A stretch of DNA of 64,000 bases from assembly GCA_958296045.1 (NCBI GenBank), contig CATQHT010000003.1, forward strand, positions 2,119,246-2,183,245, given 5' to 3'. Both the position numbers and the translations under genes were made by a program. Shown here in pieces: positions 1-64,000 of this stretch; within the stretch, counting starts at the first letter, position 1; each line of letters begins with the position of its first letter. Source of the stretch: Rhodothermales bacterium (GTDB lineage: Bacteria; Bacteroidota; Rhodothermia; Rhodothermales; Bin80). The notes under the pieces are model-generated. The model was given only the letters and a program-made list of their open reading frames with translations, was not told the origin of the DNA and did not search any database.

Positions 1-1
1 C

Positions 2-850
2 TGCCCCGTGCTGCTCTGCCCAGCGATGGACCACTATATGTACCTTAACGCTGCGGTCCGTGCTAACCTCGATCTGGTACAGGCGCGTGGCATCCATGTG
101 ATGGCCCCCGAGTGGGGTGCACTCGCCAGCGGCCTTACCGGAACGGGGCGGCTGCCTGAACCGGCAGACATCTTCCAGGAAGTCGTGCGCACCGTTCGCC
201 TTGGCCATTCGCTTAGGGGCAAGCGAGCACTGGTTACCGCTGGCCCCACCCGCGAACCCCTCGATGCGGTCCGTGTGCTTACCAACCGCTCCACCGGCAC
301 CATGGGCTACTGCCTCGCCGAAGCGCTGGCCGTGCGTGGCGCCGACGTGACGCTGGTTTCTGGCCCCACACAACTGAGCACGCCGCCTGGGGTGCAGCGC
401 ATTAACGTGGAAACAGCGGCTGAGATGCACGCGGCCGTGCTGGATGCCGCCGATCGCGACCTGGTCTTTATGGCCGCCGCAGTGGCCGACTTTGCGCCAC
501 TCGTGCGCGCTGACAACAAGATCAGCAAGCAAGAAGCCCCCGCTGACGTGCCGCTGCGTCCCACGACGGATATCCTTAAAGACCTGGGACAGCACAAACG
601 CTCAGGACAGCTCTTGGTAGGATTTGCGATGGAAACCGGCAACGGCCACGCCAACGCCCTCAGGAAGCTCAAGCAGAAAAACCTTGACTTTATCGTGCTC
701 AACTACGTGAATCAGGCAGGGGCCGGCTTTGGAACAGGCACCAACCAAGTCACACTGTTTGGCCGGGACGGCGCCCACAAGGCGCTGCCCGTCATGCCCA
801 AGCGCGCCGTAGCAGAAGAGCTTCTAAAGCTTATCCTGCGCCATTCTTAA
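2..850 (+). CDS. coaBC: CoaBC, 3' part (phosphopantothenoylcysteine decarboxylase / phosphopantothenate-cysteine ligase)
   Basis: Bifunctional coenzyme A synthesis enzyme, cut by the window start, so only about 282 C-terminal residues are visible. The reading frame is open from base 2. The end of the CoaC flavoprotein domain shows CPAMDHYMY, the equivalent of the PxMNxxMW substrate-binding motif with Asp for Asn; from memory Asp is common in Bacteroidota versions. The CoaB ligase domain follows with LVTAGPTREPLD, a TNRSTG nucleotide-binding turn and the AAVADF segment. It ends in TAA directly before two DnaA boxes. The family assignment is firm; the start lies outside the window. Confidence 0.95.
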   Translation, partial: CPVLLCPAMDHYMYLNAAVRANLDLVQARGIHVMAPEWGALASGLTGTGRLPEPADIFQEVVRTVRLGHSLRGKRALVTAGPTREPLDAVRVLTNRSTGTMGYCLAEALAVRGADVTLVSGPTQLSTPPGVQRINVETAAEMHAAVLDAADRDLVFMAAAVADFAPLVRADNKISKQEAPADVPLRPTTDILKDLGQHKRSGQLLVGFAMETGNGHANALRKLKQKNLDFIVLNYVNQAGAGFGTGTNQVTLFGRDGAHKALPVMPKRAVAEELLKLILRHS

Positions 851-853
851 CAC

Positions 854-874
854 TGTGGATAAGGGTGTGGATAA
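854..874. promoter_or_regulatory. Pair of perfect DnaA boxes
   Basis: TGTGGATAA occurs at 854-862 and again at 866-874, same orientation, 12 bp apart. Each is the exact reverse complement of the DnaA 9-mer TTATCCACA. They fill the short gap between coaBC and the uracil-DNA glycosylase gene. Binding by DnaA is inferred from the match only. Confidence 0.5.
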
Positions 875-966
875 ATGGCGCAAAAGACGTTCGCCACACA
901 TCTTGAAAAGCCGACGCGCGTACGGGTAACTTGCGTGCATCGTTTGTCCGTCAAATTCTTTACGCA

Positions 967-1662
967 ATGGTGGATGTTCTGGCCGAGCTGCGTGCTGGCC
1001 TAGCGCAAGAGATAGCCCTTCAAGGCCCCATCATACCCGGTGCCAGCTTTGTCGACCATATGCGGGCACGCGTACCGAAAGACTCTCCCTTGCACCAGTG
1101 CCACTCCCTTGATGAGGTGGCTGCCTTTGTCCGCAGCCATGTGCTGATTCCCATCGACAAGCATCGTACGCATGCCGTCCCGGGAGCCGGCAACCCGCAC
1201 GCGGACCTCGTCTTCGTTGGGGAAGCACCCGGAAAACAGGAAGACGAACAGGGACTGCCCTTTGTCGGGCCCGCTGGCAAACTGCTTACCAAAATCCTGA
1301 AAGCCATTGACCTGGATCGGGACGAAGTGTTTATCACCAACATCCTGAAGACGCGGCCGCCGGGCAACCGAAATCCAGAACCGGAAGAGATTGCCAAACA
1401 CCTACCCATACTCTACCAGCAGCTGTCGCTGATTCAGCCAAAGATCCTGTGCTGCCTCGGTAAGGTTGCGGGAAACGCGCTGCTGAAATGCACCGAGGCC
1501 CTGGGCACGATGCGGCAGCGAGAACACAACTTTTTTGGCATTTCGCTCATGGTCACGTATCACCCCTCAGCCCTGTTGCGTAACCCGCGGTGGAAACGAC
1601 CCACGTGGGAGGATGTAAAGGTGCTGCGCGACAGGAACCGTGCCCTTCAGGTTCTCGTGTAG
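967..1662 (+). CDS. Uracil-DNA glycosylase, family-4-like, without Fe-S cysteines
   Basis: Base-excision repair enzyme that removes uracil from DNA, 231 aa. The uracil-binding motif GEAPGKQEDEQG is near residues 84-95, followed by PFVGPAGKLL, then TRPPGNRNP and the C-terminal HPSALLRNP near residue 198. These place it in the family 4 / SPO1 polymerase-related group. Family 4 normally ligates a 4Fe-4S cluster with four Cys in a CxxC-like pair before RT, in KCRPP, and in a following C. Here the equivalents read HVLIPIDKHRT, KTRPP and IAKHL, so all four ligands are absent. I chose ATG 967; an in-frame TTG at 931 would add 12 residues. It lies between coaBC and dnaB. Confidence 0.88.
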   Translation: MVDVLAELRAGLAQEIALQGPIIPGASFVDHMRARVPKDSPLHQCHSLDEVAAFVRSHVLIPIDKHRTHAVPGAGNPHADLVFVGEAPGKQEDEQGLPFVGPAGKLLTKILKAIDLDRDEVFITNILKTRPPGNRNPEPEEIAKHLPILYQQLSLIQPKILCCLGKVAGNALLKCTEALGTMRQREHNFFGISLMVTYHPSALLRNPRWKRPTWEDVKVLRDRNRALQVLV

Positions 1663-1784
1663 GCGAGACACGCAGTCGCCTGTTCACAGCATTCACCTGA
1701 GCAAAAGCGCCTGGGCGCAGTAGCACCCTTCTTCACCTAGCTCCTGGCGGCGCCCCTGGGGCGAAACCGCAACCTGTCTGACAC

Positions 1785-3206
1785 TTGAGTAATAACGGAC
1801 GCATACCACCGCAGGCAGTGGATTTCGAGCGGGCCATCCTAGGCGCCATGCTCCTCGAACCAGATGCCGTCCAACTGGCTATCGAGCACCTGCAACCAGA
1901 GTATTTCTTCCAACCAAAGAACGCGCGCATCTTCGAGGCCATCTGCAGCCTGTTTGTTGAGGATGTGGGGATAGACCTCTTAACGGTGAAAGAGGCGCTG
2001 GAAAAACGCGGGCACCTGGATCGCGTCGGCGGCGTGTATTACCTGACAGAGCTGAGTGCTCAGGTTGCTTCGGCGGCCAACATCCAGCATCACGCTCGGA
2101 TCGTCAGCGAAAAGGCGCTGCTGCGCAGCCTCATTTCGACGATGAGCAAGCGGGTCACACAAGCCTACGACCCTCGGTCTGACGCCTTCGGCCTACTTGA
2201 TCAGGTCGAAACTGACATCTTCCAACTCTCCGAAGCACAGCAACGACGCTCCGCACAGCACATTCAAGTGTTGCTCGAGGAGACACTGGAAAACCTTAAG
2301 AAGATTCACGCCACTCCAAACAGAGGCGTCACGGGCGTGCCCAGCGGTTTTACGGACCTGGACCGACTCACGGGCGGCTGGCAGAGCTCCGACCTGATCA
2401 TTATCGCCGCACGCCCCTCGATGGGCAAGACGGCGCTTGCGCTGGCATGTGCGCGTAACGCCGCAAGACTAGACTACCTGCAAACACCGGTCGCCGTCTT
2501 TTCACTCGAGATGAGCTCAGAGCAGCTGACGCAACGTCTCCTGACCGCAGAAGCACGGGTCAACGCACAAGCAGCCCGCACAGGAAGGCTGCAAGACCGC
2601 GATTTCGCCACACTCTTACAGGCCGCCAGCACGCTGGAAAGAATGCCCATATTCCTGGATGACACCCCCGCGTTGGGAATCCTGGAGCTCAGGGCCAAAG
2701 CCCGACGACTCAAAGCAGACCACGACATTGGTCTCGTCGTGCTCGACTACTTGCAGCTGATGCATGGCACCGCAGCATCCAACCGCGAACAGGAGATCGC
2801 CCAGATCTCCCGTTCGCTAAAGTCCTTGGCCAAAGAGCTCAACATCCCCGTCGTTGCGCTAAGTCAGCTGAATCGAGGCGTAGAGTCCCGCGGCGGCAAT
2901 AAGCGACCGCAACTCTCCGACCTTAGAGAAAGCGGCTCCATTGAGCAGGACGCCGACGTGGTCCTGTTCATCTATCGCGCCGAACGCTACGGCATCATGG
3001 AAGACGAAGACCATAACCCCACCGAAGGGATCGCGGAAATCATTATCGGTAAACAGCGCAACGGTCCGACAGGAAGCGTAAAGCTGAAGTTTGTCAAAGA
3101 GTATGCCCGGTTTGAGAATCTTGAACTGTACCGGGAAGCTCCGTTTGAGGAAAGTTATGAGGAAACCGAGGCCGAAGCCGAAGCCGCATCGGATTCGCCC
3201 TTTTGA
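1785..3206 (+). CDS. dnaB: Replicative DNA helicase DnaB
   Basis: Hexameric 5'-3' helicase that unwinds DNA at the replication fork, 473 aa, the usual length. The N-terminal primase-binding domain begins PPQAVDFERAILGAMLL. The RecA-like domain has Walker A ARPSMGKTAL near residue 210, Walker B LVVLDYLQLM, and the SQLNRGVE and LRESGSIEQDADVV motifs. The start is TTG 1785, because a stop codon lies two codons upstream in frame. The C-terminal tail is acidic (EETEAEAEAASDS). No intein is present. Confidence 0.96.
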   Translation: MSNNGRIPPQAVDFERAILGAMLLEPDAVQLAIEHLQPEYFFQPKNARIFEAICSLFVEDVGIDLLTVKEALEKRGHLDRVGGVYYLTELSAQVASAANIQHHARIVSEKALLRSLISTMSKRVTQAYDPRSDAFGLLDQVETDIFQLSEAQQRRSAQHIQVLLEETLENLKKIHATPNRGVTGVPSGFTDLDRLTGGWQSSDLIIIAARPSMGKTALALACARNAARLDYLQTPVAVFSLEMSSEQLTQRLLTAEARVNAQAARTGRLQDRDFATLLQAASTLERMPIFLDDTPALGILELRAKARRLKADHDIGLVVLDYLQLMHGTAASNREQEIAQISRSLKSLAKELNIPVVALSQLNRGVESRGGNKRPQLSDLRESGSIEQDADVVLFIYRAERYGIMEDEDHNPTEGIAEIIIGKQRNGPTGSVKLKFVKEYARFENLELYREAPFEESYEETEAEAEAASDSPF

Positions 3207-3242
3207 GTAGCCGAAGGGCCCGAGCCGAGGCAAGGATAGGGG

Positions 3243-3313
3243 AGGTGACGGACGGATTCGAACCGTCGTACGAGGCTTTGCAGGCCTCTGCCTAACCACT
3301 CGGCCACGTCACC
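3243..3313 (-). tRNA. tRNA-Cys (GCA)
   Basis: A full cloverleaf reads on the minus strand: acceptor GGTGACG pairs with CGTCACC, discriminator U73 as expected for Cys, anticodon stem GAGGC/GCCTC around loop CTGCAAA (anticodon GCA), T arm GACGG/CCGTC with TTCGAAT. It is the last of three tRNAs downstream of the rpmB-rpmG-DUF4295 genes on the same strand. Confidence 0.93.
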
Positions 3314-3321
3314 TAGTGCTG

Positions 3322-3606
3322 CACGCCCGGCAGGACTCGAACCTGCAACCTGCGGATTCAGGTTCGTGCCGGTTTCCCGGCTCCCTGGACTATCCCTTCA
3401 CCATCTCCGCGTACGAAGGAAGGTGGTGGCCGTCTAGTCTCTACACCTTCCTCGGCAGTGCCGGGGCTTGGCTCGGGATTGCCATAGGATACCACCCGGT
3501 ATCCCGTAGGTTTCCCCGACTTTGACCACTTACACGCACAGGGTTTCCCCCATGCGGCCCACGTGTCGCAGAAGTCCGCTGCTCTATCCGGTTGAGCTAC
3601 GGGCGC
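3322..3606 (-). tRNA. tRNA-Arg (UCU) interrupted by a group I intron
   Basis: Two exons on the minus strand build one tRNA. Exon 1 is 3606-3570 (acceptor GCGCCCG, D arm GCTC/GAGC, anticodon stem GCGGA, C32 U33 and anticodon UCU). Exon 2 is 3358-3322 (A37 A38, stem TCCGC, T arm, acceptor CGGGCGU, discriminator G). The split lies directly after U36. Joining the exons gives a normal 74-nt tRNA; without the join no anticodon arm can form. Confidence 0.88.
3359..3569 (-). ncRNA. Group I self-splicing intron in tRNA-Arg(UCU)
   Basis: The 211-nt insert between the tRNA exons has the group I marks. The upstream exon ends in U and the intron ends in G (position 3359). The core has GGCAATCCCGAGCCAAGC (plus-strand 3466-3483), closely resembling the P4-P6/Q segment of cyanobacterial and plastid tRNA-Leu introns, followed by GTAGAGACTAGACGG (3430-3444), the P7/P3' segment. 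There is no room for a homing endonuclease. The subgroup (IC3-like) is inferred from these core segments. Confidence 0.82.
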
Positions 3607-3630
3607 ATCAAGAATAAAGAGAACCACCTG

Positions 3631-3704
3631 TCGGGGCGGCCGGATTTGAACCGACGGCCCCTGCGTCCCAAACGCAGTGCTCTACCGGACTGAGCTACGC
3701 CCCG
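3631..3704 (-). tRNA. tRNA-Pro (UGG)
   Basis: The minus-strand cloverleaf has acceptor CGGGGCG/CGCCCCG with discriminator A, anticodon stem CTGCG/CGCAG around TTTGGGA (anticodon UGG), and T loop TTCAAAT. It lies 24 nt upstream of tRNA-Arg and 7 nt after the DUF4295 stop codon, so it is probably co-transcribed with the ribosomal protein genes. Confidence 0.94.
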
Positions 3705-3711
3705 ATGGCTG

Positions 3712-3888
3712 TCAGCGGGCGGCCCGGATGGCCTCCAACTCACCGTCAAGCTCGCTCGCTGGTACCATCCTTTCCCGGTAGCGATACTGACCATTGGGCT
3801 TCTTTTCGGCCACCACCAGCTTGGCCATCACCCTTATGGTCCGCTTACGCTTACGGACCTTGTCGCCAAATGACTGCTTCTTTGCCAT
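3712..3888 (-). CDS. DUF4295 family small basic protein
   Basis: 58 aa, beginning MAKKQSFGDKVRKRKRTIRV, with an internal KPNGQYRYRERMVP and a terminal ELEAIRAAR. The length, basic N-terminus and position directly after rpmB and rpmG match DUF4295, a Bacteroidota-specific family. From memory, this family was reported as an extra ribosomal protein (bL38) in Flavobacterium ribosomes; I cannot check that here. It supports the taxonomic reading of the window. The gap to rpmG is 3 nt. Confidence 0.85.
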   Translation of the reverse strand: MAKKQSFGDKVRKRKRTIRVMAKLVVAEKKPNGQYRYRERMVPASELDGELEAIRAAR

Positions 3889-3891
3889 AAT

Positions 3892-4065
3892 CTACCGGGT
3901 TTCGCGGTGAAGCGTGTGTCTGCGCAACCTGGCATTGTATTTCTTGAGCTCCAGGCGCGCAGGCGAGTTGCGCCGGTTCTTCGTTGTCGAATACCGGCTG
4001 GTGCCCGGCGCCTCGGTGCACTCCAGGATCACCTGCATCCGTACGTCTTTACCTTTACGGGCCAT
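3892..4065 (-). CDS. rpmG: 50S ribosomal protein L33
   Basis: 57 aa: [20 protein letters not shown], then [22 protein letters not shown]. Structural protein of the large ribosomal subunit. It has only one of the zinc-ligand cysteines (ECTE) and lacks the C-terminal CxxC pair, so it is the zinc-free type. It sits between rpmB and the DUF4295 gene on the minus strand, 18 nt after rpmB. Confidence 0.93.
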
Positions 4066-4083
4066 AGCCTACCTGCTCCTAAT

Positions 4084-4320
4084 CTAAATTTTGACCCCGC
4101 GCCTGCGGGCATCCTGCAACACCGCCGCCACACCCTTGCGGTTGATGGTCTTGATCGTCTTAGCCGATACACGCAACGTTATCCAGCGGTCCTCTTCGGG
4201 GATGTAAAAGCGCTTGCGCTGCAGGTTTACCCCGAAACGGCGTCTCGTCTTGTTGTGGGCGTGCGAGACGTTGTTGCCCGACATAGGGCCCTTTCCCGTA
4301 AGCTGATCTTTGCGCGCCAT
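4084..4320 (-). CDS. rpmB: 50S ribosomal protein L28
   Basis: 78 aa: MARKDQLTGKGPMSGNNVSHAHNKT at the start, RRRFGVNLQRKRF, then a C-terminal KTINRKGVAAVLQDARRRG. Large-subunit structural protein. I start at the ATG at 4320, where L28 homology begins, not at an in-frame upstream start. First gene of rpmB-rpmG-DUF4295. Confidence 0.94.
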   Translation of the reverse strand: MARKDQLTGKGPMSGNNVSHAHNKTRRRFGVNLQRKRFYIPEEDRWITLRVSAKTIKTINRKGVAAVLQDARRRGVKI

Positions 4321-4412
4321 CGCCTTGACTGGTTGCTGCAGGTGCCTCCCCCCACTTAAGGGGCAGTCCAGTTGTACAGGCACGAAAAGCGCCGGTTCCG
4401 CAGAAATCGAAT

Positions 4413-5657
4413 CTACCGGTGAGCCTGAACGGCACGCGCTGGCTCCAGGCGGGCAGCACGCAGCGCAGGATACAGCGCAGCCAACAGGCAGAGTCCAAAA
4501 GATACGCCGCCAATGGCCACTAGGTCCAGCGCCTGAACCGACACCGGATAGGCATTAATAACAAAGGACTCCGCTCCTAGGAGAGGTACCAGCGCAAAGG
4601 TGTGCTGGACATACACCAGCGCGAGACCCGCCGCGAAACCAATGCCCGCACCCAACGCGCCGATCAGCGCGCCCTCTAACAAGAAGATGCGGCGGATATC
4701 CGCCCGCGCAGCGCCCATAGCACGCAGCACACCGATGTCTCGACGTTTCTCTATCACTACCATGGAGAGCGATCCCACGATGTTGAAGGCAGCCACCAGC
4801 GTGATAAGGATCAGCACGATGGAAGCGCCCCACTTCTCCAGGCGCATCACATCATATAACGACTGCTGCAGATCGTACCAGGTCTGTACCTCATAGCGGC
4901 CGGGGTCTAGGGTCGCCTCCAACACACGCCCGGTAGTAACCGCGTGGTCCAGGTCATCTAGGCGCAGCTCTATGCCCGTTATCGCATCGCGCATCTGAAA
5001 CAGGCGCTGTGCACTGGTGAGCCCTACAAACACATGCGTGTTATCATAGGAGGGCTCCAGCATGAAGTGCGCGCGCACCTCAAAGCGCTCCACCTGGGGT
5101 GGCGCAAAAAGGCGGGTGAAAGACTGGGCGATGCCAGCCGCTGAATACAGAGCGATATGGCTACCCGCCCGTGCGCCGGTGCGCGGCATCAGGCCTAGGC
5201 GTTCTCCAAGACCCAGACCGATGGCAATACCCTGATCCTCCAAGTCGAAGGAGCCGCGTACCGGCTGCATACGCCCATACGTTGCCGGATCCACCCCGCG
5301 CACAATAACGACGCGGTTGGTTTCCTGGGATCCTTCATGAAGCAGGAGCGCCTTGCCTTCCACGTAGGCCGCCGCCTCTTCCACATGGGGCATAGCAAGC
5401 GCCTGCGCAGACAATGCCGGGACACTCGCGGCGTCTATGCCATCGCCCGCCGCGCTGACGATGCGTACATGAGGATCCAAGGACACCATCAGGCCACGCA
5501 CGACGTCATAAAAGCCGTTCATGACCGAAAGCACTACAATCAGGGACGCCACGCCGAGCGCAACGCCCGCGATAGACACACTGGTTAGCACAGAAATCAG
5601 CGTGACCTGCCGGCGGCTGGCCAGATAGCGCCTTGCAACAAGCACGCGATAGGCCAC
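4413..5657 (-). CDS. LolC/LolE-family ABC transporter permease
   Basis: Inner-membrane permease of the lipoprotein-releasing (FtsX/MacB-like) family, 414 aa. An N-terminal transmembrane segment (about 20-50, ending VVLSVMNGF) is followed by a periplasmic MacB-type domain (about 50-260). Three C-terminal segments make the FtsX domain, with the typical DIGVLRAMGA loop after VVIEKRR. The family works with a LolD-type ATPase to extract lipoproteins toward the outer membrane; no ATPase gene is nearby. The gene begins 2 nt after the stop of the secreted-protein gene upstream, so the two form an operon. LolC versus LolE cannot be decided. Confidence 0.86.
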   Translation of the reverse strand: MAYRVLVARRYLASRRQVTLISVLTSVSIAGVALGVASLIVVLSVMNGFYDVVRGLMVSLDPHVRIVSAAGDGIDAASVPALSAQALAMPHVEEAAAYVEGKALLLHEGSQETNRVVIVRGVDPATYGRMQPVRGSFDLEDQGIAIGLGLGERLGLMPRTGARAGSHIALYSAAGIAQSFTRLFAPPQVERFEVRAHFMLEPSYDNTHVFVGLTSAQRLFQMRDAITGIELRLDDLDHAVTTGRVLEATLDPGRYEVQTWYDLQQSLYDVMRLEKWGASIVLILITLVAAFNIVGSLSMVVIEKRRDIGVLRAMGAARADIRRIFLLEGALIGALGAGIGFAAGLALVYVQHTFALVPLLGAESFVINAYPVSVQALDLVAIGGVSFGLCLLAALYPALRAARLEPARAVQAHR

Positions 5658-5659
5658 GC

Positions 5660-6502
5660 CTAGCGCTGCTGCTGTGCCTCAGCGTCAGTCGACGACGCCT
5701 CTGGGCGCGGAACCAGCACGGGCTCAGCGCTCAACATCGCATCGGTGCTCACCATGCGCGGCAGCCCGATGCGCACGGTCTCGATGACATACGGATTCTG
5801 CTCTGCTCGCTTCCGCGTGGCCATCAAGAGAGATCCGTCGATGGTGAACAGCTCTTCGTAGTCCTGCCAAACCCAGGTGCGGATTTCCCCGCTTGGAAGC
5901 CGGTAGGCACTGCGCGTCAGACGTCCGCTTGTGCGATCCGCATAGACGACGAAACTGGTGGTGGGTAACCCTTCCCAGTGGGGCAAAACAAATTGGATGG
6001 CATCCTCCGATTCCCCAGAAGAGTCGGGCAGGTAGCTGCGTGTGGCTCCCGGGTCAAACAGCATAAACGGCAGCGCGACAAAGAACAGGTCGTGAAAATA
6101 CCGGCTCCGCACCCGTTTCATGATGAGCTCCGCGTCCTTCTGAATCAGCTTTGAACCGTTCCAGTACACGGATGCTTCAAACGTATCGGTATAGAACACC
6201 GCTACGTACGGCTCATTGGCTGGCCCTGGCATCTCAATGCGGTAGATGCCGAGCTTCTTGTCCCACAGGTGCTGCACGGCGTATTCGAGCTCGCGCCCGT
6301 GGTACATCTTGAACGTGAAGCGCAGAAAAGGCGCTTCATCCCATATGGCCTGCCCGCCGGCAGCCTCAGCGATACGTGCGGCCACGGAGTCTGCCTTCGG
6401 GTCCGTGTGGTGGCTCTGGGCCTTTGCAGACCACGGCAAGAACCACAGGATACAACCCAAGATGCCGTAACAAAAATTTGTAGCGCTCAGATGTCGAAGC
6501 AT
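5660..6502 (-). CDS. Secreted protein, possibly LolA/LolB-like fold
   Basis: 280 aa. The N-terminal signal peptide (about 1-28) ends WFLPWSAKAQ. The mature part starts with a helix (DSVAARIAEAAGGQAIWDEA) and continues as beta-rich sequence such as FTFKMYHGRELEYAVQHLWD, the pattern of outer-membrane lipoprotein-sorting-like proteins (LolA/LolB/DUF6503-type). This resemblance is by pattern only. It is 2 nt upstream of a LolC/E-like permease, which fits a role in lipoprotein handling but does not prove it. There is no lipobox Cys, so it is probably periplasmic. Confidence 0.6.
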   Translation of the reverse strand: MLRHLSATNFCYGILGCILWFLPWSAKAQSHHTDPKADSVAARIAEAAGGQAIWDEAPFLRFTFKMYHGRELEYAVQHLWDKKLGIYRIEMPGPANEPYVAVFYTDTFEASVYWNGSKLIQKDAELIMKRVRSRYFHDLFFVALPFMLFDPGATRSYLPDSSGESEDAIQFVLPHWEGLPTTSFVVYADRTSGRLTRSAYRLPSGEIRTWVWQDYEELFTIDGSLLMATRKRAEQNPYVIETVRIGLPRMVSTDAMLSAEPVLVPRPEASSTDAEAQQQR

Positions 6503-6533
6503 AGCTTTATTTGTTGTCCGCCTGCGCCGCGTT

Positions 6534-7631
6534 TTACACGTTGAACCGAAAGTGGATCACATCACCGTCCTGCACCGAATAGTCTTTGCCTTCTAGGCGC
6601 ATAGCGCCTGCGCTCCAGATCGCAGCGTCAGATCCATAACGGATATACGACTCCACGCTGGTAACTTCTGCGCAAATGAAGCCGCGCTCAAAGTCGGTAT
6701 GAATGCGGCCAGCGGCGCTAGGCGCCCGGGTGCCGCGCTGCACCGTCCAGGCCCGCGTCTCTTTTGGTCCGCGGGTAAAGAACGTGATCAGTTCCAAGAG
6801 GTTGTATGCGGCCTGCACCAAGCGTTCCAGGCCCGGACGGGCGAGGCCTGCAACCTGTAAGAATTCCATCCGCTCGTCAGACTCAAGTTCGAGCAGCTGC
6901 GACTCGAATTCGGCGCTAACCACGACGCAGGGCGCCCCTTCTTGGGCCGCCACGCGCTGTACAACGTCCACCATGGGACCGCCATGCGGAAGGGTCTCCT
7001 CGGCCACGTTCGCGGCGTACAGCACAGGCCGGCTGGAAAGAAGCTGAAGGCGACGAATCCATGCGTGCTCCTGATCAGTCTTTGCGTCCCAATCGCGTGC
7101 CAGCCGCCCGGTACCCAGATGCGTGGCTAACGACGCATAGAATGATGCTTGTTCGCGCAGTACTTTGGCGCCGCTCTTCGCGCTGCGGGCGGCTTTTTCT
7201 GCAGCGCGCTGTGCGGTGTCGTAATCCTTAAGGAGCAGCTCTGTCTGCACGATTCCGATGTCCCGCTGTGGATAGACCTGGCCTTCGACGTGCGCGACAT
7301 TTTCGTCCTCAAAGCAGCGCACAACATGCACGATCGCGTCCACCTGGCGTATCTGGCCCAGAAAAGCGTTACCGAGGCCTTCTCCACGCGAAGCACCTTT
7401 CACCAGCCCGGCGATATCCACGAAGTTCACCGTGGCTGGAACCATCTTTGGCGATCCGGTGCGGGCCCAGAGGCGCTTCAGGCGGTCATCCGGCACGGGC
7501 ACCATGCCCCGATTCGGTTCAATGGTGCAGAACGGATAGTTCGCAACAGCGGCCTGTGCGCCCGACAGCGCGTTGAACAATGTTGATTTCCCTACGTTCG
7601 GGAGGCCTACAATGCCGCATGACAATGCCAT
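6534..7631 (-). CDS. ychF: Redox-regulated ATPase/GTPase YchF
   Basis: OBG-like P-loop protein that associates with ribosomes, 365 aa, full length. G1 is GLPNVGKSTLFNALSG (residues 8-23), G3 is DIAGLVKGASRGEGLGNAFL, and the G4 position reads AANVAEE rather than NKxD, as is usual for the ATP-preferring YchF/OLA1 group. A coiled-coil-forming helical insert lies at about 130-200. The TGS domain is at the C-terminus, ending SVQDGDVIHFRFNV. It lies 31 nt upstream of the secreted-protein/LolC-E pair. Confidence 0.96.
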   Translation of the reverse strand: MALSCGIVGLPNVGKSTLFNALSGAQAAVANYPFCTIEPNRGMVPVPDDRLKRLWARTGSPKMVPATVNFVDIAGLVKGASRGEGLGNAFLGQIRQVDAIVHVVRCFEDENVAHVEGQVYPQRDIGIVQTELLLKDYDTAQRAAEKAARSAKSGAKVLREQASFYASLATHLGTGRLARDWDAKTDQEHAWIRRLQLLSSRPVLYAANVAEETLPHGGPMVDVVQRVAAQEGAPCVVVSAEFESQLLELESDERMEFLQVAGLARPGLERLVQAAYNLLELITFFTRGPKETRAWTVQRGTRAPSAAGRIHTDFERGFICAEVTSVESYIRYGSDAAIWSAGAMRLEGKDYSVQDGDVIHFRFNV

Positions 7632-7794
7632 CAGCCGATAGTGGGGTATCTGAGCTGCTTACGTCTCGCGCAGCACCGGAAGGGACGACAAGGCTAACGC
7701 ATAGTCAACGAAGCACAGGCCGCAGCGTTCGGCACCAGCGCCCCGTGCAGGCAGGCCTTGTTGCCACAGGTAGGGGCAAGACACGAGCCTTCGA

Positions 7795-8292
7795 GTGATT
7801 ATTAACATCGGCCAATCCAGGCAGGGGATCAATGTCTCGCTCCTTTGTGCGCTCTTGTGGCCGTTAGCTGCGCACGGGCAGGTGCAGGCAGGCCTGGCTG
7901 GATGGCCCGGCCTCGGAGCCCAGGTCAGCTACATCAATCTGCATTCGATGTACACTCTGGAGGCGGGCGTACAGTTAGACTATGACGCTTTCGCCTCGCG
8001 CCGGGCGCTTTATGTAGGCGGCTTTGTGGGCGCTGCGATCCTACCACTAAGCATCTGGCGCACCATCGGCCAAGCGGACTACGGCTATGACCTGGATCTC
8101 GGCGTACGTTTTGGTCCAAGTCTGGTGTTCGTGGAGCAGCCCACGCGTGCGGACAAAAACCAGCAGTTCAGCCTGTTTATTGACCCGTATCTTCGTTACA
8201 GAAAGCGTGTTGGGCAGGCTAGGCGCACTATTTACGTCGAAGTAGGCCCTGTGCGGCCCGTTTTCCGCGTCGGGTTCTGGCTTGGCGTCTAA
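7795..8292 (+). CDS. Small secreted, probably outer-membrane, protein of unknown function
   Basis: 165 aa from a GTG start. A hydrophobic signal peptide (about 13-30) ends LAAHGQ. The rest alternates polar and hydrophobic residues with glycine and aromatic ends (VSYINLHSMYTLEAGVQLDY, YGYDLDLGVRFGPSLV, final VFRVGFWLGV), which looks like a small beta-barrel. I do not recognise a family. Its last 65 nt overlap the 3' end of the convergent phosphatase gene. Confidence 0.55.
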   Translation: MIINIGQSRQGINVSLLCALLWPLAAHGQVQAGLAGWPGLGAQVSYINLHSMYTLEAGVQLDYDAFASRRALYVGGFVGAAILPLSIWRTIGQADYGYDLDLGVRFGPSLVFVEQPTRADKNQQFSLFIDPYLRYRKRVGQARRTIYVEVGPVRPVFRVGFWLGV

Positions 8293-9043
8293 GCCATCCT
8301 TCACAGTTGGCGACTGATACATACTCCTCTGCGGGTAAGCGTACTGCGGTCAGGCGCCCAAATCCCTTGTGCCGGGCATACACGCAGCCGGTATCAATCC
8401 CGATCATGCCGGGCCTGCGCAGTGGCGACGACACCGGCGTATGTCCGAACACCACCGTCTTTTCCCATGCCACGGGCTGGTGTGCACCAGGAGGCCTGGT
8501 CCATAGGAATTCGCGGAAGTCGCAGGCCACTTTGCTTTCTTCTATCGTCAGTTGGGGTGGCAGGCCCCCATGCACGAAAAAGTATTCTGGACTGTCAAAA
8601 TAAAGGAGGGTCGCCTCCAGGAATGCTTGGTGCTCCGGTGGTAGGTGCCACCCGCCGCTGCGTGTCAGGTAACTGCCGAGCGTGGAATGGCCACCATTAG
8701 CCAGCCAGGAAGCGGCTCCATGCCCAGCCAAGTAATCCAACATAAGCTGCTCGTGGTTGCCACGCAGAAAGGTGCAGCAGAATTGCTCGCTGATTTCTAT
8801 GCACCGTTGAATGACGCCTCGCGAGTCGGGTCCGCGGTCGATGTAGTCACCCAGGAACACCAGATGCTCTTCGGGCTCTGGTGCAAGCTCTGTCATCAGC
8901 CGATCCAAGGTTCTGGCGCAACCATGGATGTCTCCGACGGCGATGAGGCGCTTGTAGTCCTGGTGCGTGTCAGATGATTCCTTGTGTGTTGTGGAATCGG
9001 TGTGCCTCCCCGGCTCCAGCTTCGTCACCGTTTTAGCGCGCAT
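8228..9043 (-). CDS. PPP-type metallophosphoesterase (serine/threonine phosphatase-like)
   Basis: 271 aa from the chosen ATG 9043; an upstream in-frame ATG at 9124 would add 27 residues that overlap transposon remains. The PPP metal-binding motifs are complete: GDIHG, GDYIDRGPDS, RGNHEQ, then FVHGG and FGHTP histidines. The family dephosphorylates proteins or dinucleotides using two metal ions; lambda-phosphatase and ApaH-like enzymes are the nearest relatives by motif. The C-terminus is basic (RRQARTRRGKRAAQ) and overlaps the convergent neighbour by 65 nt. The substrate cannot be told from sequence. Confidence 0.87.
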   Translation of the reverse strand: MRAKTVTKLEPGRHTDSTTHKESSDTHQDYKRLIAVGDIHGCARTLDRLMTELAPEPEEHLVFLGDYIDRGPDSRGVIQRCIEISEQFCCTFLRGNHEQLMLDYLAGHGAASWLANGGHSTLGSYLTRSGGWHLPPEHQAFLEATLLYFDSPEYFFVHGGLPPQLTIEESKVACDFREFLWTRPPGAHQPVAWEKTVVFGHTPVSSPLRRPGMIGIDTGCVYARHKGFGRLTAVRLPAEEYVSVANCEGWLRRQARTRRGKRAAQGLLRRK

Positions 9044-9256
9044 ACGCAGTTTCCAGCCCAGTGGGCCGATCCTGCTGCCAGCGCAGCGCTTGCTGAGCCA
9101 ATGAGGGATCCCATTTGGGCCCATCCTAATAAGTTTGCTGTCCGGTTCATGCTGCCGGGCCGCTGCAGAGCCTGCTGATCCGATTGGGCTGGGGCGGGCA
9201 TCCTTAGGAAGGAGGGCTGGCGGCTTTCGCGGATCACTCTGGGATGCCGGTGAATG

Positions 9257-10075
9257 CTACCGTGACGAGCCTGCTTCTGTCTTCTTGTAGAACACATCAT
9301 TTCGCGGGTCTTGTTGCTCACCTCCTCCGCGTGGTACCCACGCCACATGGTGGTATGGCCAAGCAGCAGATCGTCCCTGCGATTCCTGTAGCCGCCCATC
9401 ACGGCTGTGAGTAGAATCGTCGAGGACAGATCCGTGTGTTCGGTCCAGCCACGATTGATGGCGAACGCCTTCAATATATGCAGCTCGTCGACAGTGCAAC
9501 GTACTTCCGGCGGTGCAATTCCGCGGATATGTATGCGTAACACCTCCATCGGATCGCCCTTAGCACGGAATACGCAGTAGGGCACGGGGCAGGAGGCGGG
9601 CACTGCGGCCGGGGAGATAGCGCCTTGCCAGGGTGACTTCCTTCAGTGTCGGTACGCCCCGACCTGGCCCAACGACTCAGCCAAGCTATCGGCAGGTCCA
9701 CCAAGTCGCTCGGACCGCTTTGCATTGGTTTTAGCCGCTGCTGACACGAAGCGCTACGCGTTCCCATAAGGCGTGCCCGCGCCCGTGCGTGTCTCCGCTT
9801 CAGCTTCGCCTTTGCGGCCAAGAGCGCACACGCATCCGCCTCCCGATCCAACACACCTACCACACCCGTCTTGTGCGGCAATGAATGTACCGCATAGTCC
9901 ATGTCGCGCAGACCACCTATTTGTAGACGCGGGTTAGCCCGTTTGGGTTGCTTCTTCCTGCAGACTCAGCGCAGCGCGCCCAGTGGTAAGCCACCTTCAT
10001 TGAGCGCTAAGGTCGTATGCGCATGACCATGCGCCGCCGGCTTGCCAAGCGCTTCGCGGTTGTGCATGATGCGGG
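9257..10075 (-). pseudogene. Decayed IS4-family (Tn5/IS50-like) transposase
   Basis: Transposase pieces in successive frames on the minus strand. An N-side piece, HGHAHTTLALNEGGLPLGALR (about 10045-9985), resembles the conserved GLPLG segment before the catalytic Asp. VGVLDREADACALLAAKAK (about 9860-9800) is the DREADxxxLL signature. A C-side piece has APPEVRCTVDELHILKAF and LLTAVMGGYRNRRDD-LLGHTTMWRGY, typical of the group's C-terminus. Stops, frameshifts and a large internal deletion separate them; the catalytic Glu region is missing. No terminal repeats were identified. Low-complexity remains continue to about 9125. Confidence 0.72.
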
Positions 10076-10087
10076 CTGAACCATAGC

Positions 10088-11608
10088 CTACGAAGGCTCC
10101 AATGGATTCTTACTGTTTCTCACAAGTACATCAAATCCCTTCTGCATTCCCTTATCGGCATGCTCGGCAAGGTTGTGGTCCCGCATCCAACCGTCTTTCA
10201 GGTTTTGGCGACGCAGCCCGTCCAACGTGAAAACGTTGCTCTTCTTGCGGTTGCACGGGCCGCACAACAAGATGCGATTGTCGATGGAATTAGGGGCCTG
10301 AAATCCACCCGCACGACCACGCCTAGGTGTGATATGATCCAGCTGCATAAACTCCTGCTCTAACTGCCTGCCACAGCCTGCACATGTGATAAGATCGGAG
10401 CTGCCGGAGCGCTGCCAGACTGCAAGGTGTTCCTTCATCTGTCGGTTAGTCAGTTTTTGCCACGGTTCTTTGGTCCTTCTCCAGTCCCAGATCGTTGCTA
10501 ATTTGGCTCCTGCACGCTCACCTTCATCCGTACGATCAGGCAGGCGATCCGTATAGCTCACATCACCGAAGCTAAACATCTGCGAGGCTTCACCGTGCTC
10601 GCCATTTATGCTGTATCCCAGTCGTCTGAAACGCGCAAGAACGGCCTCGTGTGTCTTTGGCCAGATATCGATGCCGACCCACCGCCTATCCAGACGTTCT
10701 GCTGCTACGCACGTTGTCGCACAACCTGCAAAGGGATCCAGTACTATATCCCCCTTGTTTGAACTGGCCTTTATGATGCGCTCATAGAGGGCAAGAGGTT
10801 TCTGCGTCGGATATCCGAGCCATTCCGATGAGTGATTCGGAGGCCTGGAAATGTCCCAGACGCTCCCCGCTACTTTACCCTTCTCGTGGAAATGTTTCCG
10901 CCGAGATTTCGTAATTTTGGCATCATAGGGAACCCGCACCGCGTCCGCGTTGAATACCCATGTGCGCCCTTTACAGTACCAGAACAGGGAATCGTGCTTC
11001 TTCCCGAACTGACGCTTCGACCCACCACCTGAGCGATACGACCATACTATCTCGTTTCTAAGCCTTCTATACCCGAATATGGCATCCATGCAGGCTTTCA
11101 GATAATGGCTTGCTGTCGGATCACAATGCAGATAGATGCTGCCGGTGGGCTTGAGTACCCTGCGCATCTCCATCAGACGAACAGCCATGAAGCACATGTA
11201 CGCCCCCATACCCTCAGAATGCGCAAAGCGAGCTGATTCGATCGCTTCGGCTAGACTCCGGTTGTCGTTGTTAATAGTGTCCTTCCACTCTTCATGGATA
11301 TCTTCCCATGTCCACCTGTCCTGAAACCGTGCGCCTTTGGCGAGACTGTCTGGAGTAGCGTGAAAATCCCTGCGCTTGTTAAAGGGCGGATCAGTTGCAA
11401 TCAGGTCCACGGTGTCGCTGTTCATGCTGCGCAGCACATCCATGTTATCACCGTGGAATAGCGTGCGGTTCGCCCAGTTTGGCGCTGCCATGTAATAAGG
11501 TCTTGTATAGCTCCAAGGCCTTCTGAACTCTACCCGAGCGCTTGACGCAGGGGCCGCGTCGTATACAGCACAGCTCAGGCCATGTTCTAGGGCGAGTTGG
11601 GAATCCAT
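10088..11608 (-). CDS. Beta-class DNA methyltransferase fused to an HNH endonuclease domain
   Basis: 506 aa. The amino-methyltransferase part has motif IV DPPF (residues 73-76) before the SAM-binding motif I DPFAGCATT (291-299), with the YPTQKPL block ahead of it: the motif order of beta-class enzymes. DPPF favours N6-adenine or N4-cytosine methylation. After a linker (340-400) comes an HNH/McrA-like nuclease: CxxC at 409/412, LDHITPRRGR at 423-432, N440/N444, and CxxC at 449/452. The first 40 residues look atypical and translation may start at Met40 (ATG about 11491). Both neighbours are mobile-element remains, so it was probably acquired. Target specificity and whether it acts as a restriction-modification enzyme are unknown. 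Confidence 0.82.
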   Translation of the reverse strand: MDSQLALEHGLSCAVYDAAPASSARVEFRRPWSYTRPYYMAAPNWANRTLFHGDNMDVLRSMNSDTVDLIATDPPFNKRRDFHATPDSLAKGARFQDRWTWEDIHEEWKDTINNDNRSLAEAIESARFAHSEGMGAYMCFMAVRLMEMRRVLKPTGSIYLHCDPTASHYLKACMDAIFGYRRLRNEIVWSYRSGGGSKRQFGKKHDSLFWYCKGRTWVFNADAVRVPYDAKITKSRRKHFHEKGKVAGSVWDISRPPNHSSEWLGYPTQKPLALYERIIKASSNKGDIVLDPFAGCATTCVAAERLDRRWVGIDIWPKTHEAVLARFRRLGYSINGEHGEASQMFSFGDVSYTDRLPDRTDEGERAGAKLATIWDWRRTKEPWQKLTNRQMKEHLAVWQRSGSSDLITCAGCGRQLEQEFMQLDHITPRRGRAGGFQAPNSIDNRILLCGPCNRKKSNVFTLDGLRRQNLKDGWMRDHNLAEHADKGMQKGFDVLVRNSKNPLEPS

Positions 11609-11659
11609 GCGGGCAACTCCTTCCGCTTGCGCTGATTGCGGCCAGCCGTAGCCTCAGCT

Positions 11660-11683
11660 GCTTAGGGCTGGCGAAAAATTAAC
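11660..11683 (+). repeat. Left terminal inverted repeat of the TnpB element
   Basis: 24 bp, 23 of which match the inverted copy at 13244-13267. It overlaps the tnpB stop codon (11679-11681). Confidence 0.75.
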
Positions 11684-12971
11684 CTATCTGCCTGGTTGGC
11701 CTGTGGTCAATTTCGCCTGCACTCGTGGGTGCGTAACACCCCTGCGGATGCAGCTCACGAGCACGATTCTGTACACTCCCCAGACCCGCCACAGCATCCA
11801 ACAGCGGATGCCGCTCAGCGTCCAGGTGAGCAGACACGTGTTGCGCGTACGATAGGCTCGCCGCCCATCCATCAGGGCAATGGCCCCGATACAACACGTT
11901 CAACGCCGCGTTAACGTCGCGGCACTGGGTCTTTCCGCACATGGCACAACGATGCTTCCTGTCAGCCAGGCGTAGCCTTTCCTCCGGCTTATGATGGCAA
12001 GCGCTGCATCTCTGCGTTGTGTCGTTCGGCGGAACCAGCTCCACCTTGCCGCCAAGCAAAGTGGATTTGTACTTCAACAGCTGCACCAATTCGTACAGCC
12101 CTTGCGCGCGCATCGATCGGTTCAGCCCCGTCTTGCGGCTGCCACCGGCGCGTGTCATGCGTTCTACTTTCAGGTCATCCAGAAACAGATTCGCGGATCG
12201 CTTAACGACGTCGGCAGCCACCTCGTGGCGGTACCCGCGGTTGCGTCTTACTACGCGCTCGGCCTCCTTGCGCCAAGCACCGAACCGCTTTCGGCGCAGA
12301 CGCGTGTCTTTCTTCGTCTTAGCAGCCCGACGCTGCAAAGCGTCCCTGCGGGGCTCACTCTTTTTGATGGGCGCGTAGCTCGTTCCATCCGCCAGCGTCG
12401 CGATGGCCTTGCAGCCAAGGTCCACGGCCATCGGTGTGTCTGCGCAGCTGTTCTCTGGCGCCTCGGGGCGCTCGTACACGACTTGTATCGTGTATTCGGT
12501 ACCCAGCGAAGACCGCACGATGCGCACGAACGTGCAGCCGTGGCGCTTGATCAGCCCGCGCCGATCGGTGAAACGGACGTACCCGACGCCCTTGATGCGA
12601 ACGCGATAGTCTTGGCGCCTGACGCGTTCGGGCTTTCGTAGCAGCCTGAAGCTCTTCACCAAGTCGCCGCTGAAACGCGGCGGGCGCGCATGGTGCTTAT
12701 TGAAAAAGCGCTTGTAACCCTCCGTCACGCCCCTGATCACAGAACGCTGCTCCGTCACGCCGAACTCGAGATTGCGCTCATCGGCGTTGCGGGCGGCCGT
12801 CCAGAGCTTCGTCAACGTGAAATAGCTCGGATGCTTCTCTGCTACCTTGTGTGCGTTGCGGCATTGTTCGACTGCCCAGTTGCGGACCCACTTACCGTTA
12901 ACGAACATCCGCCGCAGGCGGGCATAGCCCGCCTTCTTTGTATAGCAGCGGTATATCTGGCTCAGGAGCAA
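11679..12971 (-). CDS. tnpB: TnpB, RNA-guided nuclease of the IS605/IS1341 type
   Basis: 430 aa, ancestor-type relative of Cas12. The N-terminal domain begins IYRCYTKKAGYARLRRMF, equivalent to the usual YRLYPTxxQ start. RuvC motifs: D184 in AVDLGCK, D265 in FLDDLKV where TnpB proteins normally have Glu (VEDL), and D352 in CRDVNAALN. The zinc ribbon CSAC...CAMC is at 322-345. The C-terminal 75 residues are longer than in most. No tnpA is adjacent. The start is a TTG; the frame is open further upstream. The guide RNA would be expected at the 3' end, where the inverted repeat begins at once, leaving little room for a 3' extension within the element. Confidence 0.88.
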   Translation of the reverse strand: MLLSQIYRCYTKKAGYARLRRMFVNGKWVRNWAVEQCRNAHKVAEKHPSYFTLTKLWTAARNADERNLEFGVTEQRSVIRGVTEGYKRFFNKHHARPPRFSGDLVKSFRLLRKPERVRRQDYRVRIKGVGYVRFTDRRGLIKRHGCTFVRIVRSSLGTEYTIQVVYERPEAPENSCADTPMAVDLGCKAIATLADGTSYAPIKKSEPRRDALQRRAAKTKKDTRLRRKRFGAWRKEAERVVRRNRGYRHEVAADVVKRSANLFLDDLKVERMTRAGGSRKTGLNRSMRAQGLYELVQLLKYKSTLLGGKVELVPPNDTTQRCSACHHKPEERLRLADRKHRCAMCGKTQCRDVNAALNVLYRGHCPDGWAASLSYAQHVSAHLDAERHPLLDAVAGLGSVQNRARELHPQGCYAPTSAGEIDHRPTRQIG

Positions 12972-13243
12972 GGCTACGACCGCTCTCGTGGACCGGCTTT
13001 CAGGCGTGCCGTCTGGGCAGCCCGTATCCGCCTCGAGTACGCAATCAGGGCTTCATCGACAACGGCTCGGCGCACGACGTCCGTCTACGGCGCCCCTTCG
13101 CGCAGGGCAAGACCGAATGCAGCGTTAAGGGAGCTACGTGAAACGTAAACAAGGACTATTTCCGACATTCAGGCAGGCGGGAGCGGTTATCGACGTGTAT
13201 AGCATCTGCGCAGTTACGGAGCCGATGGTTCCGGTTAGGCTAA

Positions 13244-13267
13244 GTTAATATTTCGCCAGCCCTAAGC
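13244..13267 (-). repeat. Right terminal inverted repeat of the TnpB element
   Basis: Inverted copy of 11660-11683 with a single mismatch (T for A in the central A run). Confidence 0.75.
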
Positions 13268-13646
13268 TTCGGCACTTTCATATACGATTTCCACTTTATT
13301 GGTCTAGCAGCATCGGGGCCGACGGCCGGGAATGCACTTTGGACGTGTCAGACGACAGCCTGGCCAGGCACTTGTCGACGAGTGCCTTCGTTTCTTCAGC
13401 CGTCATACTGTTCGGTTCCGGGTATTGCTCAGAAATAACGCAAGTGCCCTGCACCCGTCGCACCGGACCGTGGACCATCCCCAGAATGTGATGCCCTTGC
13501 TGGGCTGGCTGGCATCCTGGTACCGCACCGTGGGCAGTAAGGATTCGTCTGGTCTATCGGACATTGTGCTCAAGCGGCCAAATCCAGACTCCTCAGACAG
13601 CATTGCAACGCGACATTGCCGCACCCGTGCTGCGCACCGGACCTGC
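13268..13646. other. Gap between the TnpB element and nusB, no assignable gene
   Basis: The minus strand holds two overlapping short frames (about 13672-13403 and 13478-13296; the latter ends EETKALVDKCLARLSSD). They might be two halves of one frameshifted small gene behind nusB, but I recognise no family. No repeats or RNA were seen. Confidence 0.3.
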
Positions 13647-14150
13647 TCACGTTCTTTGCTTCTGCTGGCCACGCTGTGCTATACGCGCGCGCAGCTCCTT
13701 CATTCCTCGCAGGCCGCGCCCCGACTTGTGAAGCTGCCCGTCGCGGTCCAAGGCGGCGACAATAGTATCCAGAATGCCGTTAACGAACGGGCCGCTGCGC
13801 ACCGTGCTGAATCGCTTGGCTAAGTCTATGGCTTCGTTGATGGAAACCTTCGGCGGAATATCCTTGAACCGAACGATTTCGCAAATTGCCATGCGGAGAA
13901 TCAGACGGTCGAGGATCGCCATCCGTACCATCTCCCAGTTAGCCGCGTGGGTCTGGATCAGCTGATCGGCATGCTGAGCAGTCTCAAAGCTCTCCGCAAA
14001 GAGGCGCTCCCCAAACTGGGCGATGGCCTCATCCTCCTTGAGTCTAGGCCGGATAAGCCTAGTCACGATGTGACGGCGATTGCCCCCGCCCATTGTATGT
14101 GCATACAAGGACTGCAGCACACACTCCCTTGCCAGGCGCCGGCTGACCAT
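13647..14150 (-). CDS. nusB: Transcription antitermination protein NusB
   Basis: 167 aa helical protein that joins NusE (S10) on boxA RNA for rRNA antitermination. It begins SRRLARECVLQSLYA, the typical RxxARxxALQxLY start, and contains the family block PPKVSINEAIDLAKRFST and GPFVNGILDTI. The C-terminal tail is basic (RGLRGMKELRARIAQRG). Start ATG 14150. It follows the usp gene by 27 nt on the same strand. Confidence 0.95.
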   Translation of the reverse strand: MVSRRLARECVLQSLYAHTMGGGNRRHIVTRLIRPRLKEDEAIAQFGERLFAESFETAQHADQLIQTHAANWEMVRMAILDRLILRMAICEIVRFKDIPPKVSINEAIDLAKRFSTVRSGPFVNGILDTIVAALDRDGQLHKSGRGLRGMKELRARIAQRGQQKQRT

Positions 14151-14177
14151 AATGCTTGCTATAGCGCGTTATGCGCG

Positions 14178-15020
14178 CTACCCAGCCACCCACATGGGTA
14201 CCGCAACCCTGCCGAGCAGCGAAGCGGTGGTAGACCGCTGAAAGATGCGTTCCAGGCTCCCCACAGCGTGCACTCCGGCCACCAGAAGGTCCGCCTCCAA
14301 GCGCTGGATACAACGGCCGATCTCGCTGCTCGCATCCTTGCCTTGGACCAGATGCACGCGTGCCGTGAAACCATGGCGCGCCACAAAAGCCTGCGCCGCA
14401 CTCATCATGGGGCCAGCCACACCCTGATCCTCCCCTGCATGCACGTGGACCAGATCCATCGCCACATCCGTCCCGAAAGGCTTAAGTAGTAGGAAAGCGC
14501 GCAGCGACCGGAAGCAGTGCGCCGACCCGTCGAAAGCCACCAGCACACGCTCTACAGGCTGGTAGCTGTCTGTCGCAACTAGGACCGCTCCTGTGGTACG
14601 CTTGATGACCTGCTCCAGGCTCACAGGAGTTTCCTTGGGATGAGCATAGTACAGGTGCGGATCATTGCCAATCACCAGAAGATCATGGTAGTCCGCCTCC
14701 TTGCCGACCACGTCCAGTGGCCACCCTTCCAAAGCGCGGCATTCATACGCCACGCCTGCCGTCTTAGCTGCAGCCTTGAAAGATGTCAGCAGCGTGCGGG
14801 CAACCTCGTGCGCTTCTGAGAGCAGGCTCTGCGCAGCTTTCTCCATCAGGTGGATGCTACCAATACCCCCGCCGCGCACACCATGCTCAATGCTCTTGGT
14901 ATCTACTACCGTCATTCCTGTTACCAAGGCCTGGGTGCGCGACGCTAAGGTCAAGGCGTACTGCGTCGCTACTGGCGAGTCGCTGTCAGCGTCAAGAACG
15001 ATTACGATGCTTCTGATCAT
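14178..15020 (-). CDS. Universal stress protein with two UspA domains
   Basis: 280 aa from ATG 15020, where the first beta strand MIRSIVIVLDADSDS starts; an upstream in-frame start adds 9 residues. Two tandem Usp folds: residues 1-140 and 150-280, the second opening VERVLVAFDGSAHCFRSL. The nucleotide-binding G-2x-G-9x-G(S/T) motif is only partly kept (LLVAGVHAVGSLERIFQRSTTASLLGRVAVP), so ATP binding is likely only in the second domain. General stress role. Divergent from moeA across a 405-bp gap. Confidence 0.88.
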   Translation of the reverse strand: MIRSIVIVLDADSDSPVATQYALTLASRTQALVTGMTVVDTKSIEHGVRGGGIGSIHLMEKAAQSLLSEAHEVARTLLTSFKAAAKTAGVAYECRALEGWPLDVVGKEADYHDLLVIGNDPHLYYAHPKETPVSLEQVIKRTTGAVLVATDSYQPVERVLVAFDGSAHCFRSLRAFLLLKPFGTDVAMDLVHVHAGEDQGVAGPMMSAAQAFVARHGFTARVHLVQGKDASSEIGRCIQRLEADLLVAGVHAVGSLERIFQRSTTASLLGRVAVPMWVAG

Positions 15021-15047
15021 GGCAAGTCTTATCAACAGAAACGGCAA

Positions 15048-15425
15048 GGTACGGCTTGTACCCTATGCGAACCAATCAGGCTCCCAGCCAGTTATCTACA
15101 TCGCAGGTTACCCCCATGTGGCCGTAACCGTGTTTCTTAAAGAAAAGAATGGTTCTCGTAGGAACTGTGGATATGTGGATAACGCGGTGGATGGCCTTCG
15201 ACCATGTGTGTCCGCAACACGGCATCCGCACAAGAAAGCGCACCATAACGGGTGTATAACGCCTTTTTTTGGCATCTGCGTCTCACAATGGGCATTTGGG
15301 ATGGCTGTTGACAACTTCGTTCCGATGGTGGATAGATCGCCGGTTATCCCCCGGATTTCTGCCGCGCGGCTTCGGCACACAATTGCCGAACACGCTATCC
15401 ACACGTTGTCCCCACTCGTGAATCT
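15048..15425. promoter_or_regulatory. Divergent intergenic region rich in DnaA-box-like sites
   Basis: Between usp and moeA. It has one perfect DnaA box (TGTGGATAA, 15174-15182) overlapping a one-mismatch box (TGTGGATAT, 15166-15174), and one-mismatch boxes TTATCTACA (15092-15100) and CTATCCACA (15405-15413). Weaker TTATCC-like sites lie near 15342. Short AT-rich stretches are at 15130-15150 and 15262-15270. It must hold promoters for both genes; a replication-origin or DnaA-regulated function is a possibility only. Confidence 0.35.
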
Positions 15426-16667
15426 ATGAAATATCGCATTTCCGTTCGCGAAGCGCGGCACTTGGTGCTGTCCAATGCACCATCTGCGCGCACGGTGACG
15501 CTGGCACTGGGCGCGTCGCATGGTCGTACGCTTCGCCACCAGGTGCGGACGGCGGAGGCGCTGCCGCCCTTCGACAACTCGGCGATGGACGGCTATGCGG
15601 TGCGCAGTGCCGACTGCCAAGTATTGCCCGTAACGCTGGCGGTACAGGAGACGATTCATGCCGGGGATTGCCCCACCAGGCCGGTAGGGCACCGCCAGTG
15701 TGCGGCCATCATGACGGGCGCCCCCATGCCAGCTGGAGCGGATGTCGTAGTGCCTGTAGAATGGACTGTTGAGGCTGGCGTTCGGCAGGTGCAGATAGAA
15801 CGTGTGTCGTCTGTCGGCACGTATGTGCGGCGGGCGGGCCGTGACGCCCAAGCGGGCATGGCGGTCGCATTGCTGGGAACAGTGATCACGCCTCCGGTCG
15901 TTGGCTTGCTGGCGGCAGCAGGTGCGCGCTCCGTAGTCGTCAGCCGCCGTCCTCGCGTCGCCGTAGTTACGACAGGAAACGAGCTGTATCGATTGCCTGG
16001 GCCATTGCCTTTTGGCAAGATTCGCGACATCAGCGGAGCAGCGCTTCCGGCTCAGATATGGGCAGCGGGCGGGAAGCCTTTGGGACCCTTTCATGCCAAT
16101 GATACGGTAGCCGACACGCGGCGGGCGCTGGCTGCCGCCCTCGAGGCAGCAGATGCAGTGCTAGTCTGCGGCGGGGTATCGGTGGGTCGGCGCGACCTAG
16201 TCCGGCAGGTGCTCGATGGCATGGGCTTTGACATGATCTTCTGGCGTGTGCGCCAGCGTCCAGGCGGTCCTTTGGCCTTCGGTGGTTTGGGCGAAGTGCC
16301 GATCTTCGGGCTGCCTGGCAATCCGGTATCCACGGCTGTGTGCTTTGATCAGTATGTCCGACCTTTTCTGGCGTCCATGCTGGGAAGGGCCGAGGTGCAC
16401 CGACCTCGCATGCACGCTCTTCTTAGCGCGCCTATGCCGAAGGTGCGCGGGCTGCATGTGTTTGCTCGGGGCCACTGCTTTAGCGGTGCCGATGCGGTTG
16501 TGCAGGTTCAAGACACAGGACCGCAGGCATCCAACCTTATTGCGTCTTGGGTAGGCGCCAACTGCATCATCCATTTGGAGGAGGAGATGGAAACCGCGTT
16601 CGCCGGTGCTACCGTCGAGGTGGAGCTACTCCATTGGCCACCGGGGCGGCAGCCTCAGACTGCCTGA
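15426..16667 (+). CDS. moeA: Molybdopterin molybdenumtransferase MoeA
   Basis: 413 aa, inserts molybdate into adenylated molybdopterin. Typical segments: LPPFDNSAMDGYAVRSAD near 40-57, the AIMTGAPMPAGADVVVPVE block near 96-114, domain III with VAVVTTGNELYR, SGGVS-like CGGVSVGRRDLV, and FGLPGNPVST. Domain IV is at the C-terminus. ATG 15426. No other molybdenum-cofactor genes are in the window. Confidence 0.95.
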   Translation: MKYRISVREARHLVLSNAPSARTVTLALGASHGRTLRHQVRTAEALPPFDNSAMDGYAVRSADCQVLPVTLAVQETIHAGDCPTRPVGHRQCAAIMTGAPMPAGADVVVPVEWTVEAGVRQVQIERVSSVGTYVRRAGRDAQAGMAVALLGTVITPPVVGLLAAAGARSVVVSRRPRVAVVTTGNELYRLPGPLPFGKIRDISGAALPAQIWAAGGKPLGPFHANDTVADTRRALAAALEAADAVLVCGGVSVGRRDLVRQVLDGMGFDMIFWRVRQRPGGPLAFGGLGEVPIFGLPGNPVSTAVCFDQYVRPFLASMLGRAEVHRPRMHALLSAPMPKVRGLHVFARGHCFSGADAVVQVQDTGPQASNLIASWVGANCIIHLEEEMETAFAGATVEVELLHWPPGRQPQTA

Positions 16668-16762
16668 TACACTCCAAGCGGACCGAGGAATGGTCGATCT
16701 CCAGCGTAGGTGTGTATGCGTAATTGATGATACCTGCGCTAAGTGGGAATCATCGTTTGCAC

Positions 16763-18409
16763 CTACTGCAGGGTGGCGGCTTTGTCCCAAAGGGTCAATG
16801 CTTCCAGAAACGTCCTATCAATCTGGTTGAAGTACGGTTGTGCGGCGCGTGAGCCGTAGAGCTGCCGGGCAAGGAGCGCCTTCAGGTAGCCGCGTAGAAT
16901 CTCCTCGTTGTCCTTCACATCGCCGTAGGCCAGGACACGGTCCGTCAGTGAGGCCCCGTCAGGGTCCGCGGTGATCGTCACTGGGACGCGGGCTGATGCG
17001 GCTACGTCCCAGAATTCGTCAATCTCCTCTGGCAAGAAAGCAAAATGCTCCTTGAAGTCTTCTTCACGGTCTTTCCAGTGGGTGCGTAGGTTCTGTTCGT
17101 GACGCGCAAACCAAGTGCGAAATGGTTCGAACAGCAGGCCCGCGAATATGACGCGCACAGCGGGTGCCTCTGTAGTGTCGCTTGGCACCGGATGGTCTGG
17201 AAAGATGCCGCCACCGCCAAACACTGTGCGTCCTCCCAGCGTGAAAAACTTGAGCGAGTCCGGGATGCTCTCGAGGTAGCGTTCCGGGTCGAGCGCCGCT
17301 TCAGTGAGCGACTGGAGCTTATCTTCTAGGTATCTGCGCCGGTTGCCTTCCTGGTAGGGTGTCTGTATCAGCCTGCCTGAAGGGGTATAGTAGCGCATAG
17401 TGGTCATCTGCAGGCGACTCTCGTCGGGCAGCTCGAACTGATTCTGCACGAGTCCTTTGCCAAAGGTGCGTTGCCCTACGAGCAGCGCGCGGTCGTGATC
17501 CTGCAAAGCGCCGGCTACGACCTCGCTGGCCGACACAGAATTGCCGTTCACCAGAACGATGACTGGGATATGCTCCACCCCTCCTGGCTTGGAGGCGCGC
17601 AGTACCATGTCTGGGACCGCGCGACCACGCGTCTGTACGATGACATCGTTGCCAGCCACAATTTCATCCACGATAGCAACCGCTACTTCCAGAATGCCGC
17701 CGGGATTGTCCCTCAGGTCAATCATCAGGCGTTCCATCCCTTGGGATGATAACTCCTCGGTGGCCGACAGGAACTCATGGTACGTGGTCTGCGCGAAACG
17801 TGTGAGTCTGATATACCCAGTGCTGTCGTCGACCATGTAGGTGCTCGAAACGGAGTACAGGGGAATCCGGTCGCGCGTGATGATGAACTCCAGCGGGTCG
17901 GGCACCCCCAAACGCTGGACCGTGACGGTCACTTGCGTGCCAATGGGCCCCTTGAGGCGGCTTCGCACCCCGTCATCGCTTGCTCCGACGATGCTGGTGT
18001 CGTCCACTGCCACTAGGCGATCCCCAGCGCGCAGCCCGACCGCCTCGCTTGGTCCTCCTTCGATGGTGGACACAACCTGCGCGGTATCTCCTCCTGGAAT
18101 CTCAAACCATATGCCGATGCCGCCGAACGAGCCACGATAGCTTTCGTCCACTTCTACGCGCGCTACGGCATCGAAATAGGAGGAATGCGGATCCAGCGAT
18201 TCGACCATAGCCTCTATCGCCGTTTCTGCAAGCGCAGCAGGATCCACGTCCTCCACGTACGCTTTGTTGATGATGAGGAACGCCTCCTCGAGCTTCTTGA
18301 GCTGCTCTGCCGTATCGTTGCGGTCGGCAGAACGGTGCATGCCCAGAGCGATGCCCACGATCACAAGCAACAGTAGCGGCGTCAGCAACCGAGGATTAAG
18401 AAAACGCAT
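16763..18409 (-). CDS. Carboxy-terminal processing protease, S41A family
   Basis: 548 aa from ATG 18409; an in-frame ATG at 18442 would add 11 basic residues. An N-terminal membrane anchor/signal (about 5-25, LLTPLLLLVIVGIALG) is followed by a helical region, a PDZ domain (about 95-175, GGPSEAVGLRAGDRLVAVD) and the tail-specific protease domain. The nucleophile Ser is in GNSVSASEVVAGAL and the Lys in RTFGKGLVQ. The C-terminal 180 residues are family-typical for Bacteroidota Ctp proteins. It cleaves C-termini of envelope proteins in the periplasm. Confidence 0.92.
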   Translation of the reverse strand: MRFLNPRLLTPLLLLVIVGIALGMHRSADRNDTAEQLKKLEEAFLIINKAYVEDVDPAALAETAIEAMVESLDPHSSYFDAVARVEVDESYRGSFGGIGIWFEIPGGDTAQVVSTIEGGPSEAVGLRAGDRLVAVDDTSIVGASDDGVRSRLKGPIGTQVTVTVQRLGVPDPLEFIITRDRIPLYSVSSTYMVDDSTGYIRLTRFAQTTYHEFLSATEELSSQGMERLMIDLRDNPGGILEVAVAIVDEIVAGNDVIVQTRGRAVPDMVLRASKPGGVEHIPVIVLVNGNSVSASEVVAGALQDHDRALLVGQRTFGKGLVQNQFELPDESRLQMTTMRYYTPSGRLIQTPYQEGNRRRYLEDKLQSLTEAALDPERYLESIPDSLKFFTLGGRTVFGGGGIFPDHPVPSDTTEAPAVRVIFAGLLFEPFRTWFARHEQNLRTHWKDREEDFKEHFAFLPEEIDEFWDVAASARVPVTITADPDGASLTDRVLAYGDVKDNEEILRGYLKALLARQLYGSRAAQPYFNQIDRTFLEALTLWDKAATLQ

Positions 18410-18567
18410 TGATTTCGTTGTTTGTCTGCGCGGCATGCGCATCGGGCTTACAGGTGCCCGACAAGCGGCAGCCGGAGTCGGTACGCTTTGAAGGGATGTC
18501 AGCTGACCGTGTGGGTCGTCTTATAATCGGCGCAACGATCTCGTGCGCAGCTTCATTGCACCGCAAA

Positions 18568-19919
18568 TTTAACTCCAAAGCGCAACAGATGCAAACAGAT
18601 CAGTGTGCTCGCAAGTCGAGACCAAGGTTAGCGAAGAGAGCGGGAAGGGGCCAGTCCGTCGAAGGGAGCGCGAATTCCGACCAGAGATGGAATGGCATCG
18701 AGCAGACTGAAACTACGCTTTCGGCTGCAGGAGCTTCGGCGCCAGCGGGGCATATGTACCGCTGGCTTTCCCCATGCGTGCAGGCAGATATGATGCCGCT
18801 TGTAGACGGTATCGTGGCTTATCGGTCGTTCTGGTAATACGACCGAATCAATCCGTCAAGATACGCTGGACGGCTGGGAGTAGCTGATCCAGGCGCACCG
18901 GCTGCTGCTGTCGGGTTTGGCTCAGACCTGGGCGCACCATCCGTAGCGGCCGCTACAGCCTATCGCGTGCCAAAGAAGACTTCCGCTGGAGTGCGGTGAC
19001 CCAAGCACTTACGTGGACGCTCGTTCAGAATCGTCTGTACCCGCATTACCGCTGCTGGCTCAACAGTGCGGCAGTTGGTCGCCTTCGGAAAGTATTACCG
19101 TACCAGGCCATTGGTGTGCTCGTTCAGGCCACGTTCTAGGGAATGGTTCGGCCGCGCAAAGTAAAACGATGCCGAAAGGGCCCAGGCGATGTGCCGTGAT
19201 GGGCACATTCCTTCCCATTGTCCGCCGTGATGGTTAGCACCCGATCCTTCAACGGTTCAGACACGCTACGATCGCGCGGCGGACACCGATCGTAGCCTTC
19301 GAAGATATCAGCGCAAGAAACGTGACTTACGACGCATGGTCGCCCATCGATACCAACGCACCCTGGTGCTTGCTCCCAATGATCGTATCCACCTCCTGGT
19401 CGCCTAATACGTATCTTCCTCTCCACTATGGGATCCCGTTCGCTGATGTCTTTACGACTCGGTATCAGGCCGCGCCCAGCACCGTGCTGGCTACGCCTGT
19501 CATAACGCTTATTGCTGCGGCGAGGCAGCTTGCACAACGATCCCACAGCTGCCCTGTTGCTCGACGTGTACTGGTAGATCCATATGGTGCTCACCGAAAT
19601 GACTCCGTCATGACGAAGCCGACCCGCGATTGGCTCCAGACTTTAGTGCAATGCAATCATCTCGCGCACCATTGCCACAGCGCTGCGGTCATCTTGCGAG
19701 GATGCAATGACGCTTTCTGGCGCGGCGCACGGGCCAGTCGGTCCGCCTGTTTATACCGATAGCCTCTACCTCTACTGTTGCGCCATACCTCCCGATTGAT
19801 CGTCGATGGCTAATGACCCAACTGCTGCGCTATGGCGCGTATTGAGTCCCTCCGCTCTTCAATGCATGAATCTGGCACCTTTCTCCGTACGAAAGATGAC
19901 GATGGCCCTTTGCCATCTG
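18568..19919. repeat. Segmental repeat copy 1 (with dead IS30)
   Basis: About 1350 bp matching 40791-42094 along its whole length with scattered differences. The left boundary is TTTAACTCC(A/G)AAGCGCAACA, the right boundary CCTTTGCCATCTG. It contains a broken IS30-family transposase plus about 440 bp of non-coding sequence on the left. The 158 bp between ctpA and this copy hold nothing recognisable apart from the ctpA promoter region. Confidence 0.8.
19008..19917 (-). pseudogene. IS30-family transposase, broken (copy 1)
   Basis: Minus-strand pieces: MAKGHRHLSYGERCQIHALK at the N-terminus, then after a frame change AIAQQLGH and an in-frame TAG, PSTINREVWRNSRGRG, and further frameshifts. The second catalytic Asp is present in ITADNGKE; the first catalytic block is out of frame. 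The same N-terminal frameshift and TAG are found in the copy at 41-42 kb. Confidence 0.8.
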
Positions 19920-19965
19920 CCTGCATAATTCACTACTAAGATTGATATAATCAAGTAGTAAAACT

Positions 19966-21376
19966 GGCCATTCCCCTTGATTAGTGGGTGAGCACAGCTG
20001 CGGACGCTTTCGGGGTATAGATCCAAGCCTCCGAGGTGAAAGTAAATGGCTTTGGTAAATCGCCGTTTGTTGCGGAAGCCCCTACAGCGCACTTTGATTG
20101 TTTTGATCCTGCTGTTGATGCTTTCCGCAGGGCCATTGCTCACCTTCAGGATGATCGCATTGAGGGATACCCCATAGGTAATACTTGATGGTTCTGGCTG
20201 CTGCTTTGACCGGTTTGAGCCGACACCGCATGGCCCACGACAACCATCGCTCCCACCCCTCACGCGCCCATGGGCGGTGGACACGGTGCCACAACTGCAT
20301 AGCCGCTTCCTTGATGGCCCATGCGCGGGCCGTCTTCAACGTGCGTGCTGGTACGCAACTGCTCGAAGCACGCCTTCTGCTTAGCAGACTTGTTGGCCGA
20401 GTCAGTTAACCAATCATACTTGGTTCCCCTAAGGTCGTCCCGGCCTTCCTTCATCAATGCCCGGTGCTCCTGGCGCCGAACCTTGTCTACGGCAGCGCCC
20501 AGACTCTTCACTACGTGAAACTTGTCAAAGGCCACCTTCCGTTGCGCCTCTGGCACATGCTCCAGCGTGGCGTTGATGTAGGCTGGTCACATGTCCATGC
20601 TAACACTCTCGATCCCCTCCAGCTGCTCCAAAGTGAGTCCAGCATACCATTGCGAAAGTGTTTCTTTCTTACGGTCTTCGCCCACATGCAGCACCGTACC
20701 CGCCTTCGCATCCGAAACAATGGTGACATTTGTGTGGCGCTTGCGAAAAGAAGTCTCATCCACACCAATATGGGCCACATCGGATTCCTCTCTGCGCGTA
20801 AGACCGCGTTGCACCGCACGTTGCATGATCCCATCTATCGCATTCCAACTCACCTTCATTAGACGAGATACCGCCGATATGCTCGCCTCCTGCAGCCAAT
20901 CAATCACCAGCGCCTCAAACTCCGCCGTAAACCGTGACATAGGCTCCGCCCACGGAACCGACACGGTGCGCACTCCATGCTCTGAACACGCTACGCGGGG
21001 AAGTAGCGCAACCACCATAGTACGATACCCGCACAGATCCAAGTGACGCCATTGCCGAGGACGGCGATCATAGCCCGGAGACGGTGAGCCGCACTCTGGA
21101 CAAGGAAGCTGATGGCCGTCCTCGTAGGATACATGGATCCACGCTTCTCGCTCCTCATGCGCAATGGTCACGTCGGAAACCTCCCAGGGAGCACGGATGC
21201 CCAACAGATAGGCGATATTGTTCTTCAACTGCGATATAGCGTTGATGGGGTTGGAGTACATGGGTACCATCGCGATGGTGCCCTGGAAACAAGCCAGAGA
21301 CAGCAACAAATCCGCATCGCCTCAAATCGGTTCCCGGTGGATACAACATCGGACCCATCCGATTAGGGGAAGAGCC
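19966..21376. mobile_element. ISL3-family insertion sequence (defective)
   Basis: About 1.4 kb. The ends form imperfect inverted repeats: GGCCATTCCCCTTGATTAGT at the left and, on the other strand, GGCTCTTCCCCTAATCGGAT at the right (21376 inward). It interrupts the 3' end of the IS4-like transposase at 21377. The 8-bp flanks do not match, so one end was probably rearranged after insertion. To its left (19921-19965) is an AT-rich stretch starting TGCATAATTCAC, which resembles the end of the IS1380 element at 56011. Confidence 0.7.
20000..21246 (-). pseudogene. ISL3-family transposase, broken
   Basis: It begins near ATG 21246 (MYSNPINAISQLKNNIAYLL). The N-terminal zinc-finger-like CPECGSPSPGYDRRPRQWRHLD and VACSEHGVRTV are typical of ISL3, then HIGVDETSFRKRH with the first catalytic Asp. 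A TGA replaces the Trp codon in SMDM*PAYINATLEHVPEAQ (about 20590), followed by IAFDKFHVVK-like VAFDKFHVVKSLG. Two frameshifts follow, near 20339 and 20150. The C-terminal GPAESINSRIKTIKVRCRGFRN with the catalytic Glu survives in a third frame. Confidence 0.85.
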
Positions 21377-22501
21377 ATTTTTGCCATGCCCGAAGTTGTG
21401 TTTGAAGTTCTGTTCGTGTCGTGCGATGCAGTTGAAGCACTCGTTCTCGATTTTCCAGCGCGCCCGCCCACAACGAGCAACCTCCTATACATTGTGCTTC
21501 GTTACCGTCAGGCTGGTGAAGAGCGTCGTGTAGAAGGTCTGTTTGTAGGTGCCCTGCTTTTGGCGTACGCGCACGGTCTTTTCCACCCATGTGCCGTGTA
21601 TGGCATCGTTCGTGTTCTGAATCGGCAAATTGGACATCCAGCGATAGCAGTGCTCTTCGTAGCGACGTGTCTTCTTGTTCTGCACCCGAATCCAACCGGT
21701 GCTCTGGATATAGCGCTCGTCTAAAACCTTGAATAGCGTGCGATGCGACTTGGGTTTGACCACAAACAGGAAATCGGCGCCCGCATGGAGCACCTGTTGG
21801 CAGAAGGGGTGTGTAGCATATAGGGCATCTCCCAGATATACCGGACGATAGCGAGCCATGCGAGCTCCCCACTTCGTTAACCACCGCTTAGCGGCATTGA
21901 TCTCGCAATCCTGCTTGCGACGCCGCACCGAGTGCTGGTCGCCAGGATCATCCTGTGTGCGGACAAACTCTGGCATCAACGGTACCACCCGGTTGTGCCC
22001 TGGAGCCACCACAACCGCCGCCACCATGGTATGGAAGAACGAAGGACGCTTGTCTTTCCCCGTGCGACGAGAGGAGCATTGCTTACAATGGATTGTCCGA
22101 GAGGAATGAAACTCGATGCCATCAAGCGCCACAAGGATGCGATCCCTCAGACGCACAAACGGCGAAAAGTCTCCCTTGGAACGAAGCGTATCCAGCAGGT
22201 GCAGAAACAGGCGCTGAAATGAATCTGGCACCAGGCGGTCCAGCAGGTTGCGGATCTGCCCGTCAGAGGGAATGCCTTGCATACCAAACAGCGTCTGGCA
22301 GGTGGAACAGCCCACGTCGTCCTCCATCCTCCGCTGAAAAGCAAGAAAGGAGGGCGATTGCAGAAAGAAGCAGGCCAATGCGCTCAACACGGCATCGGCC
22401 AGCGTGTAGCGCAGATTGGGCCCCTGACGGTTATCTTCAAATGTACCGGCGGCCGATCGGATGCGTTTCAGCACATCGCGCAGCAGCTTGCTTGGTTTCA
22501 T
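21377..22501 (-). pseudogene. DDE transposase of IS4-like type, nearly intact (copy 1)
   Basis: 338 codons are open from ATG 22501 to 21485, starting MKPSKLLRDVLKRIRSAAGT. Catalytic-looking blocks are LVALDGIEFHSS (first Asp) and YLGDALYATHPFCQ (second Asp). A frameshift at about 21485 then leads to RARWKIENECFNCIARHEQNFKHNFGHG, the Glu block with its YREK-like context. The frame is cut by ISL3 directly after HGKN. The two-part copy at 50-59 kb supplies the missing C-terminus. The exact family (IS4 or an ISNCY group) is not certain. Confidence 0.75.
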
Positions 22502-22644
22502 GGGTATACCTCAGTGAAAGACAAAAGCACGCTATAGCAGGGCATCGCAGGACCGGTATTGCCAGTCCATACACCCATCATACACATAACGTCTGCTGAA
22601 CAGGCATTCCCGTAAACCCCTCATGCATCCAAATTTAGAATCGC
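21377..22644 (-). mobile_element. IS4-like insertion sequence copy 1, 3' end cut by ISL3
   Basis: The right outer end (22625-22644, reading GCGATTCTAAATTTGGATGC on the minus strand) and about 120 bp of leader match the other copy, which starts at 50225. The other end is missing because the ISL3 element joins at 21377. About 290 bp of the C-terminal coding region, present at 58.8-59.2 kb in the other copy, is absent here. Confidence 0.75.
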
Positions 22645-22778
22645 TGTGGGCTCCCGGGTCGACTTGCCCTTTATACCCTAGTGTCCTTACCTTTGGTGCG
22701 CAAATTAGGGTGCAACGTTATGGTAAGCTCTAAAGCAATGCTAAATCCGATCCAGGGCGCAGCCCGGCGTCTGGAAAA

Positions 22779-25700
22779 TTGGGGGGGGGGGTATTCCTCA
22801 CGATCCTTTCTGCGCTGCTTCGCGGAGCCCTGCCCAGACGCGCTGGCTGCTCGCTGTGCGTGGGTCTGGCAGCGATAGCCTGTCTATCGGCGGCGCACGT
22901 TGGTACGGCACAGGACGACATAGAGACGGTTGTATTCCCAGCCCTGAAGGCTCTCTACCGTGCCACTGACGGCGGCAACTGGACGATTGGCTGGGATACG
23001 ACCAGCGTACCGACTGCAAGTGACTTGAATGACGACTGGCATGGGATTACGTACTTTTTTTTGCCCCCTTTTATTTCCATATTTTTTCTGGCTCTGGATG
23101 ACAACAACCTTTCTGGTTCGATCCCGGATAAGTTTGGAAACCTAAAGGACCTTACCTTAGTGAAGCTAAGTAATAATGCTATTACTGGTTCGATCCCGGA
23201 CACGTTGGGAAACCTGACAAACTTGACAGGATTGGAACTGGATGTAAACGATCTTACTGGTTCGGTCCCAAACGCATTGGGCAAATTGACGGAGGTACAA
23301 CTATTGAAGGTAAACAATAATCGTCTTACGGGCGTTTTGCCCTCAAACCTGACCAAACTGACCGCGCTCAAACAATTCTCTTTTGAAAATAACGATGGTC
23401 TTTGTGCACCCACCGACGCTGCCTTTCAGACTTGGCTTGGTGGACTTGCTGATGGACACACCGGTCCCGATTGTAAAGCGCTTGAGTTACCAGATATCGA
23501 AGATAAGGAGTATATAACAGGTGTAAACGTTCCAGGGGACACGCTTCCGGCTCCGAAGTACGGTATTACGCCATACGCTTCAATTACGCTGATGCCGGAT
23601 CTGCCGGCAGGACTGACAATTAGTTCCGACAGTATCATTAGCGGCACGCCAACGGCGGTGTTTCCTCGGACGGAGTTTACGTATACAGTTACGGATGCGG
23701 CATCGCCACCGGAGATGGTGTCAAAGACATTTTATATTGAGGTAGTGGAAGGGCTGACACTGCCGACGGTGCCGTCGTTGCTGTTGGAGTATGACCTAGC
23801 GCATTCCTCAGTTTTACCAGAGGCTACAGGGGGTACGGCTCCCTATACGTATGCGTTGGACCCTGCTCTGCCGTCAGAACTGACGTTTGAGCCCACCACG
23901 CTTGAGCTGAGCGGTACACCGGAGGAGGCTACCGGTGAGACCACCTACACGTACACGGTAACGGACGATGGCGGGTTGACTAGTTCGCAGACCTTTACCA
24001 TTGAGGTGTTGTTGGGGTTGGCTGAGATTGGTGATGTGATGTTTGAGGCGAACGTTGCCATCTCGCCTGTGGAACTTCCAGAGGCCATGGGCGGCACGCC
24101 GATGTACACGTATACGCTGACGCCGGCGGAGCCTGCGGGCCTGGAGTTTAACGCCACGACGCGCGTGCTGAGCGGCACACCGACTGCGGGTCAAGCGTCG
24201 ACCGAATACACCTACACGGCGACGGACGCTGCCACTCCCGCGCTAACCCGCGCGCGTACATTCACCATTGAGGTGGCACTGGGCTTAGCGGCGATAGCGG
24301 ATCAGACGTATGAGTTTGGCGAAGCAATACCGAACTTGGTGTTACCCGAGGTGGTGGGGGCTACGGGGACGGTCACCTATACGCTGATGCCAGCGGAGCC
24401 GCCAGGACTGACGTTTGATGCGTCCACGCGTACGCTGAGCGGTACACCGACTGCGGCTACCGCTTCGGCCACATACACGTACACGGCAGCGGACGATGGC
24501 GGGCTGGATGTTTCGCAGACCTTTACTATTGAGGTGTTGTTGGCGTTGGCTGCTATTGGTGATGAGGTGTTTGATGCAGGCGTTCCCATCTCGCCTGTGG
24601 AACTTCCCGAGGCTCTGGGCGGCACGACGCCCTATACGTATACGCTGACGCCGGCGGTGCCTGCGGGCCTGGGGTTTAATCCCGCTACGCGGATCTTGAG
24701 CGGCACGCCGACCGCGGCCTTAGCGCCGACCACATACACCTACACGGCGACGGACGCTGCCACTCCCGCACTGACCCGCACGCGTACGTTCACTATTGAG
24801 GTGGCACTGGGCCTGGCGGCGATAGCGAATCAGAGGTATGAGTATGACGAAGCAATACCCGACCTGGTGTTACCCGCGGTGGTGGGTGCGACGGGGACGG
24901 TTGCGTATTCGCTGACGCCGGCGGAGCCGCCAGGACTGGTGTTCGATGCGTCCACGCGTACGCTGAGCGGTACACCGGAGGCGGCTACCGCTTCGACCAC
25001 CTACACGTACACGGCAGAGGACGATGGTGGGCTGGATGTTTCGCGGACGTTCACCATTGAGGTGTTGTTGGCGTTGGCTGCTATTGGTGATGAGGTGTTT
25101 GCGACGAACGTTCCCATCCCGCCTGTGGAGCTTCCCGAGGCTCTGGGCGGCACGGCCCTCGTTGCGTATGTGTTGGAGCCTGGTCTGCCTGCGGGCCTGG
25201 GGTTTGATCCCGCTACGCGGATCTTGAGCGGCACGCCGACCGCGGGTTTAGCGCCGACCGGTTACACTTACAGGGCGACGGATGCTGCTGGGCTGACCCG
25301 CACGCGTACGTTCACTATGGAGGTGACACTGAGTCTGGCGGAGATACCAGATCAGACGTATGAATATGGCGAAGCGATACCGGACCTAGTATTACCCGAG
25401 GTAGCGGGTGCCCCGGGGGCGTTCGCCTATACGCTGACCCCTGCTCCGCCGTCAGGACTGACGTTTGATGCGTCCACGCGTACGCTGAGCGGTACACCGG
25501 AGGCGGCTACCGTTTCGACCACCTACACGTACACGGCCACGGAAGCTGCTGGCGGGCCGACCGGTTCACAGACCTTTGCTATGGAGGTGTTGTTGGCGTT
25601 GGACGATGATATTGGTGAGGAGGTGGTATTTACGACGAACGATCCCATCTCGCCATTGGAGCTTCCAGAGGCGCTGGGTGGCACGGTGCCCTACACGTAT

Positions 25701-28700
25701 GCGTTGACCCCTGAACTGCCTGCGGGCTTGGTGTTTAATGCCACGACGCGTGTGCTTAGCGGCACGCCGACCGCGGTCACAGCCCCGGCCCCGTACACTT
25801 ATGAAGCCACGGATGCTGCTGGGCTGACCCGTTCACGGGAGTTCACCATCGAAGTTGTTACGGCGGGGTTGTTTTTGCGGGAAGTGCCAGACCAGAAGTA
25901 TGTGTTCGGGGAAGTGGTCTCCTTTCTTCTTCCTGAGGCACGCGGCGGCGTCCCGCCGCACCGCTACGCGCTGACGCCGGATGATCTGCCGGAGGGACTG
26001 GTGTTTGACGAGAACACGCGTGAGCTCAGTGGTATACCGACCGAAGTCGTTGCGCGACAGGAGTACACGTATATGGTAACAGATAGCGTGCAGGCGACCG
26101 TACCGGTAGTGTTTGGCATCGAGGTGACGTTGGCTTGGGCGGAGGTGCCAGATCGGACCTATACCTTTGAAGAGCCTATCGAGCCCTTGGAGCTTACCGA
26201 GCCTCTTGGCGGCACGGCTCCTTACGAGTATACCGTTTCTCCAGCGCCGCCGCCGGGTTTGGAGTTTCAAGGGGGGTCACTCACGGGCACGCCATCGGTG
26301 GGTGTGCCGCTAACGGAGTACAGGTGGGGAGCGAGGGACGCTGCCGGCTTCGTGGTGGAGCGGTCCTCGTTTATGGAGGTGCGGTTGGCGTTAGCCGCGC
26401 TCCAGGATTATTCGTTCGTGTTAGGAGAGGAGATCGTTCCGCTGGTGTTCCCTTTGGCGCACGGTGGCATGGAGCCGGTCACGTACACGCTGACGCCGTC
26501 GCTTCCTGAGGGTTTGGACTTTGATGAGTTTGCGCGCGTGCTCTTCGGCACGCCGACCGAAGCTATGGGAGAGACCGTGTACACGTACCGGGCCGAGGAT
26601 GCGGTGGGCGCTTTTGGTGAGCAGACCTTTTCTATGGAGGTGCTATCACTGGTTTTACCTTTCGTTGCGGACACGGTCTTTGTGGTGGGCGAGGCGGTCG
26701 ACTGGGTGTTGCCCCCGGCTGTGGGCGGTACGCCTCCCTTAGTTTATACGTTGGATGGGGCGCTTCCTGAGGGCTTGGAGTTTGAAGACTCTACGCAGAG
26801 GCTCCATGGCGTGCCGACGGCGGTGGCAGACGTGCAGGACTATGTGTATCAGGTTGTGGACGGGGAGGGTTTGACGGCGCAGGCGCCCTTCACCATAGCG
26901 GTGGTGTTAGCAGCGGAGCTGCGGCTGCCCCCGGTAGCGGCGCAGCACTATGTGGTAGGGAGGGAGATGTCCGAGGTGCTGCCTGCTGCCGCGGGCGGTA
27001 CGGGTCCGTATGACTATACGCTTGTGCCGGATCCGCCAGCAGGACTGAACTTTGAGGCAGACACGGGCACGCTCAGTGGTACGCCGGTGTTGGCGATGCC
27101 ACGCGCGGAGTATCGGTACGGGGTGGAGGATGCCGGAGGCGATACGACATCGCAGGCGTTCGATATGCAGATCCATGGCGCGTTCACCTTGCCGCCTGTG
27201 CCAGGCCAGGACTTTGCGGTAGGGGTGGCGCGCTCGGTGGTGTTGCCGCCGGCGTCGGGCGGCTTGGGTTTGCCCACGTATATGCTGACGCCGGCGTTGC
27301 CGTCGGGGCTCACCTTTGATGCGTCCTCGCGTGTGCTGAGCGGCACGCCGACCGCCGTCGCGGCTCCTATGGCGTACACGTATGCGGCGACGGATACGAC
27401 CGGCACCCCTGTCGAGCGCGAGTTTATGCTGGCGGTCTACGACGCGTTGACGTTGCCCGAGGTAGCGGATCAGCGTTATGTGTACGGGGAGCAGATTGCG
27501 TGGGCTTTGCCACCGGCTGTGGGAGGTACCGCGCCGTACACGTATAGCTTGTCGCCGGATCCGCCGGAGGGACTGACCTTTGATGCCGCCACGCGCGTGC
27601 TGAGCGGCACGCCGTCCGAGGCTACGGGCGCGGTGGCCTACACCTACGAGGCGACGGATGCAGACGGTGCGGCGGCCTCGGACACCTTCTATATTGAGGT
27701 GGCCTTGGCGTTGGCATCCATTGATGATCAGAAGTATCGGGTGGGAGAGGCTGCGAGCGTGGTGCTTCCCGCAGCGCTGGGTGGCGCGGATCCGACGTAT
27801 ATGCTGACGCCGGCGTTGCCGTCGGGGCTGACCTTTGATGCGGCCACGCGTACGTTGGGTGGCACGCCGATGGAAGCCACCGCGCCTGTGGAGTACGCGT
27901 ACGTGGCGACGGATGCGGCCGGTCTGGCGGCTTCGGACACGTTCCTTATTGAGGTCGCGCTGGCGTTGGCCTCGGTGGAGGATCAGGCGTATGAGGTCGA
28001 CGTCTTAGTGCCAGACGTGATGCTTCCCGCAGCGCGGGGCGGCACGGATCCGTACACGTACGTGCTGACGCCCTCGCTGCCTTTGGGGCTCACGTTTGAT
28101 GCGTCTACGCGTGTGCTGGGTGGCACGCCGACCGAGGCTACCGCGCCAGTGGAGTACACGTACGTGGCGACGGATGCGAACGGGCTGGCGGCTTCGGACA
28201 CGTTCCTTATCGAGGTCCGGCTGGCGTTGGCTTCCATCGCGGATCAGGCGTATGCGGTGGGAGAGGATACGAGCCTGGTGCTTCCTGCAGCGCGTGGTGG
28301 CACGGATCCGTACAGGTATGCGTTGACCCCGGATCTGCCTGTGGGCCTGGCGTTTGACCGTGGCACGCGTGTGCTCAGCGGCACGCCTACCGTAGCCGCC
28401 GCGCCCAAGGAGTATACGTACGCGGCGACGGATGCGGCCGGCTTGGCGGCTTCGGACACGTTCCTTATCGAGGTGTATTCGGCGCTGATGCTGCCTGTGG
28501 TGGAGGATCAGGTGTTCGGGGTAGGTCAGCAGGTCACTTGGGTGTTACCTGCTGCCGCGGGGGGTCAGCGTCCGCACGGGTATCGGCTGGATCCGGATCC
28601 TCCAGACGGGCTGGCCTTTGAGGCCTCTACGCGCACGTTGAGCGGGGTGCCGACGGCGGTGATGGCTGCCACCGGCTATACGTATACCGTGGAGGACGCC

Positions 28701-30791
28701 AGCGGGCGGCAGGCTTCCCAGCCGTTTAGCATAGAGGTGTTGGGCTCGCTCCTTTTGCCTGCGGTGGAGGATCGGGTCTTTACGGTGGACGAAGATATCG
28801 TGCCGTGGGAGCTTCCGCCAGCTACCGGTGGCAGGCGTCCGTACGAGTATGTGCTGCATCCCGACCCGCCTGCGGGGTTGGTGTATGACGAGGCGTCGCG
28901 CACCCTCAGCGGCCGCCCCTTGACGATACTGTTGCCACAGCCCTATACGTATACGGTGACGGACGCGTTGGGCATGGAGACCGCGCGGACGTTTGATATC
29001 ACGGTGGGGGCGCCGGCCGCTTTGCTTGCCGACCGTGCGGCGCTGATGGCGTTGTATGAGGACGCCGGTGGCGAGCGCTGGACGGACCGCACCGGCTGGC
29101 TGGATCCGCCTGCCGACGTGGTAGCGTTCACCGCGGAGGCGCTGGAGGCATGGTTTGGGGTTTCGGTGGACTCCGGCCGCGTGGTGGCGTTAACGCTGCC
29201 GCACAACAATGTGGAAGGCACGTTGCCGGAGGCGTTGGGGGACCTGACGGCGCTGGAGCAGCTGCACCTCTACGGCAATAGGTTGCAGGGCCGCATCCCT
29301 GCGGCGCTGGGGCGGCTGGACAGCCTGCGCGGGCTGTTGCTGCACGACAACGCGTTGGCGGGCACGATCCCGTCTTCGTTGGGACGGCTGGCAGCGCTGG
29401 AGCAGCTGCACTTGCACAACAACCAGCTGACGGGCTCTATCCCAGACTCTTTGGGTCGGCTGGTCCATCTGCGGGAGCTGTGGCTGTATGGCAATGCGCT
29501 GGGGGGTTCGCTGCCCACCACGTTGGGGCAGCTAGACAGCTTGCGTGGGTTGCTGCTGCATGGCAACGCGCTGGTGGGCACGATCCCGCCTGCGCTGGGG
29601 GATCTGGTGCGGCTGGAGGATCTGTGGTTACAGGACAACGGTCTGGAGGGCTCGATACCGCCCACGTTGGGGCAGCTCGACCGTCTGCGTACGTTGCTGT
29701 TGCATGGCAACGCGCTCACGGGTACGATACCGCCTGCGTTGGGAGATCTGGTGCGGCTGGAGGATCTGTGGTTACAGCACAACGGTCTGGAGGGCTCGAT
29801 CCCGATCGCGTTAGGGCAGCTGGACCGCTTGCGTGGGTTGCTGCTGCATGGCAACGCGCTGGTGGGCACGATCCCGCCGGCGTTGGGGGATCTGTCCGCG
29901 CTGCGTTGGCTGCAGTTGCAGCATAACGCGCTAGAGGGAGGGGTACCGTCCGCGCTGGGGCAGCTGGCACATCTGGAGAGGTTGCAGCTAGAGGGCAACA
30001 GGCTGACGGGCACGTTGCCCGACTCTTTGGGCGAGCTGGCGGCGCTGACGCATCTGTATGTGCACGACAACATGTTGACAGGCATGTTGCCGCAGGCTTT
30101 GCGGCAGCTGACCGCATTGCAGGAGTTGTTCTTTGGTGGTGCGGACCAGGCGCTCTGTGCGCCGGTGGATGCACCCTATCGGGCGTGGTTGGCGTCTTTG
30201 GAGGCGGTGCGGGGCCCGCACTGCGGGGAGCACGGGCTGGTGTTTGCGGCCTCGGTGCCGGATCTAGCGCTCACCGCGGGTCAGCGCGTAGCGGATGTGG
30301 CGTTGCCGCCTGCGCAGGGGGGCACCGCGCCTTATCGCTACATGCTGGATCCGGCGTTGCCCACCGGGCTGGCGTATGAGGCTGACGCACGCGTGCTGCG
30401 CGGGGTGCCGGTGGCATCCACAGCGCCGGTGACCTATACGTATACGGCGATGGATGCGACAGGGCGTACCGGGCAGCTGTCGTTCACGCTGGCGGTAGCG
30501 CCACCGATGGCCGAGGGGCTACAGCTCCATGGCAACTATCCCAACCCGTTTAGGGACTATACGCATGTGGAGATCAGCCTGGCGCACGATGCCGATGTGC
30601 GCCTAGCGGTCTTCGACCTTTTGGGTCGCCGCGTGGTGGATCAGGCGCTGGGGCGCCTGCCAGCGGGCGCGCATCGGCGCCTGGCGATACAGGTGCCCGA
30701 TAGCGTGCCAGGCATCTACCTGTACCGCGTCGTGGCCACGATGCCAGACGAGACCATCGTGCGCACAGGCCATTTGACCGTGGTACGCTAA
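22779..30791 (+). CDS. Giant LRR and Ig-repeat surface protein with a T9SS-type C-terminal tail
   Basis: 2670 codons. Layout: signal peptide (about 20-45, GLAAIACLSAAHVGTAQ); LRR module 1 (about 50-240; N-cap ALYRATDGGNW, repeats like NLTGLELDVNDLTG, cap LCAPTDAAFQTWL); 21 putative-Ig (He_PIG-like) repeats of about 87 residues (about 245-2075), each with a PAGLxF...LSGTPTA...YTYTATD pattern; LRR module 2 (about 2078-2480, 12-13 repeats of 24 residues such as IPPALGDLVRLEDLWLQDN); a 22nd Ig repeat; and a final 90-residue tail with NYPNPF and GRRVVD, the T9SS type A / FlgD-like sorting-domain pattern. Module 1 has clearly lower GC than the rest. Probable adhesin. First gene of a nine-gene operon; the next gene starts 10 nt after its stop. 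The true start depends on the G tract. Confidence 0.85.
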   Translation: MGGGVFLTILSALLRGALPRRAGCSLCVGLAAIACLSAAHVGTAQDDIETVVFPALKALYRATDGGNWTIGWDTTSVPTASDLNDDWHGITYFFLPPFISIFFLALDDNNLSGSIPDKFGNLKDLTLVKLSNNAITGSIPDTLGNLTNLTGLELDVNDLTGSVPNALGKLTEVQLLKVNNNRLTGVLPSNLTKLTALKQFSFENNDGLCAPTDAAFQTWLGGLADGHTGPDCKALELPDIEDKEYITGVNVPGDTLPAPKYGITPYASITLMPDLPAGLTISSDSIISGTPTAVFPRTEFTYTVTDAASPPEMVSKTFYIEVVEGLTLPTVPSLLLEYDLAHSSVLPEATGGTAPYTYALDPALPSELTFEPTTLELSGTPEEATGETTYTYTVTDDGGLTSSQTFTIEVLLGLAEIGDVMFEANVAISPVELPEAMGGTPMYTYTLTPAEPAGLEFNATTRVLSGTPTAGQASTEYTYTATDAATPALTRARTFTIEVALGLAAIADQTYEFGEAIPNLVLPEVVGATGTVTYTLMPAEPPGLTFDASTRTLSGTPTAATASATYTYTAADDGGLDVSQTFTIEVLLALAAIGDEVFDAGVPISPVELPEALGGTTPYTYTLTPAVPAGLGFNPATRILSGTPTAALAPTTYTYTATDAATPALTRTRTFTIEVALGLAAIANQRYEYDEAIPDLVLPAVVGATGTVAYSLTPAEPPGLVFDASTRTLSGTPEAATASTTYTYTAEDDGGLDVSRTFTIEVLLALAAIGDEVFATNVPIPPVELPEALGGTALVAYVLEPGLPAGLGFDPATRILSGTPTAGLAPTGYTYRATDAAGLTRTRTFTMEVTLSLAEIPDQTYEYGEAIPDLVLPEVAGAPGAFAYTLTPAPPSGLTFDASTRTLSGTPEAATVSTTYTYTATEAAGGPTGSQTFAMEVLLALDDDIGEEVVFTTNDPISPLELPEALGGTVPYTYALTPELPAGLVFNATTRVLSGTPTAVTAPAPYTYEATDAAGLTRSREFTIEVVTAGLFLREVPDQKYVFGEVVSFLLPEARGGVPPHRYALTPDDLPEGLVFDENTRELSGIPTEVVARQEYTYMVTDSVQATVPVVFGIEVTLAWAEVPDRTYTFEEPIEPLELTEPLGGTAPYEYTVSPAPPPGLEFQGGSLTGTPSVGVPLTEYRWGARDAAGFVVERSSFMEVRLALAALQDYSFVLGEEIVPLVFPLAHGGMEPVTYTLTPSLPEGLDFDEFARVLFGTPTEAMGETVYTYRAEDAVGAFGEQTFSMEVLSLVLPFVADTVFVVGEAVDWVLPPAVGGTPPLVYTLDGALPEGLEFEDSTQRLHGVPTAVADVQDYVYQVVDGEGLTAQAPFTIAVVLAAELRLPPVAAQHYVVGREMSEVLPAAAGGTGPYDYTLVPDPPAGLNFEADTGTLSGTPVLAMPRAEYRYGVEDAGGDTTSQAFDMQIHGAFTLPPVPGQDFAVGVARSVVLPPASGGLGLPTYMLTPALPSGLTFDASSRVLSGTPTAVAAPMAYTYAATDTTGTPVEREFMLAVYDALTLPEVADQRYVYGEQIAWALPPAVGGTAPYTYSLSPDPPEGLTFDAATRVLSGTPSEATGAVAYTYEATDADGAAASDTFYIEVALALASIDDQKYRVGEAASVVLPAALGGADPTYMLTPALPSGLTFDAATRTLGGTPMEATAPVEYAYVATDAAGLAASDTFLIEVALALASVEDQAYEVDVLVPDVMLPAARGGTDPYTYVLTPSLPLGLTFDASTRVLGGTPTEATAPVEYTYVATDANGLAASDTFLIEVRLALASIADQAYAVGEDTSLVLPAARGGTDPYRYALTPDLPVGLAFDRGTRVLSGTPTVAAAPKEYTYAATDAAGLAASDTFLIEVYSALMLPVVEDQVFGVGQQVTWVLPAAAGGQRPHGYRLDPDPPDGLAFEASTRTLSGVPTAVMAATGYTYTVEDASGRQASQPFSIEVLGSLLLPAVEDRVFTVDEDIVPWELPPATGGRRPYEYVLHPDPPAGLVYDEASRTLSGRPLTILLPQPYTYTVTDALGMETARTFDITVGAPAALLADRAALMALYEDAGGERWTDRTGWLDPPADVVAFTAEALEAWFGVSVDSGRVVALTLPHNNVEGTLPEALGDLTALEQLHLYGNRLQGRIPAALGRLDSLRGLLLHDNALAGTIPSSLGRLAALEQLHLHNNQLTGSIPDSLGRLVHLRELWLYGNALGGSLPTTLGQLDSLRGLLLHGNALVGTIPPALGDLVRLEDLWLQDNGLEGSIPPTLGQLDRLRTLLLHGNALTGTIPPALGDLVRLEDLWLQHNGLEGSIPIALGQLDRLRGLLLHGNALVGTIPPALGDLSALRWLQLQHNALEGGVPSALGQLAHLERLQLEGNRLTGTLPDSLGELAALTHLYVHDNMLTGMLPQALRQLTALQELFFGGADQALCAPVDAPYRAWLASLEAVRGPHCGEHGLVFAASVPDLALTAGQRVADVALPPAQGGTAPYRYMLDPALPTGLAYEADARVLRGVPVASTAPVTYTYTAMDATGRTGQLSFTLAVAPPMAEGLQLHGNYPNPFRDYTHVEISLAHDADVRLAVFDLLGRRVVDQALGRLPAGAHRRLAIQVPDSVPGIYLYRVVATMPDETIVRTGHLTVVR
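22781..22791 (+). repeat. Poly-G tract of 11 at the 5' end of the giant surface gene
   Basis: Eleven consecutive G. Upstream ATG codons at 22720 and 22738 (same frame: MVSSKAMLNPIQGAARRLEN) run through the tract but exit into a frame that stops at 22878. With 12 or 9 G the same ATG codons would be in frame with the 2670-codon gene. As written, only the TTG at 22779 starts the long frame. This is the layout of a contingency (phase-variable) locus. Homopolymers are also error-prone in sequencing. Confidence 0.7.
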
Positions 30792-30801
30792 TACTAGAGG
30801 T

Positions 30802-31494
30802 ATGATGAAGAGAACATTGTTGATGGCGGGGTTGATGGTTCCCCTCGTGGTGTTGGCGCAGCCGCAGGACGCGGATGTGAGCCAGTGGGTGCTGCCCGCT
30901 GCCGAGGTACACGACCTGGCGTTTGTGCGTCAGTTTCTAGAGGACCAGATCATCGTTCCTGCGCATGCGGCGTACACGTCGGCGGTCTTTTTGGATGTGA
31001 CGCAGGACGGGTTCGGCACCAATGACTTGTTGGTGTTGCAGCCCAGCCGGGAGCAGTTTCTGTTGAGTGCATACTTGCCAGAATCCATGCTCAGCGCGCT
31101 GACGGCGCTCAACCTGGCGCAGGACTATCGTCTCACCACGGTGCGTGCGCAGAGCGAGGTCATCACCGAGGAGGCCGAGCAGGAGGCACATCCGCGCAAG
31201 GCGTTAGCGGGCGCGCTGTTGCGCTCGGTGCTGCCCTACTATCCGGAAGGATCGCTAGACATCTATCTGCGTCAGCGTGGTGACGACATCAACATCACGC
31301 TGTGGGGTTATGAGCAGGCCTTGTTTCGGTTTGTGCCGCAGGCCACCCAATGCGTGCCGCCGCCGTCGGAGCCGTTGATGGTGGAGCTGTATTCGGAGCC
31401 GACGATCCGCACGCACCTCGACTTCGAGGGGTGTGTAGTGGTGGAGACGTGGACCGCAGACGGTAACGTAGTGTCTCGCGCGTGCAACGAATAG
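30802..31494 (+). CDS. Secreted protein of unknown function, surface-protein operon
   Basis: 230 aa. The signal peptide MMKRTLLMAGLMVPLVVLAQ (1-20) has a good cleavage context at LAQ-PQ. The mature protein is acidic and mixed alpha/beta, with two C-terminal Cys-containing stretches (QCVPPPSEP and EGCVVVETW, plus a final ACNE). No family recognised. It starts 10 nt after the giant gene and its TAG is directly followed by the ATG of the next gene, so translation is probably coupled. Expected location is periplasm or cell surface. Confidence 0.7.
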   Translation: MMKRTLLMAGLMVPLVVLAQPQDADVSQWVLPAAEVHDLAFVRQFLEDQIIVPAHAAYTSAVFLDVTQDGFGTNDLLVLQPSREQFLLSAYLPESMLSALTALNLAQDYRLTTVRAQSEVITEEAEQEAHPRKALAGALLRSVLPYYPEGSLDIYLRQRGDDINITLWGYEQALFRFVPQATQCVPPPSEPLMVELYSEPTIRTHLDFEGCVVVETWTADGNVVSRACNE

Positions 31495-31896
31495 ATGGAA
31501 GCGCATCGCACCGACCTACAGCTGTTCGTTGATCTGGGCTTTATCCTGCTGGCGGCCTTCTTTCTGTTGACCGAGCAGGTGCCGCGCTTGCAGGTGCCTC
31601 TGCCAGGAGAGGAACAGGAGGCCGAGGCGCCCGAAGAAACCGCCGAGGTCTATACGGTCCACTTTGATGAGCGCATGCAAGTGGTGGTGGTACATGAGCC
31701 GGAGCAGACACCGTTTTGTACGGCCGCTACCGTGGCAGCGCTGCAGACCTGCCTGGTCCGGGTGCATGTGCAGACGCCAGAGAGCGTGCTGTTGCTTTCC
31801 CCGCAGGGTGATGCGACGTTGCAGCAGCTGGTCACCTTGCTGGACCTGTGTCTGGCCCAACGGTGGGCGTGTACGATAGCGCAGCAGCCAGAATGA
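31495..31896 (+). CDS. ExbD/TolR-like protein 1
   Basis: 133 aa. A short cytoplasmic N-terminus (MEAHRTDLQ) is followed by one transmembrane helix (about 10-27, LFVDLGFILLAAFFLL) with an Asp at its start, in the place of the proton-carrying Asp of ExbD/TolR. The periplasmic part is acidic, then a compact domain whose end (LLLSPQGDATLQQLVTLLDLCL) follows the ExbD pattern of a strand, a short turn and a helix. Start directly abuts the preceding stop; the end overlaps the next gene by 4 nt (ATGA). Assignment rests on size, topology and operon partners. Confidence 0.6.
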   Translation: MEAHRTDLQLFVDLGFILLAAFFLLTEQVPRLQVPLPGEEQEAEAPEETAEVYTVHFDERMQVVVVHEPEQTPFCTAATVAALQTCLVRVHVQTPESVLLLSPQGDATLQQLVTLLDLCLAQRWACTIAQQPE

Positions 31897-32867
31897 ATAG
31901 GAGGCGACGTCTGTGGGAGTGGGGCACGTTCGGGGCGTTGCTCTGCATGATCGGTGTGGTGCTGACGCTGCTTCCGATGCCTCGGGGCGGCCGCTCGCAG
32001 GTGGTGCCGGACCGCCTCTTCTTTTTGCCTATCGTGCCCCCGTCACTGGCGCTGGAGCCTATAGAGCCGGAGGCGTCCGAGTCCTTAGAGGAGGAGGCTG
32101 AGGCGACGCTCACGGACGACGCGCTGGCCCAGATGCTCTCCGAAGCGTTCGGGACGCCGGAGGCGGCCGCCGTAGCGTCGGTGGATCTGGCGTCGCAGTC
32201 CACCGAGGCGCTGGCGGTCGACGGGCTGGACCTGAGCAGCTGGGGCACGGGCCAGGACCCGCGGGGGCTGGGCACCGTGCAACAGCAAGACCTGGCGCTG
32301 CCAGGACGCACCCGAGCGACGCCCAGGCTGGCGCCCACGCTGGTACAGCCGGAGGTGTCTGGCAGCGGTGGCAGCGACCTGCGGTGGACGCTGGAGGCGC
32401 GCAGCGACACCACGGCGCCGGCGCTCACGACGCAGGCGGTGGCGCGACGGGCCCCCGTGACGCTAGAAGACTTTAGCGAGGTCGTAGTCAACGATGCGCT
32501 GGCGCAGTGGATTGTGGCTGCACCGTCGCCCCTGGATCCGGGCATACAGTCGCTCTTTGGCGCCGGACCCCAGGTGCACACGGCCCGCCATAGCGTCACC
32601 GTGGCGGGCACCCCCTTCGAGCTGCAGCTGATGCTCGCGCCCATCAATGGTGAGATACGGGTCGTGCTGATCCAGCAAGAGAAGCTGTATTACTTCGTCA
32701 GCCCGAAGGGGCAACAGCAGGCCAGCTACTTTCAGGTGGGCACGGTGCGGCGCGATGCCCAAGGGCGCATCGTCACCGTAGAGAGCGAAGACCTCTCTCC
32801 GCAAGGGGCCGAAGCGCAAGCCTTCTATCGCCTCTTTCTCGACTGGTGGCACGCCCAAGACCCATAA
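31893..32867 (+). CDS. Single-pass membrane protein in the TonB position, unknown family
   Basis: 324 aa from ATG 31893, which overlaps the previous stop as ATGA. N-terminus MNRRRRLWEWGTF with a transmembrane helix (about 10-28, GALLCMIGVVLTLLP), then a long Pro/Glu/Ala-rich linker (about 45-195), then a folded C-terminal domain (about 200-324, ending AFYRLFLDWWHAQDP). This is the topology of TonB/TolA energy transducers, but no TonB C-terminal signature is visible. It lies between two ExbD-like genes. I infer a periplasm-spanning coupling role; the domain itself is unrecognised. Confidence 0.55.
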   Translation: MNRRRRLWEWGTFGALLCMIGVVLTLLPMPRGGRSQVVPDRLFFLPIVPPSLALEPIEPEASESLEEEAEATLTDDALAQMLSEAFGTPEAAAVASVDLASQSTEALAVDGLDLSSWGTGQDPRGLGTVQQQDLALPGRTRATPRLAPTLVQPEVSGSGGSDLRWTLEARSDTTAPALTTQAVARRAPVTLEDFSEVVVNDALAQWIVAAPSPLDPGIQSLFGAGPQVHTARHSVTVAGTPFELQLMLAPINGEIRVVLIQQEKLYYFVSPKGQQQASYFQVGTVRRDAQGRIVTVESEDLSPQGAEAQAFYRLFLDWWHAQDP

Positions 32868-32870
32868 ACG

Positions 32871-33221
32871 ATGGACGAATCGCTGGTGGATATCATCCTC
32901 ATCCTGTTGGCTGGCCTGGTGGCGGTCAGCACCATGCCCCAGTTTGCTGTGGAGCCTCCGGTGAGTGTGGAGGTCAACGAGGGGGCGCAGGTGCTGATGC
33001 CCCTCCAGGTGGCCCTCACGCCCGAGGGGGCGCTGCGCAGCGGGACCCCGGTCCGTACGATAAGCGCGCAGGAGCTGTACGACCTGGTGCGCGCGGCCGC
33101 GCCAGACCAAGCCGTGGAGCTCACCGCAGACCATAGCGTGCCAGCACGGCTGGTGATCCAGGCCAACATGATTGTTCAACAAGCCGGACGAGAAGCGGTC
33201 ATCATCGTTCAGGCAGACTAA
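32871..33221 (+). CDS. ExbD/TolR-like protein 2
   Basis: 116 aa. Transmembrane helix at residues 5-22 (LVDIILILLAGLVAVSTMP) with Asp7 in the ExbD position. The periplasmic domain follows the ExbD pattern well: VALTPEGALRSG (strand-turn), TISAQELYDLVRAAAPDQAVELTAD, then SVPARLVIQANMIVQQAG and a final strand AVIIVQAD. This is the better of the two ExbD-like candidates. Gap of 3 nt before it; its TAA is followed at once by the ATG of the lipoprotein gene. Confidence 0.75.
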   Translation: MDESLVDIILILLAGLVAVSTMPQFAVEPPVSVEVNEGAQVLMPLQVALTPEGALRSGTPVRTISAQELYDLVRAAAPDQAVELTADHSVPARLVIQANMIVQQAGREAVIIVQAD

Positions 33222-33932
33222 ATGACTATGCTTCGGAGCGTTGCACTGATCCTCGTCGTGGTCCTAGGGGCGTGTTCCACGTCGCGCGAAGCGGTGGTGC
33301 CTCCAGCGCCACCGCCACCCCCTGTGGAGGCGCCTATCGTGTCGCCCCCCTTGGCGGGGGTCGACACGCTAGTAGTCCACGAGGTGGCGACCTCGTTTGA
33401 CAGCACGTTTGTGGCCGCACCAAGAGAGCAGGCCGGCGAGGCACGCTTTCTCGAAGGGCGCCAGGTGCAGCAGCGCCTCGACAGCCTGCTCCAACAGCGG
33501 CACGGCGCCGCCCCGCGGCACCGGATCACCACCGAGCCCGACACGGCCGCGTACGAAGCGGCACAGCGCACGGTCCTAGACGCCGTACAGGCCCAGGCGC
33601 AGCAGGATAGCGCGCGCGCGCTGATGCTGCTTGGGGACGCGCAGCGCCTCTATGAAGCAGCGCTGCAGCACAACCCCACCCACGAAGAGGCCCGCTACCA
33701 GTTGGCGCGCCTGTACCGTATCCAGGCAGAACAGTACCGAGACCAGCAGCGCTGGGAGACGGTGCTGCAGATGCTGCGCGGGCTGCTCACCCTCCATGCC
33801 GATCAGCATGTGCTGTGGGCCGAGCTCGCTGCCGTGCTCGATACGCTAACGGCAACACGAAAGCAGCGGGATGGCATGGATGCAGGCCGCCGCCGTGGCG
33901 CTCGACGACGCCCAACTGGCCTTTGTCGATAG
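33222..33932 (+). CDS. TPR lipoprotein, N-terminal part (frameshifted gene)
   Basis: 236 codons. The signal peptide ends in a lipobox (VVLGAC), so the product is probably an outer-membrane lipoprotein. A Pro-rich linker precedes helical repeats: RLYEAALQHNPTHEEARYQLARLYRIQAEQYRDQQRWETVLQ has the TPR spacing. The last 20 residues (GMDAGRRRGARRRPT) look like out-of-frame sequence, and the next gene begins in another frame with matching helical content. I think 33222-34698 was one gene of about 490 codons with a shift near 33870-33885, where ATGG is repeated (GGATGGCATGGATGC). Confidence 0.65.
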   Translation: MTMLRSVALILVVVLGACSTSREAVVPPAPPPPPVEAPIVSPPLAGVDTLVVHEVATSFDSTFVAAPREQAGEARFLEGRQVQQRLDSLLQQRHGAAPRHRITTEPDTAAYEAAQRTVLDAVQAQAQQDSARALMLLGDAQRLYEAALQHNPTHEEARYQLARLYRIQAEQYRDQQRWETVLQMLRGLLTLHADQHVLWAELAAVLDTLTATRKQRDGMDAGRRRGARRRPTGLCR

Positions 33933-34698
33933 CACGCCAGCCCCCGATAGCCTGACGCTGTTTCGGTATTACCAGCGTGCGTACCAGGTCTTAGTCCAAG
34001 CCCGCCATGGCAGGGGCGTGCGCGAAGCGCTGGCGCACGCCATCCACTATGCGGCCGACAGCGCGCAGCACGCGTACGCCATAGGAGAGCTCACATGGGC
34101 TACCTGGGACGGAGACCGCTTCGTGCACCGCCTGATGTTTGATAGCCTGCTGACGCGCGCCACCGACCACCCACAGGACGCGCGCCGTGGCCTGACAACG
34201 CTCTTGGCGCACCTAGAACAACACGCGGCCACCCTGGAAGCCAACTATAACGTGGCGATCCTCTCCTGGCAGCTCCAGGAGCACGACCGGGCCCTCGACA
34301 CGCTGCAAGGACTGTGGCACCAGGTGGACGCCGCTGCCTCCTTGCCCTATGAAGCCTTCCAGGAAGACGTGCGCGAGACGTATGCCAGTCTGCTGTTTCA
34401 GCGGGGACTGCAGCACCGACAAGACGGCGCTTCGGCCAAAGCGTTTACCTACCTGCTTATGGTTACCGAGCTGGACAGCCGCCATACCGGTCCCGCCTAC
34501 CTGGAAGCGCTCCGGCTCACGCGCAGCAACCCGGACCAGGCGCGGCAGCTTCAGCCGCGCATCGAAGCGGTGTTCGATCGCCTCACGCCCCAACAGCAGC
34601 GCGCCTACCTGTCCCTGATGGGCAACCTCTACCGAAGGATCGGGGACCGCACCCAAGCTAAAGCCTTCCTGGAACGCTTCCAGGCAATACCAAACTGA
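33871..34698 (+). CDS. TPR lipoprotein, C-terminal part (frameshifted gene)
   Basis: 275 codons, wholly alpha-helical by composition. From about residue 4 (QAAAVALDDAQLAFVDST) it continues the TPR-like repeats of the preceding frame, with further units such as NYNVAILSWQLQEHDRALDTL and AYLSLMGNLYRRIGDRTQAKAFL. No own signal peptide. It overlaps the preceding frame by 62 nt, which together with the repeat continuity suggests a frameshift or sequencing error in one gene. Its TGA overlaps the next ATG (TGATG). Confidence 0.6.
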   Translation: MAWMQAAAVALDDAQLAFVDSTPAPDSLTLFRYYQRAYQVLVQARHGRGVREALAHAIHYAADSAQHAYAIGELTWATWDGDRFVHRLMFDSLLTRATDHPQDARRGLTTLLAHLEQHAATLEANYNVAILSWQLQEHDRALDTLQGLWHQVDAAASLPYEAFQEDVRETYASLLFQRGLQHRQDGASAKAFTYLLMVTELDSRHTGPAYLEALRLTRSNPDQARQLQPRIEAVFDRLTPQQQRAYLSLMGNLYRRIGDRTQAKAFLERFQAIPN

Positions 34699-37619
34699 TG
34701 CGCCCGATACGATACGCGCTGTGGTGCACGCTGGCTTTCGCGCCCGCCGCATGGGCGCAGGGGCCGCCGGTGACCTGCCAGCCGCTAACGCTGCACGCAG
34801 GCGAGACCGCGCCGGTGCCATGCACCACGCGCGACGCACATACAGAGGCGTACACCTACCGGTGGGAAAGCCCCCAACACTTGCGCCTGCTGAGCAATCC
34901 CCATGTGCTGCGTCCCCTGTTTGGGGCGCCCTCGCCCCTGAGAACCACCTACACGCTCGTGGTGGAGACGCCCCAAGGCGCCGTGGTGCAGCGCGTGCCG
35001 CTGCATGTGCACGTCAAGCGGACCGAAGACACGGCGCTGCACGCCCTGCCGCCTGCCGTGCAGTGTGCGCCGGTGCTCCACCTCTATGAAGGGGAGCGGG
35101 GCACCCTGGCATGCCAGGTGACCGATAGCAGCCCTGCAGCGTGGCGCTACCGGTGGGAGGGACCGCTCATCACCACGCCCCCGGATGCGCCGCGTACCAC
35201 GGTGGTGGCACCACCCCTGGTGGCAGGGCTCGAGACACAGTCGTATCCGATGACGCTGGCGGTGACCGCGCCACACGCTACGCGGAGGGCACACGTCACC
35301 GTCGTCGTCCATAAGCGGGCGCCGCCCTTGCACTGCCCCACCCACCTGGAGGTGGCCCCCGGCAGTGCCGTCGTGCTGGCATGCCACACCACCGACACAG
35401 AGGCCACCGTACGATGGACAGGACTGTGGGGGACCGCTACCGACCCGCTGAGCAGCACCGAGGTCCTAGCGCCCACCTTTTTTGCCCCCGAAGATGCTCA
35501 TGAGACGGCGTACCACTACGTCGTGCACCTGCCGTCGCATGGCACACGCCACCGGGTCACCGTGCACGTCACAGGAGCCTCGCCCATGAGCAGCGCCCCG
35601 TGGTGCGCCCCCCTGACGCTCTTCGAAGGAGCACGCCAGTCGTTGCCCTGCCACGCGCCCGACGGCTATGCCCTGCGCTGGCACGGGCCCCAAGGGCCCC
35701 AGGCGCCCCGCATCGCCCAAGGCATGCTCACCGCGCCCCCCATACCTGCCGACACCGTCTTTGCGTATACCGTCGAAGCCTGCCCTACCTGGGGCGGCCC
35801 GTGCCTGCCCGGTGCGCTATGGCACGTCACCGTACAGCGCCAGAAGCCACCAGCGGTCGCCTGCCAGGAGAGCCACGACACCTATGCGGGCGAAGCCGAC
35901 CTGCTGTTGCAGTGCGCCGTCTCCGGTGGGACCGACTATATGTTTGCGTGGACAGGACCCGACACGGACCGCCTGAGCGCTACCGACGTGCTCTCGCCCA
36001 CCTTCGATGTGCCACCCCAGGTCGAAGAGGATCAGCAATACGGGGTGACGCTGACCGTCACCGATGCGGTTATCGGCAGCAGCAGCACCGAGGTGCACAT
36101 ACGCGTGAATCGGCGCGGACAGGTCGTGCTGGACTGCCAGCGCCATGAATACTTCGTCTATGCCGGCAGCGCCGACTTCCCGCTGCAACCACAATGTGCC
36201 CTCTCAGGAGCGCCTCAGGACGGCTACTACCACCGCTGGGTGGCACCGCACGCACAGGATGCCGCGCGCCTGACCGATACGCGCGTACGCCACCCCACCT
36301 TCCGTGTGCCCGACACGCTGGCGGCCGCCTACCTCTATACGTATACGTATGCCGTCGGCGCCCCGTACGCCGACGCGGCCGCCGTCGAGGTCCGCGTCAC
36401 CGTGGATCCGTTCCCTACCGCGTTCGATATGACCGTCACGACCGCGGCGATGCACTTTGGTGAACAGGCCGCCGGGCAGCAGGTGACGCTGGATCCCCTG
36501 ACAGGACAGGTGTCGTCCAAAGTGCGCGGCACACATGCCCTGGGTGCCCTCGTTCTGGCCTCGGACCAGGCTACCGAAGCCACCGTGGAGCTGGCCGGCG
36601 GACGCCTCTACCCGCAAGACGGACCACACCTGCTGGCGTTACAACCCCAGTGGGCCGTGTCCACCACATGCCTGGCTTCGGCCTCCGAAGCCCTGGCCAG
36701 CCGCTATGCGACCGTCACGCTGCAGGCCGAAGAAGGCGGCTGCCGTATCGTGCATGTGGGCGGCATGCTGGACCTGCGTACCGCCACACCAGGAAGCTAT
36801 GCCGGCACGCTGGACCTCACCCTGCGCACACCACAGGTGCAGGAGACCTTCCTGATGCCGGTCTTTGTCACCGTGGTGGCGCCACGACCTACCGCAGTGG
36901 CCACCCCGCGCGGCGTATACGTCGAAGCCGAAGGACACACCCCGGTCACCGACAGACAACAGGTGCGGATCCAGCCCATACGGGCCCTGCTGACGACGAC
37001 CACACCCTACGGCACCTTTACGCTGACGAACCCGTCCGTAGTTACCCAAGAGATCTCCGTGCAAGCCGTCTTTGGATATACCGCCGCACGCGGAGACCAG
37101 GAGACGATAGTGCCACAGCCCACCGAAGCCGTAGGCGACCTGGGCGCCGCCCTCCTAGTCTATCCCACAGTGCTCACGCTGAGTCCGGGAGAGACCCGCT
37201 ATGTGCACTATGCGCTGCGCGAAGACCAGCCGCTGCCCGAGAAGGCGCACGCCACCTTCTTGGAGTTTAGCAGCCGCCCCCGCCGCTTTGTGCCCATGGA
37301 TCGCCTGCCCACCCCCGACGACGCTACACGGGTCGCCCATGTGACGCTGCGCATACAAAGCGCCTATATCCCCGCACCAGGGGGACAGGTGGCGGTCACG
37401 CCGCTGGACGGGGACCGCCTGCGCCTCGAAGCCGTCGGCGGACCCTTTGCAGGGGCCGTGGTGGCCACCGACGCCCAAGGCAACGAGCTGGCACGCCGAG
37501 AACTGCTGCTGCTCACCACCCGCATCCTGGCATGGCCCCTTCCAACAGACACCGAGGTCACGCTGCACTTTATCACTTCGCACGCCACAGCGCCGCCACC
37601 GGTCACCCTGCGCCGATGA
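34698..37619 (+). CDS. Secreted Ig-repeat protein with DUF4402-like and pilus-chaperone-like domains
   Basis: 973 aa. Signal peptide 1-20 (ends AAWAQ). Six Ig-like domains of 85-100 residues, each opening with a Cys that pairs by position with a second one (VTCQPL...VPCTT, VQCAPV...LACQV, LHCPTH...LACHT and so on) and closing with a strand such as VTVHV. At about 575-725 is a DUF4402-like domain (AAMHFGEQAAGQQVTLDPLTG, TPGSYAGTLDLTL). The C-terminal 230 residues resemble PapD-type periplasmic chaperones: GTFTLTNPS, then LTLSPGETRYVHYAL. The homologies are by pattern. It precedes an usher-like gene with ATGA overlap, which fits a chaperone-usher reading. It could be both subunit and chaperone in one chain. 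Confidence 0.6.
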   Translation: MRPIRYALWCTLAFAPAAWAQGPPVTCQPLTLHAGETAPVPCTTRDAHTEAYTYRWESPQHLRLLSNPHVLRPLFGAPSPLRTTYTLVVETPQGAVVQRVPLHVHVKRTEDTALHALPPAVQCAPVLHLYEGERGTLACQVTDSSPAAWRYRWEGPLITTPPDAPRTTVVAPPLVAGLETQSYPMTLAVTAPHATRRAHVTVVVHKRAPPLHCPTHLEVAPGSAVVLACHTTDTEATVRWTGLWGTATDPLSSTEVLAPTFFAPEDAHETAYHYVVHLPSHGTRHRVTVHVTGASPMSSAPWCAPLTLFEGARQSLPCHAPDGYALRWHGPQGPQAPRIAQGMLTAPPIPADTVFAYTVEACPTWGGPCLPGALWHVTVQRQKPPAVACQESHDTYAGEADLLLQCAVSGGTDYMFAWTGPDTDRLSATDVLSPTFDVPPQVEEDQQYGVTLTVTDAVIGSSSTEVHIRVNRRGQVVLDCQRHEYFVYAGSADFPLQPQCALSGAPQDGYYHRWVAPHAQDAARLTDTRVRHPTFRVPDTLAAAYLYTYTYAVGAPYADAAAVEVRVTVDPFPTAFDMTVTTAAMHFGEQAAGQQVTLDPLTGQVSSKVRGTHALGALVLASDQATEATVELAGGRLYPQDGPHLLALQPQWAVSTTCLASASEALASRYATVTLQAEEGGCRIVHVGGMLDLRTATPGSYAGTLDLTLRTPQVQETFLMPVFVTVVAPRPTAVATPRGVYVEAEGHTPVTDRQQVRIQPIRALLTTTTPYGTFTLTNPSVVTQEISVQAVFGYTAARGDQETIVPQPTEAVGDLGAALLVYPTVLTLSPGETRYVHYALREDQPLPEKAHATFLEFSSRPRRFVPMDRLPTPDDATRVAHVTLRIQSAYIPAPGGQVAVTPLDGDRLRLEAVGGPFAGAVVATDAQGNELARRELLLLTTRILAWPLPTDTEVTLHFITSHATAPPPVTLRR

Positions 37620-40039
37620 CGACAAAGACCATGCGCTACGCCGCCGTCGGCATCCTGATGCTGCTCGCCGCTGCCGCCGCACACGCACAAGAGAAGCAGG
37701 TCCGCTACGTGCAAGAGACACCGTGGACCCTTAGTGACCTGCGTATCACACCAGAGGCGCTGCCGCTACTGGCCTACTGGGAGCCCAACCAGCAACGCTA
37801 CTTCCTACAGCTGGCCCCCTATCTGACGCTCCTAGGGTTCGACGTCACCTCGGATAGCCTCCTCATAGAAGCCACAAGGCAACACAGGCGCTTCGCCATA
37901 GAAGGGGCCACCGGCGCGGCAGAGACCGGGACCGACGCCTTTCGGCTCGATTCTACCGAATTCTTCCTTAGCCAAGGCGCGCTATACCTCTCCTTTGGAG
38001 GCCTGCAGCGACTCTTTGCGCCAGAACGTATACACTTTGACACGGATCGACTCCATATCACCCATGCCGCAGCCATGAGGCGCCCACAAGCCCCGGCTCC
38101 GGTGCGCTACGGACGACACCGCCCGGTGTGGGGCGATACCCATGTGGACTATCGATTCACCAGAACACAATGGCAACAGCACGATGCCACCTATCACGGC
38201 TTGGTGCGCACACAAACCAATGCCCTGCGCGGACAACTTAAGGCCGAAGCCCACTTCTCACAAAGAGACAGCACACAACACATAGAGGTCCGGTCGTTAA
38301 GCTATCTGGCCGACTTTCGTCGCTCACGGTGGCTTACACAGGTGCAGGCGGGGCGCCTACAACACTTCGGATGGCCCCAGACCACCGTCTATGATGGCGT
38401 GCGCGTAAGCAACCATCCGGTGGCCGATCCCTACATCCAACGGCAAACACCGCTAACCGGCGTGGCCGAACCCGGTGCCATCGTGACCGCTAGCATCGGC
38501 GGCGTACAGGTCGACCAGGTCTTGGCCGATGTACAAGGACGCTATACGGTGCGTATCCCGGCATACTATGGCGCTTCCCGCGTGCAGGTGGACATCGCAC
38601 CCACGGACGGACGCCCACCGCGCCAACAGACGCATCACCTCTTCGTCAGCGAAGACCTGCCGCCGCCCAACACGCTCTACTGGGATGTGCGGGCAGGACA
38701 ACATCGCTATGAACCCGCCCCCGTACTGCTGGCCGAAGCCCGCTACGGCATCCTGCCCGGAATGGCCGCGCGAGCCGCCTACCACCATGCCGGCATACCC
38801 CTGGTGGGCATCACACAGCACTGGCAAGGACTATCGGCCGATGCCGAAGTGGCACTGCCCATGGCCGCAGCACGCCTTAGACTGTGGGGACAAAGCGCAC
38901 GCCTACGGATCCAAACAGAAGCCGCCTTCTCCGAAGAAAAGGCATGGACCTACTATCGCCGAAGCCTGAGCGGACACCTCGGATGGCTACATGCGCGCGG
39001 CACCCTGTCGCTAAGAGCCGAGCATTATGCCACCTTCGACGACAGTCGTACCACCCATGTGACCAGCACCGGTACCGCCCGCCTCTCTGGTACCATGTAC
39101 GCGCTGGTCACCGCAGGGCTCTCGCGCCACCAATGGGCAGGACACGAAGCCCCCTGGCGCATGCGATGGCAGGCCTCCGTCACGCACGCCGTCGCGCACA
39201 CATGGCGCATAGGGCTGCAAGGCGAAGGAGGCCGCGTGCACGACACGGACTTCGTCGGCGCTACCCTCCACGCACAGTGGCGAAGCGCATCGCTAGGACT
39301 GCGCCTAGGATACGACCAAGGCATGGCCGCCGCCATCACGCTGCGCTTCGATACCCCCTACGTGAGCCTCACCAACCGATCCGCGCTCAGCACCGATACG
39401 CCGCAGTCCCATAGCCAAAGCCTGTATGGATCCGTGGCCCTGGGACCAAACCCCCAAATGATGCGGCAATCCCCCGCCCACAGCAGCGCCCTGCTAAGAG
39501 CCTTCCTCGATGACAACCGCGACGGACGCAAAGATGCGGACGAAGCCTACCTCCACGACATAGAGATCCATGTGGATCATACTCACGCGCGCCACATTAG
39601 CCCCGGCACCGTGCACGCCGACATGCTGGTCCCATACCAACAGTACCTGGTGACCATCGATACCCGATCGCTCAACAACCCGCGGTACGAACTTACGCCA
39701 GGCACACGCTTTCGCTTCGTGGCCGATCCCGGACAAACGAAACGTATCGATATCGCCGTCCAAAAACAAACCATCATCGATGGCGCCCTGGATAAGGCAC
39801 CACCCTTTGCCGCCTCCCGAATCCTCGTCCTCTTCCTGCAAAACAATGCCGAGAGGGCCCGAGCCGACGTGTCCCAAGAAGGACGCTTCAGCGTACGACT
39901 GGCTCCAGGACACTACACCATAGCGCTGAAAGACCGCTTCGATGCCGTGGACCTGCGCTACTACCAACAGCCACTGGAAGTGCTGGAACAACCTGAACAA
40001 ACGCTCCACCTTGATCCCTTCCCATCCAATGAACCGTGA
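37616..40039 (+). CDS. Usher-like outer-membrane beta-barrel protein
   Basis: 807 aa from ATG 37616 (ATGA overlap with the preceding stop). Signal peptide ends AAAAAHAQ. The N-terminal periplasmic domain (about 25-155) has AYWEPNQQRYFLQLAPYLTLLGF. A middle domain GVAEPGAIVTASIGGVQVDQ, then DVQGRYTVRIPAYYGASRVQVDI and SEDLPPPNTLYWDVRAG is like the plug/carboxypeptidase-regulatory segment of fimbrial ushers. Then come many alternating strands (WDVRAGQHRYEP..., SLGLRLGYDQG, ITLRFDTPYV), consistent with a large barrel. Near the end is AFLDDNRDGRKDADE, a calcium-loop-like DxNxDGxxDxxE common in usher-like proteins. Family assignment is by architecture and neighbours. Confidence 0.55.
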   Translation: MTTKTMRYAAVGILMLLAAAAAHAQEKQVRYVQETPWTLSDLRITPEALPLLAYWEPNQQRYFLQLAPYLTLLGFDVTSDSLLIEATRQHRRFAIEGATGAAETGTDAFRLDSTEFFLSQGALYLSFGGLQRLFAPERIHFDTDRLHITHAAAMRRPQAPAPVRYGRHRPVWGDTHVDYRFTRTQWQQHDATYHGLVRTQTNALRGQLKAEAHFSQRDSTQHIEVRSLSYLADFRRSRWLTQVQAGRLQHFGWPQTTVYDGVRVSNHPVADPYIQRQTPLTGVAEPGAIVTASIGGVQVDQVLADVQGRYTVRIPAYYGASRVQVDIAPTDGRPPRQQTHHLFVSEDLPPPNTLYWDVRAGQHRYEPAPVLLAEARYGILPGMAARAAYHHAGIPLVGITQHWQGLSADAEVALPMAAARLRLWGQSARLRIQTEAAFSEEKAWTYYRRSLSGHLGWLHARGTLSLRAEHYATFDDSRTTHVTSTGTARLSGTMYALVTAGLSRHQWAGHEAPWRMRWQASVTHAVAHTWRIGLQGEGGRVHDTDFVGATLHAQWRSASLGLRLGYDQGMAAAITLRFDTPYVSLTNRSALSTDTPQSHSQSLYGSVALGPNPQMMRQSPAHSSALLRAFLDDNRDGRKDADEAYLHDIEIHVDHTHARHISPGTVHADMLVPYQQYLVTIDTRSLNNPRYELTPGTRFRFVADPGQTKRIDIAVQKQTIIDGALDKAPPFAASRILVLFLQNNAERARADVSQEGRFSVRLAPGHYTIALKDRFDAVDLRYYQQPLEVLEQPEQTLHLDPFPSNEP

Positions 40040-40713
40040 TGCACATGATTGCTACTGGCCTGTGGACGCTGCAAGAAGCAGCAAGTAACGCAGGAACCTC
40101 CTTGACCCTATCCTCCTTCTGGGATATGGTCGGATACGCCCGAGGATTTGAGTATCCTATCGGGCTGGTATTCGTGGTAGGACTGTTCTTTATCTGCACC
40201 GCCTATGTGCGGGCGCTCTTCCAGTGGAAAAGCCATAAAATCCTGTCACAACTCAACCCCAACGACATACACCAAGACACGCTCGAAGAAGCGCTCCAAC
40301 GTACTCCCGAAGCCAACCCCTACCGGAAAGCCTGTGAAAAAATGCTGGCCGGACACCAACACAAAAATACCCTGGAATACGTCCTACAATATATCGACCT
40401 GGACCATGAACGATACCGAGAAGTCGACCGGTACATCAATGCCGCCGTATACGTCGTCCTCAGCCTAGGACTGCTCGGTACACTGCTCGGCATCTTCGTG
40501 CTCTTTACCAGCAGCGGACGACATGAATCGTCCGACCTCGTAGGACTCGGCATCGCCGTAGTCTCTACGCTGCTCGCACTCATCGTACGACTCATCCTCT
40601 GGCCCGCCAACCTCTTTGTGCAAGCCTGGGTGCGACGACGATACCACCACCTCAAAGAATGGTGCACCATGCTGGCACTGAAACTGGCTAGAGAGGCCCA
40701 CAACAACCCGTAA
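40039..40713 (+). CDS. ExbB/TolQ/MotA-like proton channel protein
   Basis: 224 aa from ATG 40039, overlapping the preceding stop (TGATG). Transmembrane helix 1 at about 38-60 (YPIGLVFVVGLFFICTAYV), a cytoplasmic helical domain, then two helices: AAVYVVLSLGLLGTLLGIFVLF and LVGLGIAVVSTLLALIVRLILW. The GLLGTLLGIF and the polar ST in helix 3 are the conserved ExbB/TolQ features. With the two ExbD-like genes it could form a proton-driven motor. A TAAATG links its end to a further, truncated gene. Confidence 0.8.
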   Translation: MHMIATGLWTLQEAASNAGTSLTLSSFWDMVGYARGFEYPIGLVFVVGLFFICTAYVRALFQWKSHKILSQLNPNDIHQDTLEEALQRTPEANPYRKACEKMLAGHQHKNTLEYVLQYIDLDHERYREVDRYINAAVYVVLSLGLLGTLLGIFVLFTSSGRHESSDLVGLGIAVVSTLLALIVRLILWPANLFVQAWVRRRYHHLKEWCTMLALKLAREAHNNP

Positions 40714-40790
40714 ATGCCCACCACCATGCGATGCCTGGCATCCCGCACCGCACTCCAGCACTACCAATGGCTTGCTTATACGGACGCCAG
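40714..40790 (+). pseudogene. 5' end of a tenth operon gene, truncated by the repeat
   Basis: ATG 40714 directly follows the ExbB-like stop (TAAATG, the same coupling as at 33219). 26 codons read MPTTMRCLASRTALQHYQWL and onward before the segmental repeat starts at 40791, which replaces the rest. The fragment is too short to identify. Confidence 0.45.
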
Positions 40791-42094
40791 TTTAACTCCG
40801 AAGCGCAACATAGGCCAACAGGTCAGTCTGCTCGCAAATAGAGACAGAGGTTAGCGAGAAGAGCAGGATGGAACGGCGTCGAGCGGATTGAAACAGCGCA
40901 TTGGGCCCCAAAAGCTTCGGCGCCAGCGGGGCAAACGTGCCCTTTGCCCATGCGCGCAGGCAGGCATGATGCCGCTTATAGACGGTATCGTGGTCTATTG
41001 GTCGTTCAGGTCATACGACCGAATCAGTCCATCAAGACACGCTGGACGGCTGGGAGTAGCTGATCCGGGCGCACCGGCTTCTGCTGTTGAGTCTGGCTCA
41101 GACTCTGGCGCACTATCCACAGCGGCTGGCACAGCCTACCGCGCGCCAAAGAAGGCTTTCGCCGGTGTGCGGTAACCTGAGCACTTACGTGAACGATCGC
41201 AGAATCGTCTCTCCCCGCATTACCGCTGCCAGCTCAACAGTGCGGGAGTTGGTCGCCCTCGGCAAGTATTGCCGTACCAAGCCATTGGTGTACTCGTTCA
41301 GGCCACGTTCTAGGGAATGGTTCGGCCGCGCACAGTAATACGACGCCGAAAGGGCCCGGGCGATGTGCCGGTGATGACCGCATTCCTTCCCATTGCCCGC
41401 CGTGATGATAAGCCCCTGATTCTTCACCGGTCTCAGACGCGCTGCGATCGCGCGGCAGACACCAATTGTAGCCTTCGAAGATACCAGCGCAAGAAACGTG
41501 AATGTTGACGGACGGTCGACCATCGAAACCAACGCACCCTGGTGCTTGCTCCCAATGATCGTATCCACCTCCTGGTCGCCAATACGTGTCTTCCTCTCCA
41601 CTATGGGATCCCGTTCGCTGATGTCTTTACGACTCGGTATCCGGCCGCGCCCAGCACCGCGCTGGCTACGCCTGTCATAACGCTTACTGCTGCGGCGAGG
41701 CAGATTGCACAACGATTCCCCAGCTGCCCTGTTGCTCCAAGTATACCGGTAGATCCATGCGGTGCTCACCACAATGACCCCGTCATGACGAAGCCGACCC
41801 GCGATTGGCTCCAGACTCCAGTGCAATGCAGGCTTCTCGCGCACCATGGCCCTCAGCGCTGCGGTCATCTTACGAGGATGCAACGACGCTTTCTGGCGCG
41901 GCGCACGGACCAGTCGGTCCGCCTGTTCATACCGATAGCCTCTACCTCTACTGTTGCGCCACACCTCCCGACTGATCGTAGATGGCTAACGACCCAAATG
42001 CTGCGCTATGGCGCTTATTGAGTCCCTTCGCTCTTCAATGCATGAATCTGGCACCTTTCTCCGTACGAAAGATGACGATGGTCCTTTGCCATCT
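40791..42094. repeat. Segmental repeat copy 2 (with dead IS30)
   Basis: Homologous to 18568-19919 end to end. It interrupts the surface-protein operon just after the ExbB-like gene. The left 390 bp are non-coding; the remainder is an IS30-family pseudogene. Beyond it, 42095-42256 holds nothing recognised except the upstream region of the DinB-like gene. Confidence 0.8.
41185..42092 (-). pseudogene. IS30-family transposase, broken (copy 2)
   Basis: Better kept than copy 1: 259 codons are open (41964-41185), starting in VWRNSRGRGYRYEQADRLV and including GDQEVDTIIGSKHQGALVSMVDR (first catalytic Asp) and LERGLNEYTNGLVRQYLPR (Glu). The second Asp is lost: ITAGNGKE instead of ITADNGKE. The N-terminus (MAKDHRHLSYGERCQIHALK, from 42092) is separated by a frameshift and an in-frame TAG in LGR*PSTISRE, both shared with copy 1. 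Confidence 0.85.
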
Positions 42095-42256
42095 GATACG
42101 CCACCAACAGCCTCTGGACCCTACGGCTGTATCGGAATGCTAACGCGCTCGCCAACCCATTGCTCTGACAAATCCAGTGCTGCACTCCCTTGTTAAATGG
42201 GCCCACTATAATGGACGGGCGCACACAAGTATGTACGGACGTATCCGATCGAGCCT

Positions 42257-42781
42257 ATGAGCGACGTAGGGCATGCCTTCCTGAGCCACTCAAAAGCACT
42301 CCTGGTGGAGGACTATCTGCCTAAGGTGGAAGTGTGCGTGAGGCGGCTGAACGACGCGGCACTGTGGTGGCGCCCAAACGACCAATCCAACGCCATCGGC
42401 AATCTGCTGCTGCACCTAGAGGGCAATGTACGTCAATGGATACTCCACGGCGTGGGTGGTGCTGCGTGCACTCGGGACCGCCAAGAGGAATTTGCTGCGG
42501 CGGGAGGGGCCAGCCGCGACGAGCTCCTGGACCGACTCCGTAGCACCTGCGAAGAGGCCGGGCAGGTGCTGGACCGCCTTGACGAGCGTCGGCTACTGGA
42601 CCAGCGCCAGATTCAGGGCATATCGATCAGCACGATCGGCGCGATATATCACGCCGTAGAGCACTTCTGCGGCCACCTCGGCCAAATCGTGTACATCACC
42701 AAGATGGTCCTGGATGAGGACCTGCGCTTCTGGGTGATAGGCGAGGACGGATCCGTTCAGCGCGGCTGGACGATCCGCTAA
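42257..42781 (+). CDS. DinB-like (DUF1572-type) protein
   Basis: 174 aa four-helix-bundle protein. Candidate metal-binding histidines sit in LLLHLEGNVRQW (about residue 54) and AVEHFCGHLGQI (two His near 135-139), with AIGNLLLH the usual DinB/DUF1572 helix 2. Members are metal-dependent, some acting as thiol transferases; the reaction here is unknown. It starts 162 nt after the IS30 repeat and is convergent with the OmpA-like gene, 10 nt apart. Confidence 0.75.
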   Translation: MSDVGHAFLSHSKALLVEDYLPKVEVCVRRLNDAALWWRPNDQSNAIGNLLLHLEGNVRQWILHGVGGAACTRDRQEEFAAAGGASRDELLDRLRSTCEEAGQVLDRLDERRLLDQRQIQGISISTIGAIYHAVEHFCGHLGQIVYITKMVLDEDLRFWVIGEDGSVQRGWTIR

Positions 42782-42791
42782 CCGGCAAGAC

Positions 42792-43718
42792 TCAGTACAC
42801 AGGCACTGTATCTGCCCGGCGGAACTGCTCTGCACCACTCTTCTTAGCGCCTGCCTGCTGTCCCAAGCCGCGGGAGCTCACGCGTCGTGCCTCTACGCCA
42901 TTGTCGACATAGTATTGCATCACAGCACGGGCCCGGTCGTCCGAGAGTTCCTGTGCGTTCCGCTCAAACGGTCCCGCCAGCCCTTCGATGCTGACTATCA
43001 GGTTTGGGCAGCTGTTGACGAGGATATCCAGGTTATCCGCCAGCTGCTCTCTGCCTGCATCGGTCAGCACGCTGGAGTTGCGTTCGAAGAAAGTGGAATT
43101 CATCTCCGCTAGGTCCGCGCAGAAATCTGCTTCCCAAACTGTGACCGTAATCGTCGCTGTACGAGCGTCGCGCCCGTAATCGTTGGTGAGCTCCAGCGTC
43201 ACGACGTGGCTTCCGGCAGCCATATAGGTGTGAGACGCCTGGGGTGTCGAAGCAGAAGTGCCGTCACCAAAAGACCACGCATAGGATAGCGGGGCATCAC
43301 CTCGCACGTTGGCGCTGAAGTGCACCGGTGTCTGCGTGTCTGTTTCGGTGGCGCTGGTCACTATGGCCACTATTTCGGCTGGCACTGGTGGGTCGGTCAC
43401 CACAACGCTGTGGGCGGCGGTGACGGTTGCCTTGCCTTTCCTGTTCGATGCCGTGACGGAGATTTCGTACGTACCGGCACTGCCGAAGGCGTGGTCGGCA
43501 GACTCGCCACCGGCTGCCTGGTCATCGCCAAAGTCCCACGAATATTCTATCGGGGGTTTGGCTTCTTCATTGACGGTTGCGGTGAAGGTGCCGCTCTGGT
43601 TGGTTTCCAGCTCCACGGGTCCGTCGACCGTGAGCATTTCAACGTTGCGCGGATTGCAGCCAGCAACAAGCAGGCCCGCTGCCGCAAGAACGAAGGCGTA
43701 CGTGCGCAGGGAATTCAT
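42792..43718 (-). CDS. OmpA-family lipoprotein with two PKD domains
   Basis: 308 aa from ATG 43718 (MNSLRTYAFVLAAAGLLVAGCN), whose lipobox is LVAGC; the frame extends further upstream without typical sequence. Two PKD domains: YSWDFGDDQAAGGESADHAF (about 40-110) and YAWSFGDGTSASTPQASHTY (about 125-200). The C-terminal OmpA domain (about 210-300) has FERNSSVLTDAGREQLADN and LSDDRARAVMQYYVDNGV, with the peptidoglycan-binding pattern partly kept. Probably anchors outer membrane to peptidoglycan. Confidence 0.88.
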   Translation of the reverse strand: MNSLRTYAFVLAAAGLLVAGCNPRNVEMLTVDGPVELETNQSGTFTATVNEEAKPPIEYSWDFGDDQAAGGESADHAFGSAGTYEISVTASNRKGKATVTAAHSVVVTDPPVPAEIVAIVTSATETDTQTPVHFSANVRGDAPLSYAWSFGDGTSASTPQASHTYMAAGSHVVTLELTNDYGRDARTATITVTVWEADFCADLAEMNSTFFERNSSVLTDAGREQLADNLDILVNSCPNLIVSIEGLAGPFERNAQELSDDRARAVMQYYVDNGVEARRVSSRGLGQQAGAKKSGAEQFRRADTVPVY

Positions 43719-43923
43719 AACAGATGTAGACTGGTGGAAGTGACAGGCCATACCAGCGCGCGACGCTAGTATGCCACACATCTTGAGGACAAGGTACAAC
43801 AATACACCGTGAAATGCGAATCCGCGCGGCGTTCTGCTGCGACCACTTCTCCCACTGCATTATGGCTCGAGCCTTGTATTACGTCAGGTTGCTGGCCATC
43901 TGGGCAGCTTTGGGGGGCAGAAA

Positions 43924-45627
43924 CTACTGGTCGCCTTCGGGTGGGTGGACCAAGAAGCTGAGCATCATGCCCGCTGAGAGGTGCTCGGCGATGTGACAGT
44001 GTATCATCCAGTGGCCTGGGTTTGACATCTCGATCAGGATATCCATAGTCGAGCCCACCGGTAGCACGGCGGTGTCTTTCCACACCATGTTTGTGTTGGG
44101 GATCCCGTCCATCTCTGTGACCAGAAATCGCTGCCCGTGCACATGGATCGGGTGATTCATCGGATGGAAGCTCCAGGGATTGTTGAAGATGCGCACCTTT
44201 GCGACATCACCCAGCCGGAAGTCCCAGTGGATATCCATGTTGCGCTTACCAGTAGTCACCTCTTCTAGAACCCACGTCACCTGGTGTCCGGTCGATAACC
44301 AGTTCATCATCGGCATCGCGTCATTCCATTCCATCGGCGGCACGTAAAGTGTGTCAATCTCCATGGCCATCATGATCGGTACCGGCAAGTCCTGGACTTC
44401 CACCGTCAGGGTCAGCTCCTTGTCGGGCGCACGGTCAAAATGGGGGCGGAAGGCATCAATGTCGGCGGTAACTTCGGCGTTGGTGCGCAGCGCTGCAAAG
44501 CTTGCGGAGTAGTCCGGCTCGGCGAGCTCCTCTGTTGCGGTTACCATCGCTAAGGTATCTATACGCGGATAGAATTCTCCGCGAAAATGATTGATGGCTT
44601 GGATAGCATTGGTGATGGGGTAGGTGCCAGGGTGTTCGTACAGGACGTCCACGACGTACCGCTCGGCTGGTGCGATGGGTACGCTTTCTACCATCACCTC
44701 ACGCTCAAACCGGCTGACATCGGAGGCCACCACCTTGACGGGGGCGCCCCCGAAGGTGACGTTGAAGGTGCGCGCGTTGGCCACGTTTGTCAGCAAATAC
44801 CGGACGACGGAGCCGCGCGGCACGGACCGGGCATAGTCGGTGATCCCATTGACCAGAAACACGTTGCCAAAGCGCCCCATGAGTGCGTGTGTGGGCGCCT
44901 CCATCCCCCACGGGAGAAGTCCATGCTCATCGATGAGCAGGTCGTCCAGGATGAGCGTTTCCTCTGTATGAGCTGGGCCGAAGTATCCTTCCTGGTGGGC
45001 GTCTACCACCATGTTTCCATACAAGCCGAGGTCCTGCTGCCGGTCTTCTCGCACGTGCGGGTGGTACCAGTACAGCCCCGCATCTGGAAAGTAGACCTCA
45101 TAGGTGAACGACTCGCCGCGCTGTACCGGCGCCTGCGTGAGTCCCGCGATGCCGTCAAAGCGGTTGTCCAACCGCAGCCCATGCCAGTGGACGGTGGTGG
45201 GCTCTTCGAGCTCGTTGGAAAAGATTATTATCACTGTGGCACCCTGGTCCACGTGAATCAGCGGGCCTGGGTACTGCTGATTGTAGCCGTACATCACAAA
45301 AGATCCGTCACCGATCTGTCGTCTTACCAGTGTGGCTTCCAGGCGGAGCGTATCTCCGTCTGCGAGGGCGACGATTTCACTGGGTCGCGCTGGTGGGATG
45401 GTTGCCGCGTCGGTACCAGGAAGCGCAGGGAGCACGGGAGGCACCGACGTTTCGAGTCCCGGCATCATGGGCATGCTCATATCCATGGGGGGCATGCGCC
45501 ACACCAGGGTGTCGTCTGCTGGCACCGGAGCATGGTGGTGATGGTGCTGAGCTTGGGCCTGAGTGGCTACGGACAGCCAAGCGCCTGCGACCAGAAGGCA
45601 CCGGCTAATGTTGTTGGCAGGGTACAT
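43924..45627 (-). CDS. Multicopper oxidase (laccase/CopA-like)
   Basis: 567 aa periplasmic oxidase. Signal peptide ends AQAQ, followed by HHHHHAP and a Met-rich stretch (MPPMDMSMPMMPG) that could bind copper. All four copper-ligand blocks are present: HWHG, WYHPHVRED, HPIHVHGQRF and HCHIAEHLSAGMM, the last with the axial Met. Such enzymes oxidise Cu(I), metals or phenols with reduction of oxygen. Its start is 9 nt after the stop of a secreted-protein gene upstream, so the two likely share an mRNA. The substrate is not decidable. Confidence 0.93.
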   Translation of the reverse strand: MYPANNISRCLLVAGAWLSVATQAQAQHHHHHAPVPADDTLVWRMPPMDMSMPMMPGLETSVPPVLPALPGTDAATIPPARPSEIVALADGDTLRLEATLVRRQIGDGSFVMYGYNQQYPGPLIHVDQGATVIIIFSNELEEPTTVHWHGLRLDNRFDGIAGLTQAPVQRGESFTYEVYFPDAGLYWYHPHVREDRQQDLGLYGNMVVDAHQEGYFGPAHTEETLILDDLLIDEHGLLPWGMEAPTHALMGRFGNVFLVNGITDYARSVPRGSVVRYLLTNVANARTFNVTFGGAPVKVVASDVSRFEREVMVESVPIAPAERYVVDVLYEHPGTYPITNAIQAINHFRGEFYPRIDTLAMVTATEELAEPDYSASFAALRTNAEVTADIDAFRPHFDRAPDKELTLTVEVQDLPVPIMMAMEIDTLYVPPMEWNDAMPMMNWLSTGHQVTWVLEEVTTGKRNMDIHWDFRLGDVAKVRIFNNPWSFHPMNHPIHVHGQRFLVTEMDGIPNTNMVWKDTAVLPVGSTMDILIEMSNPGHWMIHCHIAEHLSAGMMLSFLVHPPEGDQ

Positions 45628-45636
45628 CAGGTGGCC

Positions 45637-46164
45637 CTAATAGTAGCCATAGACGGCGCACGGCTCCTGTTCGTAGGGGCCGTGTCCAGCCATTGTGTGC
45701 ATCAGCCCGCTGCGCGAGAGGCCGCGCATTACGACCGGTCCCCGCCAGCGGTCCTGGGGGTTGGCGCTCAGGTCCGGTTCGAGCGTGACAAACACGATGA
45801 ACTTGTTCCAGTGTGTCTCGCCGCGCACGTATCCGTCCAAAGGGCCCAGACGCGTAAAGGTCTGCAGGTCTGGCATGGCCAGCCATGCGGTATAGTGGCC
45901 TTTGGGGGAAGGACGTAGGTTTTCAACTACGACCTCGACCTCATACACATAGTGGCCACGGGCGGTGACAGCGATGCCAAAGGGTGACTCTTTGAACGTA
46001 AGGTGGGCCGTGCCGGTGGCTATTCGAGCAACGGGTACGCGTCGCGTGGGGACGAGGTCGATCTTGTAGTACTCCGGCGGCACAGGACATTCCACAGGTG
46101 TGGGCAGCGCATCGGGTCTCCAGAGCAGCGCTAGTGCCAGGAAGAGGGTGACGTTCGGCATCAT
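45637..46164 (-). CDS. Secreted protein paired with the multicopper oxidase
   Basis: 175 aa with a signal peptide (MMPNVTLFLALALLWRPDALP). Beta-rich mature part: YYKIDLVPTRRVPVARIATGTAHLTF, then VVVENLRPSP, YTAWLAMPDLQTF, KFIVFVTLEPD; and a C-terminal stretch LMHTMAGHGPYEQEPC with His and Met. This looks like an Ig-like fold with possible metal ligands. Immediately upstream of the multicopper oxidase (9 nt) on the same strand, so probably functionally linked. No family name recognised. Confidence 0.65.
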   Translation of the reverse strand: MMPNVTLFLALALLWRPDALPTPVECPVPPEYYKIDLVPTRRVPVARIATGTAHLTFKESPFGIAVTARGHYVYEVEVVVENLRPSPKGHYTAWLAMPDLQTFTRLGPLDGYVRGETHWNKFIVFVTLEPDLSANPQDRWRGPVVMRGLSRSGLMHTMAGHGPYEQEPCAVYGYY

Positions 46165-46440
46165 TCGCTATCCAACTGTTGGACGCTGGAGATGTTGGAA
46201 ATACGCTGACTGGCGGCATTCGATCCCCGGAAGCCACCCATCCGAAACATCTAGCTGCACATGCTCATGTCGCTACTGCGATCAGGCTTCCCAAGCTGCG
46301 CATAGCCACTTCGTGAGGCGCCGGTCAACATCGCATGCCGAGTAGCGACATGTGGACGCAGGTCTATGGGGTAGCATGCCAGGGCGACGGGAAGAAGCGG
46401 ATCCATCATGTCAAAAGTCGGGAGGGCGTTTGGACGTAAA
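46165..46440 (-). pseudogene. Remnant of an LVIVP (choice-of-anchor B) gene
   Basis: The minus strand aligns with the 3' end of the gene at 48682-49989. FDMMDPLLPVALACYP matches FSMMDPQNPVTVAYYD, then ATRHAMLTGA matches TDRYAMFNGA, then SDMSMC matches SDMSTG, and a GxxGWD/SSxQxWDS end survives as degenerate DNA to 46165. Frameshifts and substitutions abolish coding. Confidence 0.65.
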
Positions 46441-46569
46441 ATTCTGGCGTCCACAAGACAGCCAAACCGTCTACGCAGTGCTGGGAAGCAGGTACGTCAG
46501 ATGCGCGAAACCAATACCAAGACCGTTTGTACATTCCGGCATTAACTATCAAATGGGGGGTATAGATGC

Positions 46570-47043
46570 ATGAGCGCATACGTAAGCGACTTTGATGTGC
46601 TGACGCAGCTCGTCGATTTCAAACGGGCATACAGCAGGCTTAGGAACGCCATGTACTATCACCAATCCATGGCGGCAATGTACTCCAAAAGCGCAGCGTT
46701 AGACCGCATCTACAGCAGCGCAATGGAGCTGGCTGCGATCTGTGGGAGCGCCGCTATCGCGGACCCCCAAGCGCGCATCATACGCAGCGAGCTCGCGAAC
46801 GAGGCCTTCTGGAAGTGGGTTCGCGATCTGCCGTTCACGGACACGGGTGTGAATCCAGACTACTTCAGCTACCAACTCCTACACTTCGTGGATCATATCG
46901 AAGAGGCGTACAGGGACGGAGCGTGCACCGCGGACGATATTGCCGAGGTACTCCGTTCCAAAGCTTCGTTGGTACCCATGTACCTCGGGCTGCTACTTGA
47001 ATATCACACCGAAGTCAAACCCCTATACCCAAAAGACTCATGA
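46570..47043 (+). CDS. Tandem small protein A1, unknown family
   Basis: 157 aa, helical, no signal peptide or membrane segment: probably cytoplasmic. It starts MSAYVSDFDVLTQLVDFKRAYSRL and has LAAICGSAAIADPQARII, SELANEAFWKWV and a C-terminal LVPMYLGLLLEYHTEVKP. It is about two-thirds identical to A2 (47525) and more distantly related to B1 (47040), sharing the SELA-E-FW-WV and LLLEYHT-VKP blocks. Overlaps B1 by 4 nt (ATGA). Function unknown; about 130 bp upstream hold nothing recognised. Confidence 0.75.
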   Translation: MSAYVSDFDVLTQLVDFKRAYSRLRNAMYYHQSMAAMYSKSAALDRIYSSAMELAAICGSAAIADPQARIIRSELANEAFWKWVRDLPFTDTGVNPDYFSYQLLHFVDHIEEAYRDGACTADDIAEVLRSKASLVPMYLGLLLEYHTEVKPLYPKDS

Positions 47044-47528
47044 GCGCTGCTAACGACCTGCGCCTGCTGAAGAGGTTTATGGCGTTCGATAGAGCGCACG
47101 ACGCAGCGCTCCGTGCAATGCGCGATTTACAGTTGTTGCGACGTGATAGTACCAGCGAGCTGCAAGAAGCAGTGTGGAGACTGTATCCGAGGGCGCTGGC
47201 ATTGGCTACATACTGCGGTCGCAACGGCATCGACAACCTAAGTTGTACGCGCTACATTGGCAGCGAACTCGCGGACGAAGGCTTCTGGGCGTGGGTTCTC
47301 ACGGAACCGACACCACCAAAGGGGATCAGAACCTGGGTCCGCTCCATATTAGCAGGCAATTACAGCCACTTCTATTATGACATCCGGGTGACATACGGGG
47401 CAGGTGCACGAACACCAGACGATTTCGCTGACGCGCTGAGGCAATACGACGCCGTGGAAGACGGCGTTTATTTGTACGCTACGCTGCTGTTAGAATATCA
47501 CACCAAAGTCAAACCCCAAGACTCATGA
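47040..47528 (+). CDS. Tandem small protein B1, unknown family
   Basis: 162 aa. MSAANDLRLLKRFMAFDRAHDAAL start, LYPRALALATYCGRNGIDNLSCTRYIGSELADEGFWAWV in the middle, LLLEYHTKVKP end. Same overall plan as A1 and A2 but a distinct subtype; its close partner is the broken B2 at 47977. ATGA overlaps on both sides (A1 before, A2 after) show a translationally coupled array. No catalytic motif recognised. Confidence 0.75.
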   Translation: MSAANDLRLLKRFMAFDRAHDAALRAMRDLQLLRRDSTSELQEAVWRLYPRALALATYCGRNGIDNLSCTRYIGSELADEGFWAWVLTEPTPPKGIRTWVRSILAGNYSHFYYDIRVTYGAGARTPDDFADALRQYDAVEDGVYLYATLLLEYHTKVKPQDS

Positions 47529-47962
47529 GCTCTTACGCAAACGACCTCGCTGTGCTGAAGCAAATGGTCGAATTCGAAAGGGCATATAGCGAGCTTCGAG
47601 ACATCATGTACTGTGGACCATCCATGCGGGTCGCTTCTGCGAAAGCGCAAGCGCTAAGAAACATCTACAGCGCCGCAATGGCGCTGGCTGCGATCTGTGG
47701 AAGCGCCGCTATCGCGGATCCCCGCGCGCGCGTCATGAGCAGCGAGCTCGCGAGCGAGGAGTTCTGGAAGTGGATTATTCGGCAGCCGATGCTGGACCCG
47801 GACGACGAGTTTCGCAAAAAGTTCGTGGACGCAATCACGGATGTCTGCGGGGACGGAGCGCATACCGCGCAAGGTTTTGCCGAGGTGCTCCGTTCCAAAG
47901 AATCGTTGGTACCCATGTACCTCGAGCTGCTACTTGAATATCACACCGACATTAAGCCCTGA
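47525..47962 (+). CDS. Tandem small protein A2, unknown family
   Basis: 145 aa. It opens MSSYANDLAVLKQMVEFERAYSEL, keeps LAAICGSAAIADPRARVM, SELASEEFWKWI and LVPMYLELLLEYHTDIKP. Closest to A1; the pair A1-B1 has evidently been duplicated to A2-B2. The region between EFWKWI and the C-terminal block differs most from A1, both in length and sequence. Overlaps B1 by 4 nt; 14 nt before B2. Confidence 0.75.
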   Translation: MSSYANDLAVLKQMVEFERAYSELRDIMYCGPSMRVASAKAQALRNIYSAAMALAAICGSAAIADPRARVMSSELASEEFWKWIIRQPMLDPDDEFRKKFVDAITDVCGDGAHTAQGFAEVLRSKESLVPMYLELLLEYHTDIKP

Positions 47963-47976
47963 TACCCCAGAGGCTC

Positions 47977-48435
47977 ATGAGCGCTGCGAACGACCTGCGC
48001 CTGCTGAAAAGGTTTATGACGTTCGGTAAAGCGTACAACGCCCTGCACCGTGCAAGGAACGATTTAACGTTGTCGCGCGATGACGCGATGATAGGACCGG
48101 CGAGTGTTCGTCAGAAGCATCGCGCAGCGTGCATCCGAGGGCGCTGGTACTGGCTACATACTGCGGTCGCAACGGCATCGACAGCCTGAAGTGCACGCGC
48201 TATATCGGCAGCGAACTCGCGGACGAAGGCTCTGGGACGTGGGTATGCGATCAGCCGTCCACGGACACGGGTGACGACCTTATAAACGAGGAACGCATAC
48301 AGTTCGCGGAGTATTTCCAAGAGCCATACGAGGGCGGCGCACACACCGGAAGAATTCGCCGACGCGATGGTTCTTGTCGATGGTTACTGGCCACCAATGA
48401 TTGTGGCGGCATCGCAGTGCGGGTCGAGTCGAAGG
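47977..48435 (+). pseudogene. Tandem small gene B2, broken
   Basis: It begins MSAANDLRLLKRFMTFGKAYN like B1, then shifts frame near 48110. The second frame carries HPRALVLATYCGRNGIDSLKCTRYIGSELADEG, and a third, after about 48340, carries HTPEEFADAMVLVDGYW. The LLLEYHT end is missing. From 48436 to 48681 I see no gene; around 48430-48460 the minus strand has CHIADHL, perhaps a scrap of a multicopper oxidase. Confidence 0.7.
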
Positions 48436-48681
48436 TGATCGGCGATGTGGCAGGTAAGCACCCCTTGGGGAGGGTTCCTGTCGCTGCTCTGCACGGCGCT
48501 AGGCTTGGCCAGCACTCCCCGTAGCGCTGCAAGAGGTCTCATACTACGCCTCCACATTCAGCAGACCTGGGCACTGTTTCAGTCTTGGGCGTGCATCTTG
48601 CATGTCGCGAAGTCCGCCAACGGTTCACAGGCCGTCTGCCAAAGAGAGACGTCATCGGTGCCCATGCGACCTGATGCCGTA

Positions 48682-49989
48682 TCACTCGCTGTCCCACGCT
48701 TGGGCGCTGGAAACGTTGGGTACGCCCCAGTCGGCGCCATCCCAGCCACGGAACCCCTCCATACGAAACGTCCAGAAGCCCGTGCTCATGTCGCTGACGA
48801 TGATCAGGCCGTCCGCATTGCGCACATCCACCCCAAAGGCGCCATTAAACATCGCATACCGATCCGTGTTGGGCGGACCCAGGTACGTGTCGTAGTACGC
48901 GACGGTGACGGGATTTTGCGGATCCATCATGCTGAAGACCTGGAGGCCGTCCAGGTATCCAGACACAAAGACGTAGGGCCACCGGACTTCGTGGTTGTGT
49001 ACCAGATGCTGCCAGTCAGCGGTCCACGCGCTTATCGGATTGCGAATGTTGGACACCGTGCCATCCAGAGCCGGCTTCAGATCAAAGATGCGCAGCGGCG
49101 CGTAGCGGTATTCGGTTTCTGCGATGACGTAGCGGCCGTCGGGCGAGGGGGTAAAGGTGTGTCCGCTGCGCACGCCGTTGATGCCGGTCAATGTGACCAG
49201 AAGCTTCGGGTCATCCAGGTCGGTGATGTCATATACGTAGTAGCCACCGGTGCCTCCGCCATAGAAGCGGTCCGTGGCGGTCTCCTGGTGAAATCCAGCA
49301 TAGAAATCGTGATATCCGCGCCGGCTGCCGCGGCCGAGCGCGGATTCGGGCACGGGAACGCGGGCGATCTGTGCGGATTCTGCGCCCCCATCTACCAGGA
49401 GCCCCAAGTCGTACACGTTGGCAAAGGGGCCAGACACGGTGCTCAGGAGCAATACTTGGCCGCTTGAGTGTTTGTAGACAAATATGTTGTGGAAACCGCC
49501 TGGAAGATCCGGTTCATGGATGCGGGCCACCTCTTTAACGAGGGTGCTGTCGGGCAGGCCAGTTACATCCAGAATCACGGCGCCGAGGTCCGTATTAGGG
49601 CCGCCGGCCCCAAACTGGAGCGACTGTACCACATAGTAGCGGTCTTTCCATTTAAAGTGCTTAACATCCATGCCGCCGGTGGGCATATGAAGGTCTTCAT
49701 CCTCGATGCGCCAGCGGTAGATCACCTTGGGCTGCGCGGGATCGCTCAGATCAACGATGTCGGTGCCTTTGGATCCGTTTGCGCCATAGACCATGCGTGC
49801 CACATAGGCGAAGGGGCGGTGCATTTCCTGCTCAAGGTCTGTATCTGCTACGCTAAGGCGTGGTCCCAGCGGGATGTGCCCCAGCACCGTTATGTTATCA
49901 CTGCCGGGATTTTCGGCGGTCCATTGTGCGGCAACCGATGCAGTTGGTAGCAGCAGGCACAGAGCTGAAAGAAGAATGCGCGTAGCCAT
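48682..49989 (-). CDS. LVIVP-repeat / choice-of-anchor B family secreted protein
   Basis: 435 aa. Signal peptide ends ASVAAQ. Beta-propeller-like repeats with the LVIVP/YncE pattern: AYVARMVYGANGSKGTDIVDLSDPAQPKVIYRW, YYVYDITDLDDPKLLVTLTG, HTFTPSPDGRYVIAETEY, VRWPYVFVSGYLDGLQVFSMMDPQNP. His-rich turns (GGFHNIF, YHDFYAGFH, LVHNHEVRWP) could bind metal. Substrate unknown. A paralogue begins at the window end and a remnant is at 46.2-46.4 kb, so this family is repeatedly copied near the multicopper oxidase. Confidence 0.82.
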   Translation of the reverse strand: MATRILLSALCLLLPTASVAAQWTAENPGSDNITVLGHIPLGPRLSVADTDLEQEMHRPFAYVARMVYGANGSKGTDIVDLSDPAQPKVIYRWRIEDEDLHMPTGGMDVKHFKWKDRYYVVQSLQFGAGGPNTDLGAVILDVTGLPDSTLVKEVARIHEPDLPGGFHNIFVYKHSSGQVLLLSTVSGPFANVYDLGLLVDGGAESAQIARVPVPESALGRGSRRGYHDFYAGFHQETATDRFYGGGTGGYYVYDITDLDDPKLLVTLTGINGVRSGHTFTPSPDGRYVIAETEYRYAPLRIFDLKPALDGTVSNIRNPISAWTADWQHLVHNHEVRWPYVFVSGYLDGLQVFSMMDPQNPVTVAYYDTYLGPPNTDRYAMFNGAFGVDVRNADGLIIVSDMSTGFWTFRMEGFRGWDGADWGVPNVSSAQAWDSE

Positions 49990-50016
49990 AGCGGGTAGCG
50001 GAATGCGGATGTGTTG

Positions 50017-50224
50017 TTATCTGTCAGGCCCGGGTCTTGCTCCTTCAGGCCGGGGTTGTTCGTTCTGCGTTGCCTTTAGTGCCCGCACCATTCCATCCAA
50101 CCGGGCAAACGGATCGGTGTGCGGTGACAGTGAGCGGGCCTTAGCCGGTTCGCCGCCAGAGCCTGCTTCCAAGGTACGAAGCATCGGTGCATCGTAATCG
50201 TCCTGGAGAATGCATTGAATGCCA
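50017..50224 (-). pseudogene. 3' end of an unidentified gene cut by the IS at 50225
   Basis: An open minus-strand frame runs from the IS boundary to a TAA at 50017, 68 codons with coding-like composition (ILQDDYDAPMLRTLEAGSGG, then HTDPFARLDGMVRALKATQ). It has no start because its 5' part is replaced by the IS end. It lies 27 nt upstream of the LVIVP gene on the same strand, so the IS probably split an operon. Family not recognised. Confidence 0.5.
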
Positions 50225-50369
50225 GTGATTCTAAATTTGCATGCATGTGGGATTTACGGGAACACCTGTTTAGCAGACGATATGTTTATGATGGGTGTAT
50301 GGAGTGGCAATAACGGTCCTGCGATGCCCTGCTATAGGGTGCTTTTATCTTTCACTCTGAGGGACACCC

Positions 50370-51102
50370 ATGAAACCAAGCAAGCTGCTGCGCGATGTGC
50401 TGAAACGCATCCGATCGGCCGCCGGTACACTTGAAGATAACCGTCAGGGGCCCAATCTGCGCTACACGCTGGCCGATGCCGTGTTGAGCGCATTTGCCTG
50501 CTTCTTTCTGCAATCGCCCTCCTTTCTGCTTTTCAGCGGAGGATGCAGAACGACGTGGGCCGTTCCAACTGCCAGACGCTGTTTGGCATGCAAGGCATTC
50601 CCTCTGACGGGCAGATCCGCAACCTGCTGGACCGCCTGGTGCCAGATTCATTTCAGCTCCTGTTTCTGCACCTGCTGGATACGCTTCGTTCCAAGGGAGA
50701 CTTTTCGCCGTTTGTACGTCTGAGCAATCGCATCCTCGTGGCGCTTGATGGCATCGAGTTTCATTCCTCCTGGACAATCCATTATCAGCAATGCTCCTCG
50801 CGTCGCACGGGCCAAGACAAGCGTCCCTCGTTCTTCCATACCATGGTGGCGGCGGTTGTGGTGGCTTCAGGGCACAACAGGGTGTAACCGTTGATGTCAG
50901 AGTTTGTCCGTACACAGGATGATCCTGGCGACCGGCAATTGGTGCGGCGTCGCAAGCAGGATTGCGAGATCAATGCCGCTAAGCGGTGGTTAAGGAGTGG
51001 GGAGCTCGCATGGCTGGCTATCAAACGGTATATCTGGGAGATGCCCTATATGCCACACACCCCTTCTACCAACGGGTGCTCCATGCGGACGCCGATTTCC
51101 TG
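50370..51102 (+). pseudogene. IS4-like transposase copy 2, block 1 (N-terminal)
   Basis: Opens MKPSKLLRDVLKRIRSAAGT as in copy 1. A frameshift lies near 50535 (SPSFLLFSGG), after which MQNDVGRSNCQTLFGMQGIP continues in another frame, then an in-frame stop near 50886. It ends in the sequence encoding HADADFL, where the island piece is inserted. Confidence 0.85.
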
Positions 51103-51114
51103 TGTCCGGTCTTT

Positions 51115-51887
51115 TCGACGTGGAAGGCGTAGATGGTGAAGGGGAAGGCGGAGAGGAGGGCTTCGAGGCGTGGGACGAGGAACTGCTGGGTGATGTGCGG
51201 TACGGCTCCAAGGTGTTGGAACTGCGTGACTTCGTCGACGACGTTGACGAGGTAGATCCCCTTCTTACCGCCGTAGTCGCCGAGGTGGTCGGTGTCGACG
51301 CGTAGATACCCGGGCTTACCGTTGGGCTGAGGCTTGCGGCGAACTTCGATGGCGACGGGTGTGGGCTGGGTCTTGTGGAAGGTGAGGCGGCCGGTGCGGT
51401 ACTGCCGGGTCTTGCGGAGGTTGTAGATCTGTCCGTTGGAGATGGAGGCGAGGCGCTTGAAGCGCACGTCGCCGTAGACTTGGTACATGCGCCAGAGGAT
51501 CACCTTGGTGGCGGGACCGGAGGGCTGTCCGAAGGCCTCGTCGACCTCCGCCAACAGGGCTGCGTCATGGGGCGTGTAGCGGCGCGGGAAGGCGTTGGCC
51601 GGGGGCTTGCAGCGGTGGTCCCGGATGTTCCCGGTCTGGCGGTGCTGGGCGATGAGACGGTTCATCTGAGCCCTGGAGAAGCCCGTCACCTTCTCGAGGA
51701 ATCGCCTCAACAGTCCCTTGTCGGGCTTCCCGAGCCCGTGGTACTCGAAGCGGACGAGCGTCCGTCGGACGAAGGCGTAGGCAGTGGTGCGGTCGGTGAG
51801 CTCGAAGTCTGCCGGCTGGTTGCCGTCCAGGAAGACGCGGACCTGGTCGAGGGTGCAAATCCGTTCGGTGCGAAGTGTCACGATCAT
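51115..51887 (-). pseudogene. DDE integrase-type transposase, C-terminus missing
   Basis: 257 codons from ATG 51887: helix-turn-helix region (GFSRAQMNRLIAQHRQTG), a linker with RRYTPHDAALLAEVDEAFG, then the rve-type core starting YLRVDTDHLGDYGGKKGIYLVNVVDEVT (first catalytic Asp). The frame breaks off at YAFHV, exactly before the DNGSE block with the second Asp, at the junction with the disrupted IS. This resembles IS481/ISNCY-type integrases. It cannot be active. Confidence 0.8.
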
Positions 51888-52009
51888 CCTCCAATGATCT
51901 CTTCGCCCTGGACTTCAAGCTCATCTCCCGCTGGAGACCGGAATCCCGTTCAGGCTCATTTGCCGTAGGACAAGACTCCTGATTGACTTAGACGATTTCT
52001 TGCCGAGAT

Positions 52010-52420
52010 TCACACGATCTTGAGGACATGATAAGCGTGAGGGCGGCGGCTCAAGTCCACCCAGGCCCATAACGGCTTAGGGGATTTCGGAGAGTTGATT
52101 CCGGCAAATTGTTCTGGCTTAACTGGACTGGAACCGGCCTCCCGGTACTCCTCGAGAGCCTTAACTGAGCCAGTCCTCGTCGGGCCTGTGGTAGCACTGG
52201 AGGACCGTCTGGGCGGTCTTCCATCCGCCCAGGTCGCAGAGCACTTTTGAGCGGCACGTTCATGAGGTCGGAGGCGAATTTGCGCCTGAGCGAGCGCCAG
52301 CCCAGTCCCCGCTTGGGCGCGAGCCCCGCGAGCCACTCGGCCCTCTTCCACTTCCACCAGTCTCGCGCCAGCGAGCGGCTCATGCACGCGAACGAGTCCT
52401 TAGGCGCTGGCATCACGGGC
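52010..52420 (-). pseudogene. Tyrosine recombinase, C-terminal fragment, frameshifted
   Basis: The minus strand reads RGLGWRSLRRKFASDLMNVPLK (the H/R box, with Arg at the usual His position), then after a frameshift LCDLGGWKTAQTVLQCYHRPDEDW, which contains the catalytic Tyr region. An in-frame stop and loss of the N-terminal half make it non-functional. It probably marks the end of the island piece that brought the ATPase/nuclease gene. 51888-52009 holds nothing recognised. Confidence 0.7.
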
Positions 52421-52487
52421 GTGTCTCCGATCCCGCGTGCTGGGCAACCGGACCAATCCGAGCCTGATCGGGGTCTTGGCGTCGGGT

Positions 52488-55400
52488 TCAGCCGCGAGTT
52501 CGGAAGCGATCCACCGCTTGATCGAACGGCAGTCCCTCCTCCCAGACCGCGCGGCCGATCTGGAAGCGCGCCTCGCCTTCCCGGATCTCGAGTTCGACCG
52601 CGCCCCGCCGCTTGCGGGCGATGTCGGTGGCTTTCCGCATGGAGTCATAGTCCGACAGCGCCGACTTCAGGCACTCCCCGATGCCGAATACGACACGCAG
52701 TCCTTCTCGAATCGTCTCGGCGGTCGGAGCGTCGTCATTGAGGGGAATCACGCACAGCGCGAAGCCTTCGCCGAGCGAGCAGGCACACTTCGCCTGGGCG
52801 GGCGTCATCTTCACTTGCTCACCCCTCGTGCTCTTCACCTCAATCAGCGTCGTGCTGCGGCTGCTGGAGACTTCGAGGCCCACCTCCTTCTCTTCCTCGA
52901 CGAAGTCGCTCTCAACCTCGAAGTCGGACCCGATCCCAGTGCGCCGCACGGTTAGTCCACAGCCTTCCAGCTCCTTTCGCAGAAGCTTCTCGACCGCTTC
53001 CCCGATCTGATGGTTCCTCCAGATTCTCGCCCGGCGGATCTTCTGCTCTTCGATCGAGTCGATGATCTCTGGGTGCTCACGGATCTCGGTCGCCAGTTCG
53101 CGAACCCGGTCGATGTCGCCAGCCACCGAGGCAATGTCCTGCATCGATGCAATCAGCGCCAGCCGCTCGTCCTCGTCGCTGGCGACGACGCGGAGCGCGA
53201 GGTCCGCACGGCTGATCGCCAGGGCGACCAAGAGGTTCTCTCCCCGGTCCCCAGACAGGGCCTCCGAGACTTCTGGCGAGTCCACGAGGAGCGCCGCCAA
53301 CGACTCCGCCGATGCCGTGGTTCCGCGGCGCCCGCTGGCGTCGAGCGGCACCCACCGCCGGTGGCGTAGCGGCGCGAGCCATGCGGCCCGGTAGGTCGTG
53401 TGGGTGTTCCCACACTCGCACTCGACCTCGCGCATCTCAAAGGCGCGCTCGTCCGCCTCGGCCGCGAATTCGATCATGAACCGGACGAATTCCGTGGCGC
53501 GCTTCCTGCTCTTACGGGCCGTGTCGATGAGGCCCTTGGCTTCGATGAGGCAGGCGATATCGGACATCTCCAACTCTTGCGTCGACTTGTGAGACCTGGC
53601 GGGAGTCTCCTCCGTGTCCGGGAGCGGCTCATCCGGTAGAAACGCCTCCACCACGCGCTGCGTCTCGATCAGCGGGGACCCGCTCACATAGCCGCTCGCG
53701 GCTAGAGGCAGCCCCACCTCGGGATCGCCATCGGCGAAGGCTTCCGCCAAGACCCTGCGTCTCGGGAACAGGAAACCGAACTGCTGCGCGCACTCTGGCC
53801 AAGTCGCCTCCGGTGCCAATGGCCGTCGAGACGCCTCGCGTCCCCGTTCGAGAAGCAGCACGGCGACTCCTTCTTCAGACCGTTCGGATGTCGGCGCTGG
53901 ATACCCATCCAAGCGCTCGACGTAGTCTGGACGATCAGCGATCCAGCGGAACAGCCTGACTGCCCAGGGTACGAGCCGTGGCTCGATCACCTCGTCCCGG
54001 CTTTCCTCCTTAACGCGCGTCAAGATCCGGTCGAGCATTTCGGGCTCCCGCACGGACACGAGAAGCTCCGCCAGTCCTTCGATCTTCTCTGCGTCTTGGT
54101 CGAGTAGCTCGTCGCGGATCTCCAACCCGAACGCCTCAGCGATGTCTTTGAGTTCTTCGGAGATTCCCTCGTCCCGCCGAATATGAGGGCGCTGACGCAG
54201 CCCGCCGCTCTGGGTCGGTAGCAGTCTGTGCTCGTCGAGGAGTCCGGTTTCGCCGGCATCCAGTGCGAGTTCGAGCAGCGACACGAGCCAGGACTGGCCT
54301 GCGCCACTGGCCAGTCGCTCCTCCAGTCCATCCACGCTCCTCGTGCTGGCGACGAGACGGGCGACCTTTGTGATCGTGAGCGCCTCATCCATTTCTTTGC
54401 GCGACTTGCCCAAGAGTGTCTTCCATCCAGAGAGGTTCCGTGACCAGTCGGCTAAGTCGTCGAGGCAGGGCAATCTCGCCTGTGCCCCTTTCCACGACGA
54501 CATGAGCGTCCAGAGCCGCTTGCCGTGGGCCGGGGCGTCAGTCGTCGGCAGCCACGCTGCCTGCGGCTTGATCCATTCCCCTCCGGGGGTCCGCATTAGC
54601 GGAGTCTCGCGAGCCTTGCGCACCAATTCGGTCAGCAGCGGACGGAACCAACGGGCGCTGCTTGCCCAGTCAGGTAGCCGTCCGATGTCGAAGGCGAGCA
54701 TTCGCTCGGCACCGGTCCACTTGTTCTGGGCGCACCGTTCGAAGAGTTGCTCCTGATGCCGCACTGCGTCCTCCAAGAGCCGCTTGTTTTCCTGTGCGCC
54801 TTCCGAGTCCCCGGCCACGATGCCGTCGCGGTCCTCGCGAGGCTTGAACCGTCGGCTGTTGACCGTGGCCGGGAGCCCCAGCCGCTCCGTGCCAACGAGT
54901 GGGAACAGGACGAAGAGCTTCGCCGCCGTCTCCTGCGCCGGGTCAACCTCAAGTCCAGACTCGGCGGGACGCAGTTGTAGCGCCGCGCAGCAGTCGCTTT
55001 CCGCTCCTGCGACTGCGACGAAATGCGACAGCTCCCTGCCCTCCCCCACGTACCGAATCGTTCGGATGCTGCCTTCTTCCTGGTTGTCCCGTTGGAGCTT
55101 CCACTCAGCGTCGGAGGTCTCGACCTGGATCTCCGTGATTTCCAGACAGAACGCCAATACCAGCGGTCCACTCCTGCGAAGCTCCTTCAGCCCCGCATCG
55201 ACTAGCTTGCGCGCCGCCGGTTCCGCGATATTGTACGCGAACGAGGTGGTTACGTCCGGTATCGGTCGAGCATTCTCAACTGACTGTTCGAACGCAGCCC
55301 ACGACCGGTCCATTGCCTTGCGCAGCTCTTCGGCGGTCCCGCCCGTGCGGTCCAGCACGAAGTCGAATCCGCGCGAGTCCTCAAGCCGTCCGGCGACGCG

Positions 55401-55742
55401 TACGACCTTGGAGAGGAGGTGCGTGGCCAGGAATCCCGAACCGAACTGGCCGATGTCCTTGAGATCGACCTTCGTCGAGCCGTGATAGACCAGGTGTGCT
55501 ATCTCCGTGGACTCAAACGGCTTGCCGTCGTGTTCGAATCGGAACTCGGTGTCCGAGACGTGTGCCCGGATCCGGACACCTCGTCGGCACGCCGCGTCGC
55601 GGGCGTTCTGAATCAATTCCCAGATCCAGCGCGCGCCGAGCACACTGCGGTTGTCCTTGATGCGGTCAAGGTGCTTGAAGACAGCCTGCGCCGTATTCTC
55701 TGCGAGGACCTTGTCCCTGGCATTCCTAAGTTTTTCGGTCAT
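52488..55742 (-). CDS. Large GHKL-ATPase protein with a C-terminal PD-(D/E)xK nuclease-like domain
   Basis: 1084 aa. The N-terminal Hsp90/sacsin-type ATPase has N box WELIQNARDA (41-50), FEHDGKPF (69-76) and GQFGSGF (98-104). A long middle part has no recognised motif except CECGNTHTTY. Near 945-975 is a DUF3883/NOV-like nuclease pattern: GSDFEVESDF, EVSSSRSTTLIEVKSTRG (Asp...Glu-x-Lys). Similar ATPase/nuclease fusions occur in phage-defence islands, so defence is a fair inference. The ATG at 55742 is only 10 nt from the junction with the interrupted IS, so its own promoter has been lost or never came along. The strand is opposite to the host IS. Confidence 0.75.
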   Translation of the reverse strand: MTEKLRNARDKVLAENTAQAVFKHLDRIKDNRSVLGARWIWELIQNARDAACRRGVRIRAHVSDTEFRFEHDGKPFESTEIAHLVYHGSTKVDLKDIGQFGSGFLATHLLSKVVRVAGRLEDSRGFDFVLDRTGGTAEELRKAMDRSWAAFEQSVENARPIPDVTTSFAYNIAEPAARKLVDAGLKELRRSGPLVLAFCLEITEIQVETSDAEWKLQRDNQEEGSIRTIRYVGEGRELSHFVAVAGAESDCCAALQLRPAESGLEVDPAQETAAKLFVLFPLVGTERLGLPATVNSRRFKPREDRDGIVAGDSEGAQENKRLLEDAVRHQEQLFERCAQNKWTGAERMLAFDIGRLPDWASSARWFRPLLTELVRKARETPLMRTPGGEWIKPQAAWLPTTDAPAHGKRLWTLMSSWKGAQARLPCLDDLADWSRNLSGWKTLLGKSRKEMDEALTITKVARLVASTRSVDGLEERLASGAGQSWLVSLLELALDAGETGLLDEHRLLPTQSGGLRQRPHIRRDEGISEELKDIAEAFGLEIRDELLDQDAEKIEGLAELLVSVREPEMLDRILTRVKEESRDEVIEPRLVPWAVRLFRWIADRPDYVERLDGYPAPTSERSEEGVAVLLLERGREASRRPLAPEATWPECAQQFGFLFPRRRVLAEAFADGDPEVGLPLAASGYVSGSPLIETQRVVEAFLPDEPLPDTEETPARSHKSTQELEMSDIACLIEAKGLIDTARKSRKRATEFVRFMIEFAAEADERAFEMREVECECGNTHTTYRAAWLAPLRHRRWVPLDASGRRGTTASAESLAALLVDSPEVSEALSGDRGENLLVALAISRADLALRVVASDEDERLALIASMQDIASVAGDIDRVRELATEIREHPEIIDSIEEQKIRRARIWRNHQIGEAVEKLLRKELEGCGLTVRRTGIGSDFEVESDFVEEEKEVGLEVSSSRSTTLIEVKSTRGEQVKMTPAQAKCACSLGEGFALCVIPLNDDAPTAETIREGLRVVFGIGECLKSALSDYDSMRKATDIARKRRGAVELEIREGEARFQIGRAVWEEGLPFDQAVDRFRTRG

Positions 55743-55751
55743 CTGCGAGTC

Positions 55752-56010
55752 TTTGTGTCAAACCCAAGTCGCATCGCACGCTGTTCGACTTTTTACACGA
55801 GCGCTGTATCCAGAGCAACAAATGGATATGGGTGTAGAACAAGAAAACACGTCGCTACGAAGAGCACTGCTATCGCTGGATGACCGATCTGCCGATTCGG
55901 AACACGGACGATGCCGTACGCGGCACATAGGTGGAAAAGAGCGTGCGCGTACGCCAAAAGCAGGGCACATACAAGCAGACCTTCTACACGACACTTTTCA
56001 CCAGCTTGAC
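55752..56010 (+). pseudogene. IS4-like transposase copy 2, block 2 (middle)
   Basis: Encodes, with frameshifts, the part VKPKSHRTLF to TTLFTSL of copy 1. It ends in TTGAC (56006-56010), which is repeated at the far side of the IS1380-type element. Confidence 0.85.
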
Positions 56011-56817
56011 CCCGCATAATTCACGTCTGAAATTTGCATAAAACAGCAGCAAAGCATTGCATGGATACTTTGTTACAATACATATAACCCTGAGTGCGTC
56101 AAATTTCAACTAGAAGGGCGTTTATACGGTCCCTTTCAGCGAATAAAGAGGCTTTTGCCTATTGATTTGCAGCGGGTGGTCCCAAAACAAGAGTTTGGCG
56201 TGCTTCTGCTCGCCCACTTAATTGCATTTAGGCCATAGTATAAACATAGTTTATACGTGTTTTGGGGCAGTTGGCGGGATAGTACGCATTCACCCGGTGG
56301 GTGAACGAGACGTGGCCCATTTTGGGCCCTTTTGCCCGTCCTAGCAGGTATCCACTTTCCGGGCAAAGCCGGGGATGTCTGCGCCTGGGCGAGCTTGAGA
56401 GGGGCACCAAGAGGCAGGCGGATCGGTCTGCTAGACGGCGGACATGGTCATGGCCGATTCGGCATTGCGAGTGCGGCCTGCATCGGTCGCATGCACGGCA
56501 CTGGGTGCAGGATGGTTATGGGCTGTTTGCGGCGAGCCGGGAGCACCGTGCCAGGGTTATGGGTCCTGGCGACGATGGCCGAAGGGCTGCGGACCGTGGC
56601 ACGCGAAGCGGCATTACGCACGATGTGACTCTCATACTTGACTTTGACAAAACTTATGGTTACCTTTGGACTGCCTCATTGTTGCAGCGTATAGGACGGT
56701 ACAGCAGCCATGAGGCAGGGGGTCCCCTTACCGCTGGGCGGGCTTGCGCACACCAGCACGAGCGCGTCACGGTGCCAGAAGGACCGCTACACGTACCATC
56801 CATGATCCAGTGAGCCC

Positions 56818-58530
56818 ATGTCCGCATCCAACACGTTGAAAACGTTCGCGTCGCACAACCGCTCGGTTAAGGTGAGTTTTGATAAGCCCGATCAGTTGAC
56901 GTCCGATGCGGGCGCCTTTATTGGTCGTCGCCTGCTGGACTTGACGGGCTTGATTGCGATGCTGATGGAGGGCTTGAAGGACTCCCGCGACAAGCGCCGT
57001 GTCCGGCACTCGCTGCCTGAGCTGCTGCAGCAGGTGCTGCTGTCGTTCATGCAGGGATGGGATCGTCTGCGCTCAGCGGAAGCCTTAAAGAACGACCCCG
57101 CCTTCCGCGTGGCCTGCCGTAACCAGCGAGGCGCAAAGGTGCTAGAGGCCAAACACCGCTTAGCTTCGCAGCCGACGCTGTCACGCACTATTGACCAGCT
57201 CAGCGAAGAGCCCAAGCTCCAGCATCTGTCCGACACGGTCACCCGGCTGGGAATGGAGACGATATACACCCGCAACGGAGGCAAGCGCGTGCCGGAGCTG
57301 GTCATCGACGTGGATAGCTATCCCGTAGAAGTGTACGGGAAGCAGGAAGGCAGCGAATATAATGCGCACTATAGGCACAGGATATATTTGCCTATGGTGG
57401 CCACATGCGGGCCCACGGGGGATGTGCTGGGAGCAGAACTGCGTCCTGGCGCTATGAATGACGCAAGAGATAGCCATAAATTCATCCACAAGATTGCGAA
57501 AGCAGGGCAAAAGCACGTCGCCGAACGGATTATCGTGCGTGCCGACGCGGGCTTCAACAGCCCCATCACGTACGAGCGCCTCGAAGACGATGGCATCGAC
57601 TACGTCATGCGCCTGAAAAAAAACAAGAAACTGAAAACGTTGATGGAGAAGACCGTGGCCAAATACGGCGGATCACCTACGCACTGCATAGAGCTGACCT
57701 ATAAAGCGGAGTCTTGGAACGAGGCCCGGCGCGTGGTGATGGCGCCCAAGACGAACTCCAAGGCCGAGCCGGAATACTACTTTCTGCTCACGTCCTTGTC
57801 AGAGAAAGAGTGCAATGCCCAGAGCTTGGCTAACTTCTACCGGATGCGAGGCAAAGCGGAAGCACACCACGCAGAGATCAAATACGCTTCCTGTCAGCTG
57901 TCCTCGGCGGCGCGCCCCAACATGTTCGAGAAAGTGGTCAAGCAATCACTCGGAGACGAGAGCGATAGTAAGACCCAAGATGAGAGCGATAGTAAGACCC
58001 AAGATGAGAGCGATAGCAAGACCCAAGATGAGAGCGATAGCAAGACCCAAGACGAGAGCGACAACAAGACCCAAGACGAGAAGGCTACCAAGACGGTGCG
58101 CCCTCAGAATGCGGTACGCTTGCTACTGAATGTGATGGCCTATCAACTGATCCACATCGGGCGCTGCCAAATGATCGCCCCCGACTACTTGGCTCCCAGA
58201 AACTGGCCCCTGGGACTACCGACCGCCACAGAACCCCCACCAACAGACGTTGGTCCGCCGGCAGAGCCAAGTAGCAACGGCACCGCCGAAGCAAACACCG
58301 AGAAGCACGACAAGCAGATGAAGCCTGAGCCCGTACACGCGCCGCTCATGCATGTGCGCAGATTCAGGGAGAACGTGCTCAAGGTAGGGGGACGCCTGAC
58401 CAGACATGCACGGCGGCTGCACTTCTATCTCGCCGAGTCCGCAAAGAAGCTGTGGGAGACCTTCTGGGAAAACACATGGAAGCTGCGCTGGCAGACCCTG
58501 TGCTGGCCGAGTCTGCCTAAACGGTGCTAA
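56818..58530 (+). CDS. IS1380-family transposase with an internal 8-residue tandem repeat
   Basis: 570 aa, uninterrupted. DDE blocks: VIDVDSYPVEVYG (first Asp, about 165), IIVRADAGFNSPITYERL (second Asp, about 242), and YRMRGKAEAHHAEIKY (Glu, about 348). Between the catalytic core and the C-terminal part NAVRLLLNVMAYQLIH sit five copies of DESDSKTQ (381-420), an acidic insert I do not know from this family. The C-terminus is extended by about 90 residues past the usual end. ATG 56818. Potentially active, since both ends and the target duplication are intact. Confidence 0.88.
   Translation: MSASNTLKTFASHNRSVKVSFDKPDQLTSDAGAFIGRRLLDLTGLIAMLMEGLKDSRDKRRVRHSLPELLQQVLLSFMQGWDRLRSAEALKNDPAFRVACRNQRGAKVLEAKHRLASQPTLSRTIDQLSEEPKLQHLSDTVTRLGMETIYTRNGGKRVPELVIDVDSYPVEVYGKQEGSEYNAHYRHRIYLPMVATCGPTGDVLGAELRPGAMNDARDSHKFIHKIAKAGQKHVAERIIVRADAGFNSPITYERLEDDGIDYVMRLKKNKKLKTLMEKTVAKYGGSPTHCIELTYKAESWNEARRVVMAPKTNSKAEPEYYFLLTSLSEKECNAQSLANFYRMRGKAEAHHAEIKYASCQLSSAARPNMFEKVVKQSLGDESDSKTQDESDSKTQDESDSKTQDESDSKTQDESDNKTQDEKATKTVRPQNAVRLLLNVMAYQLIHIGRCQMIAPDYLAPRNWPLGLPTATEPPPTDVGPPAEPSSNGTAEANTEKHDKQMKPEPVHAPLMHVRRFRENVLKVGGRLTRHARRLHFYLAESAKKLWETFWENTWKLRWQTLCWPSLPKRC
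57958..58077 (+). repeat. 24-bp tandem repeat, 5 units, in the transposase gene
   Basis: Unit GAGAGCGATAGTAAGACCCA plus AGAT, five consecutive copies with few silent changes and one Ser-to-Asn change. It encodes (DESDSKTQ)n-type acidic repeats. The length is a multiple of three, so copy-number changes keep the frame. Confidence 0.9.
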
Positions 58531-58784
58531 GAGGCCACCACCCGGCTTCCTGACCACGTTAACGCACCTCCCCAAGGGCGACCAACCAGAGCCCAGCGCC
58601 AAGCTACGCCCGCACGACATTAATTCGCCCCGCTGAGCGGCAAAAAGACACCCTGAGCGCGCCGCAAACCCGCGAAATCGCTCTCTCGCTCCACGACTAG
58701 GCCCCATCAACGGGTCATACCCCTGCCTGTCTGGCATTCCCCCTCAACGGCCGCCCACGAATTCCAACTAGTGAATAGTGTGGG

Positions 58785-59156
58785 TTGACGGTAACGAAGC
58801 ACAATATGTAGGAGGTTGCTCGTTGTGGGCGGGCGCGTTGGGAGATCGAGAACGAATGTTTAAACTGTATCGCACGACTCGGACAGAACTTCAAACACAG
58901 CTTCGGGCATGGCAGCAATGGGCTGGCAAACCTGTTAGCCACCCTCAACCTGATGGCATTTGCCCTGCATGCGACGCTCGACCAAGTAAAAGGGTTGTGG
59001 AAGCAATGCCGAGCATCCTACCAGGTGCGGCGCGATTTCTTTGAGGAATTGCGTGTGCTTACGAGAAGATACTGTTTTCCCGACTGGCGAAGTTTCTGGG
59101 AAAGCATGTTGTACTGTCGTCCGCCGCCGCTGGCGCCTTCTGCTGCCAGAATCTGA
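58785..59156 (+). pseudogene. IS4-like transposase copy 2, block 3 (C-terminal)
   Basis: It continues at TTGACGGTAACGAAG, the exact place block 2 stopped. Encodes RARWEIENECLNCIARLGQNFKHSFGHG (Glu block), then in frame LMAFALHATLDQVKGLWKQC, the C-terminal helix of such transposases. 59157-59341 is the non-coding IS tail. Confidence 0.8.
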
Positions 59157-59360
59157 ACGACGGTATGATATAAACAGGATAACCCGGAATTCCAGAAGCC
59201 TGGAAGACCGTCGTATGTCTCGGGCGGATTGGTGGCGCCCAAATGTAGCTTCTCATTACCCGTTTCAGTCCACCAACCGCCTCCCTCACAGCCCACGTGC
59301 GCGTAGCCTACCGCAAGACAAGATCCGTGCCCCCACCAAGCGCTCCAAATTTGGAATCGC

Positions 59361-59857
59361 TGGCTCTCTACGGGACGGTTACGCGGATCCGGCCAACAGC
59401 AGGTGGTCATCATACGACTTCTTCTCCTGACGGGGTGTCGTAAGAGCGAACTGGTGCGACTACAGTGGGAGGAGGTCGATGGGGATGTGCTGCACTTGGC
59501 TGACGCTAAGACCGGCCCACGGGCGGTATTCGTAAGCAAGGCGGCCCGCGCCTGGATCGCCCAGCAACTTCGAACCGGCAGCCCCTACGTCTGCCCCTCG
59601 CTGAAAGACGGATCGCGGCCACGTTCCAGCGAATTGTCTGCGTGGCAGAAAGTGCGGCGGAAGGTGGGAATAAAAGATGTGCGGCTTCATGACCTGCGCC
59701 ACACCTTCGCGAGTCATGCGGTCATGCAGAGTATTCCTCTTCCGGTAGTATCCCGGCTCCTGGGACACAGCCGGGAGCGCATGTTGGTGACCGTGAGACG
59801 GCGGCAGCAGAGCGGATTGGCGGCAAAATCGCGGACCTTCTGGACAGAGTGTGTTGA
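59361..59857 (+). pseudogene. Tyrosine recombinase missing its catalytic Tyr
   Basis: It enters from the IS boundary, so the N-terminus is gone. LLLTGCRKSELVRLQWEEVD carries the first catalytic Arg, LHDLRHTFASHAV the His-x-x-Arg, LLGHSRERM the His. A small deletion then joins RERM to GDRETAAAERIGGKIADLLDRVC in another frame, removing the expected LRYAHV with the nucleophilic Tyr. Probably the integrase of the downstream island. Confidence 0.8.
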
Positions 59858-59999
59858 TTCCACTTGCGTAACAGTCCGAAGGTGGGCCTGCTCGGTGCGC
59901 CTATCCCCACTGCCAACTGGACGGAACCAGAGGTGGCTGACCTAGTTCCGGGTTTGGGTGTGTTTGCCCAAGATTTGGAGATTGATTGACCTATTGTTC

Positions 60000-61589
60000 A
60001 TGCGCGACTTCAATACTGCTGGTCCCGTGCGGCCGGAAGATCACTACTGTGTACCGCCGCTGAACCGCGTGAACTTGAGTGAAGTGCTGTCCCTAGTGCG
60101 GAGAAAGCGTTACTTCGTACTCTACGCACCCCGTCAGACCGGCAAGACCTCCGCTCTGCTGGCGCTACGGGACCTACTCAATGGCGGGAGCGTGGGCGAC
60201 TACCGCTGCGGCTACATCAACGTTGAAATCGCGCAGACCGCGCGCGAAAACATAGGACAGGCGATGGGGGCGATCGCCTCCGAGATTGCCCGAGAGGCTC
60301 GGAACACGCTCAGAGATGTGGCGACGGCACGATTGGCGGACCGGATTGACACGTCCATTCGTCCCAACGCGGCGTTGGGAACGTTGCTAGACATCTGGGC
60401 GCGGGCTGATTCTTCGCCGCTAGTTCTGCTGATCGACGAGATCGACGCCATGGTGGGCGACTCCCTGGTATCTGTGCTGCGGCAGTTGAGGGCGGGCTAC
60501 GTCCACCGCCCCTCCGGGTTTCCGCAGAGCGTAGTTCTATGCGGGGTACGTAACGTGCGCGACTACCGCATTCACGCGAGCTCCGAGAAGGAGGTGATTA
60601 CGGGGGGAAGCGCCTTCAACATCAAGGCTAAGTCAATACGCCTAGGAAACTTCACCCGAGCAGAGGTGGAGGAACTGCTGGGCCAGCATACGGCCGCCAC
60701 TGGTCAGGCATTCGAACCGGAGGCGGTGGCAACAGTGTGGGGGCAGACCCGGGGACAGCCTTGGCTGGTCAATGCGCTCGCCCAAGAGGTGTGCTTCTTG
60801 GCCGGGGCCGTCCGTGAGCGCGGGGCAGCGATTTCCAAACGCAACGTGTTTGAGGCTCGCGAGGCGCTCATCGTGCGCCGCGAGACCCACCTGGACCAGT
60901 TAGCCGACAAGTTGCGCGAGCCTCGGGTGAGACGAGTGGTCGAGCCCTTGCTGAGCGGAGGTGAGGGAATGCATTCCACGTTCGATGCCGAGTATGTGCG
61001 CGACCTCGGGCTGGTGGCGCCGAAGCCGCCGCTGCGCATCGCTAACCCCATCTATGGTGAAGTACTGCCCCGTGTGCTCACGTCAGTCCTTGAGGACGAG
61101 ATGCCAGAGCAGCGCATGGCATGGTACGTAGCAGCGGACGGTAGCCTCGAACTCGATAAGCTGCTCACGGCGTTTCAAGATTGCTTTCGGCAGAATTCGG
61201 AGCACTGGATCGAGCGGGCGCAGTACACGGAGGCGGGTCCGCAGCTGGTGCTGCAGGCGTTCCTGCACCGGGTAGTCAATGGCCGCGGCCGGATCGAGCG
61301 GGAGTATGCGCTGGGGCGTCGCCGGGTCGACCTGCTGATCATCTGGCCCAGCGAAGGCGACACCGAGGGCCGGTTTGTGGTCGAGTGCACGTTGGTTCGC
61401 GAGGGCCGCTCCTGGGAGCGAACCGTCGAGAAGGGGCTCAAGCAAACGGCGGCGTACATGGACATCAGCCATGCGAGCGCCGGGCATCTGGTTGTCTTCG
61501 ACATGCGCAAGGGGAGAAGTTGGGCCGACAGGGTGTACCGGGAGCGGCGCGCTTGGAAAGGAACTCCCATCACCGTGTGGGGCGCGTGA
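60000..61589 (+). CDS. AAA-like ATPase with C-terminal nuclease-like domain
   Basis: 529 aa from ATG 60000; the in-frame start at 59958 gives an atypical extension. Walker A APRQTGKT (43-50), Walker [13 protein letters not shown] (about 138-149), and [14 protein letters not shown] in the winged-helix part, as in AAA_35/AAA-ATPase-like proteins. The C-terminus (about 430-500) has the pattern [13 protein letters not shown]...RFVVECTL...[12 protein letters not shown]. This matches PD-(D/E)xK domains found after such ATPases (Asp in VDLL, Glu in VVE), but the expected Lys of ExK is Thr here. Its TGA overlaps the ATG of the DUF1156 gene (TGATG), so the two were one operon. Probable defence-island gene. 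Confidence 0.78.
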
Positions 61590-62437
61590 TGCGGATGACG
61601 GACCGTGTTCGGGAAGGCGCAGACGGGGCTTCAGTGTGGACGAGCAAGAAGCTCACCGAGGTAGCGTTGCCGCTCGCCGCGATCAATGCGGCGTCGAGGC
61701 GGGAGAAGTCCATCCGTCATGGTCATCCCAGCCCCCTTCATCTCTGGTGGGCACGGAGACCCCCTCGCAACAGCGCGAGCGGTGATCTTCTCGCAAATGG
61801 TAGACGACCCGTCCGCTGATCCAGCGTGGTTTCCTACGACGGAGGCTCAGGAATACGAGCGAACGAGACTATTCCAGCTGGTGGAAAAGCTGGTTCGTTG
61901 AGAAAACACGACAAACGAGTTGCTTGCTGAGGCGCGCCAAGAAATTGTTGGGAGTAGGCGGCGAGCTTGCGTGGATAACATGGAGCATCCTCATGCACTG
62001 GAGTTGTTCAACCCGGATCAGCTGCCCGCCTTTCACGATCCGTTTGCTGGCGGGGGGTACGATTCCGTTGGAGGCGCAGCGTCTCGGCTTGAAGGCGTAC
62101 GCCAGCGACCTCAATCTGGTGGCGGTGCTAATCAACAAGGCGATGATCGAGATGCCGCCGAAGTTTGCTGGTCATGCGCCTAGCCGCCGCAGCCCTCGTT
62201 CCGAGAAGTTATCCAGCCATACTTGTTTGATCGAACCTGAATGGGTGGGCGCCCAGGGTCTGGCGGAGGATGTAAGACATTACGGCCAATGGATGAGGGA
62301 CGAGGCGGAGAAGCGAATCGGGAGCTTGTATCCTAAGATTGCGGTCACGCTGGCCATGGCCGCTGAGCGTCTGGATCTGAGGCCGTACATGGGGCGCGAA
62401 CTCACAGTAATCGTTTGGCTTTGGGTTCGTGTCTCAC
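61589..62437 (+). pseudogene. DUF1156-type DNA methylase, broken and truncated
   Basis: ATG 61589 leads into [20 protein letters not shown] and [15 protein letters not shown], the hallmark start of DUF1156 methylases. A frameshift near 61755 gives [20 protein letters not shown] in another frame. LVR is followed by TGA where the family has Trp (before ENTTNELL). After a further shift comes the SAM-binding-like [28 protein letters not shown], then [27 protein letters not shown]. Homology stops near 62437 at the IS66 remnant, well before the normal end. Confidence 0.8.
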
Positions 62438-62457
62438 GTACAGGCATGGAGGTAAGA

Positions 62458-62770
62458 CTATGACATAGCCTGATAACTGCGTGAGGGATGGAGTGGCTGC
62501 CACTGGTGGGGTAGCAGCAGGTGGATCTCCTTGGCTGGATGGTCCGCAGCAATGCGTGGCAGCACATCTTCGAGCCATTTTACGGGATTAACGCCGTGCA
62601 ACCGGCACGTTGCCTGGAGCGTGTAGAAGGTGGCCATCTGCTTAGCTGCGTGGTGGGATCCGCAGAAGAGGAAGGTTTGCGGCAGATCGCAATCGTGCAC
62701 ATGGCCCTCTCGACGCCATTGGTATCGCAAATCCAAGCCGTCCCGTCACGACTGAGGATACTCCCAACCT
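62458..62770 (-). pseudogene. IS66-family transposase (TnpC) C-terminal fragment
   Basis: The minus strand reads ICDTNGVERAMCTIAICRK, then after a frameshift TFLFCGSHHAAKQMATFYTLQATCRLHGVNPVKWLEDVL and LLPHQWQPL, the typical IS66 C-terminus. The rest of the element is not present. Confidence 0.85.
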
Positions 62771-62822
62771 GCTCGGAGCTGAGGCTACGGCATAACCACG
62801 TAGAACCCCATCAACACATAAG

Positions 62823-63125
62823 ATGGCCACATGGCCTGCATTTAATGCAGTCTACGGGACAGTTACTGTACGTGGTATAGGTCGTGCGCTTGGTGTCTCG
62901 CACAGCACGGTGCTTGCTTATTTGCGCCGTGCTTTGGCTGCGGGTTTGGGTTGGCCTTTGCCAGAGGGTATGACGGTGGCTAAGTTGACGGCATTACTTT
63001 ATGGTCAGCCGGAGGGTCCTAGAACGACGCCTCCGTTGCCAGATTGGCCCGAGGTGGCGCATAAGATGCACAAGAAGGAAAGCTCCAGTGAGCCCAGCGA
63101 TCTGGAAAAACCTCCTGACCCATGA
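62823..63125 (+). pseudogene. IS21-family IstA N-terminal fragment
   Basis: GIGRALGVSHSTVLAYLRRALAAGLGWPLPEGMT and PPLPDWPEVAHKMHKK match the helix-turn-helix start of IstA transposases. The normal first residues are missing and a stop at 63123 ends the frame before the catalytic domain. 63126-63378 holds no gene I can identify. Confidence 0.75.
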
Positions 63126-63378
63126 ATCCTGTGACGCTCCTCATGCCTGGTACCTGTACCCTCTCCAGAAGAAGTAGCGTGGGCTGTGTCCGATTCGGAC
63201 AAACGAGGCCCGATAAAAGGGGCCCAATACGGCGAAGGACACGCAAGACAGAGGCGACCACTACCCTAACGTACCCCCGGCCGCTCCGGTAAATAGCAAG
63301 GCTCCACAGCAACTGATCCCCAAGGATGGTGGCACCGCCAGAAGGGGCCCCGTTAGTCGGAACCGACAATTCCCGCCC

Positions 63379-63413
63379 GGTACGAGTCGGTCGACCACAG
63401 CTGGTCCCGCCAC
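63379..63413 (+). repeat. Direct repeat, unit 1
   Basis: GGTACGAGTCGGTCGACCAC followed by AGCTGGTCCCGCCAC. The same sequence, two bases shorter, recurs 76 bp downstream. It contains the palindrome GGTCGACC. Confidence 0.8.
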
Positions 63414-63454
63414 AGTCAACATTATGAGAATCGGCCGGGCTGGGTTGAACGATC

Positions 63455-63488
63455 GGTACGAGTCGGTCGACCACACTGGTCCCGCCAC
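63455..63488 (+). repeat. Direct repeat, unit 2
   Basis: Second copy of the repeat at 63379, missing GC in ACAGCTGG. It lies 12 nt before the stop of the convergent LVIVP gene. Confidence 0.8.
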
Positions 63489-63500
63489 TGCGGCGTGACC

Positions 63501-64000
63501 TTATTGATTCGTCGGCCCAGAGTCCCAGTCCTGGGCACTGGAAATGTTCGGCATGCCAAAGTCGCGGCCATCCCAGCCGCCAAAGCCGTCCATGCGAAAC
63601 GCCCAAAACCCGGTAGACATGTCACTGACCACAATCAACCCGTCACGGTTGCGGACGTCGACGCCCCAGGCGCCGTTGTACACGTTCCACGTGTAGGGGC
63701 TGCCCATGACTGACTCGCTTCGATCGTTGTGCCGTCCGTTGTACGTGTCGTAATAAGCCACGGTGTAGGGCGCGCTGGGGTCCTCCATGTTGACCACCGA
63801 AAGCCCCGTTTCATAGCCAGCCACGAACAGGTACGGCCAACGCACCTCATGGTTGTGGGCCAAGCTCTTCCAGTCCGCATGCCAAGCGCCGATGGCGTGG
63901 TCAATGTTTTTCGTTTCGCCTTCGAGCGCGGGCTTCATATCGAAGAAGCGCAGCGGTTGGTACTGAAACTCAGTTTCGCCCACCGCGTAGCGCCCGTCGG
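63501..64000 (-). CDS. LVIVP / choice-of-anchor B family protein, C-terminal part
   Basis: Partial, runs off the window end; about 166 C-terminal residues are visible. It is clearly paralogous to 48682-49989: LRFFDMKPALEGETKNID, HNHEVRWPYLFVAGYETGL, AYYDTYNG, VVSDMSTGFWAFRMDGFGGWDGRDFGMPNISSAQDWDS. The start and signal peptide lie beyond the window. Confidence 0.88.
   Translation of the reverse strand, partial: DGRYAVGETEFQYQPLRFFDMKPALEGETKNIDHAIGAWHADWKSLAHNHEVRWPYLFVAGYETGLSVVNMEDPSAPYTVAYYDTYNGRHNDRSESVMGSPYTWNVYNGAWGVDVRNRDGLIVVSDMSTGFWAFRMDGFGGWDGRDFGMPNISSAQDWDSGPTNQ

Follow-up and report, generated by a model that had tools for sequence, protein, structure and literature searches.

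The Pro-Arg-Cys tRNA cluster and its interrupted gene

The window (the whole 64,000-nt stretch of contig CATQHT010000003.1 of a Rhodothermales bacterium) carries on its minus strand a conserved cluster of tRNA genes in the order Pro-Arg-Cys. The tRNA-Pro(UGG) gene (positions 3630..3704) lies upstream and the tRNA-Cys(GCA) gene (3240..3314) downstream of an interrupted tRNA-Arg(UCU) gene of 285 nt (3606-3322), which is composed of a 37-nt exon, a 211-nt intron and a second 37-nt exon. The 5' exon (3570..3606, minus strand; ...GCGGACTTCT) ends with the anticodon bases U34, C35 and U36. It is followed by the intron (3359..3569, minus strand; GCGACACG...GAACCTG) and by the 3' exon (3322..3358, minus strand; AATCCGC...GGGCGTG), which begins with A37 and A38, continues with the stem sequence TCCGC and does not encode CCA. 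The anticodon loop reads C32 U33 U34 C35 U36 / A37 A38, the slash giving the intron position. The gene is missed by ARAGORN run without the intron option and by the Rfam tRNA model, both of which report just the Pro and Cys neighbours at this place, while ARAGORN allowing introns recovers a tRNA-Arg gene with a 211-nt intron. The joined exons fold as a regular 74-nt tRNA-Arg(tct), in agreement with the host gene named in the preliminary description. This fold, together with the intact orthologues found in relatives, assigns the 5' exon to tRNA-Arg(UCU).

Relatives devoid of the intron have an uninterrupted tRNA-Arg(UCU) between tRNA-Pro(UGG) and tRNA-Cys(GCA), the same order as in the window, which establishes the orthology as well as the point of insertion. 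The spliced window tRNA is identical to these intact orthologues at 64-73 of about 75 positions, the best of them (73/74) being that of G021, a genome where the Pro and Arg genes are seen. The split after U36 is also fixed by the U at the 5' splice site, the G that ends the intron and the junctions, identical in 16/16 intron-bearing genomes; the terminal intron base (omega-G, 3359..3359, minus strand) is G in all 16. Mapping of exons and intron and the junctions of the 16 genomes bear out the length of 211 nt and the insertion directly after U36 that had been read from the window. The intron has no ORF of its own in the ORF listing and no room for a homing endonuclease, the feature by which mobile group I introns are recognized.

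Group I fold and proposed splicing

The group I assignment made in the preliminary description was checked with an Infernal-type covariance model, where the lack of a hit would have spoken against it. Rfam RF00028 (Intron_gpI) matches positions 3604-3366 over the full model length (1-253) with 57.8 bits (E 4.7e-12), above the gathering score of 50 bits, and the structure counts on 13 orthologues described below support the same identity. The fold energy is low (z = -3.0; 0/200 shuffles as low) and P1, P2, P3, P4, P5, P6, P7, P8, P9 and P9.0 were all mapped on the window sequence. The internal guide sequence GGG (intron nt 10-12, 3558..3560, minus strand) pairs with the exon UCU, forming a wobble between U36 and G; the exon pairs are invariant and U36 faces a guide-sequence G in 13/13 orthologues, as expected of a 5' splice site. 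P1 is short, two of its three exon pairs being G-U, and is prolonged by intron nt 1-2, the first extension pair being G-C in six orthologues, G-U in four and A-U in three. P2 is a hairpin with a GAAA loop (intron nt 14-35, 3535..3556, minus strand). The P3 strands GUGGUC (3524..3529) and GGCCAC (3426..3431), both on the minus strand, form six pairs. Those of P7, the guanosine-binding helix, are GACUA (3435..3439, minus strand) and UAGUC (3388..3392, minus strand). The P9 hairpin GCCGG-GAAA-CCGGC (3369..3382, minus strand) was placed by mapping and structure counts.

The structure was tested as 54 group I pairs on alignment A1 of the 13 orthologues (702 cells). Standard pairs occupy 97.4% of the cells, compared to 92.8% after shuffling and 29-43% (at most 42.6%) when the 3' partners were slid. 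Two-sided changes affect 10 pairs and 34 cells, and the covariation score is 0.163 (0.075 shuffled). Covariation is strongest in P2, with two-sided changes in 6/9 pairs, whereas P1, P3, P6a and P8 have single ones. P3, whose 3' strand is supported by the same counts, is paired in 100% of cells, and every helix, the P3/P7 pseudoknot included, forms in all 13 orthologues. P7 never varies; P4, P5, P7 and P9.0 are invariant across the 13 orthologues and so bring no covariation evidence of their own.

These features outline how the intron would be removed. In the transcript of the Pro-Arg-Cys cluster the intron would fold into its P3-P9 core, the guide GGG would grip the UCU end of the 5' exon with the U36-G wobble, and a guanosine bound to P7 would attack after U36. 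The freed 5' exon end would then attack after the terminal G of the intron, joining the exons to give an ordinary AGA-reading tRNA of 74 nt. The location in the anticodon loop is also that of archaeal-type bulge-helix-bulge introns, which are spliced by proteins, and such an intron could merely resemble a ribozyme. We give this reading next to no weight: the match to the group I model is full-length and accompanied by the group I fold, the insertion follows position 36 rather than the canonical 37/38, orthologous introns span 194-277 nt while the enzyme-spliced kind is mostly below 100 nt (PMC4033280), and in the bacterial tRNA-Arg(CCU) case that has been studied the ribozyme does the splicing (PMC7717549).

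The self-splicing intron proposed here is probably of subgroup IC3, small tRNA type. Its core is shared by the Arg(CCU) and Leu(UAA) introns of Rhizobium, and it carries GAAA loops on P2 and P9. The Azoarcus tRNA-Ile(CAU) intron likewise follows U36; it is about 205 nt long, bears a GAAA loop on both P2 and P9, and has the guide sequence GUG in place of GGG. We take the P7-P9 wording of the Arg(UCU) intron to be very similar to the Azoarcus one, and the GAAA loops and 3-nt guide to bring it closer to Azoarcus tRNA-Ile. The host of the latter is however an isoleucine tRNA, in a betaproteobacterium. Its IC3 intron uses a 3-nt guide sequence (PMC6274277), as does the Arg(UCU) intron. Among 369 genomes of the Cocleimonas class, none matched a strict Azoarcus-like 3' motif.

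Bacterial tRNA group I introns are listed for cyanobacteria, alpha- and betaproteobacteria (PMC4033280), tRNAscan-SE 2.0 found fMet and Ile2 cases in 36 genomes (PMC8450103), and the earlier bacterial tRNA-Arg introns interrupt the CCU isoacceptor (PMC7717549). The latter, from Agrobacterium, Rhizobium and Bartonella (BbgpI), share with the window an arginine tRNA host, insertion after U36, the lack of an ORF, a group I core and a similar size (about 200-225 nt vs 211 nt); the Rhizobium redzepovicii copy (L241) has the very insertion point of the window and its 15 orthologues. They differ in isoacceptor, the window anticodon being UCU rather than CCU, as well as in the P9 end, the guide sequence and the tree position. 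By analogy, the Arg(UCU) intron would work like these and like the Azoarcus tRNA-Ile intron. The resemblance to tRNA-Leu introns pointed out in the preliminary description holds for the core and for the anticodon-loop location, common to cyanobacterial, plastid and other tRNA-Leu(UAA) introns, but not for kinship: those introns split their host after U34 and lie on separate tree branches, apart from the clade formed by the Arg(UCU) introns. A tRNA-Leu(UAA) intron is also present in Rhizobium (L240). The intron core also has matches in more than 1200 plasmid records, the majority of them enterobacterial. Two of the plasmid introns, of ~213 nt, interrupt unannotated tRNA-Leu(UAA) genes near aac(3)-IId (L238, NC_004464.2 61901-62027, 36.8 bits; L239, CP042640.1, 36.6 bits). 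Cyanobacterial tRNA-fMet introns belong to the same class but have another host than Arg, and some carry an ORF (PMC5733544). Note that the 22-49-nt "group I introns" of PMC5733544 were dropped as precedents since they are too short for group I.

Distribution and history among relatives

RF00028 was searched in 59 genomes (the own genome and relatives) and host tRNAs were assigned by reading the exons. All 16 sampled genomes of the family have matches (1-3 each). The intron after U36 of tRNA-Arg(UCU) is found in 14/16 of them and in the two genomes sampled from a second family, an initiator tRNA-Met(CAU) intron after U33 in 15/16, and a tRNA-Lys(UUU) intron after U34 in 10/16. The survey of tRNA-Arg(UCU) genes proposed earlier gave in this manner an intron common to 16 genomes and intact orthologues in others, and the word sporadic, used beforehand for bacterial tRNA introns, does not suit a family with the same site occupied in 14/16 genomes and in two of a second family. 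The 194-277 nt range holds for orthologues without assembly gaps. The G004 intron (L059) was assembled with a stretch of N flanked on both sides by the core motif, probably a misjoined repeat. In G008 and G001, which have no Arg(UCU) match, the locus is probably missing from the assembly: the G008 contig stops 2.2 kb past ychF and G001 gave no full-length ychF match. An exact pattern search detected no intact Arg(UCU) gene in family genomes (one G013 match was left aside), and no intact Lys(UUU) gene was found in them.

Of the 15 families of the order that were sampled, only two have the Arg(UCU) intron. Other members of the order carry Leu(UAA) introns, in two families (L051, L056-L058), or an Ile(CAU) intron, in a single genome. 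The intron after U36 of tRNA-Ile(CAU) in G023 (L042) has the top score of the survey (89 bits) and a long tree branch. The other RF00028 matches of the order lie in 23S rRNA genes, as introns that have LAGLIDADG-like reading frames (L062, L065 and L162 were read, L064 was assumed from its genus-mates). Beyond the order, about 350 genomes of the phylum yielded just 3 with the core motif. One of these outside genomes, G443 (L230), has a 283-nt group I intron after U34 of tRNA-Arg(UCU), a second, independent insertion site in this isoacceptor. Two genomes of the phylum likewise outside the order, G277 and G367 (L229, L231, L232), hold a Leu(UAA) intron of ~725 nt, in which there is a reading frame apparently of HNH type, as well as two tRNA-fMet introns, one of 669 nt and the other of 311 nt. 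Three Bacteroidetes MAG genomes (YchF kin at 61-63% identity) gave no group I intron match.

A tree built on 54 intron cores unites the Arg(UCU) introns in a single clade (97/85) and the Lys introns in another (100/100). The host tRNA changes 6 times on the tree, the fewest possible (30.5 after shuffling). The separate clades by host argue that the three introns of the own genome are separate old lineages rather than the product of a recent burst, and the single supported clade (97/85) makes the Arg(UCU) intron look inherited within the family, not newly gained. Horizontal transfer of this same kind of intron between the two families, or its recent arrival, is less likely than one old insertion but deserves serious attention. 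It would fit the presence of the intron in only two of 15 families, the kindred introns in other phyla and on plasmids, and the horizontal spread of tRNA-Arg(CCU) introns argued for in the title of a 1999 paper (via PMC7717549). It fits poorly with a single clade by site, with the presence of the intron in every family member where the locus is visible and with the lack of an endonuclease. The YchF tree does not reject a union of the two intron-bearing families (p-AU 0.471), so that it accommodates one gain as well as transfer between them.

tRNA supply and presumed dependence on splicing

In the own genome 39 intact tRNA genes were found, along with three interrupted ones, Arg(UCU), initiator Met and Lys(UUU). 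The initiator tRNA-Met intron (L001, C3:1081635-1081833, 64.2 bits) has 302 nt and follows U33. That of tRNA-Lys(UUU) (L003, C2:652771-653132) has 394 nt, follows U34 and scores 29.8-35.8 bits, below the cut-off. For each of the two, orthologues are spread over the family and make up a family-wide lineage of their own. ARAGORN first labelled the host of the latter tRNA-Asn(GUU); this was rejected, an intact Asn gene being present and no other Lys gene being found, and Lys is preferred because a split after U34 supplies the required U-G wobble. None of the 39 intact genes reads UCU and none reads Lys codons; the two other CAU genes, with their G1-C72 end, do not encode initiators. The Arg(CCU) gene is uninterrupted. 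Judging from this gene content, spliced tRNAs appear to be needed for start codons and for the reading of AGA and every Lys codon. Genes for Ile(GAU) and Ala(UGC) were not found in the assembly, which is 96.7% complete, and the tRNA inventory is therefore incomplete; a hidden intact Arg(UCU) copy is unlikely.

Of the arginine codons, AGA is the one least used in the window (3.6 per thousand codons). This rarity, and the fact that splicing is predicted here from sequence, would be compatible with an inactive intron in a tRNA-Arg(UCU) pseudogene, AGA being read by another tRNA. Such a state is very improbable given that exons and intron core are kept, with compensatory pair changes, in two families (16 genomes), that no other UCU tRNA was found in the genome and that AGA is used by 26/42 large ORFs of the window. 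The data are best explained by a small tRNA-type self-splicing group I intron that interrupts the sole tRNA-Arg(UCU), is inherited vertically and whose splicing the cell would need, a reading that we hold with high confidence. The dependence of the cell on splicing is deduced from the failure to find an intact Arg(UCU) gene. A further role, namely that the Met, Lys and Arg(UCU) introns at three anticodon-loop positions are kept as gates on tRNA supply through guanosine- and Mg2+-dependent ribozyme splicing, is a speculation that we consider improbable; if correct, initiation and the decoding of Lys and AGA codons would be tied to the state of the cell.

A search of mainly open-access literature turned up neither an Arg(UCU) host nor any earlier mention of these introns in this lineage; as subscription literature lay mostly outside its range, the evidence for novelty is weak. 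The Arg(UCU) isoacceptor and apparently the phylum Bacteroidota join the hosts of bacterial tRNA group I introns. All three interrupted genes escape standard tRNA finders, so that such genomes seem to lack essential tRNAs. The initiator, lysine and AGA-reading tRNAs of a whole bacterial family appear to depend on ribozyme splicing, and this family lends itself to studies of how mobility is lost in vertically inherited introns and of any function that these may have.
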